DNA of 44,842 bases, from contig SOIB01000205.1 in NCBI GenBank assembly GCA_004377355.1, forward strand, positions 1 through 44,842, given 5' to 3'. The notes under the pieces are model-generated. The model had not been told where the DNA came from and searched no databases. It saw only the letters and a program-made list of their open reading frames with translations. This document shows positions 1 to 44,842 of this stretch, one piece after another. Origin of the DNA: Candidatus Stahliibacteriota bacterium. Its GTDB lineage: Bacteria; Hydrothermota; UBA3072. Within the stretch, counting starts at the first letter, position 1; every line of letters begins with the position of its first letter. The position numbers and the translations under genes were made by a program.

Positions 1-48
1 GCAAGTTTCGATGGGGTTATGGAGCGGTATGAGGATTCAACACCGTGA
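1..48 (+). CDS. Partial C-terminus of phage structural protein
   Basis: The first 15 codons are open in frame 1 and end at a TGA at 46-48. They encode the same last residues (ending ERYEDSTP) as the complete gene at 43687-44496. This is the tail end of that gene, seen again because the window wraps around the genome. Its stop overlaps the GTG start of the next gene (GTGA). Confidence 0.85.
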   Translation, partial: ASFDGVMERYEDSTP

Positions 49-518
49 AATATACAGTAAGATATGCTCATCTTGAATCTATGTCTCATCTTAAAGTTGG
101 AGATTCATTAAAGTTTGGTGATTTTATTGGAATAATGGGAACTTCAGGTCAATCAAAATTTAATCATCTTCATATTGATCTGATTTATGGATTTGTCAGA
201 AAAATTATCCGACTGAGAGAAATTGGAATTCTTAAAAGATATAAACCCTGTAAAACACAATTAGATTATTTTAAAGATGAGGATCTATTTAAATTCAAAT
301 TGGTAATAACAACTCAATATATGTGTAAAGAATATAAAAAGATTTATGGTAAGAATCATCCAGCTTATGATCTGGTTCCAAAAGATAGACATAGATCAAA
401 AGATCATTTTAAGATATATTTTAATAGAAAAAAGGTTAAAAATGTGGAAATTCTTTTTGTAGGATTTGATCAAATAGGTTACGGCTTCTGTGTTTTAATA
501 GGATATGAAACATTATGA
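45..518 (+). CDS. M23 (LytM-type) endopeptidase with permuted halves; probable endolysin
   Basis: Probable peptidoglycan endopeptidase that cuts peptide cross-links for lysis. The protein is 157 residues and starts at a GTG overlapping the upstream stop. It opens with what is normally the C-terminal half of an M23 domain: YAHL (His9), a VGD-x5-GD-x-IG stretch (residues 18-29), GTSGQS (32-37) and HLH (41-43). After a linker of about 60 residues comes what is normally the N-terminal half: HPAYD (His105, Asp109) and a GYGFCVLIGY strand near the C-terminus. All five residues expected from LytM are present (zinc ligands H105, D109, H43; catalytic H9, H41), but the order is circularly permuted. There is no signal peptide, so export would need the holin next to it. 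Assignment to M23 is confident; the permutation is read from motif order and activity is inferred. Confidence 0.8.
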   Translation: MKYTVRYAHLESMSHLKVGDSLKFGDFIGIMGTSGQSKFNHLHIDLIYGFVRKIIRLREIGILKRYKPCKTQLDYFKDEDLFKFKLVITTQYMCKEYKKIYGKNHPAYDLVPKDRHRSKDHFKIYFNRKKVKNVEILFVGFDQIGYGFCVLIGYETL

Positions 519-718
519 CAGAAAAAATGAAAAAGAAAATGGGATCAAGAAGATGGTGGATAGTTTTATGGGCAATATTATATGTTACAGGAATGTCAAT
601 TTATGGTGTAGCTGCAAATAATAGTGATGTTTGGGTTGCTATAGGAATTATTGGTGGAATTATAGTTTCTTATATGACAATTAGTTCATTAAAGAAAAGA
701 AAGGAAGGAGAAGAATGA
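515..718 (+). CDS. Putative holin, two transmembrane segments
   Basis: A 67-residue protein with a basic N-terminus, two hydrophobic segments (about residues 14-34 and 39-59) and a charged tail ending KKRKEGEE. Size, topology and charge fit a class II holin that permeabilises the inner membrane and lets the endopeptidase reach the wall. The start overlaps the endopeptidase stop (ATGA), so the two are translationally coupled. The final codons carry the purine-rich ribosome binding site used by the next two genes. Holins share little sequence, so the call rests on topology and position between a peptidase and spanin-like genes. Confidence 0.65.
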   Translation: MTEKMKKKMGSRRWWIVLWAILYVTGMSIYGVAANNSDVWVAIGIIGGIIVSYMTISSLKKRKEGEE

Positions 719-1191
719 AATGCAGAAAGTATTTAAGTATATTATTGTCGGTGTTATTGCTGTTCTCATTTTCGGTTCAGGGTTTATCACAGGATGTGCC
801 TATTCCCGTGGAACAACTAAAGGCTTGGAGCGAGAGAACGCAGAATTACAGGGATCAATTAGAAGTTATTCAGCTACAATTGAAAGCCTCAACTCAGACC
901 GTATCAGAATTGCTGGAAGAGTCAGTGATCTTGAATCAGAAATTGTTGAACTGGGAACAGAAACACCTGAAATTATTGACATCAGCGAAAGTATTGAAAC
1001 TGGACTGGGATCTTTATCTGGAAGAATCAGCGATAGCAGACAGGGAATTCAGAAAGTTGCAGATGGACTTGGAGAACTTAATTCAGAGCTACAATTCTAT
1101 ATTGAAAGGGCAGAAAATCCGTAACGGAATAATTATAGGAGAAACAGCCACAATACTGATTCTTGTACTGATTTTAATATTCGGCAGATAA
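715..1191 (+). CDS. Spanin-like coiled-coil membrane protein, outer frame
   Basis: 158 residues: a signal-peptide-like N-terminus (residues 1-25, rich in Leu), a long Gln/Leu/Glu-rich coiled-coil body (about 30-130) and a C-terminal hydrophobic segment (about 137-157). The start ATG overlaps the holin stop and uses the site GGAAGGAG. A second coiled-coil membrane protein (720-1124) lies wholly inside this gene in another frame. The C-terminal transmembrane segment extends past the end of that inner gene, which argues that this frame is real. Position after endopeptidase and holin suggests a role in outer membrane disruption, but no spanin family signature is recognised. It has no lipobox. Confidence 0.55.
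   Translation: MKCRKYLSILLSVLLLFSFSVQGLSQDVPIPVEQLKAWSERTQNYRDQLEVIQLQLKASTQTVSELLEESVILNQKLLNWEQKHLKLLTSAKVLKLDWDLYLEESAIADREFRKLQMDLENLIQSYNSILKGQKIRNGIIIGETATILILVLILIFGR
720..1124 (+). CDS. Embedded spanin-like coiled-coil membrane protein, inner frame
   Basis: 134 residues with an N-terminal hydrophobic segment (about residues 5-25) ending in FITGC (Cys26, possibly lipidated, a weak lipobox). A long heptad-patterned body follows (about residues 35-130). It starts only five bases after the outer gene and can use the same ribosome binding site (701-710). It lies completely inside 715-1191 in a different frame. The arrangement recalls Rz1 nested in Rz of lambda, where the inner gene is a lipoprotein and the outer one an inner-membrane protein. 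Both readings look like real membrane-tethered coiled coils. One could be a shadow of the other; this frame has the more convincing heptads. Confidence 0.6.
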   Translation: MQKVFKYIIVGVIAVLIFGSGFITGCAYSRGTTKGLERENAELQGSIRSYSATIESLNSDRIRIAGRVSDLESEIVELGTETPEIIDISESIETGLGSLSGRISDSRQGIQKVADGLGELNSELQFYIERAENP

Positions 1192-1202
1192 CATAAAATT
1201 CC

Positions 1203-1229
1203 AGATCCTCATTATTGGGGATCTTTTTT
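1203..1229 (+). terminator. Rho-independent terminator after lysis cassette
   Basis: Stem AGATCCTC / GGGGATCT (8 pairs with one G-T pair), loop ATTATT, followed by a run of T to 1229. It lies 12 bases after the stop of the lysis genes and just before the early promoter, so it separates late from early transcription. Confidence 0.85.
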
Positions 1230-1239
1230 AATATATTAC

Positions 1240-1268
1240 TTGACGAAAACATTTTAATAAACTACATT
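1240..1268 (+). promoter_or_regulatory. Sigma70-type early promoter
   Basis: TTGACG at 1240-1245, 17-base spacer, TACATT at 1263-1268. It lies directly after the terminator and ahead of the long early operon. The predicted transcription start, about 7 bases after the -10 box, falls at or next to the ATG at 1275, so the first gene may be translated from a leaderless message. Box match is good at -35 (5 of 6) and moderate at -10 (4 of 6). Confidence 0.6.
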
Positions 1269-1274
1269 TAGGAT

Positions 1275-1469
1275 ATGACTAAATTATATACAACCAAAGA
1301 GGTGATAACTGAAGAGGGTATCACTCAACCGATTGCCTTGAAATGGGCAAAAGAGAATGGTGTTACCATGCTCGGGAATCAATACGTGTGGAAAAAATCA
1401 GAGAAAGAAGCCTTCCATAAAAGGAATAAGAAACGTGGAAGAAAGAAGATGTCGAAGGAGGAGATGTAA
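1275..1469 (+). CDS. Small helix-turn-helix DNA-binding protein
   Basis: 64 residues. The N-terminus (YTTKEV, then GITQPIALKWAKENGV) reads like a MerR/excisionase-type helix-turn-helix, followed by a very basic tail (HKRNKKRGRKK). As the first gene after the early promoter it could regulate the operon or act in replication. There is no proper ribosome binding site upstream, which fits a leaderless start. The family is assigned from the pattern only. Confidence 0.6.
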   Translation: MTKLYTTKEVITEEGITQPIALKWAKENGVTMLGNQYVWKKSEKEAFHKRNKKRGRKKMSKEEM

Positions 1470-1471
1470 AA

Positions 1472-2446
1472 TTGAACCTGTTTAAAAAAGAAAAAACCAA
1501 AGAGATTGTCGCCGTTCAGAAGAGAGAAATCTCGACTCCAATAACAGATGACCTTTTGAATAAATTCATGAAAACTATGGGGATCGGAACACAGCTTCTG
1601 CCTTACGAAATGGAAGCCTATAAAGAAATGGCTAAGATGTATCAGCTTAATCCTTTCAAGCGAGAAATCCATGTTGTAGCTTACGGAAAGGGCGAATACA
1701 GAACGTTAGCCATTACCGTAGGGTACGAGACGTACCTGAAGAAAGCTGAGGAATCCGGCTTAATGGAATACTGGGATATAGAAACGGCTTCGGCAGAAAC
1801 TCCGATAGAGAAGTATTGGGCAACATTAGTGGTGAAAAGGAAAGATAGGTCGAGAGTCCAGAAGTGGACAGTTCATTATACGGAAGCTTTTCAGACAAAA
1901 AAAGACGGAACTCCGAACAAATTTTGGGTTAAACAGCCGAGAATGATGACCAGAAAAACAGCTATGTCTCAGGGCTTCAGACTCTTCTTTGAAGATGTTC
2001 TCCATGGGATTCCTTATACTATTGATGAAATGCCGGATCATGATGAAAGAGATGTAACTCCAGAAGATCCCAAACCTATCAAACAGGAAACCCGGAGTGA
2101 TCACGAACTTCCTCAAAAGCCATTCAGCAAACCTTTTAGTAAATCCAAACCTCCAGCACAGACAGTGATGGATGCAGAAGGCTTGCCAGAGCATCAGAAC
2201 CAATCTGCACCTATATTACCATCAGAATTCGAAGAACGTGCGGCAGAGGAGCCGCAGACACCCAAAATCAACTATTTTCATGAGATAATAGCTCTGGTAA
2301 ACAAGAGTAAATTGCCTCCTATGTCAAATGATCAATATCCAAAAGGGAAAATGGATTACATAAAATCGGCAAAAGAGCATATGAACGATCAGAATCTACT
2401 AAAAGACTTATTTAACGATCTGGTGAGGGATACAAGTAATGGATGA
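1472..2446 (+). CDS. recT: RecT/Bet-family single-strand annealing protein
   Basis: 324 residues. It pairs complementary single strands during phage recombination and replication, working with the 5'-3' exonuclease encoded nearby. The RecT/Bet core covers about residues 20-190 and includes the characteristic stretch NPFKREIHVVAYGKG followed by TVGYETYLKKAEESG. A Pro/Gln-rich low-complexity linker (about 190-260) and a separate C-terminal segment follow, which in such proteins often contacts partner proteins. The start is a TTG, supported by the site AAGGAGGAG ending about 10 bases upstream. The nuclease partner is at 3814-4386, two small genes and a coiled-coil gene away. Confidence 0.85.
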   Translation: MNLFKKEKTKEIVAVQKREISTPITDDLLNKFMKTMGIGTQLLPYEMEAYKEMAKMYQLNPFKREIHVVAYGKGEYRTLAITVGYETYLKKAEESGLMEYWDIETASAETPIEKYWATLVVKRKDRSRVQKWTVHYTEAFQTKKDGTPNKFWVKQPRMMTRKTAMSQGFRLFFEDVLHGIPYTIDEMPDHDERDVTPEDPKPIKQETRSDHELPQKPFSKPFSKSKPPAQTVMDAEGLPEHQNQSAPILPSEFEERAAEEPQTPKINYFHEIIALVNKSKLPPMSNDQYPKGKMDYIKSAKEHMNDQNLLKDLFNDLVRDTSNG

Positions 2447-2645
2447 ATACGATGTTCTGAATGCTAATAATCTACCGGAAAATATTATGAATAGAACTCT
2501 ATGGTGGGGTGATAATAACTATAAACCCTTCAAACTATCCGATTATCCTATAGCAAGTAATAAGGCTACACCAGAAAAAATTTTAAAAGATATATTATTT
2601 AGACTGAGAGGTGGAGAACGTATATATATATCAAAAAGGAAATAG
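2439..2645 (+). CDS. Hypothetical protein
   Basis: 68 residues, overlapping the end of recT by 8 bases. It is Asn/Trp-rich near the middle (MNRTLWWGDNNYKPF) with a basic C-terminus. No family is recognised. Position inside the recombination cluster is the only hint of a role. Confidence 0.6.
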   Translation: MDEYDVLNANNLPENIMNRTLWWGDNNYKPFKLSDYPIASNKATPEKILKDILFRLRGGERIYISKRK

Positions 2646-2648
2646 AAA

Positions 2649-2969
2649 ATGGTTGAATTAACCAAAACAAAAGCTAAAGAAATTACTCTGGAAGTGTGGC
2701 GATATCTAAGAGATAATCCGGCAGTTGGCGATAAGGAAAATTTACCGGAGAGGATTTACAATAAGATTGAAGATTTTTCAGGTGGTTGTGCTCTATGTGA
2801 AATAGATGGAGCAGAAAATTGCAGTTTTTGCCCACTAAGAGATTTATCTGGGGGCAACGATAATTGTTCTGACTATTGGTCCTGGACAAGTGCCAACACC
2901 AAAGAGAAAAGATCTGAAGCGGCTGGCAGAATTATAAAACTTGTAGAAAACTGGGAACCGGAAGATTAA
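2649..2969 (+). CDS. Cys-rich phage protein
   Basis: 106 residues. The N-terminus (LTKTKAKEITLEVWRYL) and a Cys cluster (CALC near residue 50, CSFCPL near 60, NCSDYWSW near 75) follow a pattern common in small phage proteins of early operons, probably a zinc-binding fold. The start follows the previous stop by three bases. Function unknown. Confidence 0.7.
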   Translation: MVELTKTKAKEITLEVWRYLRDNPAVGDKENLPERIYNKIEDFSGGCALCEIDGAENCSFCPLRDLSGGNDNCSDYWSWTSANTKEKRSEAAGRIIKLVENWEPED

Positions 2970-3173
2970 ATGGCACATAAATATGAATCAGGAACGGATG
3001 TTGTTATTGTGCATGAAGGTATAGAGCTTAAAAGATTTACTCTTTATGAGGATTGGGCCCATACAGATGCCAGAAAATATTGTAATAAAATAGATAGAGA
3101 TCCGGCATTTCTAAAAAGTGAACTTGAGAGAATAGCCAAGAAGGAAGAGAATAAATGTCAGAAAAAGAAATAG
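2970..3173 (+). CDS. Hypothetical protein
   Basis: 67 residues, beginning directly after the previous stop. Charged, with a Lys-rich C-terminus (RIAKKEENKCQKKK). Its last 19 bases overlap the next gene. No family recognised. Confidence 0.6.
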   Translation: MAHKYESGTDVVIVHEGIELKRFTLYEDWAHTDARKYCNKIDRDPAFLKSELERIAKKEENKCQKKK

Positions 3174-3814
3174 AAATTGAAGTAATTAACCCTGAAGTAA
3201 AACTGAAAAAAGCTTCAACAGATGTATCGGTAATGGTAAAAGAACTTTCCATTAAAACAGAAGATGATTATTCAATAGCTCAGGTATTGGGGAAGGCTAT
3301 TAATGAAATAATTAAAGATGTGAAGTCTCACTTCTCCCCGATAAAACAAAGTACGCAGAAAGCTCATAAAGATGCTGTAGCTCTGGAAAAAACATTTCTT
3401 AAAGGACCGACAGAAAGCAAGGAAAAGCTGAAAAAACTCATGATATCATTTGAGGAAGAGCAGGAAGCAATCAGGCTGGCCAAAGAAGAAAAAATTAAGA
3501 CAGAATTGCAGAAAAATATTGATCAGGGAAATGAAATAGCTAACGGGATCATATCAGCTCTCGATCCAGAGGCTAATGTAGCTGTAGCCGATGTTCATGT
3601 TCAATCAACTTTTAAGACTGCCGGATCTACGACCGATAACTGGAAAGGGGAAGTAATCGATTTTCACAAATTCCTTATGGCAGTTGTCAGGTTAGGTTAT
3701 ACAGAGTTTCTTGAAGTTAATCAGAAGGCTTTAAATGATTATGCAAAATCGACAGAAGGGAAAAAGCTTTTCGATGGAGTTAGATTCTACAACAATAAAG
3801 TGAAGAAGTTTTAA
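3155..3814 (+). CDS. Coiled-coil phage recombination-cluster protein
   Basis: 219 residues. The N-terminal two thirds is a charged helical, coiled-coil region (about residues 25-135, with LKKLMISFEEEQEAIRLAKE). The C-terminal part has the pattern WKGEV ... LNDYAKSTEG ... GVRFYNNK. This is the layout of a widespread phage protein usually found between recT and the exonuclease. Its biochemical role is not established; a partner of the annealing or nuclease proteins is plausible from position. It overlaps the next gene by one base (TAATG). Confidence 0.7.
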   Translation: MSEKEIEIEVINPEVKLKKASTDVSVMVKELSIKTEDDYSIAQVLGKAINEIIKDVKSHFSPIKQSTQKAHKDAVALEKTFLKGPTESKEKLKKLMISFEEEQEAIRLAKEEKIKTELQKNIDQGNEIANGIISALDPEANVAVADVHVQSTFKTAGSTTDNWKGEVIDFHKFLMAVVRLGYTEFLEVNQKALNDYAKSTEGKKLFDGVRFYNNKVKKF

Positions 3815-4386
3815 TGCTGGAATTCGATGAAGCAAAACATATCTATACATTAGACGGAAGGGAACTTCCGTCTGTGACCACAATATTAAAAAATTGTGGT
3901 TGTATGAAAGCTCTTCCGTTTTATACTGATGCTGGAGCTGCTAACGGGAAAAGAAGGCATTTATTGACAGAACTATATGATAACAGAACACTTGATTGGG
4001 GAACAATAGCCAGCGAGGATATGCCTTATCTGGAGGGTTGGATAACAGCACGAAAGGATTTGAATATTACTGTTGAGCCTTCAGAGATAGAAGTACAATT
4101 ATATCATCCTATTCTTGGTTATGCCGGGACCGCAGATAGAATATGTCTTGTAGATGGAGTAAGAACCATATTAGATATAAAAAACGGCGCACCGGCTAAA
4201 TGGAACGTACTCCAGTTGATTCTATACGGATTGGCTTATTCAGTTCTTTTTGAACAATCTTTACCGGAACTACTATGTGTATATTTGAAGAAAAATGGGA
4301 AATATAAAGCGCAAAAACACGATTATTCAGATCAGAGCTACGCTATAGCGGCAGCAAGAATCCAAAATTGGAAAGGAATAAAATAA
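3814..4386 (+). CDS. PD-(D/E)XK exonuclease, RecB/Cas4-like
   Basis: 190 residues. Probable 5'-3' DNA exonuclease that resects ends for RecT. It begins HIYTLDGRELPSVTTIL, the usual start of this phage nuclease family. Catalytic features: Glu93 in EVQLYHP, GTADRI (Asp108), ILDIKNG (Asp121 and Lys123) and the QLILYGLAY helix (from Gln134). All expected residues are present and the length is normal. It is linked to the next gene by a TAATG overlap. Confidence 0.85.
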   Translation: MLEFDEAKHIYTLDGRELPSVTTILKNCGCMKALPFYTDAGAANGKRRHLLTELYDNRTLDWGTIASEDMPYLEGWITARKDLNITVEPSEIEVQLYHPILGYAGTADRICLVDGVRTILDIKNGAPAKWNVLQLILYGLAYSVLFEQSLPELLCVYLKKNGKYKAQKHDYSDQSYAIAAARIQNWKGIK

Positions 4387-4577
4387 TGGAAGAGGTTATG
4401 CAGGAATTTGTGGAATCTATTAAGAGCACATTTGATATGCTAGAAGATGCCCCAGAGATAAACATCCATAATTTTGATATATCAGATGTTGAAACACTTA
4501 ATGACTTAATGGTAAGAGCCTATAATGAGGTTAATGAAGCCCTAAAAGAACTAGAAGCAGGAGGAATAAATAAATGA
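4386..4577 (+). CDS. Small acidic hypothetical protein
   Basis: 63 residues, strongly acidic and helical. The ATG at 4386 overlaps the nuclease stop and has an AAAGGA site 8 bases upstream; an in-frame TTG at 4368 is less likely. No family recognised. Confidence 0.6.
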   Translation: MEEVMQEFVESIKSTFDMLEDAPEINIHNFDISDVETLNDLMVRAYNEVNEALKELEAGGINK

Positions 4578-4879
4578 GTTACTATGGAATATCAAAGATA
4601 TATTCAGGGTCCCCGAGAGATAAAATAAAACCTACCAGAACAAGAGTAAGCCACAATAGCAGTAACAGAAATAGAGTATTTATTTCTGACAAGCGGGATG
4701 GATTCGATATATTTAAGTTTATTAAAGAATTCCTTGCAAGAGTTGTTCTTCAGATAGAATTAACATCTATCATGACCAAACAGAAAAGATCTCTGATTGT
4801 TAATCAGGGGGCAGGATTTAAAGCACAAAAGTTAATGAGAGAATCGGTTAGAGTTCATCAAAGAAAGGGTGAGAAATGA
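4574..4879 (+). CDS. Basic hypothetical protein
   Basis: 101 residues, very basic (repeated Arg/Lys, Ser and Asn in the first 45 residues), with ATGA overlap to the preceding gene and another at its own end. A nucleic-acid-binding role is possible from charge, but nothing specific is recognised. Confidence 0.6.
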   Translation: MSYYGISKIYSGSPRDKIKPTRTRVSHNSSNRNRVFISDKRDGFDIFKFIKEFLARVVLQIELTSIMTKQKRSLIVNQGAGFKAQKLMRESVRVHQRKGEK

Positions 4880-5358
4880 ATGAAGTTAAGGAGCGGATCA
4901 TAAAAGGCTGGATAGTCTATAAATCTGATCTTCTCAAATCACCGGATAAATACAGGGACAAGAATATAATCTGTTTTGAGTTTGGAGAAGAATATCTAAA
5001 CACTCTTAATATGTTTTCCGGGGAAATAGATTTTACCAAGCCTTTTGAAGTAATTCTACATCCTTGGCCGGAAGAAATAACCGGCAGAGCAAAAAGATTT
5101 TTCTTTACTCTAAGAGACAGAATATGTAAGGCTTCTGGAGATGAATCTAAAGAGTATAAAGAACATATATATCAAACATGTATTGAGTCACTTTTATTGA
5201 GGCATGGAGATGGATTTAAAAATTCAATATCTCAGCTTAATAAACAGGAACTCTGGCAGGCCACAGAAATTATGCTCCAGTGGTGTTTTGAGGCAGATGC
5301 TTATATTGGGGATCTCCAGACAGAATATTATACTGTTAAAGTAATGGTGGGAAAATGA
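4876..5358 (+). CDS. Hypothetical early protein
   Basis: 160 residues. Middle section KPFEVILHPWPEEITGRAKR and a helical C-terminal part (LNKQELWQATEIMLQW). The layout is faintly reminiscent of NinB/Orf-type recombination mediators in lambdoid phages, but no diagnostic motif is visible, so this is only a guess. Coupled on both sides by four-base overlaps. Confidence 0.6.
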   Translation: MNEVKERIIKGWIVYKSDLLKSPDKYRDKNIICFEFGEEYLNTLNMFSGEIDFTKPFEVILHPWPEEITGRAKRFFFTLRDRICKASGDESKEYKEHIYQTCIESLLLRHGDGFKNSISQLNKQELWQATEIMLQWCFEADAYIGDLQTEYYTVKVMVGK

Positions 5359-5753
5359 ATGATAAATTGAGAGAATGCCCTAGATGTGGTAGTAAGGCAA
5401 TATTAAAATCTGCCAACGAAGATAATAGGCGACAGACTAACCAAATTGAATGCACAAATAAACCATGTATAACTTTAACAAGAGCGGCTATGCATGGAGA
5501 AGAAGACATAATCAAACTATGGAACACCCGCCACGAACCAACACACGAAACAGTAGACCAGTGGGAAGAAAGAACAGGAGAGTCTTATCCTGATGATGGG
5601 CCGGTGTGGGGATTGTATCATAATGATATGAAATCAACTAAAAAATGGAAACTTTATGAACACAAAAAAGCTATATACAATTTCACTGTCAGCAAATGCA
5701 TAGTCGCCACCCACCATGGAAAACCGGAGAAAAATAATGATAGCCGGAATTGA
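5355..5753 (+). CDS. Lar-like restriction alleviation / zinc-ribbon protein
   Basis: 132 residues. The N-terminal 55 residues have the Lar pattern: LRECPRCGSKAIL, a second Cys pair (CTNKPC) and ending DIIKLWNTR. The C-terminal part (TVDQWEERTGESYPDDGPVW) matches a module often joined to Lar-like fingers in phages. Lar of the Rac prophage eases type I restriction by boosting host modification; whether this homologue does so is inferred. It overlaps the next gene. Confidence 0.65.
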   Translation: MNDKLRECPRCGSKAILKSANEDNRRQTNQIECTNKPCITLTRAAMHGEEDIIKLWNTRHEPTHETVDQWEERTGESYPDDGPVWGLYHNDMKSTKKWKLYEHKKAIYNFTVSKCIVATHHGKPEKNNDSRN

Positions 5754-6198
5754 TCCTTCATATGCGAAACCAATAGCAATCGCATTATGGAAAGATAAGC
5801 TTATAGCTACATTTAAATTTGATGCTGAGTTGAATCATTCAGTAGTCGATGCTCTAGTGAAGATCTTCAAAAGTGTCGAAAAGGTCTATATAGAAGATCA
5901 ATATTTTAGTCAAAACGCCGATACACTCAAGAAACTTTCCAGATGTACTGGAGAACTTATAGGAATCTGTAAAATGGTTCATACCGAATATGAATTAGTA
6001 GCTCCGGCAACCTGGCAGAGCAGAGCCGGTTTATATGGTAAAAGACCTAAAGACTTAACAGATTACAAATGGAAGAAATTAAAAAACTCTATGTTGATTA
6101 AAGCTGCTGCCAAAGTATCAAATTCAGATCCGGTAGACGAAGATGAAGCTTCAGCAATAATGATCGCATATGTAATGAGTGTTAAAAAATGCAAATAA
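5737..6198 (+). CDS. RuvC-like Holliday junction resolvase
   Basis: 153 residues. Probable structure-specific nuclease that resolves branched DNA during recombination or before packaging. RNase H-fold acidic residues: Asp6 in GIDPSYAKPIA, Glu53 in VYIEDQYF and the DEDEASAIMIAY cluster near residue 134-145. The start was set at the ATG at 5737, which has GGAG 7 bases upstream and begins the fold directly; an upstream in-frame ATG at 5716 would add seven residues and lacks a site. Confidence 0.8.
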   Translation: MIAGIDPSYAKPIAIALWKDKLIATFKFDAELNHSVVDALVKIFKSVEKVYIEDQYFSQNADTLKKLSRCTGELIGICKMVHTEYELVAPATWQSRAGLYGKRPKDLTDYKWKKLKNSMLIKAAAKVSNSDPVDEDEASAIMIAYVMSVKKCK

Positions 6199-6392
6199 AA
6201 TTAACGGTAGATTTACCAGTGGCAGAAATCCATAAATGCACCAAGGGAAAAGTATATAATGCCAGAATGATTCATCATAAAATACGTGGTAGATTAGATT
6301 CTATGGTAATTCTGGCAGAATCAGGGCTAGAAGTAACAGTATTATCTCATGAATATACTATATTGGAGTATGATAATGAAAATAGAAACTAA
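6189..6392 (+). CDS. Hypothetical protein
   Basis: 67 residues, overlapping the resolvase gene by 10 bases. Predicted beta-rich (alternating hydrophobic residues, e.g. MVILAESGLEVTVLSHEYTI). No family recognised. Confidence 0.6.
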   Translation: MQIKLTVDLPVAEIHKCTKGKVYNARMIHHKIRGRLDSMVILAESGLEVTVLSHEYTILEYDNENRN

Positions 6393-6651
6393 ATTAGAAA
6401 TCAGACAGGATGTGTATTTGTTAGACAATAATACTATTGTAGATGCTTATGTAGTAAGGATAACAGCAACAAAGTTTAATTCAAAATGTGGGCAGGGCGA
6501 AGAATCACCTTTCTATGTAGAATACCAAATTAAAAGGAAAGGAAAGCCAGATACTTATCATATCAGGGAAGATGAATTTGAAGAGGAAGAATTATATATA
6601 AATCGGGAAGATTGTCGGAAAGCTTTAATTCTAAAAGTGATGGAGATGTAA
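6376..6651 (+). CDS. Hypothetical protein
   Basis: 91 residues. The start at 6376 has GGAG 9 bases upstream; an in-frame ATG at 6349 would lie deep in the preceding gene. Beta-rich N-terminal half, with an acidic stretch (EDEFEEEELYI) near residue 70. Resembles small phage proteins of unknown role. Confidence 0.6.
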   Translation: MKIETKLEIRQDVYLLDNNTIVDAYVVRITATKFNSKCGQGEESPFYVEYQIKRKGKPDTYHIREDEFEEEELYINREDCRKALILKVMEM

Positions 6652-6797
6652 TGAGTATAAGAGTCAAGGAATGTTTTCAATGCCGTGGCATTAAGTCTCT
6701 TGATAGGTTCTGGCCGAGAGATAAAAAAGAGAAAGGGTTACTATCTAACTGTAAACTTTGCTGTAAATTAAATAAAAAGAATAAAAGGAAAAAATGA
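6651..6797 (+). CDS. Small zinc-finger protein, HNH-associated type
   Basis: 48 residues: CFQC, then a CKLCCK pair about 25 residues later, then a Lys-rich tail. This finger (C..C, D..F, C..C) often accompanies or precedes phage HNH nucleases, and the next gene is HNH-like. The start at 6651 overlaps the preceding stop (TAATG). Confidence 0.6.
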   Translation: MSIRVKECFQCRGIKSLDRFWPRDKKEKGLLSNCKLCCKLNKKNKRKK

Positions 6798-7189
6798 TAG
6801 AAATTGACAGAAATATTCTTAGGGCAGCGAGACAATCCGGTAAGTCGAAAATGTTCGGGGAACTTATTAACTATGAAATAAGGAAGAGGCTGACAGTGAC
6901 AGAAAGAGAAAAGTTTGATTTTTTCATAATAAAGGCAGAGTTATATTATGAGAGAGGGTGCTGCTGTGAAAGATGTAATACCCCTCTTAATCTCCACGGG
7001 TTTGAACTGGCGCATAGAATTGGTCAGGGCGCAATTTCTCTCTATGGCAAGAAAATTATTCATCATAAATTGAATCTTAAAATAGTCTGCCAGTCAAAAG
7101 ACTGTAATGATTTTTTTAATATAGGGAATAAGCCTGGACAGGTAAAAGCTCTGGTGGCAGAAATAAAAGAAGTTATAGAGGGGGAATAG
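6794..7189 (+). CDS. HNH-like nuclease
   Basis: 131 residues. CERCNTPL (about residue 55), then ELAHRI in the position of the HNH His, HKLNL for the Asn, and a second Cys pair (CQSKDCNDFF) followed by NIGNKPG. This is the layout of a phage HNH protein, with an AH in place of the more usual DH. It may be active or a structural remnant. Preceded by a zinc-finger gene in a four-base overlap. Confidence 0.65.
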   Translation: MIEIDRNILRAARQSGKSKMFGELINYEIRKRLTVTEREKFDFFIIKAELYYERGCCCERCNTPLNLHGFELAHRIGQGAISLYGKKIIHHKLNLKIVCQSKDCNDFFNIGNKPGQVKALVAEIKEVIEGE

Positions 7190-7191
7190 AT

Positions 7192-7395
7192 ATGGGAAAG
7201 AAAATAGATATTCCATGGATTATAAAAGAATCAATAAATAGTCACGATTGTATAGCATGTGAGCATTTCAAAAAACTATGTTATGAATATCCCTGCTTCC
7301 AGTGTATGAACACCCCGGAAGGAAAAAATAATTTTACACCTGTTGATGTTGATGAAATAATAAATAGATATATTGATTTGTGGGGAGATAAATAA
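7192..7395 (+). CDS. Small Cys-rich hypothetical protein
   Basis: 67 residues with CIAC, C and CFQC spaced along residues 22-43, so probably zinc-binding. It is linked to the next gene by TAATG. No family recognised. Confidence 0.6.
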   Translation: MGKKIDIPWIIKESINSHDCIACEHFKKLCYEYPCFQCMNTPEGKNNFTPVDVDEIINRYIDLWGDK

Positions 7396-7562
7396 TGAAT
7401 AATAAAGAAATATGTATTCATTGGCAATCTTCTTGCCAATTATGTGATAAATTCGGAAAAGGATGTTCAAAAAGATCCCCACAGGGAACCTGTAAAGCAA
7501 ACGGGAAAATATATAAACCGAAACCTTCTATAGAATATGATCCTTTCCAGAGGAATTGGTAA
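7395..7562 (+). CDS. Small Cys-rich protein
   Basis: 55 residues, starting in TAATG overlap with the previous stop. Five Cys (CIHW, CQLC, GCSKR, TCKA) and an aromatic C-terminus (PFQRNW). Likely a zinc knuckle; function unknown. Confidence 0.55.
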   Translation: MNNKEICIHWQSSCQLCDKFGKGCSKRSPQGTCKANGKIYKPKPSIEYDPFQRNW

Positions 7563-7563
7563 T

Positions 7564-7908
7564 ATGATAATAATCAAGAAAAAATTAGTCCAGATTTTTG
7601 CAGCTATAACAAGAAGACTTTCAATATCTCTAAGTAAAGAGGTCCAGAGGAAAAATAAAGATCTTATCGAGACAGAATTAAATAATAATCCCAAACTTAA
7701 GACACAGTGGTATAAATGCGGGAAATGCAGGAATCTGATAGAAATAGTAAATATGAAATTCGAATATGATAAGAAATTCGGCAGAGTTACAAAGTGTCCA
7801 TTTTGTAAGAATAAAATATATATCCAGAGAATACCGAAAGATTTAAAATATAATAAAGCCGGAAATCTGGTAAAAGAGAAGGTAAAAATCTCTCTCAACG
7901 GGGGATGA
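7564..7908 (+). CDS. Zinc-ribbon hypothetical protein
   Basis: 114 residues. A basic N-terminal helix is followed by a zinc ribbon (CGKC near residue 52, CPFC near 80). The start at 7564 has AGAGGA 10 bases upstream and follows the previous stop by one base. Function unknown; DNA binding is plausible. Confidence 0.55.
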   Translation: MIIIKKKLVQIFAAITRRLSISLSKEVQRKNKDLIETELNNNPKLKTQWYKCGKCRNLIEIVNMKFEYDKKFGRVTKCPFCKNKIYIQRIPKDLKYNKAGNLVKEKVKISLNGG

Positions 7909-8451
7909 ATGACACACTATGACCTTTGTAAATTAACGGCTGAAAGATTTGTTAAAAAAGCGCAGATAGCTTTATATGAATATAAAAGTGGATCTTACGA
8001 GGAACCGGATGTTTTAACTTTCAACTATAATGTTTCAACTCTTTATGAAATTAAGATGAGCAGATCTGATTTTAAAGCAGATAAAATGAAAGAATGTAGG
8101 ACAAAATGGAAACCAAAAGGATATTGGAACTTTAAAAATAATCCAAACCTAATAAAATTTGATGCTTTTTACAAACAATATTGGCCGGAACTATACTATA
8201 TAGAAGCTCCGCATTTAGGGAAGTATAGATATTACGTGTGTCCATCAGGACTATTAAAACCGGAAGAAATACCAGAAGGATGGGGTTTGTATTGGGTAAA
8301 AAACGGCAGATTCTATAAGAAGAAAGCCAGTAAATCATTCAAGAGGAACCTGTTTGCAGAAAATAATATCCTTGTCCATGCGTTAAGAAGATTAGGAAGA
8401 CACGGACCTAAAGGGATACTTTTTAGAATTTATCAAAATGAGGTAATATGA
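7909..8451 (+). CDS. MmcB-like PD-(D/E)XK nuclease-fold protein
   Basis: 180 residues. PDVLTFNYNVSTLYEIKMSR carries the Asp and the E-x-K signature of the PD-(D/E)XK fold, and the segment YYVCPSGLLKPEEIPEGWGL is typical of MmcB-like phage and bacterial proteins. A role in DNA processing or repair is likely; the exact substrate is not known. Directly follows the previous gene and overlaps the next by four bases. Confidence 0.65.
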   Translation: MTHYDLCKLTAERFVKKAQIALYEYKSGSYEEPDVLTFNYNVSTLYEIKMSRSDFKADKMKECRTKWKPKGYWNFKNNPNLIKFDAFYKQYWPELYYIEAPHLGKYRYYVCPSGLLKPEEIPEGWGLYWVKNGRFYKKKASKSFKRNLFAENNILVHALRRLGRHGPKGILFRIYQNEVI

Positions 8452-9509
8452 AAGTTGATATATGGTTCCCTTTTTATGTAAATGATTATATAGCTGATAC
8501 GATGGCTTTGTCCAATCGTGAACATGGGATGTATCTTTTACTCATGATACATTGCTGGAAAAAAGGTGTAATTCCAAAAGATATAGAAAAATTAAAAAAG
8601 ATAACAAAAACATCAGAAGAAGATGTTAGCTTTCTAATAGGAATTCTTGAGGATTTTTTTGAAGAGCATGAAGATTTTTATATAAACAATAGATTGTCAG
8701 CGGAGAAAACGAAAGCGGAAAATAGAAGCAAAAGGGCACAAGAGAATGGGAGGCTAGGGGGTAGGCCAAAAGAATTCACTTCGATAAGAGGTTGCACAGC
8801 GATAAAGAAGCAATTAGATAAGGATTGGTATGAGATGGTGTTATTTTTCGATAACAAATGTTTATGCTGTGAAGAGAAACTCCCAGAAGGGGCAGTGCCG
8901 CTAATGGACCACATTATACCTAAATCTCTTGGTGGACAATTGGAAATTACAAACATTCAACCTTTATGCAGTGGATGTAATAGGGATAAGTCTAATAAAC
9001 ACACAACAGATTACAGATTAAAATTTATTGAAGACATACCAGAGAAACTAAAAAGCAAATGGTTTATAGCTGGAAAGCTAGAAGAAACCTATAGGTTAAA
9101 ACTAGAAAACCAAAATAAAACATCTTCACATTCACATTCACATTCACATTCAGAATCATATAAACCTCCAGAGAAGAAACATAAATATGGAGAATATAAT
9201 CACGTCAGACTGACAGATAAACAATTTAAAAAACTGGAAGAAGATTACGGATCTATTCATCTTAAAGAATTGATTGTTAAATTAGACGAAGGAATAGAAA
9301 TACATGGTTATAGATACAAGAACCATAATCTAACAATAAGAAAATGGAATCCATTGAATAATGAAAAACCAACAATTAAATCAAAAGAATTAACAGGAAC
9401 TCAGAAGGAAATAGAGAAATATCAGAGCTATATAGATTCAGATGTTTTTCCAGAGGACGAGAAAATCAAATTCAGGGATAAAATAAATGAACTGGAGGGG
9501 AGTGAATGA
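8448..9509 (+). CDS. DUF1376 replication protein with inserted HNH nuclease domain
   Basis: 353 residues. Residues 1-108 are a DUF1376 winged-helix domain (WFPFYVNDYIADT, ending GRLGGRPKEF) found at the N-terminus of phage replication-initiation proteins. Residues about 111-195 are an HNH domain: C138 and C141, D154-H155, N169, C174 and C177, ending TTDYR. Residues 196-353 return to a normal phage replisome C-terminus (HKYGEYNHVRLTDKQFKKLE ... IRKW). A Ser-His repeat, encoded by four perfect TTCACA hexamers plus a variant (9125-9154), lies in the joint. The HNH part looks like an insertion into the linker of an otherwise standard protein. Strategic position among replication genes supports a role in loading the host replication machinery. 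Confidence 0.8.
   Translation: MKVDIWFPFYVNDYIADTMALSNREHGMYLLLMIHCWKKGVIPKDIEKLKKITKTSEEDVSFLIGILEDFFEEHEDFYINNRLSAEKTKAENRSKRAQENGRLGGRPKEFTSIRGCTAIKKQLDKDWYEMVLFFDNKCLCCEEKLPEGAVPLMDHIIPKSLGGQLEITNIQPLCSGCNRDKSNKHTTDYRLKFIEDIPEKLKSKWFIAGKLEETYRLKLENQNKTSSHSHSHSHSESYKPPEKKHKYGEYNHVRLTDKQFKKLEEDYGSIHLKELIVKLDEGIEIHGYRYKNHNLTIRKWNPLNNEKPTIKSKELTGTQKEIEKYQSYIDSDVFPEDEKIKFRDKINELEGSE
9125..9154 (+). repeat. TTCACA hexanucleotide repeat in coding DNA
   Basis: Four perfect TTCACA units followed by TTCAGA, in frame, coding alternating Ser and His. A change in copy number would alter linker length without shifting the frame. Confidence 0.9.
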
Positions 9510-9811
9510 GTTTAAAAAAAATAAAAATAATACACATTGATCAATTTACCACGATGTGCGGTTTTTTTAATTCAGATACCCTAGAAGTAAATAATGGTTA
9601 TAATTGTAATCATCCCGATTGCGAAGAGACACAAATAATAGGTGATAAAGAAATAGGAAAATGTTATTCGTTCAGTTGCCCTCTAGCTCCAGAAGTTGAT
9701 CATCAGGACCTTAAAGAACATGATAAAGATTTATATAACGATTATAAAAACGATTCTGAGGTTAACGATTATGTAGTTGTTAATATGGAGGATTTCCCTA
9801 AAGATGCTTAA
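9506..9811 (+). CDS. Cys-containing hypothetical protein
   Basis: 101 residues with CNHPDCEE and CYSFSCPLAPE as likely zinc ligands, and an acidic second half. It overlaps both neighbours. The pattern is seen in phage early proteins without known function. Confidence 0.6.
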   Translation: MSLKKIKIIHIDQFTTMCGFFNSDTLEVNNGYNCNHPDCEETQIIGDKEIGKCYSFSCPLAPEVDHQDLKEHDKDLYNDYKNDSEVNDYVVVNMEDFPKDA

Positions 9812-10484
9812 AGAAGATTTTGTTTTTAATTTAACATTAAAATATAGAGTTGGAGATACAGCAAAAAATTCAAAGAAAAGAAATGAATTATTTACCACCG
9901 AGCTTTATACTTTTATGAAATACTGTCCAGAGAAGCATCTTGAGGATGTATTTAATCATGTCAGCCGGTCTGTCAAAGAAAATTTCATTCCTTCTATGAA
10001 ACATTTCTACGATTATGCCGAAGAAATGGAATTTATTACTAAGGGAGCAGTTAAAAAACAAAAGAAGGTATGGTGGTGTATCTGTAAAAAATGCAGAAAG
10101 GAATATGGGCCAAGAGGTCGGCGCTGTCCAGTATGTGGGAGCTTAAAATTCGATGTAAAATGTGCAGCAAAAGTTACAGAATCAATGCCGGGAAATATTG
10201 AACTTATACAGGAAGACTGCCCCATATGTACAATATATGAAAAACGGAATGAAGATAGAAATTATGTATTTGGACCAGAATGTAATAGTTATGGAATTGG
10301 AACACAACCGTTTGCCAATTGTAAAGATTGTAGCTGTAGAGTCTGTTGTAATAAATATTCAGATTTATTAGATAAAAATAATTACAAAAGAATCAGATCA
10401 AATATGATTGGAAATAAATATAAAATGCCATGGATTGACATAGAAAAATTAAATAAAAAGATTGTTAATGGAGGCAGGAATTGA
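9804..10484 (+). CDS. Zinc-ribbon replication-cluster protein
   Basis: 226 residues. A helical N-terminal domain (about 1-75) is followed by a zinc ribbon (CICKKC, then CPVCG, residues about 88-110) and a second Cys-rich part (CPIC, CKDCSCRVCC). The start was placed at the ATG at 9804, overlapping the previous stop. Position right after the DUF1376 protein is where helicase-loader genes often sit, but no Walker motif is present, so that role is not supported. Confidence 0.55.
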   Translation: MLKEDFVFNLTLKYRVGDTAKNSKKRNELFTTELYTFMKYCPEKHLEDVFNHVSRSVKENFIPSMKHFYDYAEEMEFITKGAVKKQKKVWWCICKKCRKEYGPRGRRCPVCGSLKFDVKCAAKVTESMPGNIELIQEDCPICTIYEKRNEDRNYVFGPECNSYGIGTQPFANCKDCSCRVCCNKYSDLLDKNNYKRIRSNMIGNKYKMPWIDIEKLNKKIVNGGRN

Positions 10485-10687
10485 AGAAAAAAAGAAGCAA
10501 TAATAGATCTGATAAAAAGTATAAAATAGGAGATCTTGGTTCTATTTTTGTAGATAGGGTTTTAATACTGATAGAGGTAGTCGATATTGATCACGCTACA
10601 CAGGAATATAGATGTTATTCTCTTAATCCAGGAGATATGAGAATATTCTGGGTGCCAGCCAGAGATATAAGAAGGTATCATGGATAA
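10481..10687 (+). CDS. Small basic hypothetical protein
   Basis: 68 residues beginning at a TTG with GGAGGCAGGAA immediately upstream. Very basic start (KKKRSNNRSDKK), then a beta-rich part (LGSIFVDRVLILIEVVDID). Possibly nucleic-acid-binding; no family recognised. Confidence 0.55.
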   Translation: MKKKRSNNRSDKKYKIGDLGSIFVDRVLILIEVVDIDHATQEYRCYSLNPGDMRIFWVPARDIRRYHG

Positions 10688-10892
10688 TAAAATTTTAAAG
10701 TCTTTTGAAGAATTTAATAAAAATACCAATGAAATTGCAGTATCTCAATTTTTTGCTTTTGCTTTTGCTTTTGTCGCCGGGGCAGAAGCCGAAAAGAAAA
10801 GAATCAAAAAGAAGCTTAAAAAGGAATATTCTGTTTTTGGTTTAGATGATAATGTTTTAGAAGATCATATAAATGAAATATTGAGGGGATAA
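10680..10892 (+). CDS. Hypothetical protein with hydrophobic repeat
   Basis: 70 residues. The middle contains a Phe-Ala repeat (FFAFAFAFVAG) coded by repeated TTTGCT units, then a Lys-rich helix. The hydrophobic stretch is too short for a sure membrane span. Function unknown. Confidence 0.55.
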   Translation: MDNKILKSFEEFNKNTNEIAVSQFFAFAFAFVAGAEAEKKRIKKKLKKEYSVFGLDDNVLEDHINEILRG

Positions 10893-10893
10893 T

Positions 10894-11145
10894 ATGATAT
10901 TTAAAATTTCTAAGAATAAAAGATCCTGTGATTTTGAAAATGAATGGGATTCCAAAACTAATACTATGAAAATATGTGGAAAAGATACTTATGTCCTGGC
11001 CGGTAAAAAAAGTGTATGTTCAGAACATTTACCATTTGTTATTTCATCTGCCGGAAAGCCAGAATACAAAGACCAGTACAATAATTATATACCAACAGGT
11101 AGAGTATTTTTAAGAAAAGTTGCAGAATATGAGGCAGATCAGTAA
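10894..11145 (+). CDS. Hypothetical protein
   Basis: 83 residues with isolated Cys (CDFENEW, CGKDTYVL, CSEHL), so possibly a metal-binding fold. Ends in TAATG overlap with the methyltransferase gene. No family recognised. Confidence 0.55.
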   Translation: MIFKISKNKRSCDFENEWDSKTNTMKICGKDTYVLAGKKSVCSEHLPFVISSAGKPEYKDQYNNYIPTGRVFLRKVAEYEADQ

Positions 11146-11717
11146 TGGGTGGATCTTTTATTCACAGATCAGCAGATAATAATAATTTTAATACACACTA
11201 CAGTTTAACAGAACAATTATTACAAAAAGAACATTTCAGTTCTTCTCTGCCTGTATTAGAACCAGCATGTGGGAAGAGTTGTATAACAAAAATATTAAAT
11301 GGTCTGTTTTTAAAAGTTGATCAATTTGATATAAACCATCCAGTATCGTTACATAGAAAGGATTTTTATACAGAAAATAAAAAATATCCATACATAATCA
11401 CCAATCCTCCTTACGGAAAAGAAACAGATAAATTCGTGATGAAAGCAAAAGAGATATGTACTGTAAAATTTGCTTTCCTTCTCAGGACTAATTATTTATC
11501 AGGACAGGCCCGATACAAAGCTGGAGCATATAAATGGCTGAAAAATATATATGTATTCAGCAGGATGCCGGATCTTAGAGCCCTAATACGTAGAGACGGT
11601 AAATATCCATCAGCTGGAATTGTTTATGCTTGGCTAGTGTGGGAAATAGGCTGGAATGAGGCCCCGAGATTTTATACAATAGACAATCAGAAATATATTT
11701 TAAAGGCGGGGGAATAA
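11145..11717 (+). CDS. DNA N6-adenine methyltransferase
   Basis: 190 residues. Motif I VLEPACGKSCITKIL (residues 37-51) binds S-adenosylmethionine, and TNPPYG (86-91) is the catalytic motif of amino-methyltransferases. Short for the class and without a recognisable target-recognition domain, as is common in phages. It probably modifies phage DNA to avoid restriction; the target site is unknown. No partner restriction gene is present. Confidence 0.8.
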   Translation: MGGSFIHRSADNNNFNTHYSLTEQLLQKEHFSSSLPVLEPACGKSCITKILNGLFLKVDQFDINHPVSLHRKDFYTENKKYPYIITNPPYGKETDKFVMKAKEICTVKFAFLLRTNYLSGQARYKAGAYKWLKNIYVFSRMPDLRALIRRDGKYPSAGIVYAWLVWEIGWNEAPRFYTIDNQKYILKAGE

Positions 11718-11899
11718 TGGAAGATGGAATAGTTTTTTTCTACACAAAAGATAATATTTTATATCCGGTAGCAATGGATGATCAGGATTTTAGAATATGC
11801 AGACATTTGGTTAATCAGGTATTTACAAAAGATAATAAATTGGTAGTTTTGACAAATAGGCCGATGGGAGAATTAGAGAATATGAGGGAGAAAAAATGA
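11717..11899 (+). CDS. Small hypothetical protein
   Basis: 60 residues, one-base overlap with the methyltransferase gene and four-base overlap with the lipoprotein gene. Beta-rich, charged C-terminus. No family recognised. Confidence 0.55.
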   Translation: MEDGIVFFYTKDNILYPVAMDDQDFRICRHLVNQVFTKDNKLVVLTNRPMGELENMREKK

Positions 11900-12408
11900 A
11901 GAAGATTTTAATGTTAACTATTTTAATTATGGCATTTTCGGGATGTAGCTCGTTATGGCCTACCACAGACGAATTGCATGATAATATTTTTTCAGAAAGA
12001 GCGTCAGGCCACAATATCTATTATGGGGATTTTTCAGAAATATTGGTTATTGAGGATATTTCTCCATGGATAATGTCCAGAATAGTTTATATGCCGGATG
12101 AAGGCGATAAATGGGATGATCCTGAAGTGGTCCTTAAAAGAGGGTATGGAGATTGTGACGATTTTGCTATTCTAGTGATGAATATAGCGTATGTCGTATT
12201 CGGAATTGAGTTTGATTTAGTACTGGTAGATACGAATCTGGTAAGGATAATTGAGGAAGGTGGAGATATAAATCACGCATCAGTAGCCATTGAGAATATA
12301 GTTTTCGATGTGTATAACTTAAGCCGGTATTCATTAGATATACCAATTGCCTTTAGATATACTTTCTGGAAAGTTTTTAATATACCGGGAGTAATAAATG
12401 TTGTCTAA
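11896..12408 (+). CDS. Transglutaminase-like cysteine peptidase lipoprotein (BTLCP-like)
   Basis: 170 residues. A lipoprotein signal peptide (hydrophobic 4-15, FSGCSS with Cys17 as lipidation site) implies an envelope location. The mature part has the transglutaminase-like core: DDPEVVLKRGYGDCDDFAIL (Cys87), INHASVAI (His127) and FDVYN (Asp138), so a complete Cys-His-Asp triad in the right order. The family includes bacterial transglutaminase-like cysteine proteinases. In a phage, an exported enzyme of the early operon could act on the envelope during infection, for example in superinfection exclusion; that is inference. Confidence 0.75.
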   Translation: MKKILMLTILIMAFSGCSSLWPTTDELHDNIFSERASGHNIYYGDFSEILVIEDISPWIMSRIVYMPDEGDKWDDPEVVLKRGYGDCDDFAILVMNIAYVVFGIEFDLVLVDTNLVRIIEEGGDINHASVAIENIVFDVYNLSRYSLDIPIAFRYTFWKVFNIPGVINVV

Positions 12409-12745
12409 AATAAAATTATTTTTAATTATGAGAAAGCAGTTAAAAAGAGAAGATGGTTTTTTTTATAGAATCATAATGAATCATAGGGAAGATAACCCTT
12501 CTAAAAAAGAGCTCAAAAGGCAGATCAGAAAACTGGCTGGAGATCTACATCACCTACAGGTTAAACTCTTTACCTTGATGAATGATTCTGAAGATTATGA
12601 GTTAGCGATTGAGAGGAACAGGATATATTTTAAGCAGGAAGTTAAAAAACTCTCAAATCCGGCAGAACTAATAAAAAAAGCAGAAGATGTAACAAATCAG
12701 GCCAAAGGTCTTTTAAATAGATTCGAGAAGAAAATTGGAAACTAG
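12398..12745 (+). CDS. Coiled-coil hypothetical protein
   Basis: 115 residues, highly charged and helical throughout (e.g. KKELKRQIRKLAGDLHHLQVK). Overlaps the lipoprotein gene by 11 bases. Possibly a structural partner of neighbours; no family recognised. Confidence 0.55.
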   Translation: MLSKIKLFLIMRKQLKREDGFFYRIIMNHREDNPSKKELKRQIRKLAGDLHHLQVKLFTLMNDSEDYELAIERNRIYFKQEVKKLSNPAELIKKAEDVTNQAKGLLNRFEKKIGN

Positions 12746-12959
12746 AAAAGAAGTATACACATCGGCCATAGTAAAAATTATATGGGTTCCTGATAAAAGA
12801 GGAAATAAATGTAAAGGTTGTTTTTTTGACAGGCCGGAAGCAAAAGGTGAAGGTGATAACTGCACCGATAACATAACTTCAGAACTTAATATCCTAAGTT
12901 GCCGGTCTGGAGGGCATTACATAGGTGTATATGTCGATGAGATAGAAGAAGGGGATTAA
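12735..12959 (+). CDS. Small Cys-containing hypothetical protein
   Basis: 74 residues, starting at a TTG that overlaps the upstream gene. Contains CKGCFFDRP, NCTDN and a later SCRSGGHYIGV, a pattern seen in several small phage proteins of unknown role. The start codon is uncertain as the ribosome binding site is weak. Confidence 0.5.
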   Translation: METRKEVYTSAIVKIIWVPDKRGNKCKGCFFDRPEAKGEGDNCTDNITSELNILSCRSGGHYIGVYVDEIEEGD

Positions 12960-12960
12960 A

Positions 12961-13161
12961 ATGAGTTTATACGGAGATAATATACAGAAAGAAATAAAAG
13001 AACCTCTTGAAAAGGTAACAGAATTCTGGCAGAAAAACAAAACTTACTTCTTCGGAGATCGTGTAAACTGGGAAGGAAAGGAAAGAATACTAATAATTGG
13101 ATCTTCAATAGGTGTTCCACCCTCTGAATTATATTTAATATGGAAGAAATATGAAGAATAA
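12961..13161 (+). CDS. Hypothetical protein
   Basis: 66 residues, beginning one base after the previous stop. Aromatic and charged (TEFWQKNKTYFFGDRVNWEG). No family recognised. Confidence 0.5.
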   Translation: MSLYGDNIQKEIKEPLEKVTEFWQKNKTYFFGDRVNWEGKERILIIGSSIGVPPSELYLIWKKYEE

Positions 13162-13200
13162 TAATAGAAATTATCAAATGCTTTTTGAATCGGGGGGAAG

Positions 13201-13890
13201 ATGAAACTTGACATACCAAAGATAATAAAAGAACACCATCAGGCTATGATTGATAAGGGCTTTTATACTTGTCTTAACTGCAAAGGTATATATATTAATA
13301 ATGATGGAGCAAACCGAAATTGTTCCAATTGTATAAAAGATCCTGGGGTTGATACAAATAAAAATATAGGTGAACTTTTAATGTTGATTGTATCCGAATT
13401 GGGTGAAGCACTTGAAGCTCATAGAAATAATAAATTTACCGATTGGTCTGGATATAAAATGTTAATGGATATCCACAATAAAAAAGAATGGTCAAGAAAT
13501 GATCTTAAAAAAGAAAATTTAAAATATTATTTTGAATGTAAAATAAAAGACACATTTGAGGATGAAATTGCGGATGTATTTTTAAGACTGTTTGATTTGT
13601 GCGGATATTTAGGGATTGAGCCAAAAGAATACCCCCTACTAGAAATGCAAACTTTCAAAAATATAGGTGCTGAATTTTTCTGGCTAACAGGAATGTTGAC
13701 AAATCTTCCCGGAATCAAGATTTATTATGATCAGTCTGACTCTATAGATAAAGAAGTAGAGGAAATATCTCTTGTTATCAAAAGGCTGGAATGTTTTTGT
13801 GAACAAAATTCAATTCCTATAGAAAAACATATTCTTGCAAAAATGGAATACAATAAAGAAAGACCACATAAACACGGGAAAGAATATTGA
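13201..13890 (+). CDS. MazG-like nucleotide pyrophosphatase with zinc-finger insertion
   Basis: 229 residues. The MazG signature is clear: MLIVSELGEALEAHR (E66, E69 and E72), DEIADVFLRLFDL (E122, D125), and the family ending HILAKMEYNKERPHKHGK. Such enzymes hydrolyse NTPs or ppGpp-like alarmones to keep host metabolism favourable. Unusual here: a zinc-finger-like CLNC...CSNC segment (residues 24-44) before the first motif, and about 40 extra residues between the two metal-binding motifs. The start follows the strong site GGGGGGAAG. Confidence 0.75.
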   Translation: MKLDIPKIIKEHHQAMIDKGFYTCLNCKGIYINNDGANRNCSNCIKDPGVDTNKNIGELLMLIVSELGEALEAHRNNKFTDWSGYKMLMDIHNKKEWSRNDLKKENLKYYFECKIKDTFEDEIADVFLRLFDLCGYLGIEPKEYPLLEMQTFKNIGAEFFWLTGMLTNLPGIKIYYDQSDSIDKEVEEISLVIKRLECFCEQNSIPIEKHILAKMEYNKERPHKHGKEY

Positions 13891-14046
13891 TTGAAAATTA
13901 AGCTCACCAAAGACGGGGGCTTACGGTTGTCTTCCTTGTTACCTGATATTTTTGGCACTCTATTGTACAAGGGTAAACCAGAGAGAGATACAGTCATTCG
14001 GAATCCGGCCGAAGATAAGGAAGATTTTTTGAAAAAGGATTATTAA
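13891..14046 (+). CDS. Small hypothetical protein
   Basis: 51 residues from a TTG directly after the MazG stop, with GGGAAAG 8 bases upstream. It ends right at the next ATG. Amphipathic start, charged C-terminus (AEDKEDFLKKDY). No family recognised. Confidence 0.5.
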   Translation: MKIKLTKDGGLRLSSLLPDIFGTLLYKGKPERDTVIRNPAEDKEDFLKKDY

Positions 14047-14310
14047 ATGGATATAAAAGAAGATCGTATTTTTTTATCAGATATATCTAAAAAATACGGA
14101 TGGAAAACAAGAATTTTATCTCAGATAATATTTGACGCCGGTATAAAGGAAATCAGGGAAGCAAGAAACTCAGAAGGGGAAAAACAGAGGTATCTAAATA
14201 AAGAAGAAAATAAAAAACTGGAAGAATTTATAGCACATCCTATCTACAAAACAAAAAATAGCCTAAATAGTGAATACTGGGGAACTCCTGCTTTTTTAAG
14301 GATAACATGA
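14047..14310 (+). CDS. Putative small DNA-binding protein
   Basis: 87 residues. The segment FLSDISKKYGWKTRILSQIIFDAGIKEI is compatible with a helix-turn-helix, followed by a charged helix. Starts immediately after the previous stop. Function unknown. Confidence 0.5.
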   Translation: MDIKEDRIFLSDISKKYGWKTRILSQIIFDAGIKEIREARNSEGEKQRYLNKEENKKLEEFIAHPIYKTKNSLNSEYWGTPAFLRIT

Positions 14311-14316
14311 GGGTTT

Positions 14317-14595
14317 ATGGATACTAAAGAAATGGAAAACTTGGAAGAGTCTTATTTTGACGCTGCAAGATCTTACGGAATACCGGAATACTATTCAAAA
14401 GCAGTAGCCAGGAAGATTGTATACGGGGAGTCAGCATCTAAAATAATTGAACTGGCTTTCTCAAAAAAAGTATTATCTATGATGAATTTACCGGATGATT
14501 CAGCCGAAGATATAGCAAAAATGCGGAAATTTATACATTACGAAGTACCTACGAGATGCATAGAAAAGAGCTGGACCGGATTTAAGGACTACTAA
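14317..14595 (+). CDS. Hypothetical protein, last gene of early operon
   Basis: 92 residues, helical, moderately acidic. It ends six bases before a perfect bidirectional terminator hairpin. No family recognised. Confidence 0.55.
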   Translation: MDTKEMENLEESYFDAARSYGIPEYYSKAVARKIVYGESASKIIELAFSKKVLSMMNLPDDSAEDIAKMRKFIHYEVPTRCIEKSWTGFKDY

Positions 14596-14600
14596 ATAAA

Positions 14601-14624
14601 AAACCCCTGAAATCTCAGGGGTTT
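14601..14624. terminator. Bidirectional terminator between convergent operons
   Basis: Perfect 10-base stem AAACCCCTGA / TCAGGGGTTT with loop AATC, with an A run on one side that is a T run for the other strand. It closes both the plus-strand early operon and the minus-strand operon. Confidence 0.9.
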
Positions 14625-14719
14625 AACATTTTCAAAATAGCCAGAATTAAATAGGATATGATTGTATGAAAAGCAAAGTAGATTAAGATTGATTTAATAA
14701 TCTTAAATATAGTTATCAA
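14615..14719 (-). CDS. Possible 34-residue membrane peptide
   Basis: Starts at a TTG with AAAGGA 8 bases upstream and ends inside the terminator stem. Almost entirely hydrophobic with one likely transmembrane helix (ILIYFAFHTIISYLILAIL). It is the last reading frame of the minus-strand operon. Too short for certainty, but the ribosome binding site is good. Confidence 0.4.
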   Translation of the reverse strand: MITIFKIIKSILIYFAFHTIISYLILAILKMLNP

Positions 14720-14732
14720 TGACAAAGTCCTT

Positions 14733-14891
14733 TCATATTTCAACCCCCTTAGATATTGCCCAATTCCATAATTCATCATCATTCATAATATATTCTTCAA
14801 TTTTGTCATAATTTGACACATCGGCATCTGGAATTTCTGACAGAATTGAATCGATAATCTCATAATAAAAAAGATTAATAAAAGTATACAT
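14733..14891 (-). CDS. Small acidic protein
   Basis: 52 residues, acidic (SEIPDADVSNYDKIEEYIM, DDELWNWA). The ribosome binding site is weak, and a GTG three codons upstream is an alternative start. Acidic mini-proteins of this kind are often host-takeover or anti-defence proteins, but no specific match is claimed. Confidence 0.5.
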   Translation of the reverse strand: MYTFINLFYYEIIDSILSEIPDADVSNYDKIEEYIMNDDELWNWAISKGVEI

Positions 14892-14896
14892 GTCAA

Positions 14897-15070
14897 TCAC
14901 ATTGACTGCTCAGAGACATATTTTCTTATATTGTGCCGGTTACACACTCTTGATGCTTTGTTGTACTCACGACAGATAGTATCGGCTACATATGAAGTTA
15001 CACCCCGTACTACTATTATTCTTTTACCGTTTTGATTGATTTTAATGATATTGAAAGTTTTTTCATCCAT
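14897..15070 (-). CDS. Small basic protein
   Basis: 57 residues with AAAGGA upstream of the ATG. Basic second half (CREYNKASRVCNRHNIRKYV). No family recognised. Confidence 0.5.
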   Translation of the reverse strand: MDEKTFNIIKINQNGKRIIVVRGVTSYVADTICREYNKASRVCNRHNIRKYVSEQSM

Positions 15071-15124
15071 TTTGATTTTCCTTTAAGAATTTAATGTTCT
15101 GCTTTTCAAATAATCCATAACTAA

Positions 15125-15307
15125 TTACTCTTTGGATTCAATGGAAATTGTTACTTTTTCAACTTCCTGAAGTGTGCTGAGCTTTGTTATTTTATCTCTG
15201 ATTTTTTTAGGCAGAACATTTTTAATGTCTGGAAGATTAACGGTAACAACATCTTTGAAAGTTCCATAGTTAGTGATCTGTTTAACAATGATTCTAAAAT
15301 TGTTCAT
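15125..15307 (-). CDS. Small hypothetical protein
   Basis: 60 residues; AGGGAG lies six bases before the ATG. Beta-like N-terminal half and a charged helix at the end. No family recognised. Confidence 0.6.
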   Translation of the reverse strand: MNNFRIIVKQITNYGTFKDVVTVNLPDIKNVLPKKIRDKITKLSTLQEVEKVTISIESKE

Positions 15308-15317
15308 AATTACTCCC

Positions 15318-15377
15318 TTAAAATATATTAATAATTTTCAACCGGTAAAAAGAATAATTTAATATTCTTACTTTCAT
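15318..15377 (-). CDS. Possible 19-residue leader peptide
   Basis: A very short frame with an outstanding ribosome binding site (AAAGGAGGAG) lying in the end of the preceding gene. It could be a small protein or a translational leader for the gene at 15125-15307. Length makes it doubtful. Confidence 0.3.
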   Translation of the reverse strand: MKVRILNYSFYRLKIINIF

Positions 15378-15379
15378 TT

Positions 15380-15595
15380 TTATCTCCTCCTTTTTCTGTC
15401 TAATATAGCCGTTATGTATATTAATTCCTCTGGCTCTGGAACTCTATTATATTTCTGTTCAATCATGGTGATTACTTTTCTGAACAATGCGGGGAGTTCG
15501 CCAGATTCTACAAGGCTATTTACCTTATTTATATCACCACCGGATAAGATCTTTAAACACTCATACTGACATTTAATTTCATCTAAATGATTCAA
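15380..15595 (-). CDS. Small hypothetical protein
   Basis: 71 residues starting at a TTG with AAGGAGGTG just upstream. Helical, charged, with a basic end (DRKRRR) whose codons form the next ribosome binding site. No family recognised. Confidence 0.6.
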   Translation of the reverse strand: MNHLDEIKCQYECLKILSGGDINKVNSLVESGELPALFRKVITMIEQKYNRVPEPEELIYITAILDRKRRR

Positions 15596-15629
15596 TGAAA
15601 CACCTCCTTATGTTTATAGAATAAGATAT

Positions 15630-15715
15630 GCCACCTTCAGGAATTAAACCCGACCGCATCACACGTACCTAGTAACAACTAACCAACAAAGGACTTTTAA
15701 AGCTGCTTAAGTGGC
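15630..15715 (-). ncRNA. tRNA-like element
   Basis: An 86-base stretch on the minus strand whose ends pair as a 7-base acceptor-like stem (GCCACTT with AGGTGGC, one G-T). Near the 3' end is a T-arm-like hairpin (TCGGG, loop TTTAATT, CCTGA). No canonical D arm with GG and no 7-base anticodon loop could be drawn, so a working tRNA is not supported. It may be a degenerate tRNA or another structured RNA. Confidence 0.25.
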
Positions 15716-15722
15716 AGGGTAA

Positions 15723-15757
15723 AACCTATAGCTTAACCTAGATTAAAGCTATAGGTT
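15723..15757 (-). terminator. Hairpin terminator after minus-strand gene
   Basis: Perfect 12-base inverted repeat AACCTATAGCTT / AAGCTATAGGTT with an 11-base loop, followed on the minus strand by TTTT. It lies seven bases past the stop of the gene at 15764-16246, probably ending or attenuating transcription within the minus-strand operon. Confidence 0.65.
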
Positions 15758-15763
15758 AGTAAA

Positions 15764-16246
15764 TCATTTCTTATATGTACCAAGGAATTCATACAATTCT
15801 TTCGCCAGAACAAAGCAGGATTTCTTTAATGTATCCCTTTTACAGAAATACTTATTATCTACATGAAAATAGAAATCAGTTATACAACCGCTCCAGCGTT
15901 CAGACATAGCAAATATTTCAATACAGTTATATGACCCCCAACGCATAGGAGGAAGAACGTTCAGCATTTCGTCAAACCGGTCGTAATCGATTTCTTTAAA
16001 ACCGGTTATATAGGAATTTTCCTGAATATAAATAGCCTGATCAATATCAAGTATAACAACACAGTTTCGGCCGTCTTTAAAATATCTCTTCTGACTGTCT
16101 TCTATCCTTTGTGGGCTTCCGTCATTATTCCGGCCCCACTGGCCGAAGAAAACACCATCATCGATACGCTGTACTATACCGTCAAGAACATCATTTTTCT
16201 CAGGATCGAATAATACATTGTCCGTAACTCTATATTCTATATTCAT
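15764..16246 (-). CDS. DUF1419-like hypothetical protein
   Basis: 160 residues. The segment FDEMLNVLPPMRW followed by IFAMSERWSGCITDFYFHV matches a family of plasmid and phage proteins (DUF1419 type) of unknown role. Overlaps the upstream 294-residue gene by four bases, so the two are coupled. Family call from memory of the motif. Confidence 0.55.
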   Translation of the reverse strand: MNIEYRVTDNVLFDPEKNDVLDGIVQRIDDGVFFGQWGRNNDGSPQRIEDSQKRYFKDGRNCVVILDIDQAIYIQENSYITGFKEIDYDRFDEMLNVLPPMRWGSYNCIEIFAMSERWSGCITDFYFHVDNKYFCKRDTLKKSCFVLAKELYEFLGTYKK

Positions 16247-17127
16247 ACAGAAACCCCTACAATTATTTTTGCAGTATACAGCGCATTAGCAGTGTGTTTT
16301 CTGCTCCACGCCCCATAATTTCGACTCCACCTGAAACCCCTAGATTTTAGGTGGTCGATAATGGACTGTTCTGGTTTTTCATCATGGCTAATAACCACCC
16401 TATCATTATCGATAGAAATTTCCCCACCATCAAATCGAATCGGCTCAAAGGAAGCCTTCACAGCGATCCGGCTTTTCATGGTAAGAACTTTTTCTTTAAG
16501 CCGTTTTATCTTTGCGTTGTTATTTGTCAAAGAATAGCTAGCAAAACCATAGTCTCCATAGCAATCGGGTTTCATTAACCCCTCATCAACAACCTTTTCC
16601 GAAAATCCAGCCTCCACCAATTCCAGCCTCTTTTCTGAATGGTCCCCGGATTTTCTTCTGAGAATCTTGTTCGCCGTCTTCATAAGTTCTTGATTCTGGA
16701 ATGTTTTTTCATAATCCTTCAATGCTTTGTCGAGATCCTCTTCAGGGGAAGGGGTTGGAACTCTGAAAACAGATTTTATATAACGTTCCCTCCATTTATC
16801 CCAGTTTTTATATGCGTTATCTTCATACCGCATATTTTTCTGATTTCTGGCAACTGGAAAGTTTGCAGGGCCGGTTATCATAGAACTCATACACCTTGAC
16901 TTTGCATTAAGCCATGTATGGACATGGTTAATAAATTTCTCTCTATAATTCCCGGTACTGCCGGACTCATTGAGGATCTTTTCAAGATCCTCTTTTAACT
17001 GAGCTTCAACCCATTCAACAGTACTCTCGGCTCTTTTCTCAGGAGAAAAAGAAGTACCGGAAAAAGCACGATAAGCCAGATCATACAAACCGGTTATTTT
17101 TGATTCTAACAACCTTACATCTTCCAT
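16243..17127 (-). CDS. Mobile-element protein, antirestriction/LPD-like
   Basis: 294 residues. The central part HTWLNAKSRCMSSMITGPANF and the C-terminal LKSRGFRWSRNYGAWSRK with TANALYTAKII are features of proteins carried by plasmids, conjugative elements and phages, often near antirestriction genes. Charged helical middle. AGAGGTGAT precedes the ATG. Biochemical function is not known; a counter-defence role fits its position in the minus-strand operon but is inference. Confidence 0.6.
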   Translation of the reverse strand: MEDVRLLESKITGLYDLAYRAFSGTSFSPEKRAESTVEWVEAQLKEDLEKILNESGSTGNYREKFINHVHTWLNAKSRCMSSMITGPANFPVARNQKNMRYEDNAYKNWDKWRERYIKSVFRVPTPSPEEDLDKALKDYEKTFQNQELMKTANKILRRKSGDHSEKRLELVEAGFSEKVVDEGLMKPDCYGDYGFASYSLTNNNAKIKRLKEKVLTMKSRIAVKASFEPIRFDGGEISIDNDRVVISHDEKPEQSIIDHLKSRGFRWSRNYGAWSRKHTANALYTAKIIVGVSV

Positions 17128-17137
17128 GGTATCACCT

Positions 17138-17278
17138 CTATAAATTAAATTTCTTCTTGATATTTTCAGCCTGAGTCCTGAGACTTTTTACAGTGTCATT
17201 TTCCCGGCTGAAACCATTGATAATAATAACAATACTCTTGTACTCCCGGATTGCCTCCGCTCTTTCGTTGCCGGTCAT
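17138..17278 (-). CDS. Small hypothetical protein
   Basis: 46 residues beginning right after the stop of the upstream gene (TAAATG). Starts MTGNERAEAIREYKS and ends in a basic helix. No family recognised. Confidence 0.5.
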   Translation of the reverse strand: MTGNERAEAIREYKSIVIIINGFSRENDTVKSLRTQAENIKKKFNL

Positions 17279-17671
17279 TTAATCGCCCCAGTTTCTATAA
17301 GTGCCGTGGTCGTCATCTACAACAATATATTTATTCTTCCCATTCTTGTACTTCATGTTTTTATTGTCTCTGTAGAAGTCCAGGTTTTCAAATATCTGTT
17401 TTCTGCCTATGAAAACCCCACCATGACCAAACGGCTTACGCTCCAATAGTCCCACGAATTCCCACGACTTACCATCGGACAAATAACCATCAGGCTTTTT
17501 AATCTGTCCGGTTTCATAGAATGTATAAAATTCATTCCTATTTGTTGTCCATACCAGTTTTTTAAATTCCTTATCTTCTCGGCCTAATCCATACCTTAAT
17601 TCAGCTAAACCTAAGAGAGCTTCGTTAAGCCCGGATTTTATTGTATTTAAATTCTTTTCATAATCTTCCAT
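17279..17671 (-). CDS. Hypothetical protein
   Basis: 130 residues, helical N-terminal third and an aromatic, Gly-rich remainder (ERKPFGHGGVFIGRKQIFEN). AGAGGTG precedes the start, which overlaps the previous small gene. No family recognised. Confidence 0.6.
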   Translation of the reverse strand: MEDYEKNLNTIKSGLNEALLGLAELRYGLGREDKEFKKLVWTTNRNEFYTFYETGQIKKPDGYLSDGKSWEFVGLLERKPFGHGGVFIGRKQIFENLDFYRDNKNMKYKNGKNKYIVVDDDHGTYRNWGD

Positions 17672-17783
17672 GATTACACCTCTTGTCTCCTATTGCAGTA
17701 CAGAGAACCAGGAATTCTCCATGTAATCGTTTAATTTCATGAAAAACAATGCTCAGCTCGGAATATAATGTTTCAAGTTCCAT
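17658..17783 (-). CDS. Small first protein of minus-strand operon
   Basis: 41 residues with AAGAGGTG upstream of the ATG. Helical (METLYSELSIVF-like pattern). First reading frame after the minus-strand promoter at 17874-17902. Confidence 0.45.
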   Translation of the reverse strand: MELETLYSELSIVFHEIKRLHGEFLVLCTAIGDKRCNHGRL

Positions 17784-17809
17784 AATCACACCTCTTAAAA
17801 AAAGTTTAA

Positions 17810-17838
17810 TTGACGAAGCTTTTTGAATGGATTATTAA
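17810..17838 (+). promoter_or_regulatory. Possible plus-strand promoter
   Basis: TTGACG, 17-base spacer, TATTAA. The -35 box is identical to that of the early promoter at 1240. It would give a leader of about 200 bases before the TerS-like gene. The -10 match is only moderate. Confidence 0.4.
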
Positions 17839-17873
17839 ATGTATTTTTAATTATTTATTTAAATCTCATAATC

Positions 17874-17902
17874 AATATAATACTAATTGTTATTAAATGC
17901 AA
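17874..17902 (-). promoter_or_regulatory. Minus-strand promoter
   Basis: On the minus strand TTGCAT, 17-base spacer, TATATT. It is about 90 bases upstream of the first minus-strand gene and is the best candidate for driving that operon. Confidence 0.5.
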
Positions 17903-17977
17903 ACAAATAAATAAAAAAGTTTTAAAAGATCGGCAGAATAAAGAAACATCTATAACACAACAAACATGTCCTATCTT

Positions 17978-18017
17978 ATTAACATGATTCAATTAACACG
18001 ATATATTAACACGATAT
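17978..18017 (+). repeat. Three direct repeats ahead of packaging operon
   Basis: Two identical tandem copies of ATTAACACGATAT (17992-18004, 18005-18017) preceded by a variant ATTAACATGATTCA (17978-17991). Spacing of about 13 bases suggests a protein-binding array: operator or replication iterons. It ends about 35 bases before the first late gene. Confidence 0.75.
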
Positions 18018-18052
18018 ATTATCGACCGAAAGATAAAAGGAGATAAACAGTA

Positions 18053-18778
18053 ATGAATAAAATGAAAGATAATAAAGAACCACACAAAAAAGGTGAAAAC
18101 TTCCTTAAGAACCGCCCGGACATCAAAGAAATTGAAAAAGACATTATTGCAGGTGTTTCATTACGACAACTCGGTTTAAAATACAATTGTTCTGACTCAT
18201 CACTGTCGAGATACAAGAATAAATACTTGGTGGTAAAGTGCAGTGTTTCACAGGCGGAACGCAACTTGAAAGAAGGAGAGGAGCTTCTAAACCTATTACA
18301 GAGCCATATTGGCAATGTTGTGAAGCTTTCTAATGCATGTTTAGAGCAATTACAGGACCCTGAAAACCCTGATAAGCTGTTCTTAGGCGCAAGAGGAACG
18401 GAAATAACAGTATCTTATATGAAGACAACCGCATCTGGAACTCAGATTAAAGCTAAAGAAAACCTACAGGTTATGATTGATCGGCTGATAAACACAATGG
18501 ATAATGACACGGTGGTTACAAAAATAGAGATAAATACAACAGACAGAGCTCACACGCTGATTGCTGCCGCAAATGCCCTGAATAAGCATATCAGGTTGTT
18601 TGGTGATCTCTGCGGGCAACTGGGAAATACTACGATCAATATAACTAACCAACCCTTGTTCGTTGCATTTACTAAAGAAGTGATTAGTTTACTTGCTCAA
18701 TACCCTGGAGCCAGAGAAAAACTGGCCGAACAAATGAGACTGAGCTTGCCGGATGCAGAGGAGAATAATAATGACTAG
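18053..18778 (+). CDS. Putative terminase small subunit
   Basis: 241 residues. The N-terminal region has a helix-turn-helix (SLRQLGLKYNCSDSSLSRYK, about residues 37-56), as expected for a TerS that recognises the packaging site. A long helical middle could form the oligomer. It opens the operon that contains both parts of the large subunit. AAAGGAGAT lies upstream of the ATG. TerS proteins diverge strongly, so the call rests on the DNA-binding domain and on position. Confidence 0.6.
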   Translation: MNKMKDNKEPHKKGENFLKNRPDIKEIEKDIIAGVSLRQLGLKYNCSDSSLSRYKNKYLVVKCSVSQAERNLKEGEELLNLLQSHIGNVVKLSNACLEQLQDPENPDKLFLGARGTEITVSYMKTTASGTQIKAKENLQVMIDRLINTMDNDTVVTKIEINTTDRAHTLIAAANALNKHIRLFGDLCGQLGNTTINITNQPLFVAFTKEVISLLAQYPGAREKLAEQMRLSLPDAEENNND

Positions 18779-18953
18779 AAGATTGAAAATAAAAGAGGCC
18801 GAAAAGCTAATGAGAAAAGAGCTAGAATCTATGACTTATGAGGCAATGGTCCACGACTTGATTACAGGCGAAGAGATGGAACTACTTAATTCTATGGTTT
18901 GGTCAGCCAAAATTAAACCTGAGAACAAAGAGGAAAACAATGTTAACAGTTGA
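18771..18953 (+). CDS. Small hypothetical protein
   Basis: 60 residues, basic start then acidic helix (MTYEAMVHDLITGEEMELL). The ATG at 18771 has GAGGAG eight bases upstream and overlaps the TerS stop; an in-frame ATG further up lacks a site. No family recognised. Confidence 0.55.
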   Translation: MTRRLKIKEAEKLMRKELESMTYEAMVHDLITGEEMELLNSMVWSAKIKPENKEENNVNS

Positions 18954-19143
18954 CGCTTTACTGAAAATGAGAAAAGAAGGGTTAGAACAATTCCATAATG
19001 AAATGAAAGCTATTGACCAAGCATATACTGGAGTAAATAAAAGGCATTGCACAGATAGAGAGATGGAAGAAGGCATGAACTGGCTTGAGGACAACTGGGA
19101 AGAGCAGAACAAACCGGCAGAGGATAAGAAGGATATTAAATGA
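18940..19143 (+). CDS. Small hypothetical protein
   Basis: 67 residues, charged and helical, with AGAGGAAA upstream of the ATG and a four-base overlap with the next gene. No family recognised. Confidence 0.55.
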   Translation: MLTVDALLKMRKEGLEQFHNEMKAIDQAYTGVNKRHCTDREMEEGMNWLEDNWEEQNKPAEDKKDIK

Positions 19144-20045
19144 AGATAACAATCAAAGACCTGGCTGATAGCATGAATACCAACAACTTAACAACCTTTG
19201 AATATAGCGGTAAATCACTTAATCTCCCTTACCCGACCGAACATCAAAACAGTAATAACATAAGAAACAATCCTTTAGTAAAAAAAAGTTACCCCCCCTA
19301 CCCCCCTCATATAGCCGGGGTGGGTGAATATATTCTTCCCCCCGTTTTAGCTGAGCCTGCAAAATCTCATATTGGATCAGAGGTAAGCAATTCTGCACAT
19401 AAAAAAGAATCGACAATAAATATAATAAATGATCTGAATAAACTCATGATGGGAATTGATGTACTGGAGGAACCAACTGAGTTTAAAGGGTTGCCGGGAA
19501 AAATTATGACGGAAAGTACTCCGTTGAGAAATGGGTCATCGTACTACTATAATAAGTGGATGGAAGATAAGCCGGGTAATATTACGGGAGATTTACTGGT
19601 AAGTCCAGATAGGAAGTCGGCAGGAGAGTGGTTAAGGAAACATACACAAACGGATAAAAAAAATCGGATTGCTACGCAAGGTGATATAATAATACCCGAT
19701 GGAAACGGCGCACACGAACGGTCCGGTTTAAAATATCCCATATACAGCAAAGATTATAAAGTGGAAAAATTTCTACCGGTAAATAGAGCTGAAAAAGGTA
19801 TAGAACCTCCTTGTATTGATTGGCCGTGGCTGGCGGCTGGCACTGAGCTGTGTCCTGAATGCCGAAATGCTGATGGGCTATTTTGTACTCAATGTGACTT
19901 GGAGTGTGAGGATCGAGGAACTGATGACGAAGGGTGTTGTGAAGGCCGATGTAAAGTTTGCGGAAATACCGGAGTGGTCAAAAAAAATGCTGGGGATACC
20001 AAAAGAAGAAAAGTTGCCAAGGAATATTCAGTACTGGCTAATTAG
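19140..20045 (+). CDS. Hypothetical protein with C-terminal zinc cluster
   Basis: 301 residues. The N-terminal half is Pro/Asn/Ser-rich and looks disordered (including YPPYPPH, coded by two C runs of 7 and 6 bases). The C-terminal 60 residues carry many Cys (CPEC, CTQCDLEC, CCEGRCKVCG), suggesting two zinc sites. No family recognised. Confidence 0.55.
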   Translation: MKITIKDLADSMNTNNLTTFEYSGKSLNLPYPTEHQNSNNIRNNPLVKKSYPPYPPHIAGVGEYILPPVLAEPAKSHIGSEVSNSAHKKESTINIINDLNKLMMGIDVLEEPTEFKGLPGKIMTESTPLRNGSSYYYNKWMEDKPGNITGDLLVSPDRKSAGEWLRKHTQTDKKNRIATQGDIIIPDGNGAHERSGLKYPIYSKDYKVEKFLPVNRAEKGIEPPCIDWPWLAAGTELCPECRNADGLFCTQCDLECEDRGTDDEGCCEGRCKVCGNTGVVKKNAGDTKRRKVAKEYSVLAN

Positions 20046-20155
20046 TGCTTTTAATATAGTCGGGAGGTCAGGAGGTGTTCTTTTATCTAGGCAAGCAATA
20101 GCGGCAATAATTGTTTCTGTTCAAACGTCTAGTGGCGCAGAACAGCGGTGTAAAA
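20046..20155. other. Short gap without a convincing gene
   Basis: Contains a strong ribosome-binding-like AGGAGGTG (around 20070) not followed by an open frame of useful length. It may be the remains of a lost gene. Confidence 0.3.
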
Positions 20156-20248
20156 ATGAAATACGGTAGAAGTGATTTTATAACCATCTCTGTTTATGTG
20201 TTTCTGATTCTTATTATTATAGAGGTATTAAATGGTACACCAATGTAA
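20156..20248 (+). CDS. Possible 30-residue single-span membrane peptide
   Basis: A short frame with one clear hydrophobic segment (ITISVYVFLILIIIEVL) and a polar start. The ribosome binding site is weak, so this is uncertain. It overlaps the next gene. Confidence 0.35.
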   Translation: MKYGRSDFITISVYVFLILIIIEVLNGTPM

Positions 20249-20429
20249 CGGTTGTAGATTTCATTATATTACAGATTGCTTTGATTCGAAGGTTGTCTAT
20301 AATGCTCTCTGTGATGAAGTGCGGAAAATATTTGTAGAGATAAAAAGAGACTGTTGTGGATTCAATCCAGGTGGAGCGGTATTGGATTTAGAGCAGCCGA
20401 GATGTGGATATTATGAAGAAAAGAGATAA
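20232..20429 (+). CDS. Small Cys-rich protein
   Basis: 65 residues with seven Cys (CNGC, DCF, LCDEV, DCCGF, RCGYY), probably zinc-binding. The ATG is preceded by AGAGG. Function unknown. Confidence 0.6.
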   Translation: MVHQCNGCRFHYITDCFDSKVVYNALCDEVRKIFVEIKRDCCGFNPGGAVLDLEQPRCGYYEEKR

Positions 20430-20440
20430 TAGGAGATATT

Positions 20441-20686
20441 ATGGGGGTTTTTAATTTTAGCGAAATTTTGAATTGCCTAAAAAATGGGCAGAAAGTAGCA
20501 AGAGTTGGGTGGAACGGTAAAGGAATGTGGCTGAAGCTAATTAGAGGGGATGAGTATGATGTGAAAGATAACGGGGAAGGATGGGAAACACTCCCATGGA
20601 TAGGAATGAAAACTGCGGATAATAAATTCGTTCCCTGGTTGGCCAGCCAAACTGATATTCTTGCAGAAGATTGGTGTGTTGTTTAG
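20441..20686 (+). CDS. tad2: Tad2-like (DUF2829) anti-Thoeris protein
   Basis: 81 residues matching the DUF2829 family through its length: NFSEILNCLKNGQKVARVGW, NGKGMWLKLI, PWIGMKTADNKFVPWL and ASQTDILAEDW. Proteins of this family include Tad2, which binds the gcADPR signal made by the Thoeris defence system and so blocks host suicide. The core positions are conserved, so a sponge function is likely; it has not been tested for this protein. The gene sits between the two terminase subunits with AGGAGA upstream. Confidence 0.75.
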   Translation: MGVFNFSEILNCLKNGQKVARVGWNGKGMWLKLIRGDEYDVKDNGEGWETLPWIGMKTADNKFVPWLASQTDILAEDWCVV

Positions 20687-20699
20687 GCATGAGCTGAAA

Positions 20700-20720
20700 G
20701 CCACCTCCTATGGGGGTGGC
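20700..20720 (+). promoter_or_regulatory. Strong hairpin upstream of terminase gene
   Basis: GCCACCTCC pairs with GGGGGTGGC (one T-G pair) around a TAT loop. There is no T run, so it is unlikely to be a standard terminator. It could stabilise the message or slow transcription between the Tad2-like and terminase genes. Confidence 0.6.
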
Positions 20721-20747
20721 AGGTTACGATGATAACGGGATATTAAA

Positions 20748-21671
20748 ATGACTAAATATAAAATGGAGGATCATGTCAGAAGAATATTTTCTGATATGAT
20801 TGATCCAGTGAGTTATATTGACAGGATCTGGAACCAGACATTCGAGTGGCAGAAAATGGCGCTTGATCCAGTCCCTAGAAATATCATACTCATGTGTGCG
20901 AGGCAGAGTGGGAAGTCAACAATAGTTGCTGGCCGAGGCCTGCATACAGCAAAACATAAAAGAAATGCTCTTGTGCTCATAGTGGCCTCCAGTAAAGATC
21001 AGGCCAAACAGACGATGCAGAAAGTTTCAGATTTTATTCAATTGGACCCGGAGCTTATTGAAATGCCCGGGGATTCAACCTTTGAGAAAAGATTCATAAA
21101 CGGAAGCCGTGTTATTGTTCTTCCAGGAACAGAGAAAAGTGTAAGAAGTTATTCAGACCCGGACCTGATAATTATAGATGAAGCTTCGAGAGTTCTTGAT
21201 GCTACATATAAAGCTTTAAGGCCTATGCGTACAGGGAACCCTAATTCCACTATTATTATATTAAGTACCCCATGGACTAAATCTGGATTTTTCTTTAAAG
21301 CCTGGACAAAAAATCCTGCATGGAAAAAGATTTTGGTTGTTCCAAGATATGAATTGATTGACGGGAAGATAGTCGAAAGACCTAAAGAGGAGAAATTTAA
21401 AGCTGAATATGTCAAAAAAGGAATAGATGCTTTTTATTCCCCAAGACACTCCCTTGAATTCCTTTATGAAGAATTAGGTGAGATAGGACCTATATGGTTT
21501 AGAAGAGAATATGGATGTGAGTTTCTGGAAGGTATGGAGAGTGTCTTTGATCTTGATCTGATTGAAAGTGCATATGATGATTCAATTAAGGTAGAAGGTA
21601 TTGAAAATACGATGTATTCAGAAAATATAAAAGTAGACAATTTCCTGGACATTGTCTTTACGGGAGAATGA
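20748..21671 (+). CDS. terL-N: Terminase large subunit, ATPase part (split)
   Basis: 307 residues: only the packaging ATPase domain. Walker A ARQSGKST (51-58), Walker B LIIIDEAS (D144, E145) and the coupling motif STPW (173-176) are intact. The protein ends right after the inter-domain linker (FLDIVFTGE), just where the nuclease domain of a normal TerL (about 450-550 residues) would begin. The nuclease is a separate gene at 22147-22806 after two small unrelated genes. No intein or intron features are visible. It powers DNA translocation into the capsid, probably by association with the separate nuclease. Confidence 0.9.
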   Translation: MTKYKMEDHVRRIFSDMIDPVSYIDRIWNQTFEWQKMALDPVPRNIILMCARQSGKSTIVAGRGLHTAKHKRNALVLIVASSKDQAKQTMQKVSDFIQLDPELIEMPGDSTFEKRFINGSRVIVLPGTEKSVRSYSDPDLIIIDEASRVLDATYKALRPMRTGNPNSTIIILSTPWTKSGFFFKAWTKNPAWKKILVVPRYELIDGKIVERPKEEKFKAEYVKKGIDAFYSPRHSLEFLYEELGEIGPIWFRREYGCEFLEGMESVFDLDLIESAYDDSIKVEGIENTMYSENIKVDNFLDIVFTGE

Positions 21672-21673
21672 AA

Positions 21674-21973
21674 ATGAAATATAGAAAGAAGCCTGTAATT
21701 ATTGAAGCTGTATTATTAGAAAGGAATAGAGTGTCTTTTCAGGAGTGTTATTTATTTATAGGGGAATATACTAATCAGACTTCTCAAATAGGACAAGATA
21801 AATGGTATGAGTTTGTAGATAAAGAACTGGAGAAAGATGGAATAATACTTCAAGTTCTTGAAGGTGACCATTTAGCTAAATGGGGAAATATGGTTATACG
21901 TGGAGTAGAAGGTGAATATTACTCATGTGACCATGATATATTTAAAAAGACATATGAAGAGGTGACAGAATAA
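21674..21973 (+). CDS. Small phage protein inserted between terminase halves
   Basis: 99 residues beginning MKYRKKPVIIEAV, a common phage family of unknown function (ending IFKKTYEEV). The start at 21674 has GGGAG 7 bases upstream; the ATG at 21668 is too close to it. This family usually occurs as a stand-alone accessory gene, which makes its position here striking. Confidence 0.7.
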   Translation: MKYRKKPVIIEAVLLERNRVSFQECYLFIGEYTNQTSQIGQDKWYEFVDKELEKDGIILQVLEGDHLAKWGNMVIRGVEGEYYSCDHDIFKKTYEEVTE

Positions 21974-22150
21974 ATGACAACACTAGTGGAAAGGATTGAT
22001 GGGATAAAGAATCTGAGAGATATTCACGGACAGGATGTCAACTGGGATCATAGCGATTATATGATGGGAATTTATGATGGGCTGGAGATAGCTATTGCAG
22101 CTATGGAAGGCAGAGAACCTGTTACCAAAAATAAAGAAGGTGAAATATGA
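21974..22150 (+). CDS. Second small protein between terminase halves
   Basis: 58 residues, starting directly after the previous stop and ending in ATGA overlap with the nuclease gene. The pattern DYMMGIYDGLEIAIAAMEGREP is typical of small early phage proteins. Function unknown. Confidence 0.65.
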   Translation: MTTLVERIDGIKNLRDIHGQDVNWDHSDYMMGIYDGLEIAIAAMEGREPVTKNKEGEI

Positions 22151-22806
22151 GATATTGTTGCTGTATGGATCTTGGATCGGAAAATGATTATGCAGCAATG
22201 GGAATTCTTGAAAGGATTGAAAAAATAAGAGATCCTAATATTCCTACAGTAAATTCAAGGCCGATAAGAAGCGAAAAAATAATGGTGGTATCGGAATTAC
22301 ATCTTAAATATTTAACACGGATACCATTAAAAACTACATATCCTAAAATTTGCGAAATGATAAAAGCTACAGTTGAAAATCCCAGATATGTAGGAGATAT
22401 TCAGCTTGTAGTAGACAGAACCGGAATAGGGATACCTATAATGCAGATAATGTATTTATATGATCTTGCTCCGATAGGCATAAGTATAACAAGCGGGAAT
22501 TCTGCAAATTCAACAAAACACGGATACAATGTTCCAAAGAGGGATATAGTAACCGCCCTTGTAGCTGCATGGCAGTCAGGAAGATTCAAGATGCCTCCTC
22601 CTGAAAAAATGCCGATAATAGAAACTTTCGTAGAAGAACTTCAGGGATTTAAAATGAAAATAGATCAAAAAACCGGTCACGATAGCTATGAGGCCTGGCT
22701 GGAAAAAATTCATGATGATCTGGTTTTAGCTATTGGTTTAGGTGTCTGGTGGATGGATAAAACACACGGAATTTCAAGTGTGGTTAATAGGAATGAAAAT
22801 AGATGA
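22147..22806 (+). CDS. terL-C: Terminase large subunit, nuclease part (split)
   Basis: 219 residues: an RNase H-fold terminase nuclease. Acidic active-site residues: Asp8 in CCCMDLGSENDY, Asp90 in LVVDRTGIG, and Asp189/Asp190 in HDDLVLAIG. It starts at the first strand of the fold without an ATPase domain in front. Together with the 20748-21671 product it reconstitutes a complete TerL. It should cut concatemers at initiation and end of packaging. Confidence 0.9.
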   Translation: MRYCCCMDLGSENDYAAMGILERIEKIRDPNIPTVNSRPIRSEKIMVVSELHLKYLTRIPLKTTYPKICEMIKATVENPRYVGDIQLVVDRTGIGIPIMQIMYLYDLAPIGISITSGNSANSTKHGYNVPKRDIVTALVAAWQSGRFKMPPPEKMPIIETFVEELQGFKMKIDQKTGHDSYEAWLEKIHDDLVLAIGLGVWWMDKTHGISSVVNRNENR

Positions 22807-22967
22807 ACGAAAACATAGCCGAACTTATTGAATGGATATCTGAGATAGAACCGACATTAGAATACGGGCATTTGAATATATCAATTACAAAACATCAGGG
22901 AGCAATAACAAAGATTGTAAGAAATATATGTGATATAGAAAAAATAGATCAGAAGAAAAAACTATAG
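22803..22967 (+). CDS. Small YezD-like (DUF2292-like) protein
   Basis: 54 residues overlapping the nuclease gene by four bases. The pattern LEYGHLNISITKHQGAITKI is like the small DUF2292/YezD proteins. Weak call; function unknown. Confidence 0.5.
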   Translation: MNENIAELIEWISEIEPTLEYGHLNISITKHQGAITKIVRNICDIEKIDQKKKL

Positions 22968-22982
22968 AGATTATTCGTTAAA

Positions 22983-23022
22983 CTGCAATACATTTGACAA
23001 ATATTGCAGGAACTTATAGAAT
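22983..23022 (+). promoter_or_regulatory. Strong sigma70 promoter overlapped by palindromic operator
   Basis: TTGACA (22994-22999), 17-base spacer, TAGAAT (23017-23022): the best promoter in the window. The -35 box sits inside an 8-base inverted repeat, CTGCAATA (22983-22990) and TATTGCAG (23002-23009), 11 bases apart, as expected for a dimeric regulator. It drives the short transcript at 23029-23120 and, by read-through, the head genes. Confidence 0.75.
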
Positions 23023-23028
23023 AAGTGT

Positions 23029-23120
23029 TGAAATTGGTTGAATAAAGAGGTTCGACTCGACTTTGAAGCGAGAGATCTTCCCTATCCATAATGGATAGAT
23101 TGGAAGATCTCTTTTTTTTT
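23029..23120 (+). ncRNA. Predicted short RNA or attenuator before portal gene
   Basis: From the predicted start the transcript would be about 90 bases. It contains a hairpin CTCG-A-CTT / AAG-CGAG near 23057-23072 and ends with a strong terminator (23071-23120). No coding frame of note. It may be a free small RNA or an attenuator through which structural genes are turned on by antitermination. Confidence 0.5.
23071..23120 (+). terminator. Strong rho-independent terminator
   Basis: Arms AGAGATCTTCC and GGAAGATCTCT (11 perfect pairs), an inner stem around CTATCCA/TGGATAG with a three-base bulge, then nine T. It lies only 15 bases before the portal start, so transcription of the head genes from upstream must pass it. 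Confidence 0.9.
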
Positions 23121-23134
23121 GTTAAAAGGATTCT

Positions 23135-24790
23135 ATGGCTGATAATAGCGAAATGGTAAAAACAATAGAAACTCATTTTACATCTCTTAAAACAGAGAGA
23201 CAACCATGGGCTGATACTGTTGAGGATGTTCTTAAGCTTGTTATTCCAAGTCGATCCAGTATGAATGTTAATACAGAACCAAGAACTTATACGGTAGATA
23301 GGGATGCTAGAGATGGAACTGCAAGATCCTCTGTCTATCTGATGGCTAACGGATTAGTAAGTAATGTATGTTCACCGAAAGCTCCATGGTTTAGAACTGT
23401 TCCAGAACTTCCTATTCATGAGGATATTCCTGGGTTTAGAGCATGGTTTGATACGGTTGATAGGGTTTTTTATCATATATTAAATACAGGTAATTTTTAT
23501 TCAGGAGCTTATCAGGTATTTGTAGATGCAGGAACAGCGGGTCTTGGATCTATGATGATGACAGAGGATCTTAATGAGTTCACCGTAAATTTCACGACAT
23601 ATGCTCCGAAAGGGGTTTATATAGAAACTAATGCATTAAATGTTGTAGATACATTTTTTCATCATTTCACATTAACTGCAAGAGATATATTGGAAGAATA
23701 TCCAGATGCAGATTTTCCTGAAAATTTCAAGAAAAATTCTGAAAGAAAACCATTTCAGAGATATGAACTTATTCATGCAATATTTCCTAGAAAAGATAGA
23801 GATATATATAAATTAGATAAAATCAATAAACCGTTTGCATCTATACATATTCTTTTAAATCATGATGTATTATTAAGAGAGAGTGGATTTGATAGTTTTC
23901 CTTTGAGTATTGACAGATATTCTTTTGATTCAGAGGAAGTTTACCCACATTCTCCTTCTATAGATGGTTATGCCGACATACAGAGATTAAATGAAATAAG
24001 TAAATCAACAACAGATGTAGCTCAATTGATATCTAATCCTACAGTGGCTGTCCCGGCAGAACTTTTTAATGACTATAAAATAGAACCGAATTTTAAATTA
24101 AAAGCTTATGATATGGAGAGATTGCCTACCCCTATACCTATCGGGCAGGGATACCCAATAGGAGTTGACAGGGAAGTTTATTATCAGAATATTGTGAAAG
24201 ATCATTATTTTACAAATATATTTTTGACAATTGCAGCTTCCGATACCCCTCAGATGACTGCTACTGAAGTTCTGGAGAGACAGGGTGAAAAAGCTACTGT
24301 TCTGGGTGGATTGATTACAAGGCTTACAAGAGAATTTCTTGATCCGGTATTCCAGAGATTATTTATTATAGCAGCAAGAAATAAATGGATTCCAGAACCT
24401 CCTCCAGAATTACTGATAAGAAATATTCCAATAAGAATAGATTATATAGGACCTCTGGCCCAGGCTCAGCAAAGATTCTTAAAAACACAGGGACCAATGG
24501 CTTCATTACAGAACTTTATTCCATTACTTCAGGCTTTTCCTAATATGGCATTTATTATTAAAGAGTATGAGTTAGCCAAACAGATTCTTTCCGGCAGCGG
24601 TATGCCGGGTTCTGTAATAAGAGACGAAGGTGAATATCAAGCTATATTAGCGCCGATACTTCAGGCACAGGCACAGGCACAGCAGGCTGAGACTATGGAA
24701 AAAGAAGCCAGTGCAGTTAATAAGGGATCAAAAGCGCCAGAGCCGGGATCTCCTTCTGAAGCTTTATTACAAGGAGAACAACTTGGATAA
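23135..24790 (+). CDS. Portal (head-to-tail connector) protein
   Basis: 551 residues, the length of T7/BPP-1-type portal proteins. Typical start (HFTSLKTERQPWADTVEDVL) and TARSSVYLMANGLVSNVCSP, and a Gln-rich C-terminal part (QAQAQAQQ). It forms the dodecameric ring through which DNA enters the capsid and to which the tail attaches. Preceded by AAGGA, after the terminator described above. Opens the head module in BPP-1-like order. Confidence 0.85.
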   Translation: MADNSEMVKTIETHFTSLKTERQPWADTVEDVLKLVIPSRSSMNVNTEPRTYTVDRDARDGTARSSVYLMANGLVSNVCSPKAPWFRTVPELPIHEDIPGFRAWFDTVDRVFYHILNTGNFYSGAYQVFVDAGTAGLGSMMMTEDLNEFTVNFTTYAPKGVYIETNALNVVDTFFHHFTLTARDILEEYPDADFPENFKKNSERKPFQRYELIHAIFPRKDRDIYKLDKINKPFASIHILLNHDVLLRESGFDSFPLSIDRYSFDSEEVYPHSPSIDGYADIQRLNEISKSTTDVAQLISNPTVAVPAELFNDYKIEPNFKLKAYDMERLPTPIPIGQGYPIGVDREVYYQNIVKDHYFTNIFLTIAASDTPQMTATEVLERQGEKATVLGGLITRLTREFLDPVFQRLFIIAARNKWIPEPPPELLIRNIPIRIDYIGPLAQAQQRFLKTQGPMASLQNFIPLLQAFPNMAFIIKEYELAKQILSGSGMPGSVIRDEGEYQAILAPILQAQAQAQQAETMEKEASAVNKGSKAPEPGSPSEALLQGEQLG

Positions 24791-25067
24791 CGAGAATATA
24801 AAAAGAACAGAAAGAGAACAGATGCTTAAAGATAGAGAAACTGTAAGAGGTGTATATAATTCAGAAGATGGAAGAACAGTTTTAACAGATATTCTTGCTG
24901 ATCTGAATTTCTTTTGTGGTGACATAAAGACAGAACAGGAAATGGCAAAACAGAACTCCGCAAGGGTTCTATTAAATAGATTAGGTATTTGGCAGAAACA
25001 TAACGCTAGACGAATAGTCAACGCTTTAATGGATATGCCCTATTACCAGAAGGATGAACATGAATGA
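24783..25067 (+). CDS. Bbp19-like head-module protein
   Basis: 94 residues from a TTG with AAGGAG six bases upstream, overlapping the portal stop. The pattern VYNSEDGRTVLTDILADL with a later SARVLLNRLGIW matches the small Bbp19-type protein located between portal and scaffold in BPP-1-like phages. Function unknown, probably a virion or assembly factor. An upstream ATG at 24711 in the portal gene is not supported. Confidence 0.65.
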   Translation: MDNENIKRTEREQMLKDRETVRGVYNSEDGRTVLTDILADLNFFCGDIKTEQEMAKQNSARVLLNRLGIWQKHNARRIVNALMDMPYYQKDEHE

Positions 25068-25804
25068 TTAAGGTTTTTAGGAATCAAGACGACAAGGGAG
25101 GGAATCCGCCAAGTGATCCTCCACAAGAAGTTAAGACCGTAGAAAAAACTGGATGGGGATCGGCTGTAAAAGATGAAATCTGGAATGTACATGGGGAAGA
25201 ATTATCTAAACATAAAGATATCAACTCTGTGATAGAAGATTATTATAGCCAGAAAGAAAAACTTTCTAAGTCTATTAATAGACCTGGAGAAAGTGCTTCT
25301 GAAGAAGAAGTAAATAAATTTAAGGAGAGTATGGGAGTACCCCTTAAAGTAGAAGATTACGTGTTCGGAGAAATACCCAACGGAGCAGGGAAGGATGAGA
25401 ATTTTGATAAATGGTTCAGAGAACAGTCTTTAAAAAGAGGTTTAACCAAAGACCAGGCAAAAGAGTTTTACAATGATTGGAAGTCTTTAGAGGCAACCGG
25501 AATAAAAGCTCAGACTGAATCCAAGGTAAAAGCCAAGGAAGAGACTGAAAAAGCCATGAGGGTAAAATATGGTGACAATTACGAGGCAGCAATGGCCAAA
25601 GTAACCAGAATACTGAATTTCGGTGGAGATGAATTTAAAGCCAAACTTAAAGAGACTGGCCTTGATAATGATCCCGGATTAGTTCAGGTTTTGGCAAAAC
25701 TTGGAGATATGATTTCCGAGGACACTATAAATAAACCTAAAGGTGGAAATGAACCTAAGAAACTTTCCGCAGCAGAGGTAATGTATCCAGAGCAGGGTAA
25801 ATAA
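25064..25804 (+). CDS. Putative capsid scaffold protein
   Basis: 246 residues, acidic and helical, without Cys, Lys/Glu-rich, as usual for scaffolds. It contains a helical stretch EETEKAMRVKYGDNYEAAMAK and ends LSAAEVMYPEQGK, as in phage scaffold proteins next to the major capsid gene. Position immediately before the capsid gene supports the call. Start overlaps the previous gene. Confidence 0.75.
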   Translation: MIKVFRNQDDKGGNPPSDPPQEVKTVEKTGWGSAVKDEIWNVHGEELSKHKDINSVIEDYYSQKEKLSKSINRPGESASEEEVNKFKESMGVPLKVEDYVFGEIPNGAGKDENFDKWFREQSLKRGLTKDQAKEFYNDWKSLEATGIKAQTESKVKAKEETEKAMRVKYGDNYEAAMAKVTRILNFGGDEFKAKLKETGLDNDPGLVQVLAKLGDMISEDTINKPKGGNEPKKLSAAEVMYPEQGK

Positions 25805-25807
25805 TAA

Positions 25808-25823
25808 TTCCGAGAAATCGGAG
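25808..25823 (+). promoter_or_regulatory. GAAA-tetraloop hairpin before capsid gene
   Basis: TTCCGA and TCGGAG pair around a GAAA loop, directly before the AGGAG site of the capsid gene. Probably a message-stabilising or processing hairpin, as in two later inter-gene gaps. Confidence 0.55.
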
Positions 25824-25834
25824 AGGAGAATCAA

Positions 25835-26821
25835 ATGGCAGCAACAAGACCTACATATGTAGATTTAGCAAACCGTCTTGATGAAAAAGACAAAATTGCA
25901 ATGATTATAGAACTCCTTCATGATACAAATGAAATCCTTGATGATATGGTTCCAATAGAAGGAAATCTTCTAACAGGGCATAGAACAACCGTAAGAACAG
26001 GACTTCCAAGTGTAACATGGAGATTGTTAAACTATGGTGTTCAGCCTTCTAAAAGCCAGACTTTACCGATTACAGATGTAACTGGTATGCTGGAGGCTTA
26101 TGCAGAAGTGGATAAAGCCTTGGCTGATCTTAATGGAAATACAGCAGAATTCAGACTTTCTGAAGATATTGCATTCCTTGAATCAATGAATCAGGAAATG
26201 GCTTCTACTATATTTTATGGAAATGTAGCGGTTGATCCAGAAAAGTTTACCGGATTCGCTCCGAGATATGCTTCTCTAAGCACAGATATTGACAAGAGTG
26301 GATATAATATAATCGATGCTGGTGGGATAGGACCAGATAATACTTCTATATGGTTGATTGTCTGGGGGAACAGTACAGCTCATGCTATTTACCCTAAAGG
26401 TTCAAAAATGGGATTCACCCATGAAGATCTTGGACAGCAGACTCTTACAGATGCAGCAGGTGGTCGTTATGAAGGTTATAGAACTCATTACAAATGGGAT
26501 ATTGGATTGACAGTAAGGGACTGGAGATATGTTATTAGAATTGCGAACATAGACTGGTCTGCAATTATTACCGATACTTCAGCTCCTGATCTTGTGAAAT
26601 TCATGATTGATGCGGCAGAACAGATCCCTAACCTTGCAAGAGGTAATGCAGCTTTCTATATGAGAAGAGAGATAAGAACAGCTCTAAGACATCAGATTAG
26701 AACAGATACCAATGTTAACCTGACTGTTGAGACAGTAGAAGGTCGACGTGTTTTGAGTTTTGATGAGATTCCCGTAAGAAGAGTTGATGCTCTTATTAAT
26801 ACCGAAGCAAGAATAACCTAA
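25835..26821 (+). CDS. Major capsid protein (BPP-1 type)
   Basis: 328 residues. The sequence (TYVDLANRLDEKDKIAMII start, LPSVTWRLLNYGVQPSKS, YKWDIGLTVRDWRYVIRIAN) fits the major capsid protein family of BPP-1-like podoviruses. BPP-1 capsid protein has an HK97-like fold with a rearranged chain order; this protein probably shares it. Strong AGGAG upstream. Hairpins on both sides suggest tuned expression. Confidence 0.8.
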   Translation: MAATRPTYVDLANRLDEKDKIAMIIELLHDTNEILDDMVPIEGNLLTGHRTTVRTGLPSVTWRLLNYGVQPSKSQTLPITDVTGMLEAYAEVDKALADLNGNTAEFRLSEDIAFLESMNQEMASTIFYGNVAVDPEKFTGFAPRYASLSTDIDKSGYNIIDAGGIGPDNTSIWLIVWGNSTAHAIYPKGSKMGFTHEDLGQQTLTDAAGGRYEGYRTHYKWDIGLTVRDWRYVIRIANIDWSAIITDTSAPDLVKFMIDAAEQIPNLARGNAAFYMRREIRTALRHQIRTDTNVNLTVETVEGRRVLSFDEIPVRRVDALINTEARIT

Positions 26822-26831
26822 TCAAAATAAA

Positions 26832-26848
26832 GGCCGGTTAATCCGGCC
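26832..26848 (+). promoter_or_regulatory. Hairpin after capsid gene
   Basis: Perfect GGCCGG / CCGGCC stem with TTAAT loop in the gap between capsid and cement genes. No T run follows; likely a message-processing or stabilising element. Confidence 0.65.
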
Positions 26849-26859
26849 GAGGAGAAAAG

Positions 26860-27249
26860 ATGTATATAGATAAAGATTTAGTCTATTCAGCTGATCAGGC
26901 AATAACAGCGACTGCTGCTTCTACAGTAGTTGTTAATCAGATAAAACCGGGTGGACCTCATAGAAAGGCTTATCTTTTTGTGAAATGTTCAGAAGTATTT
27001 AATACTTTAACTTCACTGGATATTATTTTTCAGACTTCGGATGATAACTTTTCATCAGACACCACAGAAGTTTTTAAAGTAAACTTCCTGCTTGCTGTTT
27101 TAGCTTTAGATGCAGTACTGATTGAAATTGATATTCCAATGACTATAAAGCAGTACACAAGATTCTACTATGCTGTTAATGGAACAGATCCGACAACAGG
27201 TAAAATTTATTCAGCAATAGTCCCTGATATTGAGAAAAGGATTGTATAA
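26860..27249 (+). CDS. Bbp16-family capsid cement protein
   Basis: 129 residues. It starts MYIDKDLVYSADQAITATAAS and contains IIFQTSDDNFSS, both hallmarks of the Bbp16 cement protein that decorates and stabilises the BPP-1 capsid. Beta-rich. Immediately downstream of the major capsid gene with GAGGAG before the ATG. Confidence 0.8.
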   Translation: MYIDKDLVYSADQAITATAASTVVVNQIKPGGPHRKAYLFVKCSEVFNTLTSLDIIFQTSDDNFSSDTTEVFKVNFLLAVLALDAVLIEIDIPMTIKQYTRFYYAVNGTDPTTGKIYSAIVPDIEKRIV

Positions 27250-27515
27250 TGGCAGTACCTAAAAAAGCAGTACCTAAAAAACCGGCAGAAGCAAAAAAAC
27301 CAAAGATTGTAAAAGGTTACATAAAAGCGGAAGGTGGAATATATATTGCAAAAAAAGATTGTACCTTTGGTATTTCTTTCTTTAAAGCAGGGAAATCTCT
27401 CAAAACAAAAGACGGGCAGATTATTCCACATCACTTTGTGAAGAAGGCAGAATACAAGAAAATGCTGGTTGAACAGGAAGAAGATAAAACACAAGAGGAA
27501 GACGATCTAACATAA
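27249..27515 (+). CDS. Small Lys-rich head-module protein
   Basis: 88 residues. The first 20 are a Lys/Pro/Ala repeat (VPKKAVPKKPAEAKKP), then a beta-rich domain and an acidic tail. One-base overlap with the cement gene. No family recognised; a virion role is likely from position. Confidence 0.6.
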   Translation: MAVPKKAVPKKPAEAKKPKIVKGYIKAEGGIYIAKKDCTFGISFFKAGKSLKTKDGQIIPHHFVKKAEYKKMLVEQEEDKTQEEDDLT

Positions 27516-27517
27516 AA

Positions 27518-27540
27518 AAAGGGGGCTTAACGGCCCCTTT
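27518..27540 (+). terminator. Weak terminator or processing hairpin
   Basis: AAAGGGG pairs with CCCCTTT, with one inner mismatch, followed by only three T. Probably reduces rather than stops transcription into the tail genes. Confidence 0.5.
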
Positions 27541-27555
27541 GTAGCAGGAGGATAC

Positions 27556-28122
27556 ATGAGTTCTCAAGTAGGAATTTGCAATATGGCATTAACAAGGTTA
27601 GGTCAGCAGAGGATTACATCTCTGAGTCAGAGTAGCCTGGAAGCTCAATTTTGTTCTTTATATTATGAACAGACAAAAGATGAATTATTAACTTCACATG
27701 AATGGAGCTTTGCTGTAGAGCGTAAAGTCCTCGCGGCAGTATCCGGTGATAATTTTACTGAATACTCATATAAATATTCATTACCTACAGATTATCTAAG
27801 GGTTATTACCCAGATAAGTAGTGATGATTATACTGATTTAGAAGATGCATACAGAATAGAAGGCAAATATTTATTATCAGATTTAAGCCCTAATTATATA
27901 AAATACATAAAACATATCACACAGGATAATGATCTCCCCACTCTTTTTGTAGAACCATTTTATCTAAGACTAGCTACTAAGTTAAATTTAAAACTGACAC
28001 AGGATCAATCTCTTATGAGATTATTATTTCAGGAATTCTCCGGGGCTATGCTATCGGCGATGGGAATTATCGGGGCAAACGACAGAGAAGCGCCGGCAGC
28101 AGTAACAAAATGGAGTGATTAG
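27556..28122 (+). CDS. Tail tubular protein A (T7 gp11-like adaptor)
   Basis: 188 residues. The start (GICNMALTRLGQQRITSLS, then LYYEQTKDELLTSHEWSFA) is diagnostic of the T7 gp11 family, which forms the adaptor between portal and nozzle. Length is typical. Strong AGGAGG upstream. The next gene begins right after its stop. Confidence 0.9.
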   Translation: MSSQVGICNMALTRLGQQRITSLSQSSLEAQFCSLYYEQTKDELLTSHEWSFAVERKVLAAVSGDNFTEYSYKYSLPTDYLRVITQISSDDYTDLEDAYRIEGKYLLSDLSPNYIKYIKHITQDNDLPTLFVEPFYLRLATKLNLKLTQDQSLMRLLFQEFSGAMLSAMGIIGANDREAPAAVTKWSD

Positions 28123-30804
28123 ATGGCTCAAATAACTTATCCGATCCGTAATGATTTCTCTAAGGGAGAACTTTCCTCAAGGGTAGAAGGCAGGGTAGAT
28201 CTTCCAGGATACTATCAGGGCTGTAAAATAATGGAAAATTGTATTATGGTTCCGCAGGGTGGTGTGGAGAAAAGGCCTGGAACTGCTTATATCGGGACAA
28301 CATATAACCCTCCGGGAATAACAGCTTCAAGTGCTCCTGTTAAATTAATTCCTTTTGAAGTTAACGATAGTGAAATTTACATTCTTGAATTAGGACATAA
28401 TTACCTGAGAATATGGGATGTTTTAAATAAATCGTTAGTTCAGAATGGAGGCGGGGATCTCGTAATAAATACAGAATATAATTCTGGAGATGTGCAGACT
28501 ATTCAATATGCTCAGACTGAAGGAACAATATTTTTTGCGCATGAAAATTACCAGATAAGAAAATTAAAAAAAACAGAAGACGGATTCTTTTTTAATATAA
28601 TGGGATTCAAAGCCACCCAATGGATAAGTTCTGTAGAATATAAAAGAGGCACAGTCATAGCCTATAATGGAGATTATTTTATATCTAATATCAAAAATAC
28701 TGGTAATACTCCGACTATCGGAGATTGGAATGAATCTGGAACTGTTCTCCCTGATCTTTCGGGTGATATTACTGCATGGGTCGGAGGAGCTTATTCTATT
28801 GGAGATTATGCAGTTCATGGTGAAATACTTTGGAAAGCAAATTCTAATCATTCAAACAAAGAACCAGGGGACCCTGATTCTATTGCGGGATTTGTTTGGG
28901 TTCCGAGAAGAATAGAAAAATACGAATGGAAAAATTTTGGTGACGGATCTTATACTAGAGATGAATGGCTGAATGCAGTATACGGAGTAGGGAAATGGAA
29001 AATAGTATGGTTTAGTATATATTCTCAAATAATAGAAAGCGGTGGTTACGGAAAGCAGAGTAACTACGATATAGAATATCAAGAACCAACTGAAACTTTT
29101 GTTTATCATTGGGACGATACAGGTATAAGCCTTGCTGATATAAAGTCTCCCCAGACTCTTTTTGAATGGGATGTATTAGACACATATAATCTTAATGATT
29201 ATGCATATGATCCAGGAGATTTCAGACTATGGAGATCTCTGAAGACAGTAACAGGTGGATCGTTAGCAGAAGGGAGATATTGGGATTTAATAACCGGAAA
29301 TCCGTTGTATAACGAAGATGGGGATTATCCCTCTTCTATTTCGTTTATGGGTGATAGATTGTTCCTTGGAGGAACTAAAAATAATCCGCAATCTATTTCA
29401 GCTTCTAAAATAGGGGAATATAACAATTTTTCCATGAGTACAGATGATGATGATTCCTTTACTTTTAAAATAGCAGCCGATAGATCGAGTAGGATTAAAT
29501 GGATGGCTGCAAAAGATGTTCTTCTGATAGGAACATCCAGTAGTGAATGGCTTGCTTCGGGTAGTGCTTCGGCTGCAATAACTCCGACAAATATTCAGGT
29601 TTACAGGCAATCAGCTTATGGGAGCGAATACCAACAGTCAATTTTTGTAGCGGATTCACTTTTATTTTTTCAAAAAGGCGGCCGTAAGTTAAGAGAGTAT
29701 AAATATTCTAATGATAACAGGGCTTATCTTGCAAATGATCTGACATTTTTTGCAGATCATATAACACAGAGCGGAATATCTCAATCATCATATCAACAGA
29801 ATCCCGATTCTATTTTATGGTCAGTAAAGAATAATGGAGATCTTATTGGATTAACATATGATAGGTTAAGTGGCATAGCAGGGTGGCATAGACATACAAC
29901 TCAGGGAAGATTTGAAAATGTTGCATCGGTAAACGGATCAGGAGATGAAGATGTATTGTGGTTTATAGTAAGAAGAAATATAAACGGAACAGATGTTAGA
30001 TATATAGAAGAAATGAGCACAAGAATTTCCACGACACAATCACTGGTTGTTTTTTCGGATTCATCATCAACACACATAGAGGGGGATGTATTTTCTATTG
30101 CAAATATAACATGGAGTGCATCAAAGATTACAATAACCTATATCGGAGATGAAGATTTTGCAAATGATGATAGAGTAAAATTTTTAGAAACAGGAATTCC
30201 AGGGATAGACTCAAAATCCCTTACTGTCAAAAATCTTAATACAGGGACAAAAACATTTGATTTATGGGATTTGCCTATAGGTGACTATTTTATTTTAGAT
30301 GAATTTGATGACCCAGAGGGTGGCTCTTTTATGAAATCAACAGATACTATAACAGGGTTGTCGCATTTGGAAGGAGAAATTCTTCTTGTTCTTGGAGATG
30401 GGGCCGTATTCCTTAATAAGACAGTTTCAAGTGGCTCTATTACGATAGAATCTGAATGTAATACTATTGTTGTCGGATTACCATACACTATGAGATTGCA
30501 ACCGGAAAGTATAGAAATTCCAAGAAGTAGTTCTATAAGATCAGACAAAAGAATTTCAGAAGTAACTCTAAAGGTATTTAACACATTGGGTGGATTTGTA
30601 GGCCCTGATGAGAACAATCTTCAGGAAATAAGATATAGGAATACCGCTGTTCCTTTTGGTTTTCCTCCTTCATTATTTACAGGCAATAAAAAAATTCAGT
30701 TAGATAGTTCTTCAACTGAAGAAGCAAATATTTTGATAGTCCATAATCAGCCATTACCAATGACTATTTTGGCTATAATTTCAGATATTTCATATTCGAG
30801 GTGA
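28123..30804 (+). CDS. Tail tubular protein B (T7 gp12-like nozzle) with carbohydrate-binding-like modules
   Basis: 893 residues. Start typical of the family (ITYPIRNDFSKGELSSRVEG, then MVPQGGVEKRPGTAYIG), and later IKWMAAKDVLLIGTSSSEW, which marks the nozzle fold. Between about residues 165 and 375 three segments follow the W..Y..G..V...G..Y pattern of chitin-binding CBM5/12-like modules (near 166, 218 and 346). Forms the tail nozzle; the extra modules may help surface binding. Directly after the adaptor gene. Confidence 0.85.
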   Translation: MAQITYPIRNDFSKGELSSRVEGRVDLPGYYQGCKIMENCIMVPQGGVEKRPGTAYIGTTYNPPGITASSAPVKLIPFEVNDSEIYILELGHNYLRIWDVLNKSLVQNGGGDLVINTEYNSGDVQTIQYAQTEGTIFFAHENYQIRKLKKTEDGFFFNIMGFKATQWISSVEYKRGTVIAYNGDYFISNIKNTGNTPTIGDWNESGTVLPDLSGDITAWVGGAYSIGDYAVHGEILWKANSNHSNKEPGDPDSIAGFVWVPRRIEKYEWKNFGDGSYTRDEWLNAVYGVGKWKIVWFSIYSQIIESGGYGKQSNYDIEYQEPTETFVYHWDDTGISLADIKSPQTLFEWDVLDTYNLNDYAYDPGDFRLWRSLKTVTGGSLAEGRYWDLITGNPLYNEDGDYPSSISFMGDRLFLGGTKNNPQSISASKIGEYNNFSMSTDDDDSFTFKIAADRSSRIKWMAAKDVLLIGTSSSEWLASGSASAAITPTNIQVYRQSAYGSEYQQSIFVADSLLFFQKGGRKLREYKYSNDNRAYLANDLTFFADHITQSGISQSSYQQNPDSILWSVKNNGDLIGLTYDRLSGIAGWHRHTTQGRFENVASVNGSGDEDVLWFIVRRNINGTDVRYIEEMSTRISTTQSLVVFSDSSSTHIEGDVFSIANITWSASKITITYIGDEDFANDDRVKFLETGIPGIDSKSLTVKNLNTGTKTFDLWDLPIGDYFILDEFDDPEGGSFMKSTDTITGLSHLEGEILLVLGDGAVFLNKTVSSGSITIESECNTIVVGLPYTMRLQPESIEIPRSSSIRSDKRISEVTLKVFNTLGGFVGPDENNLQEIRYRNTAVPFGFPPSLFTGNKKIQLDSSSTEEANILIVHNQPLPMTILAIISDISYSR

Positions 30805-30808
30805 TTAT

Positions 30809-31300
30809 ATGTGGCCAATGATTATATTAGGAGCGATACAGGCGGGAGCCTCAATCTTTCAGGGAATAGCGCAAAGCCAGGCAGGAGAACAGAATGCCAG
30901 AGTTTTGGAGCAGCAGGCACAACTCAGAAGGGAAGAGGGAGAACTTGTAAGAAGATCCTTATTTGAAAGAGCAAGAAGAACAAGAGTTCAGGGAGAAGCC
31001 TTCGTAGGAAGCCAGAGAGCGGGCGTTGCAAGTGCAGGGGTATCCTTAGAGCAGGGAAGCCCTTTGGCTGTACTGGCTCAAACCAGGAAGTCAATAGCTA
31101 CAGATGTGGCAAGAACTAGAGAAGCAGGACAAAGAGCCTTTGCTCTCGGATTGAGTCAGGCAGATATATTAGGACAACAGGCAGATATTACCAGACAGTT
31201 TGGTACACAGCAGGCAATAGCTGGAGGGATTCAGGGAGGAACATCTTTTCTAGGAACTTTAAATCAGGCAAATATATATCAGAATTTCTGGCAGGGGTAA
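30809..31300 (+). CDS. Internal virion protein (T7 gp14-like)
   Basis: 163 residues. A hydrophobic N-terminus (MIILGAIQAGASIFQGIAQ) is followed by a long Arg/Glu/Gln-rich helix with GSQRAGVASAGVSLEQGSPL, common in small ejection proteins. It is likely ejected and inserts in the outer membrane at infection. First of three consecutive ejection genes. Confidence 0.7.
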   Translation: MWPMIILGAIQAGASIFQGIAQSQAGEQNARVLEQQAQLRREEGELVRRSLFERARRTRVQGEAFVGSQRAGVASAGVSLEQGSPLAVLAQTRKSIATDVARTREAGQRAFALGLSQADILGQQADITRQFGTQQAIAGGIQGGTSFLGTLNQANIYQNFWQG

Positions 31301-31303
31301 AAT

Positions 31304-33358
31304 GTGGCACGTATAGATATAAGAAGAACAGCGACAGTAGGAATCCCAACTCAACCGACAGAAGTAGCCGGTCCATTAGCAGCTCCTGTATCTCCTGTAA
31401 TCGGAGCAATAGGAGAGGCGGCAGGAAGAACAGCACAATTTGTTAAACAGTATCAACAGGCAGAATTCAATTTCATGGCAGTAGAAACAGATCTGGCAAT
31501 AAGTGAAGAGATGACTTTATATAATAAAGCTCTAAGAACAAATCCTATTCTTTCAGACCCATACGGTACTGATGATATTATCACTAAAAAAGAAAAACAC
31601 TGGTTAGCATTTTCAGAAAAGATACAGAAGAATATAATCAATAATATAGGTAATGAAAGACTTAGAAACGTGATGACTCAAAGGTGGAAAGGAAAAACAG
31701 AGGATATTAGAAACGATGTTATACAGTCTGCATTAGATACAAATATAGCGTATATGTCTAATAAGACTAATGATAATATAAGAAAGTTCGCTTCGGACAT
31801 ATTAACAGCAGATTCAGAAGCAGGAACTATGGTAGCTTCAGAATCTGCTGATACTGCAATAGCATTGGCACTATCTTCTGGATTCATAACTCAGGAACAA
31901 GCAGAAGATCATACTAGCTTTATAGATAGGAATGAAGTTCTTGCAGATGCAAAGTTTAGCAAATTAACTTTTACAGAAAGCAAAACCGCAGTAGAAGCTT
32001 CTAATCTTCCACAGGACAGAAAAGAAGAAGCTTTTCAAATTCTTAATGCAAATGAGCAGGAGAGAATAAGGTTAGAAAAAGAAGCATTGGCAGCCACTCA
32101 GGAATTAAATCTCGAAGATGGTTTTGGTGGTATAAGCACAAGGCAGATTAGTACCATGCCTGAACTTGACGCTATGCTTGCTGATGATGGTATATTTAAT
32201 GCTTTAAACTCTTCTCAAAGTGAAAAACTTAGAGCAGCACTTAGAAGGCAGAATTCAGATAGAGATAAAGGGGCAAAACCGGATGACCCGGCAGCTCTCA
32301 GAAGATTAGATGATGCTCTTATGGCAAATACAGATAGAGCACCTTATTTGAGAATTCTTTATGATAATGCGCCTTTTATTCAAGCTTCGACATATATAAA
32401 ATTTAGGGATTGGGCAGATAATCCTGCTTTCGGACGTAAAAATGAACAAGCAGTCTCTTTATATACAAAAGCCGTAGAAGATATGGGGAAGCAAGGCTTT
32501 TGGGGTAAAGACCCGCTAGATATATTATCAGGACAGAATGAGATGATGGAAGCGATGAGGGATTTACAATTTTCCGATGGATTAACAGCAGAAGAAATTG
32601 CTACAGAACAGGGGTTTACGGTAGATACAGCGAAACAACTCATAGCCAATTTCCAAGATCAAATTGTTAGTAACATTCTGAAAGATCAACCCATAAGAGA
32701 AGATGATGGGAACATCCATTGGACTGATATTGAAAAACTAATAAAACATGGGTTAGAAGGCAGGCTGGTAGGCAGGACAAATCTAGCAGAATTAGGCAAT
32801 TTCCTTACAGATCCAACAATGTCTACTGATACCCTTCAAGATAATGTTGCAAAAACAGTCTTCTTTAAAAATTCTTATGATGATTTATCGGGTGCAGAAA
32901 AAGATAGAGTTAATGTTACCGTTGTAGTCGGGCAGATGTCTAGAAAAGCTGAAGATATTTTTAAACTGGATTATCCTGGTGTTGATGCAATAATGGGAAT
33001 AGAGATTGAAACAAATCTTCCTACAGCAAGAACCGCAGACAATCTTTATAGACTCGAATTAGAAGGCAGAGAAGAAAAATGGAAAGTTTGGAATGGGCAA
33101 ATTGGTGAATATATTGAAGATGAATCTGTTCAATTACCAGAGACAAGTACAACAGAATCTTTTGAAGCTGTAAAATTATGGAGAAAGCTTCAAGAACTTT
33201 TAAAAAGAACTCCCGATATAGATATAGAACCACTACAATTAAGGGGAGATGTACGAGGCGAAAGATTAAGACAATTATTAGAAGTTGACGAACAGATAAT
33301 ACCTCAAGGGAACGCAAGCAGACCAACTAGAGGCAGAACAAGAGGAATAGGGCAATAA
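31304..33358 (+). CDS. Internal virion protein (T7 gp15-like)
   Basis: 684 residues starting at a GTG with AGGGG upstream. Mostly helical, with no Cys, as expected for T7 gp15-type core proteins that form the channel across the periplasm. Position between the small and the very large ejection proteins supports the call; sequence similarity to gp15 is not evident by eye. One-base overlap with the next gene (TAATG). Confidence 0.65.
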   Translation: MARIDIRRTATVGIPTQPTEVAGPLAAPVSPVIGAIGEAAGRTAQFVKQYQQAEFNFMAVETDLAISEEMTLYNKALRTNPILSDPYGTDDIITKKEKHWLAFSEKIQKNIINNIGNERLRNVMTQRWKGKTEDIRNDVIQSALDTNIAYMSNKTNDNIRKFASDILTADSEAGTMVASESADTAIALALSSGFITQEQAEDHTSFIDRNEVLADAKFSKLTFTESKTAVEASNLPQDRKEEAFQILNANEQERIRLEKEALAATQELNLEDGFGGISTRQISTMPELDAMLADDGIFNALNSSQSEKLRAALRRQNSDRDKGAKPDDPAALRRLDDALMANTDRAPYLRILYDNAPFIQASTYIKFRDWADNPAFGRKNEQAVSLYTKAVEDMGKQGFWGKDPLDILSGQNEMMEAMRDLQFSDGLTAEEIATEQGFTVDTAKQLIANFQDQIVSNILKDQPIREDDGNIHWTDIEKLIKHGLEGRLVGRTNLAELGNFLTDPTMSTDTLQDNVAKTVFFKNSYDDLSGAEKDRVNVTVVVGQMSRKAEDIFKLDYPGVDAIMGIEIETNLPTARTADNLYRLELEGREEKWKVWNGQIGEYIEDESVQLPETSTTESFEAVKLWRKLQELLKRTPDIDIEPLQLRGDVRGERLRQLLEVDEQIIPQGNASRPTRGRTRGIGQ

Positions 33359-36300
33359 TGCAGATAATAGAGTACGAAGCTGGGAAAGCACAACAAAATA
33401 ATATAGCTCCTGAACCAGTGAATTCAAAACTTCCGAAAAGAATAGAATTTACACCTCCGCAACCAGGACCGCCAAAGAAAAATCCTCAGATCATAGAATT
33501 TGGTCAATCTTTCGCACAGGCACAACAGGCAAATAATACAATAAGAAATTATCTTGAAAACGTAGATGATCCAATGAGTTCTATGTCTAAGATAAGAACA
33601 ACGATGATTATGTCTCAACAATTAGGGTTATCTCCAGATTATGTATATAATAATTATGATCAACTGACAGAAAAGATATCAGGTATTTCTAACAACCCGC
33701 AGAAATTCGGAGAATATATAGGTAATCAACTTAAAACAGGAAGAATATATATCAATCAGGTTGAACTATGGGCAGATATTAAGAATAATCCAGAATCAGA
33801 TAGAAGGGCTGCATGGTTTCAGGGAATAGAACTTCTTGAAAAACAAATTCCTCCGGTGGACATTTCTGATAAAGGATGGTTGACAGGAATGGTTGGTTCA
33901 ACGGCCAACCTTCTTCCTTATTCATGGGCCGTAGGTAAACATCTTGTTCCCGGAGCAATACTAGCTTTATTATCAAAAGGATTAATGGGAAAAGAGTCAA
34001 TCGGATTGGGATTGTCTATCTTAGCGAAATTTGCTATCACGGCGGGGAATGCAAATTCTTTTGGAGAATCATTAGACCTAGCAGGAGGGATAATATTTGG
34101 TGATCTTATGGAAATGAGAGATCCAGAGGGGAAGCCTGTAAATGAAGATATCGCTAGAACAGTAGCTAACTGGGGACAGATACCATATGCAGGACTTGAA
34201 TTCCTTGGTACTAAATTATTGGTTGCAGGAACAGGTCCTATATCCGATGCTCTGAAGAAAATAGGAGCAGCCAGAATAAAACCTTTTCTTGAAAGAGCTT
34301 CAGCAAGAGCTTTAAGTGGCTTAACTGTTGAAGGGGCTTTTAGGGGAGCTTTGGAAACACTGTCAAGAGGTGTTGTTAAAGTTGTAGGAACAGCGGTTGC
34401 CGGAACCGGAGAAGAAATATTTGAAGAACTTTCTCAGGAAATAATCCAGAGAACAGCTAATGAGATAGCCAAAGAGTTTACAAACGAACTAGAAGGTACA
34501 GAATTTGAACCGGAAGATTTAGAGGATTGGCAAAGTGCCATGATTGAAACTGTAAAACAGACAGCACAGGCTACTTTTCTATTACAACTTCCTAATATGG
34601 TGAGAGCAGGAACTCAGGCAGGAAGGATTGTTGCCAGAAAAGAAGAACAGATACAGATCGATAAAGAACTATTAGAAGAAGATGAAGTTATAGGATTTGC
34701 CTCAATCGCTACCGAAGAAGAATTTGATGAAGCAGTAGAAGTATGGTCAAGAGAAGAAGATTCCAGAGAACTTAAGAAACCGGTATTTACCGTGAGTGAA
34801 GAAGCAGTTAAAGCTCGGGCAGAAGATGGATCTTCTCTGGGGAATATAGATTATACCTTTGATGAAGAAGACAATATTTTAATAGATGAAATAAATCTGG
34901 AAGAAGGGATTGATATAGAGGTGGCAGATGATATGATGGATGCCATAAGAGAGAAATTCCCTGACAAGATAATTGTGGAACCTACAGAGATTTCTCCTGA
35001 AGATCTTTTAGGCAGAACTCTGCAAGATAGAGATCCGGTAATAAAAGAATATAATAAGATAATTGATGATCTTCAGACAGAAATAGAAACATCTGAAGCT
35101 TTCATTGAGGATGTTGATTCTCAAATACAGACTATTCAATCGGCCATTGAATCGACAGAAGATAACGAAGAGAAGCTTGAACTATTAGAGAGATTAGATG
35201 ATCTCAAGGAAGATCTTGAATTTGCCCAGATAGATCTTGATACCGGCATAACTTCCATAGAAAGAATTCAGGAAGAGAAATCAACTTTACTGAAAACAGA
35301 TCCTAAACCGGAATTTGAAATGGATTCTCAGGAATTTAGAGATGCCAACCCTATAGAAAAAATAAAGGGTGATTTTATTAAGACTAAACAGGGTAAAGAA
35401 TTTAGCAGAAAATTAAAAGAGAATTTTCCGGTAATGACACCGCAGGAGATCGAAGGGGCTGTGGAGCTCGTATCACTGAGAGCAAATAGACTTGATGTTT
35501 CACCGGTAAAATATATTAAAGATACCTTTGTAGAAGATATTTTTGCAAAACCTGGGGATAGTATAGATGTTCTGGGAAATAAGCATAAGGCGGGTGTTGA
35601 CTTTGCAGACGAAGGCAGGGCAATGCTTTTTGTAAAAGACACTTCTGATTTCTCTTCATGGGTTCATGAATTAGCTCACATTTTCAGAAGAGAATTAACT
35701 GAACAGGAATTAAATGTAGCTTCAGGATGGGCTACAAAAGAAGCAAGAAAACAACTGATTTCAAATTTAGCACAGGCCGAACTGTTAGAAGATCGTTTAG
35801 GTATAACCAAAGTAAAAAAAGAAATAGAATTATTAGAAACCGGAGAATGGACTAATTCTATGGAAGAAGTTTTTGCTGAAGGTTTTGAGAATTACATATG
35901 GGAAGGGAAGACGGATCAGGAAGGAATGAAATCCATTTTCCAGAAATTTGCCGAATACATGAGAAAAATCTATATTTCTTTCCGGGAATCACCACATATC
36001 ACAAAAGAAATGAAAATGCTGTTCGATGGCCTTTTATCGGAAGAAAGGCTGAAAGATTTAAATGATGGAACAACAGTTGAGATTACAAGAGAGAATGCCG
36101 AAGGTAAACTTTTTCAGACAGATAAGAAATTTGATTCAATGCCGGAGAAGGATCTTAATCAGTCAATTGAAGACTTTGGCTTAACTGAAGACATAAATGA
36201 AGCCGGTTATGTGCTTCCTGATGGTCGTATGCTGGACTTTACCGGAAGAAAGGGTTCAGAGGGTTATATTAAAGAGGGAGATCGCTATGTGGCAACTGGC

Positions 36301-39300
36301 AGAGATTATCTGGCAGGAAGAAGATTCGTATTTCATTCAGAAATACATACAGCAATAGAAGTATTTCTTGATATGGGTGGAGCCCGTGTGGATGCCAGAA
36401 ATGGATTTGCTGATCTAGGGGCATTACCGACTCCAGAACAATATAAACAAATCAGGAAAATAGTTGACCGTGGAGAGGTTCAGATAGAATTGGCCGATGG
36501 TACACGAAAGGATTATCTTATTTCTTCTGCCGGATTTACAAAAGTGAAAGCCCAGATAGACAGATTTTATGCCGGTAATTCAATAAATCGCAACGCTCTC
36601 TTCCAGCCGGATAAAGATGAATATGTTAAAAAGATAAAAGAAGCTGTAAATAAAGGATATGATGTTCCTATAAAAATACTTAAGCAATTTCCTGATGAAA
36701 AATGGGCGGTCGATGAAATAGAGAGAAGAAAGGATAATGCTGAAATGCTTTCTGATTTTGACTGGCTTACAGAAATGGCTCAAGGCTTTGATACTTATGA
36801 AGAATTTAAGGATGAAGCGGTATTCGGGACTCAGGACATAGGGGATAAATGGTTAGAGAATTTCTACGAAATAGCCAGACAGCAGATATCTACAATAGAT
36901 ATAAACGAAGGCAATAAACGATGGATTAAAAAACTCACAGATAGATATATTATTGATTCGATAATAGCAATGTCAAAAAATGTAAAGAAAGCCAGAGATG
37001 CAGGAGTTCCGGTAAGCTTAGTTGCACAGGCAGAAAGATACAAAACAAAGAAAACAATAAACGATTCTCAGATAGTTTTAATCAGGAAGATCTATAAGAA
37101 CAATCCGGCGAAGATGCGGGAGTTTGTAGGAGAATTTGGGGGCGATAAAACAGAACTAAAGAAATTACAGAAAGAAAGAGAATTTGCCAGAGAATTCGAA
37201 ATAGTCGATGAAATGAAAAGACCCGAACCTTTCGCTAAGAATAGATATAAGATATTAAGAGAACTGGAAGATGTAAGATTACAGGGCAAGGTTAGAGACG
37301 GATCTTTGACTCTTGAAGAAATTGACATTATTCTTGCCGAATCTGAAAAAGTTATCAGAGATGATAATGATCAGATAAAAAAGCTCACTAAAGAATTTGC
37401 CAGAACTAGAAGTGAAGCAGTAAAGGCAGCAATCAAAAAAACCAAGGATGAGCGGAATAAACACTATAAAGATAGGGATTCCAAGAGAAAACTGAAACAG
37501 CACATAAGGGATTTAGGGAAATATATATCAAGACCTATCCCTACTACTGTAGCAATTGAACAGAGATTGATTATTGAAAGCCTGAGAAAAACAGTCGATC
37601 CTCATTTCAGGACTGATATAACCATAGTTAAAAGAGAAATAGATAAGGTTATAGCCGGGGATCTGACAGCAAAAGAACTCGGGATTACACAGAAGAAGCT
37701 TGAATCCCTAAACAAAAAAAGTCTTGGAGAAATCAGCGTTGAAGAACTTGAGAATATGAAGAGTCAGATAAAGGGATTGATCAATATTGGAAAGGCAATA
37801 AAGGCAGCCAGGAAGGAAGCTAAAGAAACTAAAGATTTATCACTAGTTGAAGCTTTTAATAATGCCATGACCAAAGGAAAAGCTATCCCTGATCAGCCTC
37901 CTTTTGTATCTGAAAAAAGGAATTTGAAAGATATACCTGAAGAATTCTATTTAGGCAACATGAGACTTGCACGGGTGGCTGATATGATGGACGGCGGGAT
38001 AGGAATTAAGGGTGGAGATTTTAAGGGTCCTATCCATGATTTCTTTGTCAATGATTTTGACGATGCCACTAACGCAGAGCTTGAAGAGTTCTTTAAAAGA
38101 AGAGATGCATGGGAAGCAAAATATAATGAACTGGGTATAACAGCAAAGGAATTGAGTAAAGTATATGAAATATCCGGTTTAAAAATAACAGCAGCAGAAA
38201 TAGCAGGAGTTTATGCTTTTTATAGAAATGAGAAGGCAAGAGGACATGTTGAGTTCGGAAACGGAATAACAGAGAATATGCGGAATGAAATGGTCCAGGC
38301 AATTCCTGAAAAAATATTAAGAATGGCCGATTATATGATAGAAGATTTCAGTGGAGATAATTTTGAAAGACTCAGGGATGCGAGAAGGGTTGATGAAAAC
38401 AGGGAAACAAAAAGAGAAGATAATTATATGCCCATACATACCCTGTCCATGTTCTCTACAGGAGTTGAGGCCGAATTAAGTAATCGGGACTTTAAAAGAA
38501 AAACTTTAAAAAAGAAATTCCTGCTGGAAAGGAAAAACATAAGTGAAGAAAGTCATAAAGAAATAGGCGGGATAGAGCTGGATATTTTTTCAACATGGGA
38601 AGCTGACGTAAGAGATCATGAACACTATATAGCCCATGCTGATATAATATCAAGAGCAAACAGAATTTTATCTAACAGTGATTTTAAAGCAGCTACAAGA
38701 GCTACAGGTTTTAAACTCCATGCGAATGAGTTGCAGCAATATGTTAATAGGGTTGCTAATCCGAGCATAAACAAATCTCACACAGTCTGGAACAGGGCGG
38801 TAAGACATTTAAGAAGATCCAGTTCTATAGCTTATCTTTCTTTTAATGTTGTCACCATGATGAAGCAGGCCCCTTCTATTGCTTTATTTATGGGATATTC
38901 TTCACCGGCTGATTTATTGTCAGGAATGTATCAGACGATTACAGCTTTTGAGAAGACAAGGGAGATCATGGAACGACTGGCTCCACAGATGAGAGAAAGA
39001 TCAGTTGAAAGATATATTGATGAATTAAAGAAAGCGGCAAATAAAGATTTTCTAAAAATTGTAGAGAAAGTTGGGCTTGCAGGAATGAAGGGAATTATCA
39101 AGACAGACCAGTTGGTAGTGACTGCCGGATGGAAGGCTGTTTATGATAAAAACAGAAGAAGCATGTCTAAAGAAGATGCAGCCAGAATTGCTACAAGAGC
39201 TGTATTGAATACACAACCGGCTTCTTCAGCTAAAGATGTTGCAAGGATATATGCCGAAGATAACTTTCTTTCTATCTTTCTACAGTTTACAAATCAGCTT

Positions 39301-39783
39301 AACCAGATATTCAACATAGCAACATACGATGCTCCGCAGGCTTTACTGCATCATCATTTCGGTAAAATGTCTGGATTATATATGGGTCTGACTATTTCCG
39401 CATTGGCCATGTGGATGATTGCTAACAGAAGACTGCCAAGGGATGATGAGGATTTTAGAGAAGTTTTTACAGATCAGGTCGTGAATTCCCTACCGGTATT
39501 CGGCAGAGTGGCAAGTAGTGAAATGGATGGATTTAATTATACCTTGCCGATACTAACGCCTGTAACAAAGGGTATAAGAGGTTTATCATTAGCAGGGAAA
39601 GCCTTGTTCGGGGAAGAATTGTCAGAGAAGGAACTGGAAAGAATGATATTTAGCATGTATGAAGCGGTAGGTACCGGAGTCGGGATACCGTATATAGGAC
39701 CTAAAAGAATATATGAAGGCATAAAAAATAAAAAGCCTTTACAGTACATAATGTTTGGAGGTGAAATAGATGATACAGAATGA
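33358..39783 (+). CDS. Giant ejection protein (T7 gp16-like) with HELAH metallopeptidase motif
   Basis: 2141 residues, the largest product in the window. Hydrophobic segments near 181-230; a charged coiled coil around 560-650; a metallopeptidase-type motif HELAH (770-774) within a domain like those ejected by other phages; a segment (about 950-1080: LPDGRMLDFTGRKG, then HTAIEVFLDMGG) typical of large polyvalent proteins; and a conserved C-terminal domain (about 1820-2060) with a membrane-like helix (GLTISALAMWMIA). It probably travels into the cell with the DNA as part of the ejection channel and may carry enzyme activities. Metallopeptidase activity is inferred; no third ligand was identified. 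Confidence 0.75.
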   Translation: MQIIEYEAGKAQQNNIAPEPVNSKLPKRIEFTPPQPGPPKKNPQIIEFGQSFAQAQQANNTIRNYLENVDDPMSSMSKIRTTMIMSQQLGLSPDYVYNNYDQLTEKISGISNNPQKFGEYIGNQLKTGRIYINQVELWADIKNNPESDRRAAWFQGIELLEKQIPPVDISDKGWLTGMVGSTANLLPYSWAVGKHLVPGAILALLSKGLMGKESIGLGLSILAKFAITAGNANSFGESLDLAGGIIFGDLMEMRDPEGKPVNEDIARTVANWGQIPYAGLEFLGTKLLVAGTGPISDALKKIGAARIKPFLERASARALSGLTVEGAFRGALETLSRGVVKVVGTAVAGTGEEIFEELSQEIIQRTANEIAKEFTNELEGTEFEPEDLEDWQSAMIETVKQTAQATFLLQLPNMVRAGTQAGRIVARKEEQIQIDKELLEEDEVIGFASIATEEEFDEAVEVWSREEDSRELKKPVFTVSEEAVKARAEDGSSLGNIDYTFDEEDNILIDEINLEEGIDIEVADDMMDAIREKFPDKIIVEPTEISPEDLLGRTLQDRDPVIKEYNKIIDDLQTEIETSEAFIEDVDSQIQTIQSAIESTEDNEEKLELLERLDDLKEDLEFAQIDLDTGITSIERIQEEKSTLLKTDPKPEFEMDSQEFRDANPIEKIKGDFIKTKQGKEFSRKLKENFPVMTPQEIEGAVELVSLRANRLDVSPVKYIKDTFVEDIFAKPGDSIDVLGNKHKAGVDFADEGRAMLFVKDTSDFSSWVHELAHIFRRELTEQELNVASGWATKEARKQLISNLAQAELLEDRLGITKVKKEIELLETGEWTNSMEEVFAEGFENYIWEGKTDQEGMKSIFQKFAEYMRKIYISFRESPHITKEMKMLFDGLLSEERLKDLNDGTTVEITRENAEGKLFQTDKKFDSMPEKDLNQSIEDFGLTEDINEAGYVLPDGRMLDFTGRKGSEGYIKEGDRYVATGRDYLAGRRFVFHSEIHTAIEVFLDMGGARVDARNGFADLGALPTPEQYKQIRKIVDRGEVQIELADGTRKDYLISSAGFTKVKAQIDRFYAGNSINRNALFQPDKDEYVKKIKEAVNKGYDVPIKILKQFPDEKWAVDEIERRKDNAEMLSDFDWLTEMAQGFDTYEEFKDEAVFGTQDIGDKWLENFYEIARQQISTIDINEGNKRWIKKLTDRYIIDSIIAMSKNVKKARDAGVPVSLVAQAERYKTKKTINDSQIVLIRKIYKNNPAKMREFVGEFGGDKTELKKLQKEREFAREFEIVDEMKRPEPFAKNRYKILRELEDVRLQGKVRDGSLTLEEIDIILAESEKVIRDDNDQIKKLTKEFARTRSEAVKAAIKKTKDERNKHYKDRDSKRKLKQHIRDLGKYISRPIPTTVAIEQRLIIESLRKTVDPHFRTDITIVKREIDKVIAGDLTAKELGITQKKLESLNKKSLGEISVEELENMKSQIKGLINIGKAIKAARKEAKETKDLSLVEAFNNAMTKGKAIPDQPPFVSEKRNLKDIPEEFYLGNMRLARVADMMDGGIGIKGGDFKGPIHDFFVNDFDDATNAELEEFFKRRDAWEAKYNELGITAKELSKVYEISGLKITAAEIAGVYAFYRNEKARGHVEFGNGITENMRNEMVQAIPEKILRMADYMIEDFSGDNFERLRDARRVDENRETKREDNYMPIHTLSMFSTGVEAELSNRDFKRKTLKKKFLLERKNISEESHKEIGGIELDIFSTWEADVRDHEHYIAHADIISRANRILSNSDFKAATRATGFKLHANELQQYVNRVANPSINKSHTVWNRAVRHLRRSSSIAYLSFNVVTMMKQAPSIALFMGYSSPADLLSGMYQTITAFEKTREIMERLAPQMRERSVERYIDELKKAANKDFLKIVEKVGLAGMKGIIKTDQLVVTAGWKAVYDKNRRSMSKEDAARIATRAVLNTQPASSAKDVARIYAEDNFLSIFLQFTNQLNQIFNIATYDAPQALLHHHFGKMSGLYMGLTISALAMWMIANRRLPRDDEDFREVFTDQVVNSLPVFGRVASSEMDGFNYTLPILTPVTKGIRGLSLAGKALFGEELSEKELERMIFSMYEAVGTGVGIPYIGPKRIYEGIKNKKPLQYIMFGGEIDDTE

Positions 39784-41014
39784 TATATTATATTTACCAT
39801 ATGATTGCGATGGGGTAGTAGAAGAATTTAATATTACACCGTTGGAATATCTTAAAACGGCCGAAAATATAGCTGTTTATTATACTGTAATAGCGACAGG
39901 AGCAGAATATCCTCTGGTAAAAGATACCAACTACACAGTCGATACAGTAGCAGATACAATAACCACTATTACCGGAGATATAACAGGACTCGGTTCTACT
40001 TCCAGCCCTTATGCTTCAGGCATAAAACTGACAATAAAACTGGATGCTCCCTATACGCAATTGACCGACATAACAAGCAATGCTAATTATGATCCTGAAA
40101 ATCTCGAACAGACTTATGACAAAAATACAATCCTGACAAAACAGAATAAAGACGGAGTAGACCGGTCTGTAAAACTTCAGGAATCGGATGTAGGAATATC
40201 TATGATCATGCCTCCTATTGATGATCTTAAGGGTGGTGTTTTAGGTTTCCATATTACCACAGGTGAACCGGAAGTTCATCCGGGATTTATCCCAAGACAA
40301 TATGATGCAGGATATACCTATTCTACTAATGATATAATTCAGGCAGATGGATTATTTTATATTGCTCTACAGTCAACACTAGGAAATGATCCTGTAGTGG
40401 GAGCTTACTGGGGGCTTTACAATCTTCAGAATATAAATGCTTGGGATAATGGCACAACTTATGCCTTGGATGCGGTCGTATCTTACCTTGGGGACCTTTA
40501 TATTTCTTTACAGGCGAGCAATATTGGGAATACTCCCTCTTCTTCCCCTGCATATTGGGAATATTGGCAGAACGCAGATAAAGTTAATATAACAGATTCA
40601 GGAGGATATTTTACAGGAACAGAAGTTGAAACAGCTTTACAGGAAGTAGGACCAGTAGTAGGAAATGTTGATCAGGATGTTAAGACTTCATCCTCTCCAA
40701 CCTTCAATGGGATTCAGACGGATAATATTGTCCTAAAAACAAAAGTTATAGAAATTGGCGATTGGGATATGGATACAGATATTACCGCAATTGTAACTCA
40801 CAATCTTAATAATTATAAAAATATAAGGAGCTTAAACGTTACAGTTAGAGATGATGCAGATACCCTCTATAGCTCTTTAACAGAATCCCCTCATACTTCA
40901 GGAGGAGCGACTATATCTGTTAGAAGAGCGGCAACAGGAAGTATGTTTGATAATGTTAATTATAACGCAACCGGGTTTAATAGAGGGTGGGTAACAATAA
41001 CTGCTGAAGTATAA
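39770..41014 (+). CDS. Tail fibre protein with T7-type N-terminus
   Basis: 414 residues, overlapping the ejection gene by 14 bases. The N-terminal 150 residues are like the T7 gp17 anchor (VVEEFNITPLEYLKTAENI, NYDPENLEQTYDKN) that attaches fibres to the tail. Residues about 174-258 contain two W/Y..Y....D.V...G..Y repeats like carbohydrate-binding modules. Beta-rich C-terminus. Probably a short fibre on which the following adhesin proteins dock. Confidence 0.75.
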   Translation: MIQNDILYLPYDCDGVVEEFNITPLEYLKTAENIAVYYTVIATGAEYPLVKDTNYTVDTVADTITTITGDITGLGSTSSPYASGIKLTIKLDAPYTQLTDITSNANYDPENLEQTYDKNTILTKQNKDGVDRSVKLQESDVGISMIMPPIDDLKGGVLGFHITTGEPEVHPGFIPRQYDAGYTYSTNDIIQADGLFYIALQSTLGNDPVVGAYWGLYNLQNINAWDNGTTYALDAVVSYLGDLYISLQASNIGNTPSSSPAYWEYWQNADKVNITDSGGYFTGTEVETALQEVGPVVGNVDQDVKTSSSPTFNGIQTDNIVLKTKVIEIGDWDMDTDITAIVTHNLNNYKNIRSLNVTVRDDADTLYSSLTESPHTSGGATISVRRAATGSMFDNVNYNATGFNRGWVTITAEV

Positions 41015-41032
41015 AAGAGGGAAGAAGAAATA

Positions 41033-42130
41033 ATGTCATTATCGGCCGAGAGAAAAAGAGAGATCAATAAACTCATAAGCTTAAAATCCTCTGAGAAAAG
41101 AAAAGTTCTCAGAGGAGAACGGGGGCTTCCCGGCAGAGAGGGAAAACAGGGAAGAGATGGAAAATCTGGAATAGACGGCGATAAGGGTTTAGATGGACTC
41201 GATGGTCGGGATGGAAAACAGGGTCCTCAGGGAATCCCCGGCATAAACGGAAAAGATGGCATAAACGGAAAACAGGGACTAAACGGCATATCAGGGAAAG
41301 ACGGCAAAGACGGCCTGAACGGAAAAGACGGCGAAAAGGGCGAACAAGGGGAACGAGGTGAGAAAGGAGAAAGTGGTCCCAGAGGAAAAACTCCCATAAC
41401 TTCAGGTGGTACAATGTCGGCAGGAACTCTACTTGAGAAACTTTTAACTGTTGACGGTGATGGTTCAGGCTTAGATGCTGATAAATTAGATGGAGCACAA
41501 AAAGATACAGATGGAACATTATCAGGTAATAGTGATGATAGCATACCAACAGAAAAAGCAGTAAAAAATTATGTAGATAATACAAGGCACTTACCCATAG
41601 GTACTATTATAATGTTTGATGCAAATCATATAGGAGGAGGCAGTGGAGGAGCTTCAGGAGCATGGACAGATAATTCAACATTGCCAGGCTGGTATGCCTG
41701 TATATCAGGAAATGATTCATGGAATTGTCCTAATTTAGTAGATAGATTTGTAATGGGAAAAGTAGTCGCAGGAGCAGGAACAACAGGAGGAAGTAATACA
41801 AGAATATTAGTAACAGCTAATATGCCTTCGCATAGACATTATGCAACACATAATCATGGAGCAAAAACCTCTGGAAATCCTAGTGCTAATCATAGTCATG
41901 CTTATTATAGAACAGGAACAAGATATAATACAACCGCAGGAACCATTACAGATGAAAGTGCAAAAAACAGAAATTGGGTATCAGTATCTTCGGGAACTGT
42001 TTCGGCATGGCATACACATACAACAGATTTACCCATTATCGGACATTATTCAGATTATCAGGGAAGTGGATCAAGTTTTGATAATAGACCAGCATACTAT
42101 TCAATTATTTTTATTAGAAAATGTATTTAG
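41033..42130 (+). CDS. Collagen-like fibre with tail-collar-type C-terminus
   Basis: 365 residues. A helical start (1-27), then 31 uninterrupted G-X-Y triplets (28-120) forming a collagen-like triple helix, a spacer (SIPTEKAVKNYVDN), and a C-terminal domain with paired His (HRHYATHNHG, HSHAYY, HTHTT), like the metal-binding tips of short tail fibres, ending YYSIIFIRKC. A trimeric receptor-binding protein is the most likely role. The C-terminal part changes codon style relative to upstream, as expected for exchange of receptor-binding tips. Confidence 0.8.
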   Translation: MSLSAERKREINKLISLKSSEKRKVLRGERGLPGREGKQGRDGKSGIDGDKGLDGLDGRDGKQGPQGIPGINGKDGINGKQGLNGISGKDGKDGLNGKDGEKGEQGERGEKGESGPRGKTPITSGGTMSAGTLLEKLLTVDGDGSGLDADKLDGAQKDTDGTLSGNSDDSIPTEKAVKNYVDNTRHLPIGTIIMFDANHIGGGSGGASGAWTDNSTLPGWYACISGNDSWNCPNLVDRFVMGKVVAGAGTTGGSNTRILVTANMPSHRHYATHNHGAKTSGNPSANHSHAYYRTGTRYNTTAGTITDESAKNRNWVSVSSGTVSAWHTHTTDLPIIGHYSDYQGSGSSFDNRPAYYSIIFIRKCI

Positions 42131-42140
42131 GAGGAGTTAT

Positions 42141-42602
42141 ATGTATGGTATAAAAATAGATGATAGACTTTTATTAAGAGAGTCTATAAGGGTTATAGAT
42201 AGAGATTCAGATAATTTAACAATAACAATAAATGTTGTTCCTTTAAAGGGAGTTCTTTATTTAGAACAAACATTAGAACAATCTTGTCAGATACATCTAA
42301 CTTTTTCAAAAAAAGAAAATAATATTTTATGGGAATTACTGAAAGATACAGTAAATGAAAATATTATAGATTTTATTTTTAACATCAGTCAGAAATGGAA
42401 AAAAGTTTTTGATGCTCCTCCGCCAAAAAATATAACAAAAATAGTAAAAGAACCGGATGGGGAAAAAGTTCTTGTTGTAACTGGAGTTGAAGAAAAAACA
42501 GAAAAATATATAGAAAAAGAAAAAATTGAACAAGCTTATTCTATGTTGATGTCTTTTTTAAAACTTATAGAAAAATATGACTTTGAAATGATTACTATTT
42601 AA
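42141..42602 (+). CDS. Hypothetical protein of the fibre region
   Basis: 153 residues. The ATG at 42141 is preceded by AGGAGG; the frame is open further upstream but that part only shadows the fibre gene. Beta-rich first half, helical Lys/Glu-rich second half. Possibly a chaperone for the fibre, as such genes usually follow it; not recognised by sequence. Confidence 0.55.
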   Translation: MYGIKIDDRLLLRESIRVIDRDSDNLTITINVVPLKGVLYLEQTLEQSCQIHLTFSKKENNILWELLKDTVNENIIDFIFNISQKWKKVFDAPPPKNITKIVKEPDGEKVLVVTGVEEKTEKYIEKEKIEQAYSMLMSFLKLIEKYDFEMITI

Positions 42603-42614
42603 GGAGAAATATAA

Positions 42615-42923
42615 ATGGAAATAAGAACAATAAAAAAAGATTATAAAATATTTAAGAAATATAGTATTCCTAAAGAATGTGTATTAACATTAGATGATAC
42701 ATTAAATCAATCTGTTATTATGATTCAAACAGAGAAAGGAAAATTACAAGAGTGGACAAGAGGTCGAAAAAATATAGAATCATTTTTAGTATATGGTTAT
42801 GTTCGTATTCAGAAAAATTGTCCCCATAGAATTGGTAAATGTATTTGTGAAAAATGCTCTTTATTTGTAATTAAAAATGGAACAGGAGATTGTGCTCATG
42901 TATGGAGTTTATTTAGAAAATAA
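42615..42923 (+). CDS. Cys/His-rich hypothetical protein
   Basis: 102 residues. The C-terminal third has a zinc-binding-like pattern (CPHRIGKCICEKC, GDCAHVW). Very AT-rich codon use. AAGGAGA precedes the ATG. Function unknown. Confidence 0.55.
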   Translation: MEIRTIKKDYKIFKKYSIPKECVLTLDDTLNQSVIMIQTEKGKLQEWTRGRKNIESFLVYGYVRIQKNCPHRIGKCICEKCSLFVIKNGTGDCAHVWSLFRK

Positions 42924-42946
42924 ACATAAAATTATTTGGAGGGGTT

Positions 42947-43159
42947 GTGGGCAGTTTTTTCAGCAATATGATAGGATATGGTACAGCAGGGATTCTTTTC
43001 GGCCTGATAGTAATTGATGGCATGTGGAGTCGGCATAACGAAAAAAAGATAAATGAAATAGAAAAACACGATGAGAGAATTGATGCCGAATTAAAAGGAA
43101 TAAGTAAAAAATTAGATTTGATCATGAATCATTTCACTATAAAGGGTATGGATAAATGA
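42947..43159 (+). CDS. Membrane-anchored coiled-coil protein
   Basis: 70 residues from a GTG with GGAGGGG just upstream. One transmembrane segment (about 8-24), then a charged helix (RHNEKKINEIEKHDERIDAE). It could be a holin-associated or adsorption-blocking protein; not recognised. Overlaps the next gene by four bases. Confidence 0.55.
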   Translation: MGSFFSNMIGYGTAGILFGLIVIDGMWSRHNEKKINEIEKHDERIDAELKGISKKLDLIMNHFTIKGMDK

Positions 43160-43677
43160 ATACAGTTTTAAATAGAAGATATTATCCGTCTAAATACCAG
43201 ATATTATATGAAATGGGGAGAGCATTTACATTCTCTGAATTTTATACCTTTGCTGTTTCTGAGGTTAAAGATTTTGTTGCCGACATAACCACATTAACAA
43301 GAGAACATGCTGAAGCTATTGTTCCTACTATTACGGTTCTTGGCGCATCTTTAACAATGGAAATATATAGTGGAATTACAGCAGACACAGAAGGGTCGGG
43401 TTCAGTTCTTCAGGGATTCAATAGAAATGGTGATTTTTATACAGAACTGCCGGAAATGAGGTTTAAATTAAATCCAACTATAACTGATTTGGGAACAAGG
43501 TTTTCTGGAATACCGATTCCAGCATCTTCGCAAGGAGCATTTTCAACTGCAATAATTATTCCCGGATCACTACCTTTTAAACCTGTAGTGAATACAAAGG
43601 TTTTAATAAGAATAACAAACTTGGATGCAGCAATTACACCCTTGGTTGGATTTAGGCTGAATTGGTTCGAATATTAG
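43156..43677 (+). CDS. Putative virion structural protein
   Basis: 173 residues, beta-rich C-terminal half (SQGAFSTAIIIPGSL, VLIRITNLDAAITPLVGF). No family recognised, but composition and position fit a virion surface protein. Followed by AGGAGG and the next gene. Confidence 0.55.
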   Translation: MNTVLNRRYYPSKYQILYEMGRAFTFSEFYTFAVSEVKDFVADITTLTREHAEAIVPTITVLGASLTMEIYSGITADTEGSGSVLQGFNRNGDFYTELPEMRFKLNPTITDLGTRFSGIPIPASSQGAFSTAIIIPGSLPFKPVVNTKVLIRITNLDAAITPLVGFRLNWFEY

Positions 43678-43686
43678 GAGGAATTT

Positions 43687-44496
43687 ATGAGTATAACAGA
43701 TTTAACAGAATTAGCAGGAAGAAGAAGTGATCCGATTTCTAAAAGATTAACCAAAGGGCTTAAACCTTGGGGGAATACTGTTGCTGAAGGAGATGAACCT
43801 GGGACTTTTGGAATTGATAAATTCGGCAGAAATCCTACAGCATCGGCTATAGGAGATGTAATCCAGGATGAAGATGGACCCATTGTAATTGAGACAGTTG
43901 CAACTGCTGTTGAACTGATTAGTTCAGACGCTCAGGATAATCCGTCAGGAACAGGGGCAAAGGCAATTTTAATACAGGGAGTGGATATAAATTGGAATCC
44001 TATCGAAGAAATACTTGCAACTAATGGGGTAACTGTTTCATCTTCTACAACACAAGAATTTCTTTATGTGTATAGAGCTAAAATAAAAAACTCTGGCGCG
44101 CAGAGAACTGCTGGGCATATCACTATAAAAAAAACTGGTGCAGGGGCTACTATGGCGATGATATACCAGGGATATGGGCAAACTCAAAAAGCAGTAATGC
44201 CGGTATTCGCAGGATGCAAGATGTATATTGATATTCTGAGATTTGAAGGTTCTAAAACCGGTTCATTAGTTGGAGAGATTATGTTAATGGAATATCAGCT
44301 AAATGAGGGAATAAGAGTTATACACTCATTAGTGTTTAAAGACAGTGATCAAAAAATTATTGAATGGCCTGAAGTTCCTAAAGTATTTCAGGAGAAGACT
44401 CTTGTGTGGATTGAGATTAGGGATGCTATTGCATCAAATGTGATGACAGCAAGTTTCGATGGGGTTATGGAGCGGTATGAGGATTCAACACCGTGA
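43687..44496 (+). CDS. Putative virion structural protein, last before lysis genes
   Basis: 269 residues. The middle (NPSGTGAKAILIQGVDINW, AGHITIKKTGAG) follows a pattern found in structural proteins of many marine podoviruses and myoviruses. Function not known. Its last 16 codons are repeated exactly at the left end of the window, and its TGA overlaps the GTG of the endopeptidase gene at both places. Confidence 0.7.
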   Translation: MSITDLTELAGRRSDPISKRLTKGLKPWGNTVAEGDEPGTFGIDKFGRNPTASAIGDVIQDEDGPIVIETVATAVELISSDAQDNPSGTGAKAILIQGVDINWNPIEEILATNGVTVSSSTTQEFLYVYRAKIKNSGAQRTAGHITIKKTGAGATMAMIYQGYGQTQKAVMPVFAGCKMYIDILRFEGSKTGSLVGEIMLMEYQLNEGIRVIHSLVFKDSDQKIIEWPEVPKVFQEKTLVWIEIRDAIASNVMTASFDGVMERYEDSTP

Positions 44497-44842
44497 AATA
44501 TACTGTAAGATATGCTCATCTTGAATCAATGCCGGATTTAAAAGTTGGTGATACATTAAAATTTGGGGATATTATTGGGATTATGGGATCTTCAGGTCAA
44601 TCAATGCACAGACATCTCCATATTGACCTGGTTAGAGGATTTGTCAGAAAGATTATCAGGTTGAGAGAAATTGGAATACTAAAGAGATATAAACCATCCA
44701 AAACACAATTGGATTATTTCAAGGACAGCGATCTCTTTAAAACCAGACTGATTACCACGACTCAATATTTATGTAAAGAATATAAAAGGATTTATGGGAA
44801 AAAACATCCAGCTTATGATTTAGTTCCAGCAGACAGATTTAT
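44493..44842 (+). CDS. Second version of permuted M23 endopeptidase, cut by window end
   Basis: 116 codons plus two bases are visible. Same layout as the gene at 45-518: YAHL, VGD/GD-x-IG, GSSGQS, HLH, linker, then HPAYD. About four fifths of residues match that copy; changes cluster around the HLH block (MHR for KFN) and in the linker. All metal and catalytic residues visible so far are kept. The gene truncates before the GYG strand. It is either another allele in the population or a diverged paralogue. Confidence 0.8.
   Translation, partial: MKYTVRYAHLESMPDLKVGDTLKFGDIIGIMGSSGQSMHRHLHIDLVRGFVRKIIRLREIGILKRYKPSKTQLDYFKDSDLFKTRLITTTQYLCKEYKRIYGKKHPAYDLVPADRF

Follow-up and report, generated by a model that had tools for sequence, protein, structure and literature searches.

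The window, by which we mean the whole stretch of 44,842 nucleotides analysed, corresponds to contig C173 in a metagenome-assembled genome of 1.8 Mb and contains the circular genome of a BPP-1-like podophage. Its major head protein is ~59% identical to those of Burkholderia phage BcepC6B and Bordetella phage BPP-1, and other podophage genes encode a portal protein (phrog_332), a terminase, and Bbp16. Close to the start of the window lies the gene for an M23 lysin whose two halves are swapped, followed by a holin-like gene and two nested spanin-like ORFs (Table 1).

Table 1 Features of the permuted lysin locus and of the contig ends.
Feature	Positions	Strand	Basis or remark
Circularly permuted M23 (LytM-type) lysin, 157 aa, GTG start	45..518	+	Translation, profiles, model, alignment
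First half of lysin, equivalent to second half of standard M23 (YAHL strand to HxH, with C-terminal extension)	45..278	+	
His9 codon, YxHL motif, equivalent to LytM His260	69..71	+	Invariant in 25 rows
His41-Leu42-His43 codons, HxH motif	165..173	+	Both His invariant
Second half of lysin, equivalent to first half of standard M23 (ITTQY..., HxxxD, G-x-V, GYG strand)	297..515	+	
Tyr97 codon, candidate oxyanion tyrosine, compare LytM Tyr204	333..335	+	Invariant; putative role after PMC9662197
His105-Pro-Ala-Tyr-Asp109 codons, Hx3D motif	357..371	+	H105 and D109 invariant
Holin-like small membrane protein, 67 aa	515..718	+	Sequence and position
Outer ORF of spanin-like pair, N-terminal signal-like segment and C-terminal TM	715..1191	+	
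Nested ORF of spanin-like pair, N-terminal TM and coiled coil	720..1124	+	Start 5 nt after outer ORF
Exact match to the 55 bases at window 1-55; assembly overlap at the join of the circular genome	44449..44503	+	
Second allele of permuted lysin	44493..44842	+	Cut by contig end after residue 116

The translated protein presents its motifs in the order YAHL (Y7-A8-H9-L10), H41-L42-H43, H105-P-A-Y-D109, and GYGFCVLIGY (residues 145–154, with the GYG at residues 145–147). The linear order of PF01551 is HxnD, GYG, YxHL, HxH; the halves are swapped with respect to it here and in every relative described below. Motif and profile features of an M23 peptidase are nevertheless present: HxnD (H105-x3-D109), HxH (H41-x-H43), and similarity of both halves to the profile. 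The invariant H9 lies 32 residues ahead of H41, fitting the third histidine of M23 peptidases (~30 residues before HxH). Y97 is also invariant, lies eight residues before H105, and is a candidate counterpart of LytM Tyr204. An in-frame TGA at 30–32 leaves only four codons upstream of the start, which rules out a missing N-terminal half. The relatives begin at the same residue, several of them right after a stop codon. A preliminary description of this DNA had proposed the swapped motif order, the presence of all five LytM-type active-site residues (H9, H41, H43, H105, and D109), and the lack of a missing half upstream; all three points hold in the translation and in the alignment of relatives.

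Near its two ends (1–55 and 44449–44503), the contig is identical for exactly 55 bases, after which the two lysin copies diverge, as fits a fork in a 55-mer assembly. The second copy is 82–83% identical to the first in amino acid sequence. It keeps YAHL, HLH, and HPAYD, and its GYG strand would lie beyond the contig end; the earlier statement that two diverged versions share the layout therefore stands for these three motifs but not for the GYG strand. Contig ends that cut through a second lysin copy might suggest an assembly artefact, or a split gene whose true order is standard. However, an independent contig in IMG/VR (L004, IMGVR_UViG_3300022542_001185, 44,573 bp) crosses the join without interruption: the gene at 43687 is followed by copy 1, and this by the genes at 515–1191. 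The order is also the same in the complete ORFs of more than 20 relatives from other contigs. Both readings, the first of which the preliminary description had also dismissed, are therefore rejected, and the probability left to them is negligible. Because L004 reads through the join, the simplest view of the second copy is that it is an allele from the population sampled, and the preferred reading of the two copies is as alleles that meet where the circular genome closes, not as paralogues. The alleles differ with dN of 0.12 and dS of 0.85 (dN of 0.11 and 0.15, and dS of 0.87 and 0.77, for two parts of the shared stretch taken separately); judged from these sequences, they are under purifying selection.

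Scans of IMG/VR with the single protein or with the two window alleles find only the window's own phage, and an alignment of eight sequences was too diverse for scanning. Addition of one Vibrio phage M23 fragment to the two alleles opened up the family, and successive scans used this query, the new relatives, and second halves only. More than 20 distinct relatives, with pairwise identities of 32–94%, are present on other viral contigs. They are recovered with patterns from either half and share the same start, order, and end. In nearly all, the ORF opens with M-x-YTVR-[YF]-AHL or a similar sequence, and most end in a GYGN or GYGH strand followed by FEA or similar residues. As so many independent relatives have the same order, chance is excluded. 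The pattern YGKxHPAYD occurs on one further contig (L026), where it falls by chance in a region that is unrelated. In an alignment of 25 rows (24 distinct proteins and the partial window allele; L052/L080, one contig with a damaged copy, is left out), residues T4, H9, L10, G32, G35, H41, H43, Q72, F76, Y97, H105, and D109 are invariant. The five M23 active-site residues are the sole invariant histidines and aspartate among them. Relatives such as L035 and L036 retain H-x-G-x-D and GYGN in canonical form, which are softened to HPAYD and GYGF in the window protein.

In native order, the match of the window protein is limited to about positions 44–87 of the Pfam M23 model and lies in the first half of the protein, for which hhalign gives 99%. 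Rotation of the protein, with the second half placed first, raises its score from 31.8 to 36.1 bits against Pfam M23 and from 43.5 to 52.7 bits against a custom profile built from 31 normal-order domains. On rotation, the best lysostaphin match increases from 19.6 to 24.2 bits and its aligned stretch from 40 to 107 residues, the alignment to phrog_7767 grows from 43 to 116 residues, and the number of phage records matched rises from 3 to 14. The rotated score against the custom profile is reached by 1 of 200–300 shuffles of the second half. The M23 score increases on rotation in 24/24 relatives, by a mean of 14.2 bits compared with ~2 bits for shuffled second halves; L036 goes from 52.5 to 79.6 bits and L035 from 48.6 to 70.8 bits. 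When rotated, these two relatives align end to end with normal M23s, with HLGYD on H-x-G-x-D and GYGN on GYG. The expectation that rotation should give a much higher score is thus borne out by relatives such as L036 and L035, but is too strong for the diverged window member, whose gains (+9 bits on the custom profile and +4 on Pfam) are below the mean of its relatives.

Half an M23 domain (residues 1–76) fused to an unrelated C-terminal domain with a chance HxxxD would need no permutation, and would agree with two results: the second half of the window protein alone has no significant match among PHROGs, and a sequential Foldseek search of the isolated second half, whose model reaches only pLDDT 83 and pTM 0.53, finds nothing in the PDB. 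However, a profile of the family's second halves is matched to the first half of M23 with 91% probability (profile-to-profile score 39; maximum score 20 in 100 column shuffles), and the rotated relatives, aligned end to end, have HxGxD, G-x-V, and GYGN at the corresponding columns of the model. The second half of M23 on its own would moreover be short of two zinc ligands, whereas here the invariance of H105 and D109 equals that of H9, H41, and H43. We consider such a fusion very improbable and retain the permuted domain.

The AlphaFold2 model of the lysin in native order, computed with 14 family members, has a pLDDT of 95.1 and a pTM of 0.90, and its strands are predicted where M23 strands are expected. 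In sequential Foldseek searches, the first half of the model overlays viral M23 lysins with 0.9–1.8 Å over 44–52 columns, no good full-length alignment to known viral lysins is obtained, and the whole model finds no M23 match in the PDB. An overlay of one part only is what a sequential aligner facing a permutation is predicted to give, but is not positive proof of one. In the folded protein, the five invariant residues would be gathered at an M23-like active site.

M23 peptidases are a large family of wall-cutting enzymes that are studied as antibacterial agents. The permuted lysin shares its motif residues and predicted strand content with the M23B/LytM peptidases (lysostaphin, LytM, and EnpA; PF01551). 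It differs from them in that its two halves have changed places, a single linker combines the segments that precede Hx3D and follow HxH, and the termini are located between the GYG strand and that of YxHL. With its M23 motifs and both halves, the lysin would be expected to work like an M23 peptidase, departing from the family in chain order. The best family matches are small phage M23 lysins (phrog_7767, phrog_3578, and phrog_14988), which are metallo-endopeptidases and endolysins; the native protein covers only positions 65–106 of the 194 in phrog_7767, whereas the rotated protein covers 6–106. The nearest precedent for the permutation is the permuted NlpC/P60 group (LRAT-like, YaeF-like), which is circularly permuted by nature and belongs to a superfamily with wall peptidases among its members (PMC6403190, PMC10318531), although its fold is cysteine papain-like and unrelated to M23.

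A permuted match is found in none of 50,697 phage records, plasmids, PHROGs (second-half matches only), BFVD, or 147 genomes of the host phylum. The matches listed in these 147 genomes outside the window are partial, mostly to the first half, and in ORFs typical of ordinary M23s. Scans of genome contigs with narrow patterns reveal no relative. The string 'permut' is absent from a 2022 review of M23 peptidases (PMC9662197), and no permuted M23, LytM, lysostaphin, or endolysin appears among the papers listed by text searches of the open-licence PMC literature. The suggestion that no permuted M23 lysin has been described agrees with the databases covered and with this literature, although absence is not proof of novelty. 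The family, which is carried by uncultured phages, is real and apparently undescribed. It falls in a blind spot of current searches: profile tools see half a domain, PHROGs give no full-length match, and sequential structure search fails.

The holin-like gene overlaps the lysin gene by 4 nt (ATGA), and its product has no family match. The holin-like and spanin-like genes of the window are assigned from sequence features. In many relatives, a gene for a small membrane protein lies beside the lysin gene and is followed by a nested spanin-like pair or by a single lipoprotein-like ORF. The clearest profile support for the cassette comes from L046, whose holin matches phrog_3427 with an E value of 1.5e-24; L044 and L051 have weak Rz-like spanin matches. 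The lysin has no signal peptide, its N-terminus being the KYTVRYAHL strand. From this absence and from the lysis cassette, we infer that the permuted M23 protein is most likely a phage endolysin, in support of the role proposed in the preliminary description. Endolysins are frequently annotated with M23 activity, but tests of it are rare (PMC9662197).

The permuted M23 fold could instead belong to a virion-associated wall hydrolase used at entry, or to a regulator. The lysin gene follows virion-type genes, the product of the upstream gene (phrog_8198) is a tail or virion protein elsewhere, and phage M23 domains are often virion-associated, as PHROG matches to tape measure proteins illustrate. 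However, the lysin is a small stand-alone protein, and directly behind its gene, in the window as in several relatives, come genes of holin-like and spanin-like type; Pfam scans of selected other ORFs of the window reveal no second wall hydrolase. In addition, the catalytic residues are kept, so the protein is not a degenerate regulator. A function other than endolysin is thus unlikely, and the protein is very probably a permuted M23/LytM zinc peptidoglycan endopeptidase that serves as the phage endolysin.

With the old chain ends joined by the linker and the new ends placed after the GYG strand and ahead of the YxHL strand, folding of the endolysin would restore the sheet and active site of an ordinary M23 domain. 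By the roles given in PMC9662197, H105, D109, and H43 would be the zinc ligands, H41 and H9 would activate the water, and Y97 may stabilise the oxyanion. The lysin would be made without a signal peptide and released through the holin encoded just downstream. It would then cut the peptide cross-links of the wall, after which the spanin-like pair would break the outer membrane.

The permuted gene probably arose when a normal M23 gene was duplicated in tandem and the outer halves were then lost. An unpermuted sister or intermediate was not found; the upstream gene (phrog_8198), followed as a lead to an unpermuted ancestor, led to unrelated contexts. One cut point and one linker are common to all members, which suggests a single permutation event. 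We tentatively propose, at somewhat less than even odds, that one ancient permutation founded a phage-only M23 clade with a fused groove-wall linker and with altered groove and bond specificity. The segments fused in this conserved linker, with its invariant Q72, F76, and Y97, are walls of the substrate groove in ordinary M23s. If this proposal is true, the permutation changed the shape of the groove and the bond specificity, beyond gene order. A natural permuted clade would show that the M23 fold tolerates new ends inside its sheet, and would offer an alternative scaffold for lysin fusions.

The nested ORFs downstream of the lysin genes are ~100–180 codons long and lie in different frames, with starts typically 2 nt apart at ATGTG, in which the ATG serves one frame and the GTG the other. 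Such offsets occur in L042 (3643/3645), L043 (4654/4656), L051 (4745/4747), L053 (4816/4818), L065 (4633/4635), L066 (4143/4145), L070 (4517/4519), L074 (4513/4515), L075 (4514/4516), and L084 (4447/4449); the two starts are 5 nt apart in the window and in L078, and 4 nt apart in L083. In the pairs read (window, L042, L043, L051, and L053), one ORF has a signal-like N-terminus and mostly a C-terminal TM, and its partner has an N-terminal TM and a coiled coil. The nested pair is possibly a dual-start spanin pair served by one ribosome site; dual-frame initiation at AUGUG has been demonstrated in E. coli (PMC9841429). In L040 (5231–5728), L044 (4678–5196), and L050 (5251–5754), the nested pair is replaced by a u-spanin-like gene, whose product has a lipoprotein-like N-terminus and a C-terminal TM.

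Three relatives carry the same permuted M23 module but are multidomain and without a nested spanin-like pair. In L082 (3038–4249), the module lies behind an N-terminal subtilase (Peptidase_S8) domain. In L037 (1501–2721) and L048 (3995–5194), it is followed by a C-terminal NAGPA (phosphodiester glycosidase) domain, which in L048 scores below the Pfam cutoff; the hosts of these two phages are perhaps single-membrane bacteria. In L052 (3900–4396), the permuted lysin is damaged, with the start MTYTVRYA in one frame and the remainder in another.
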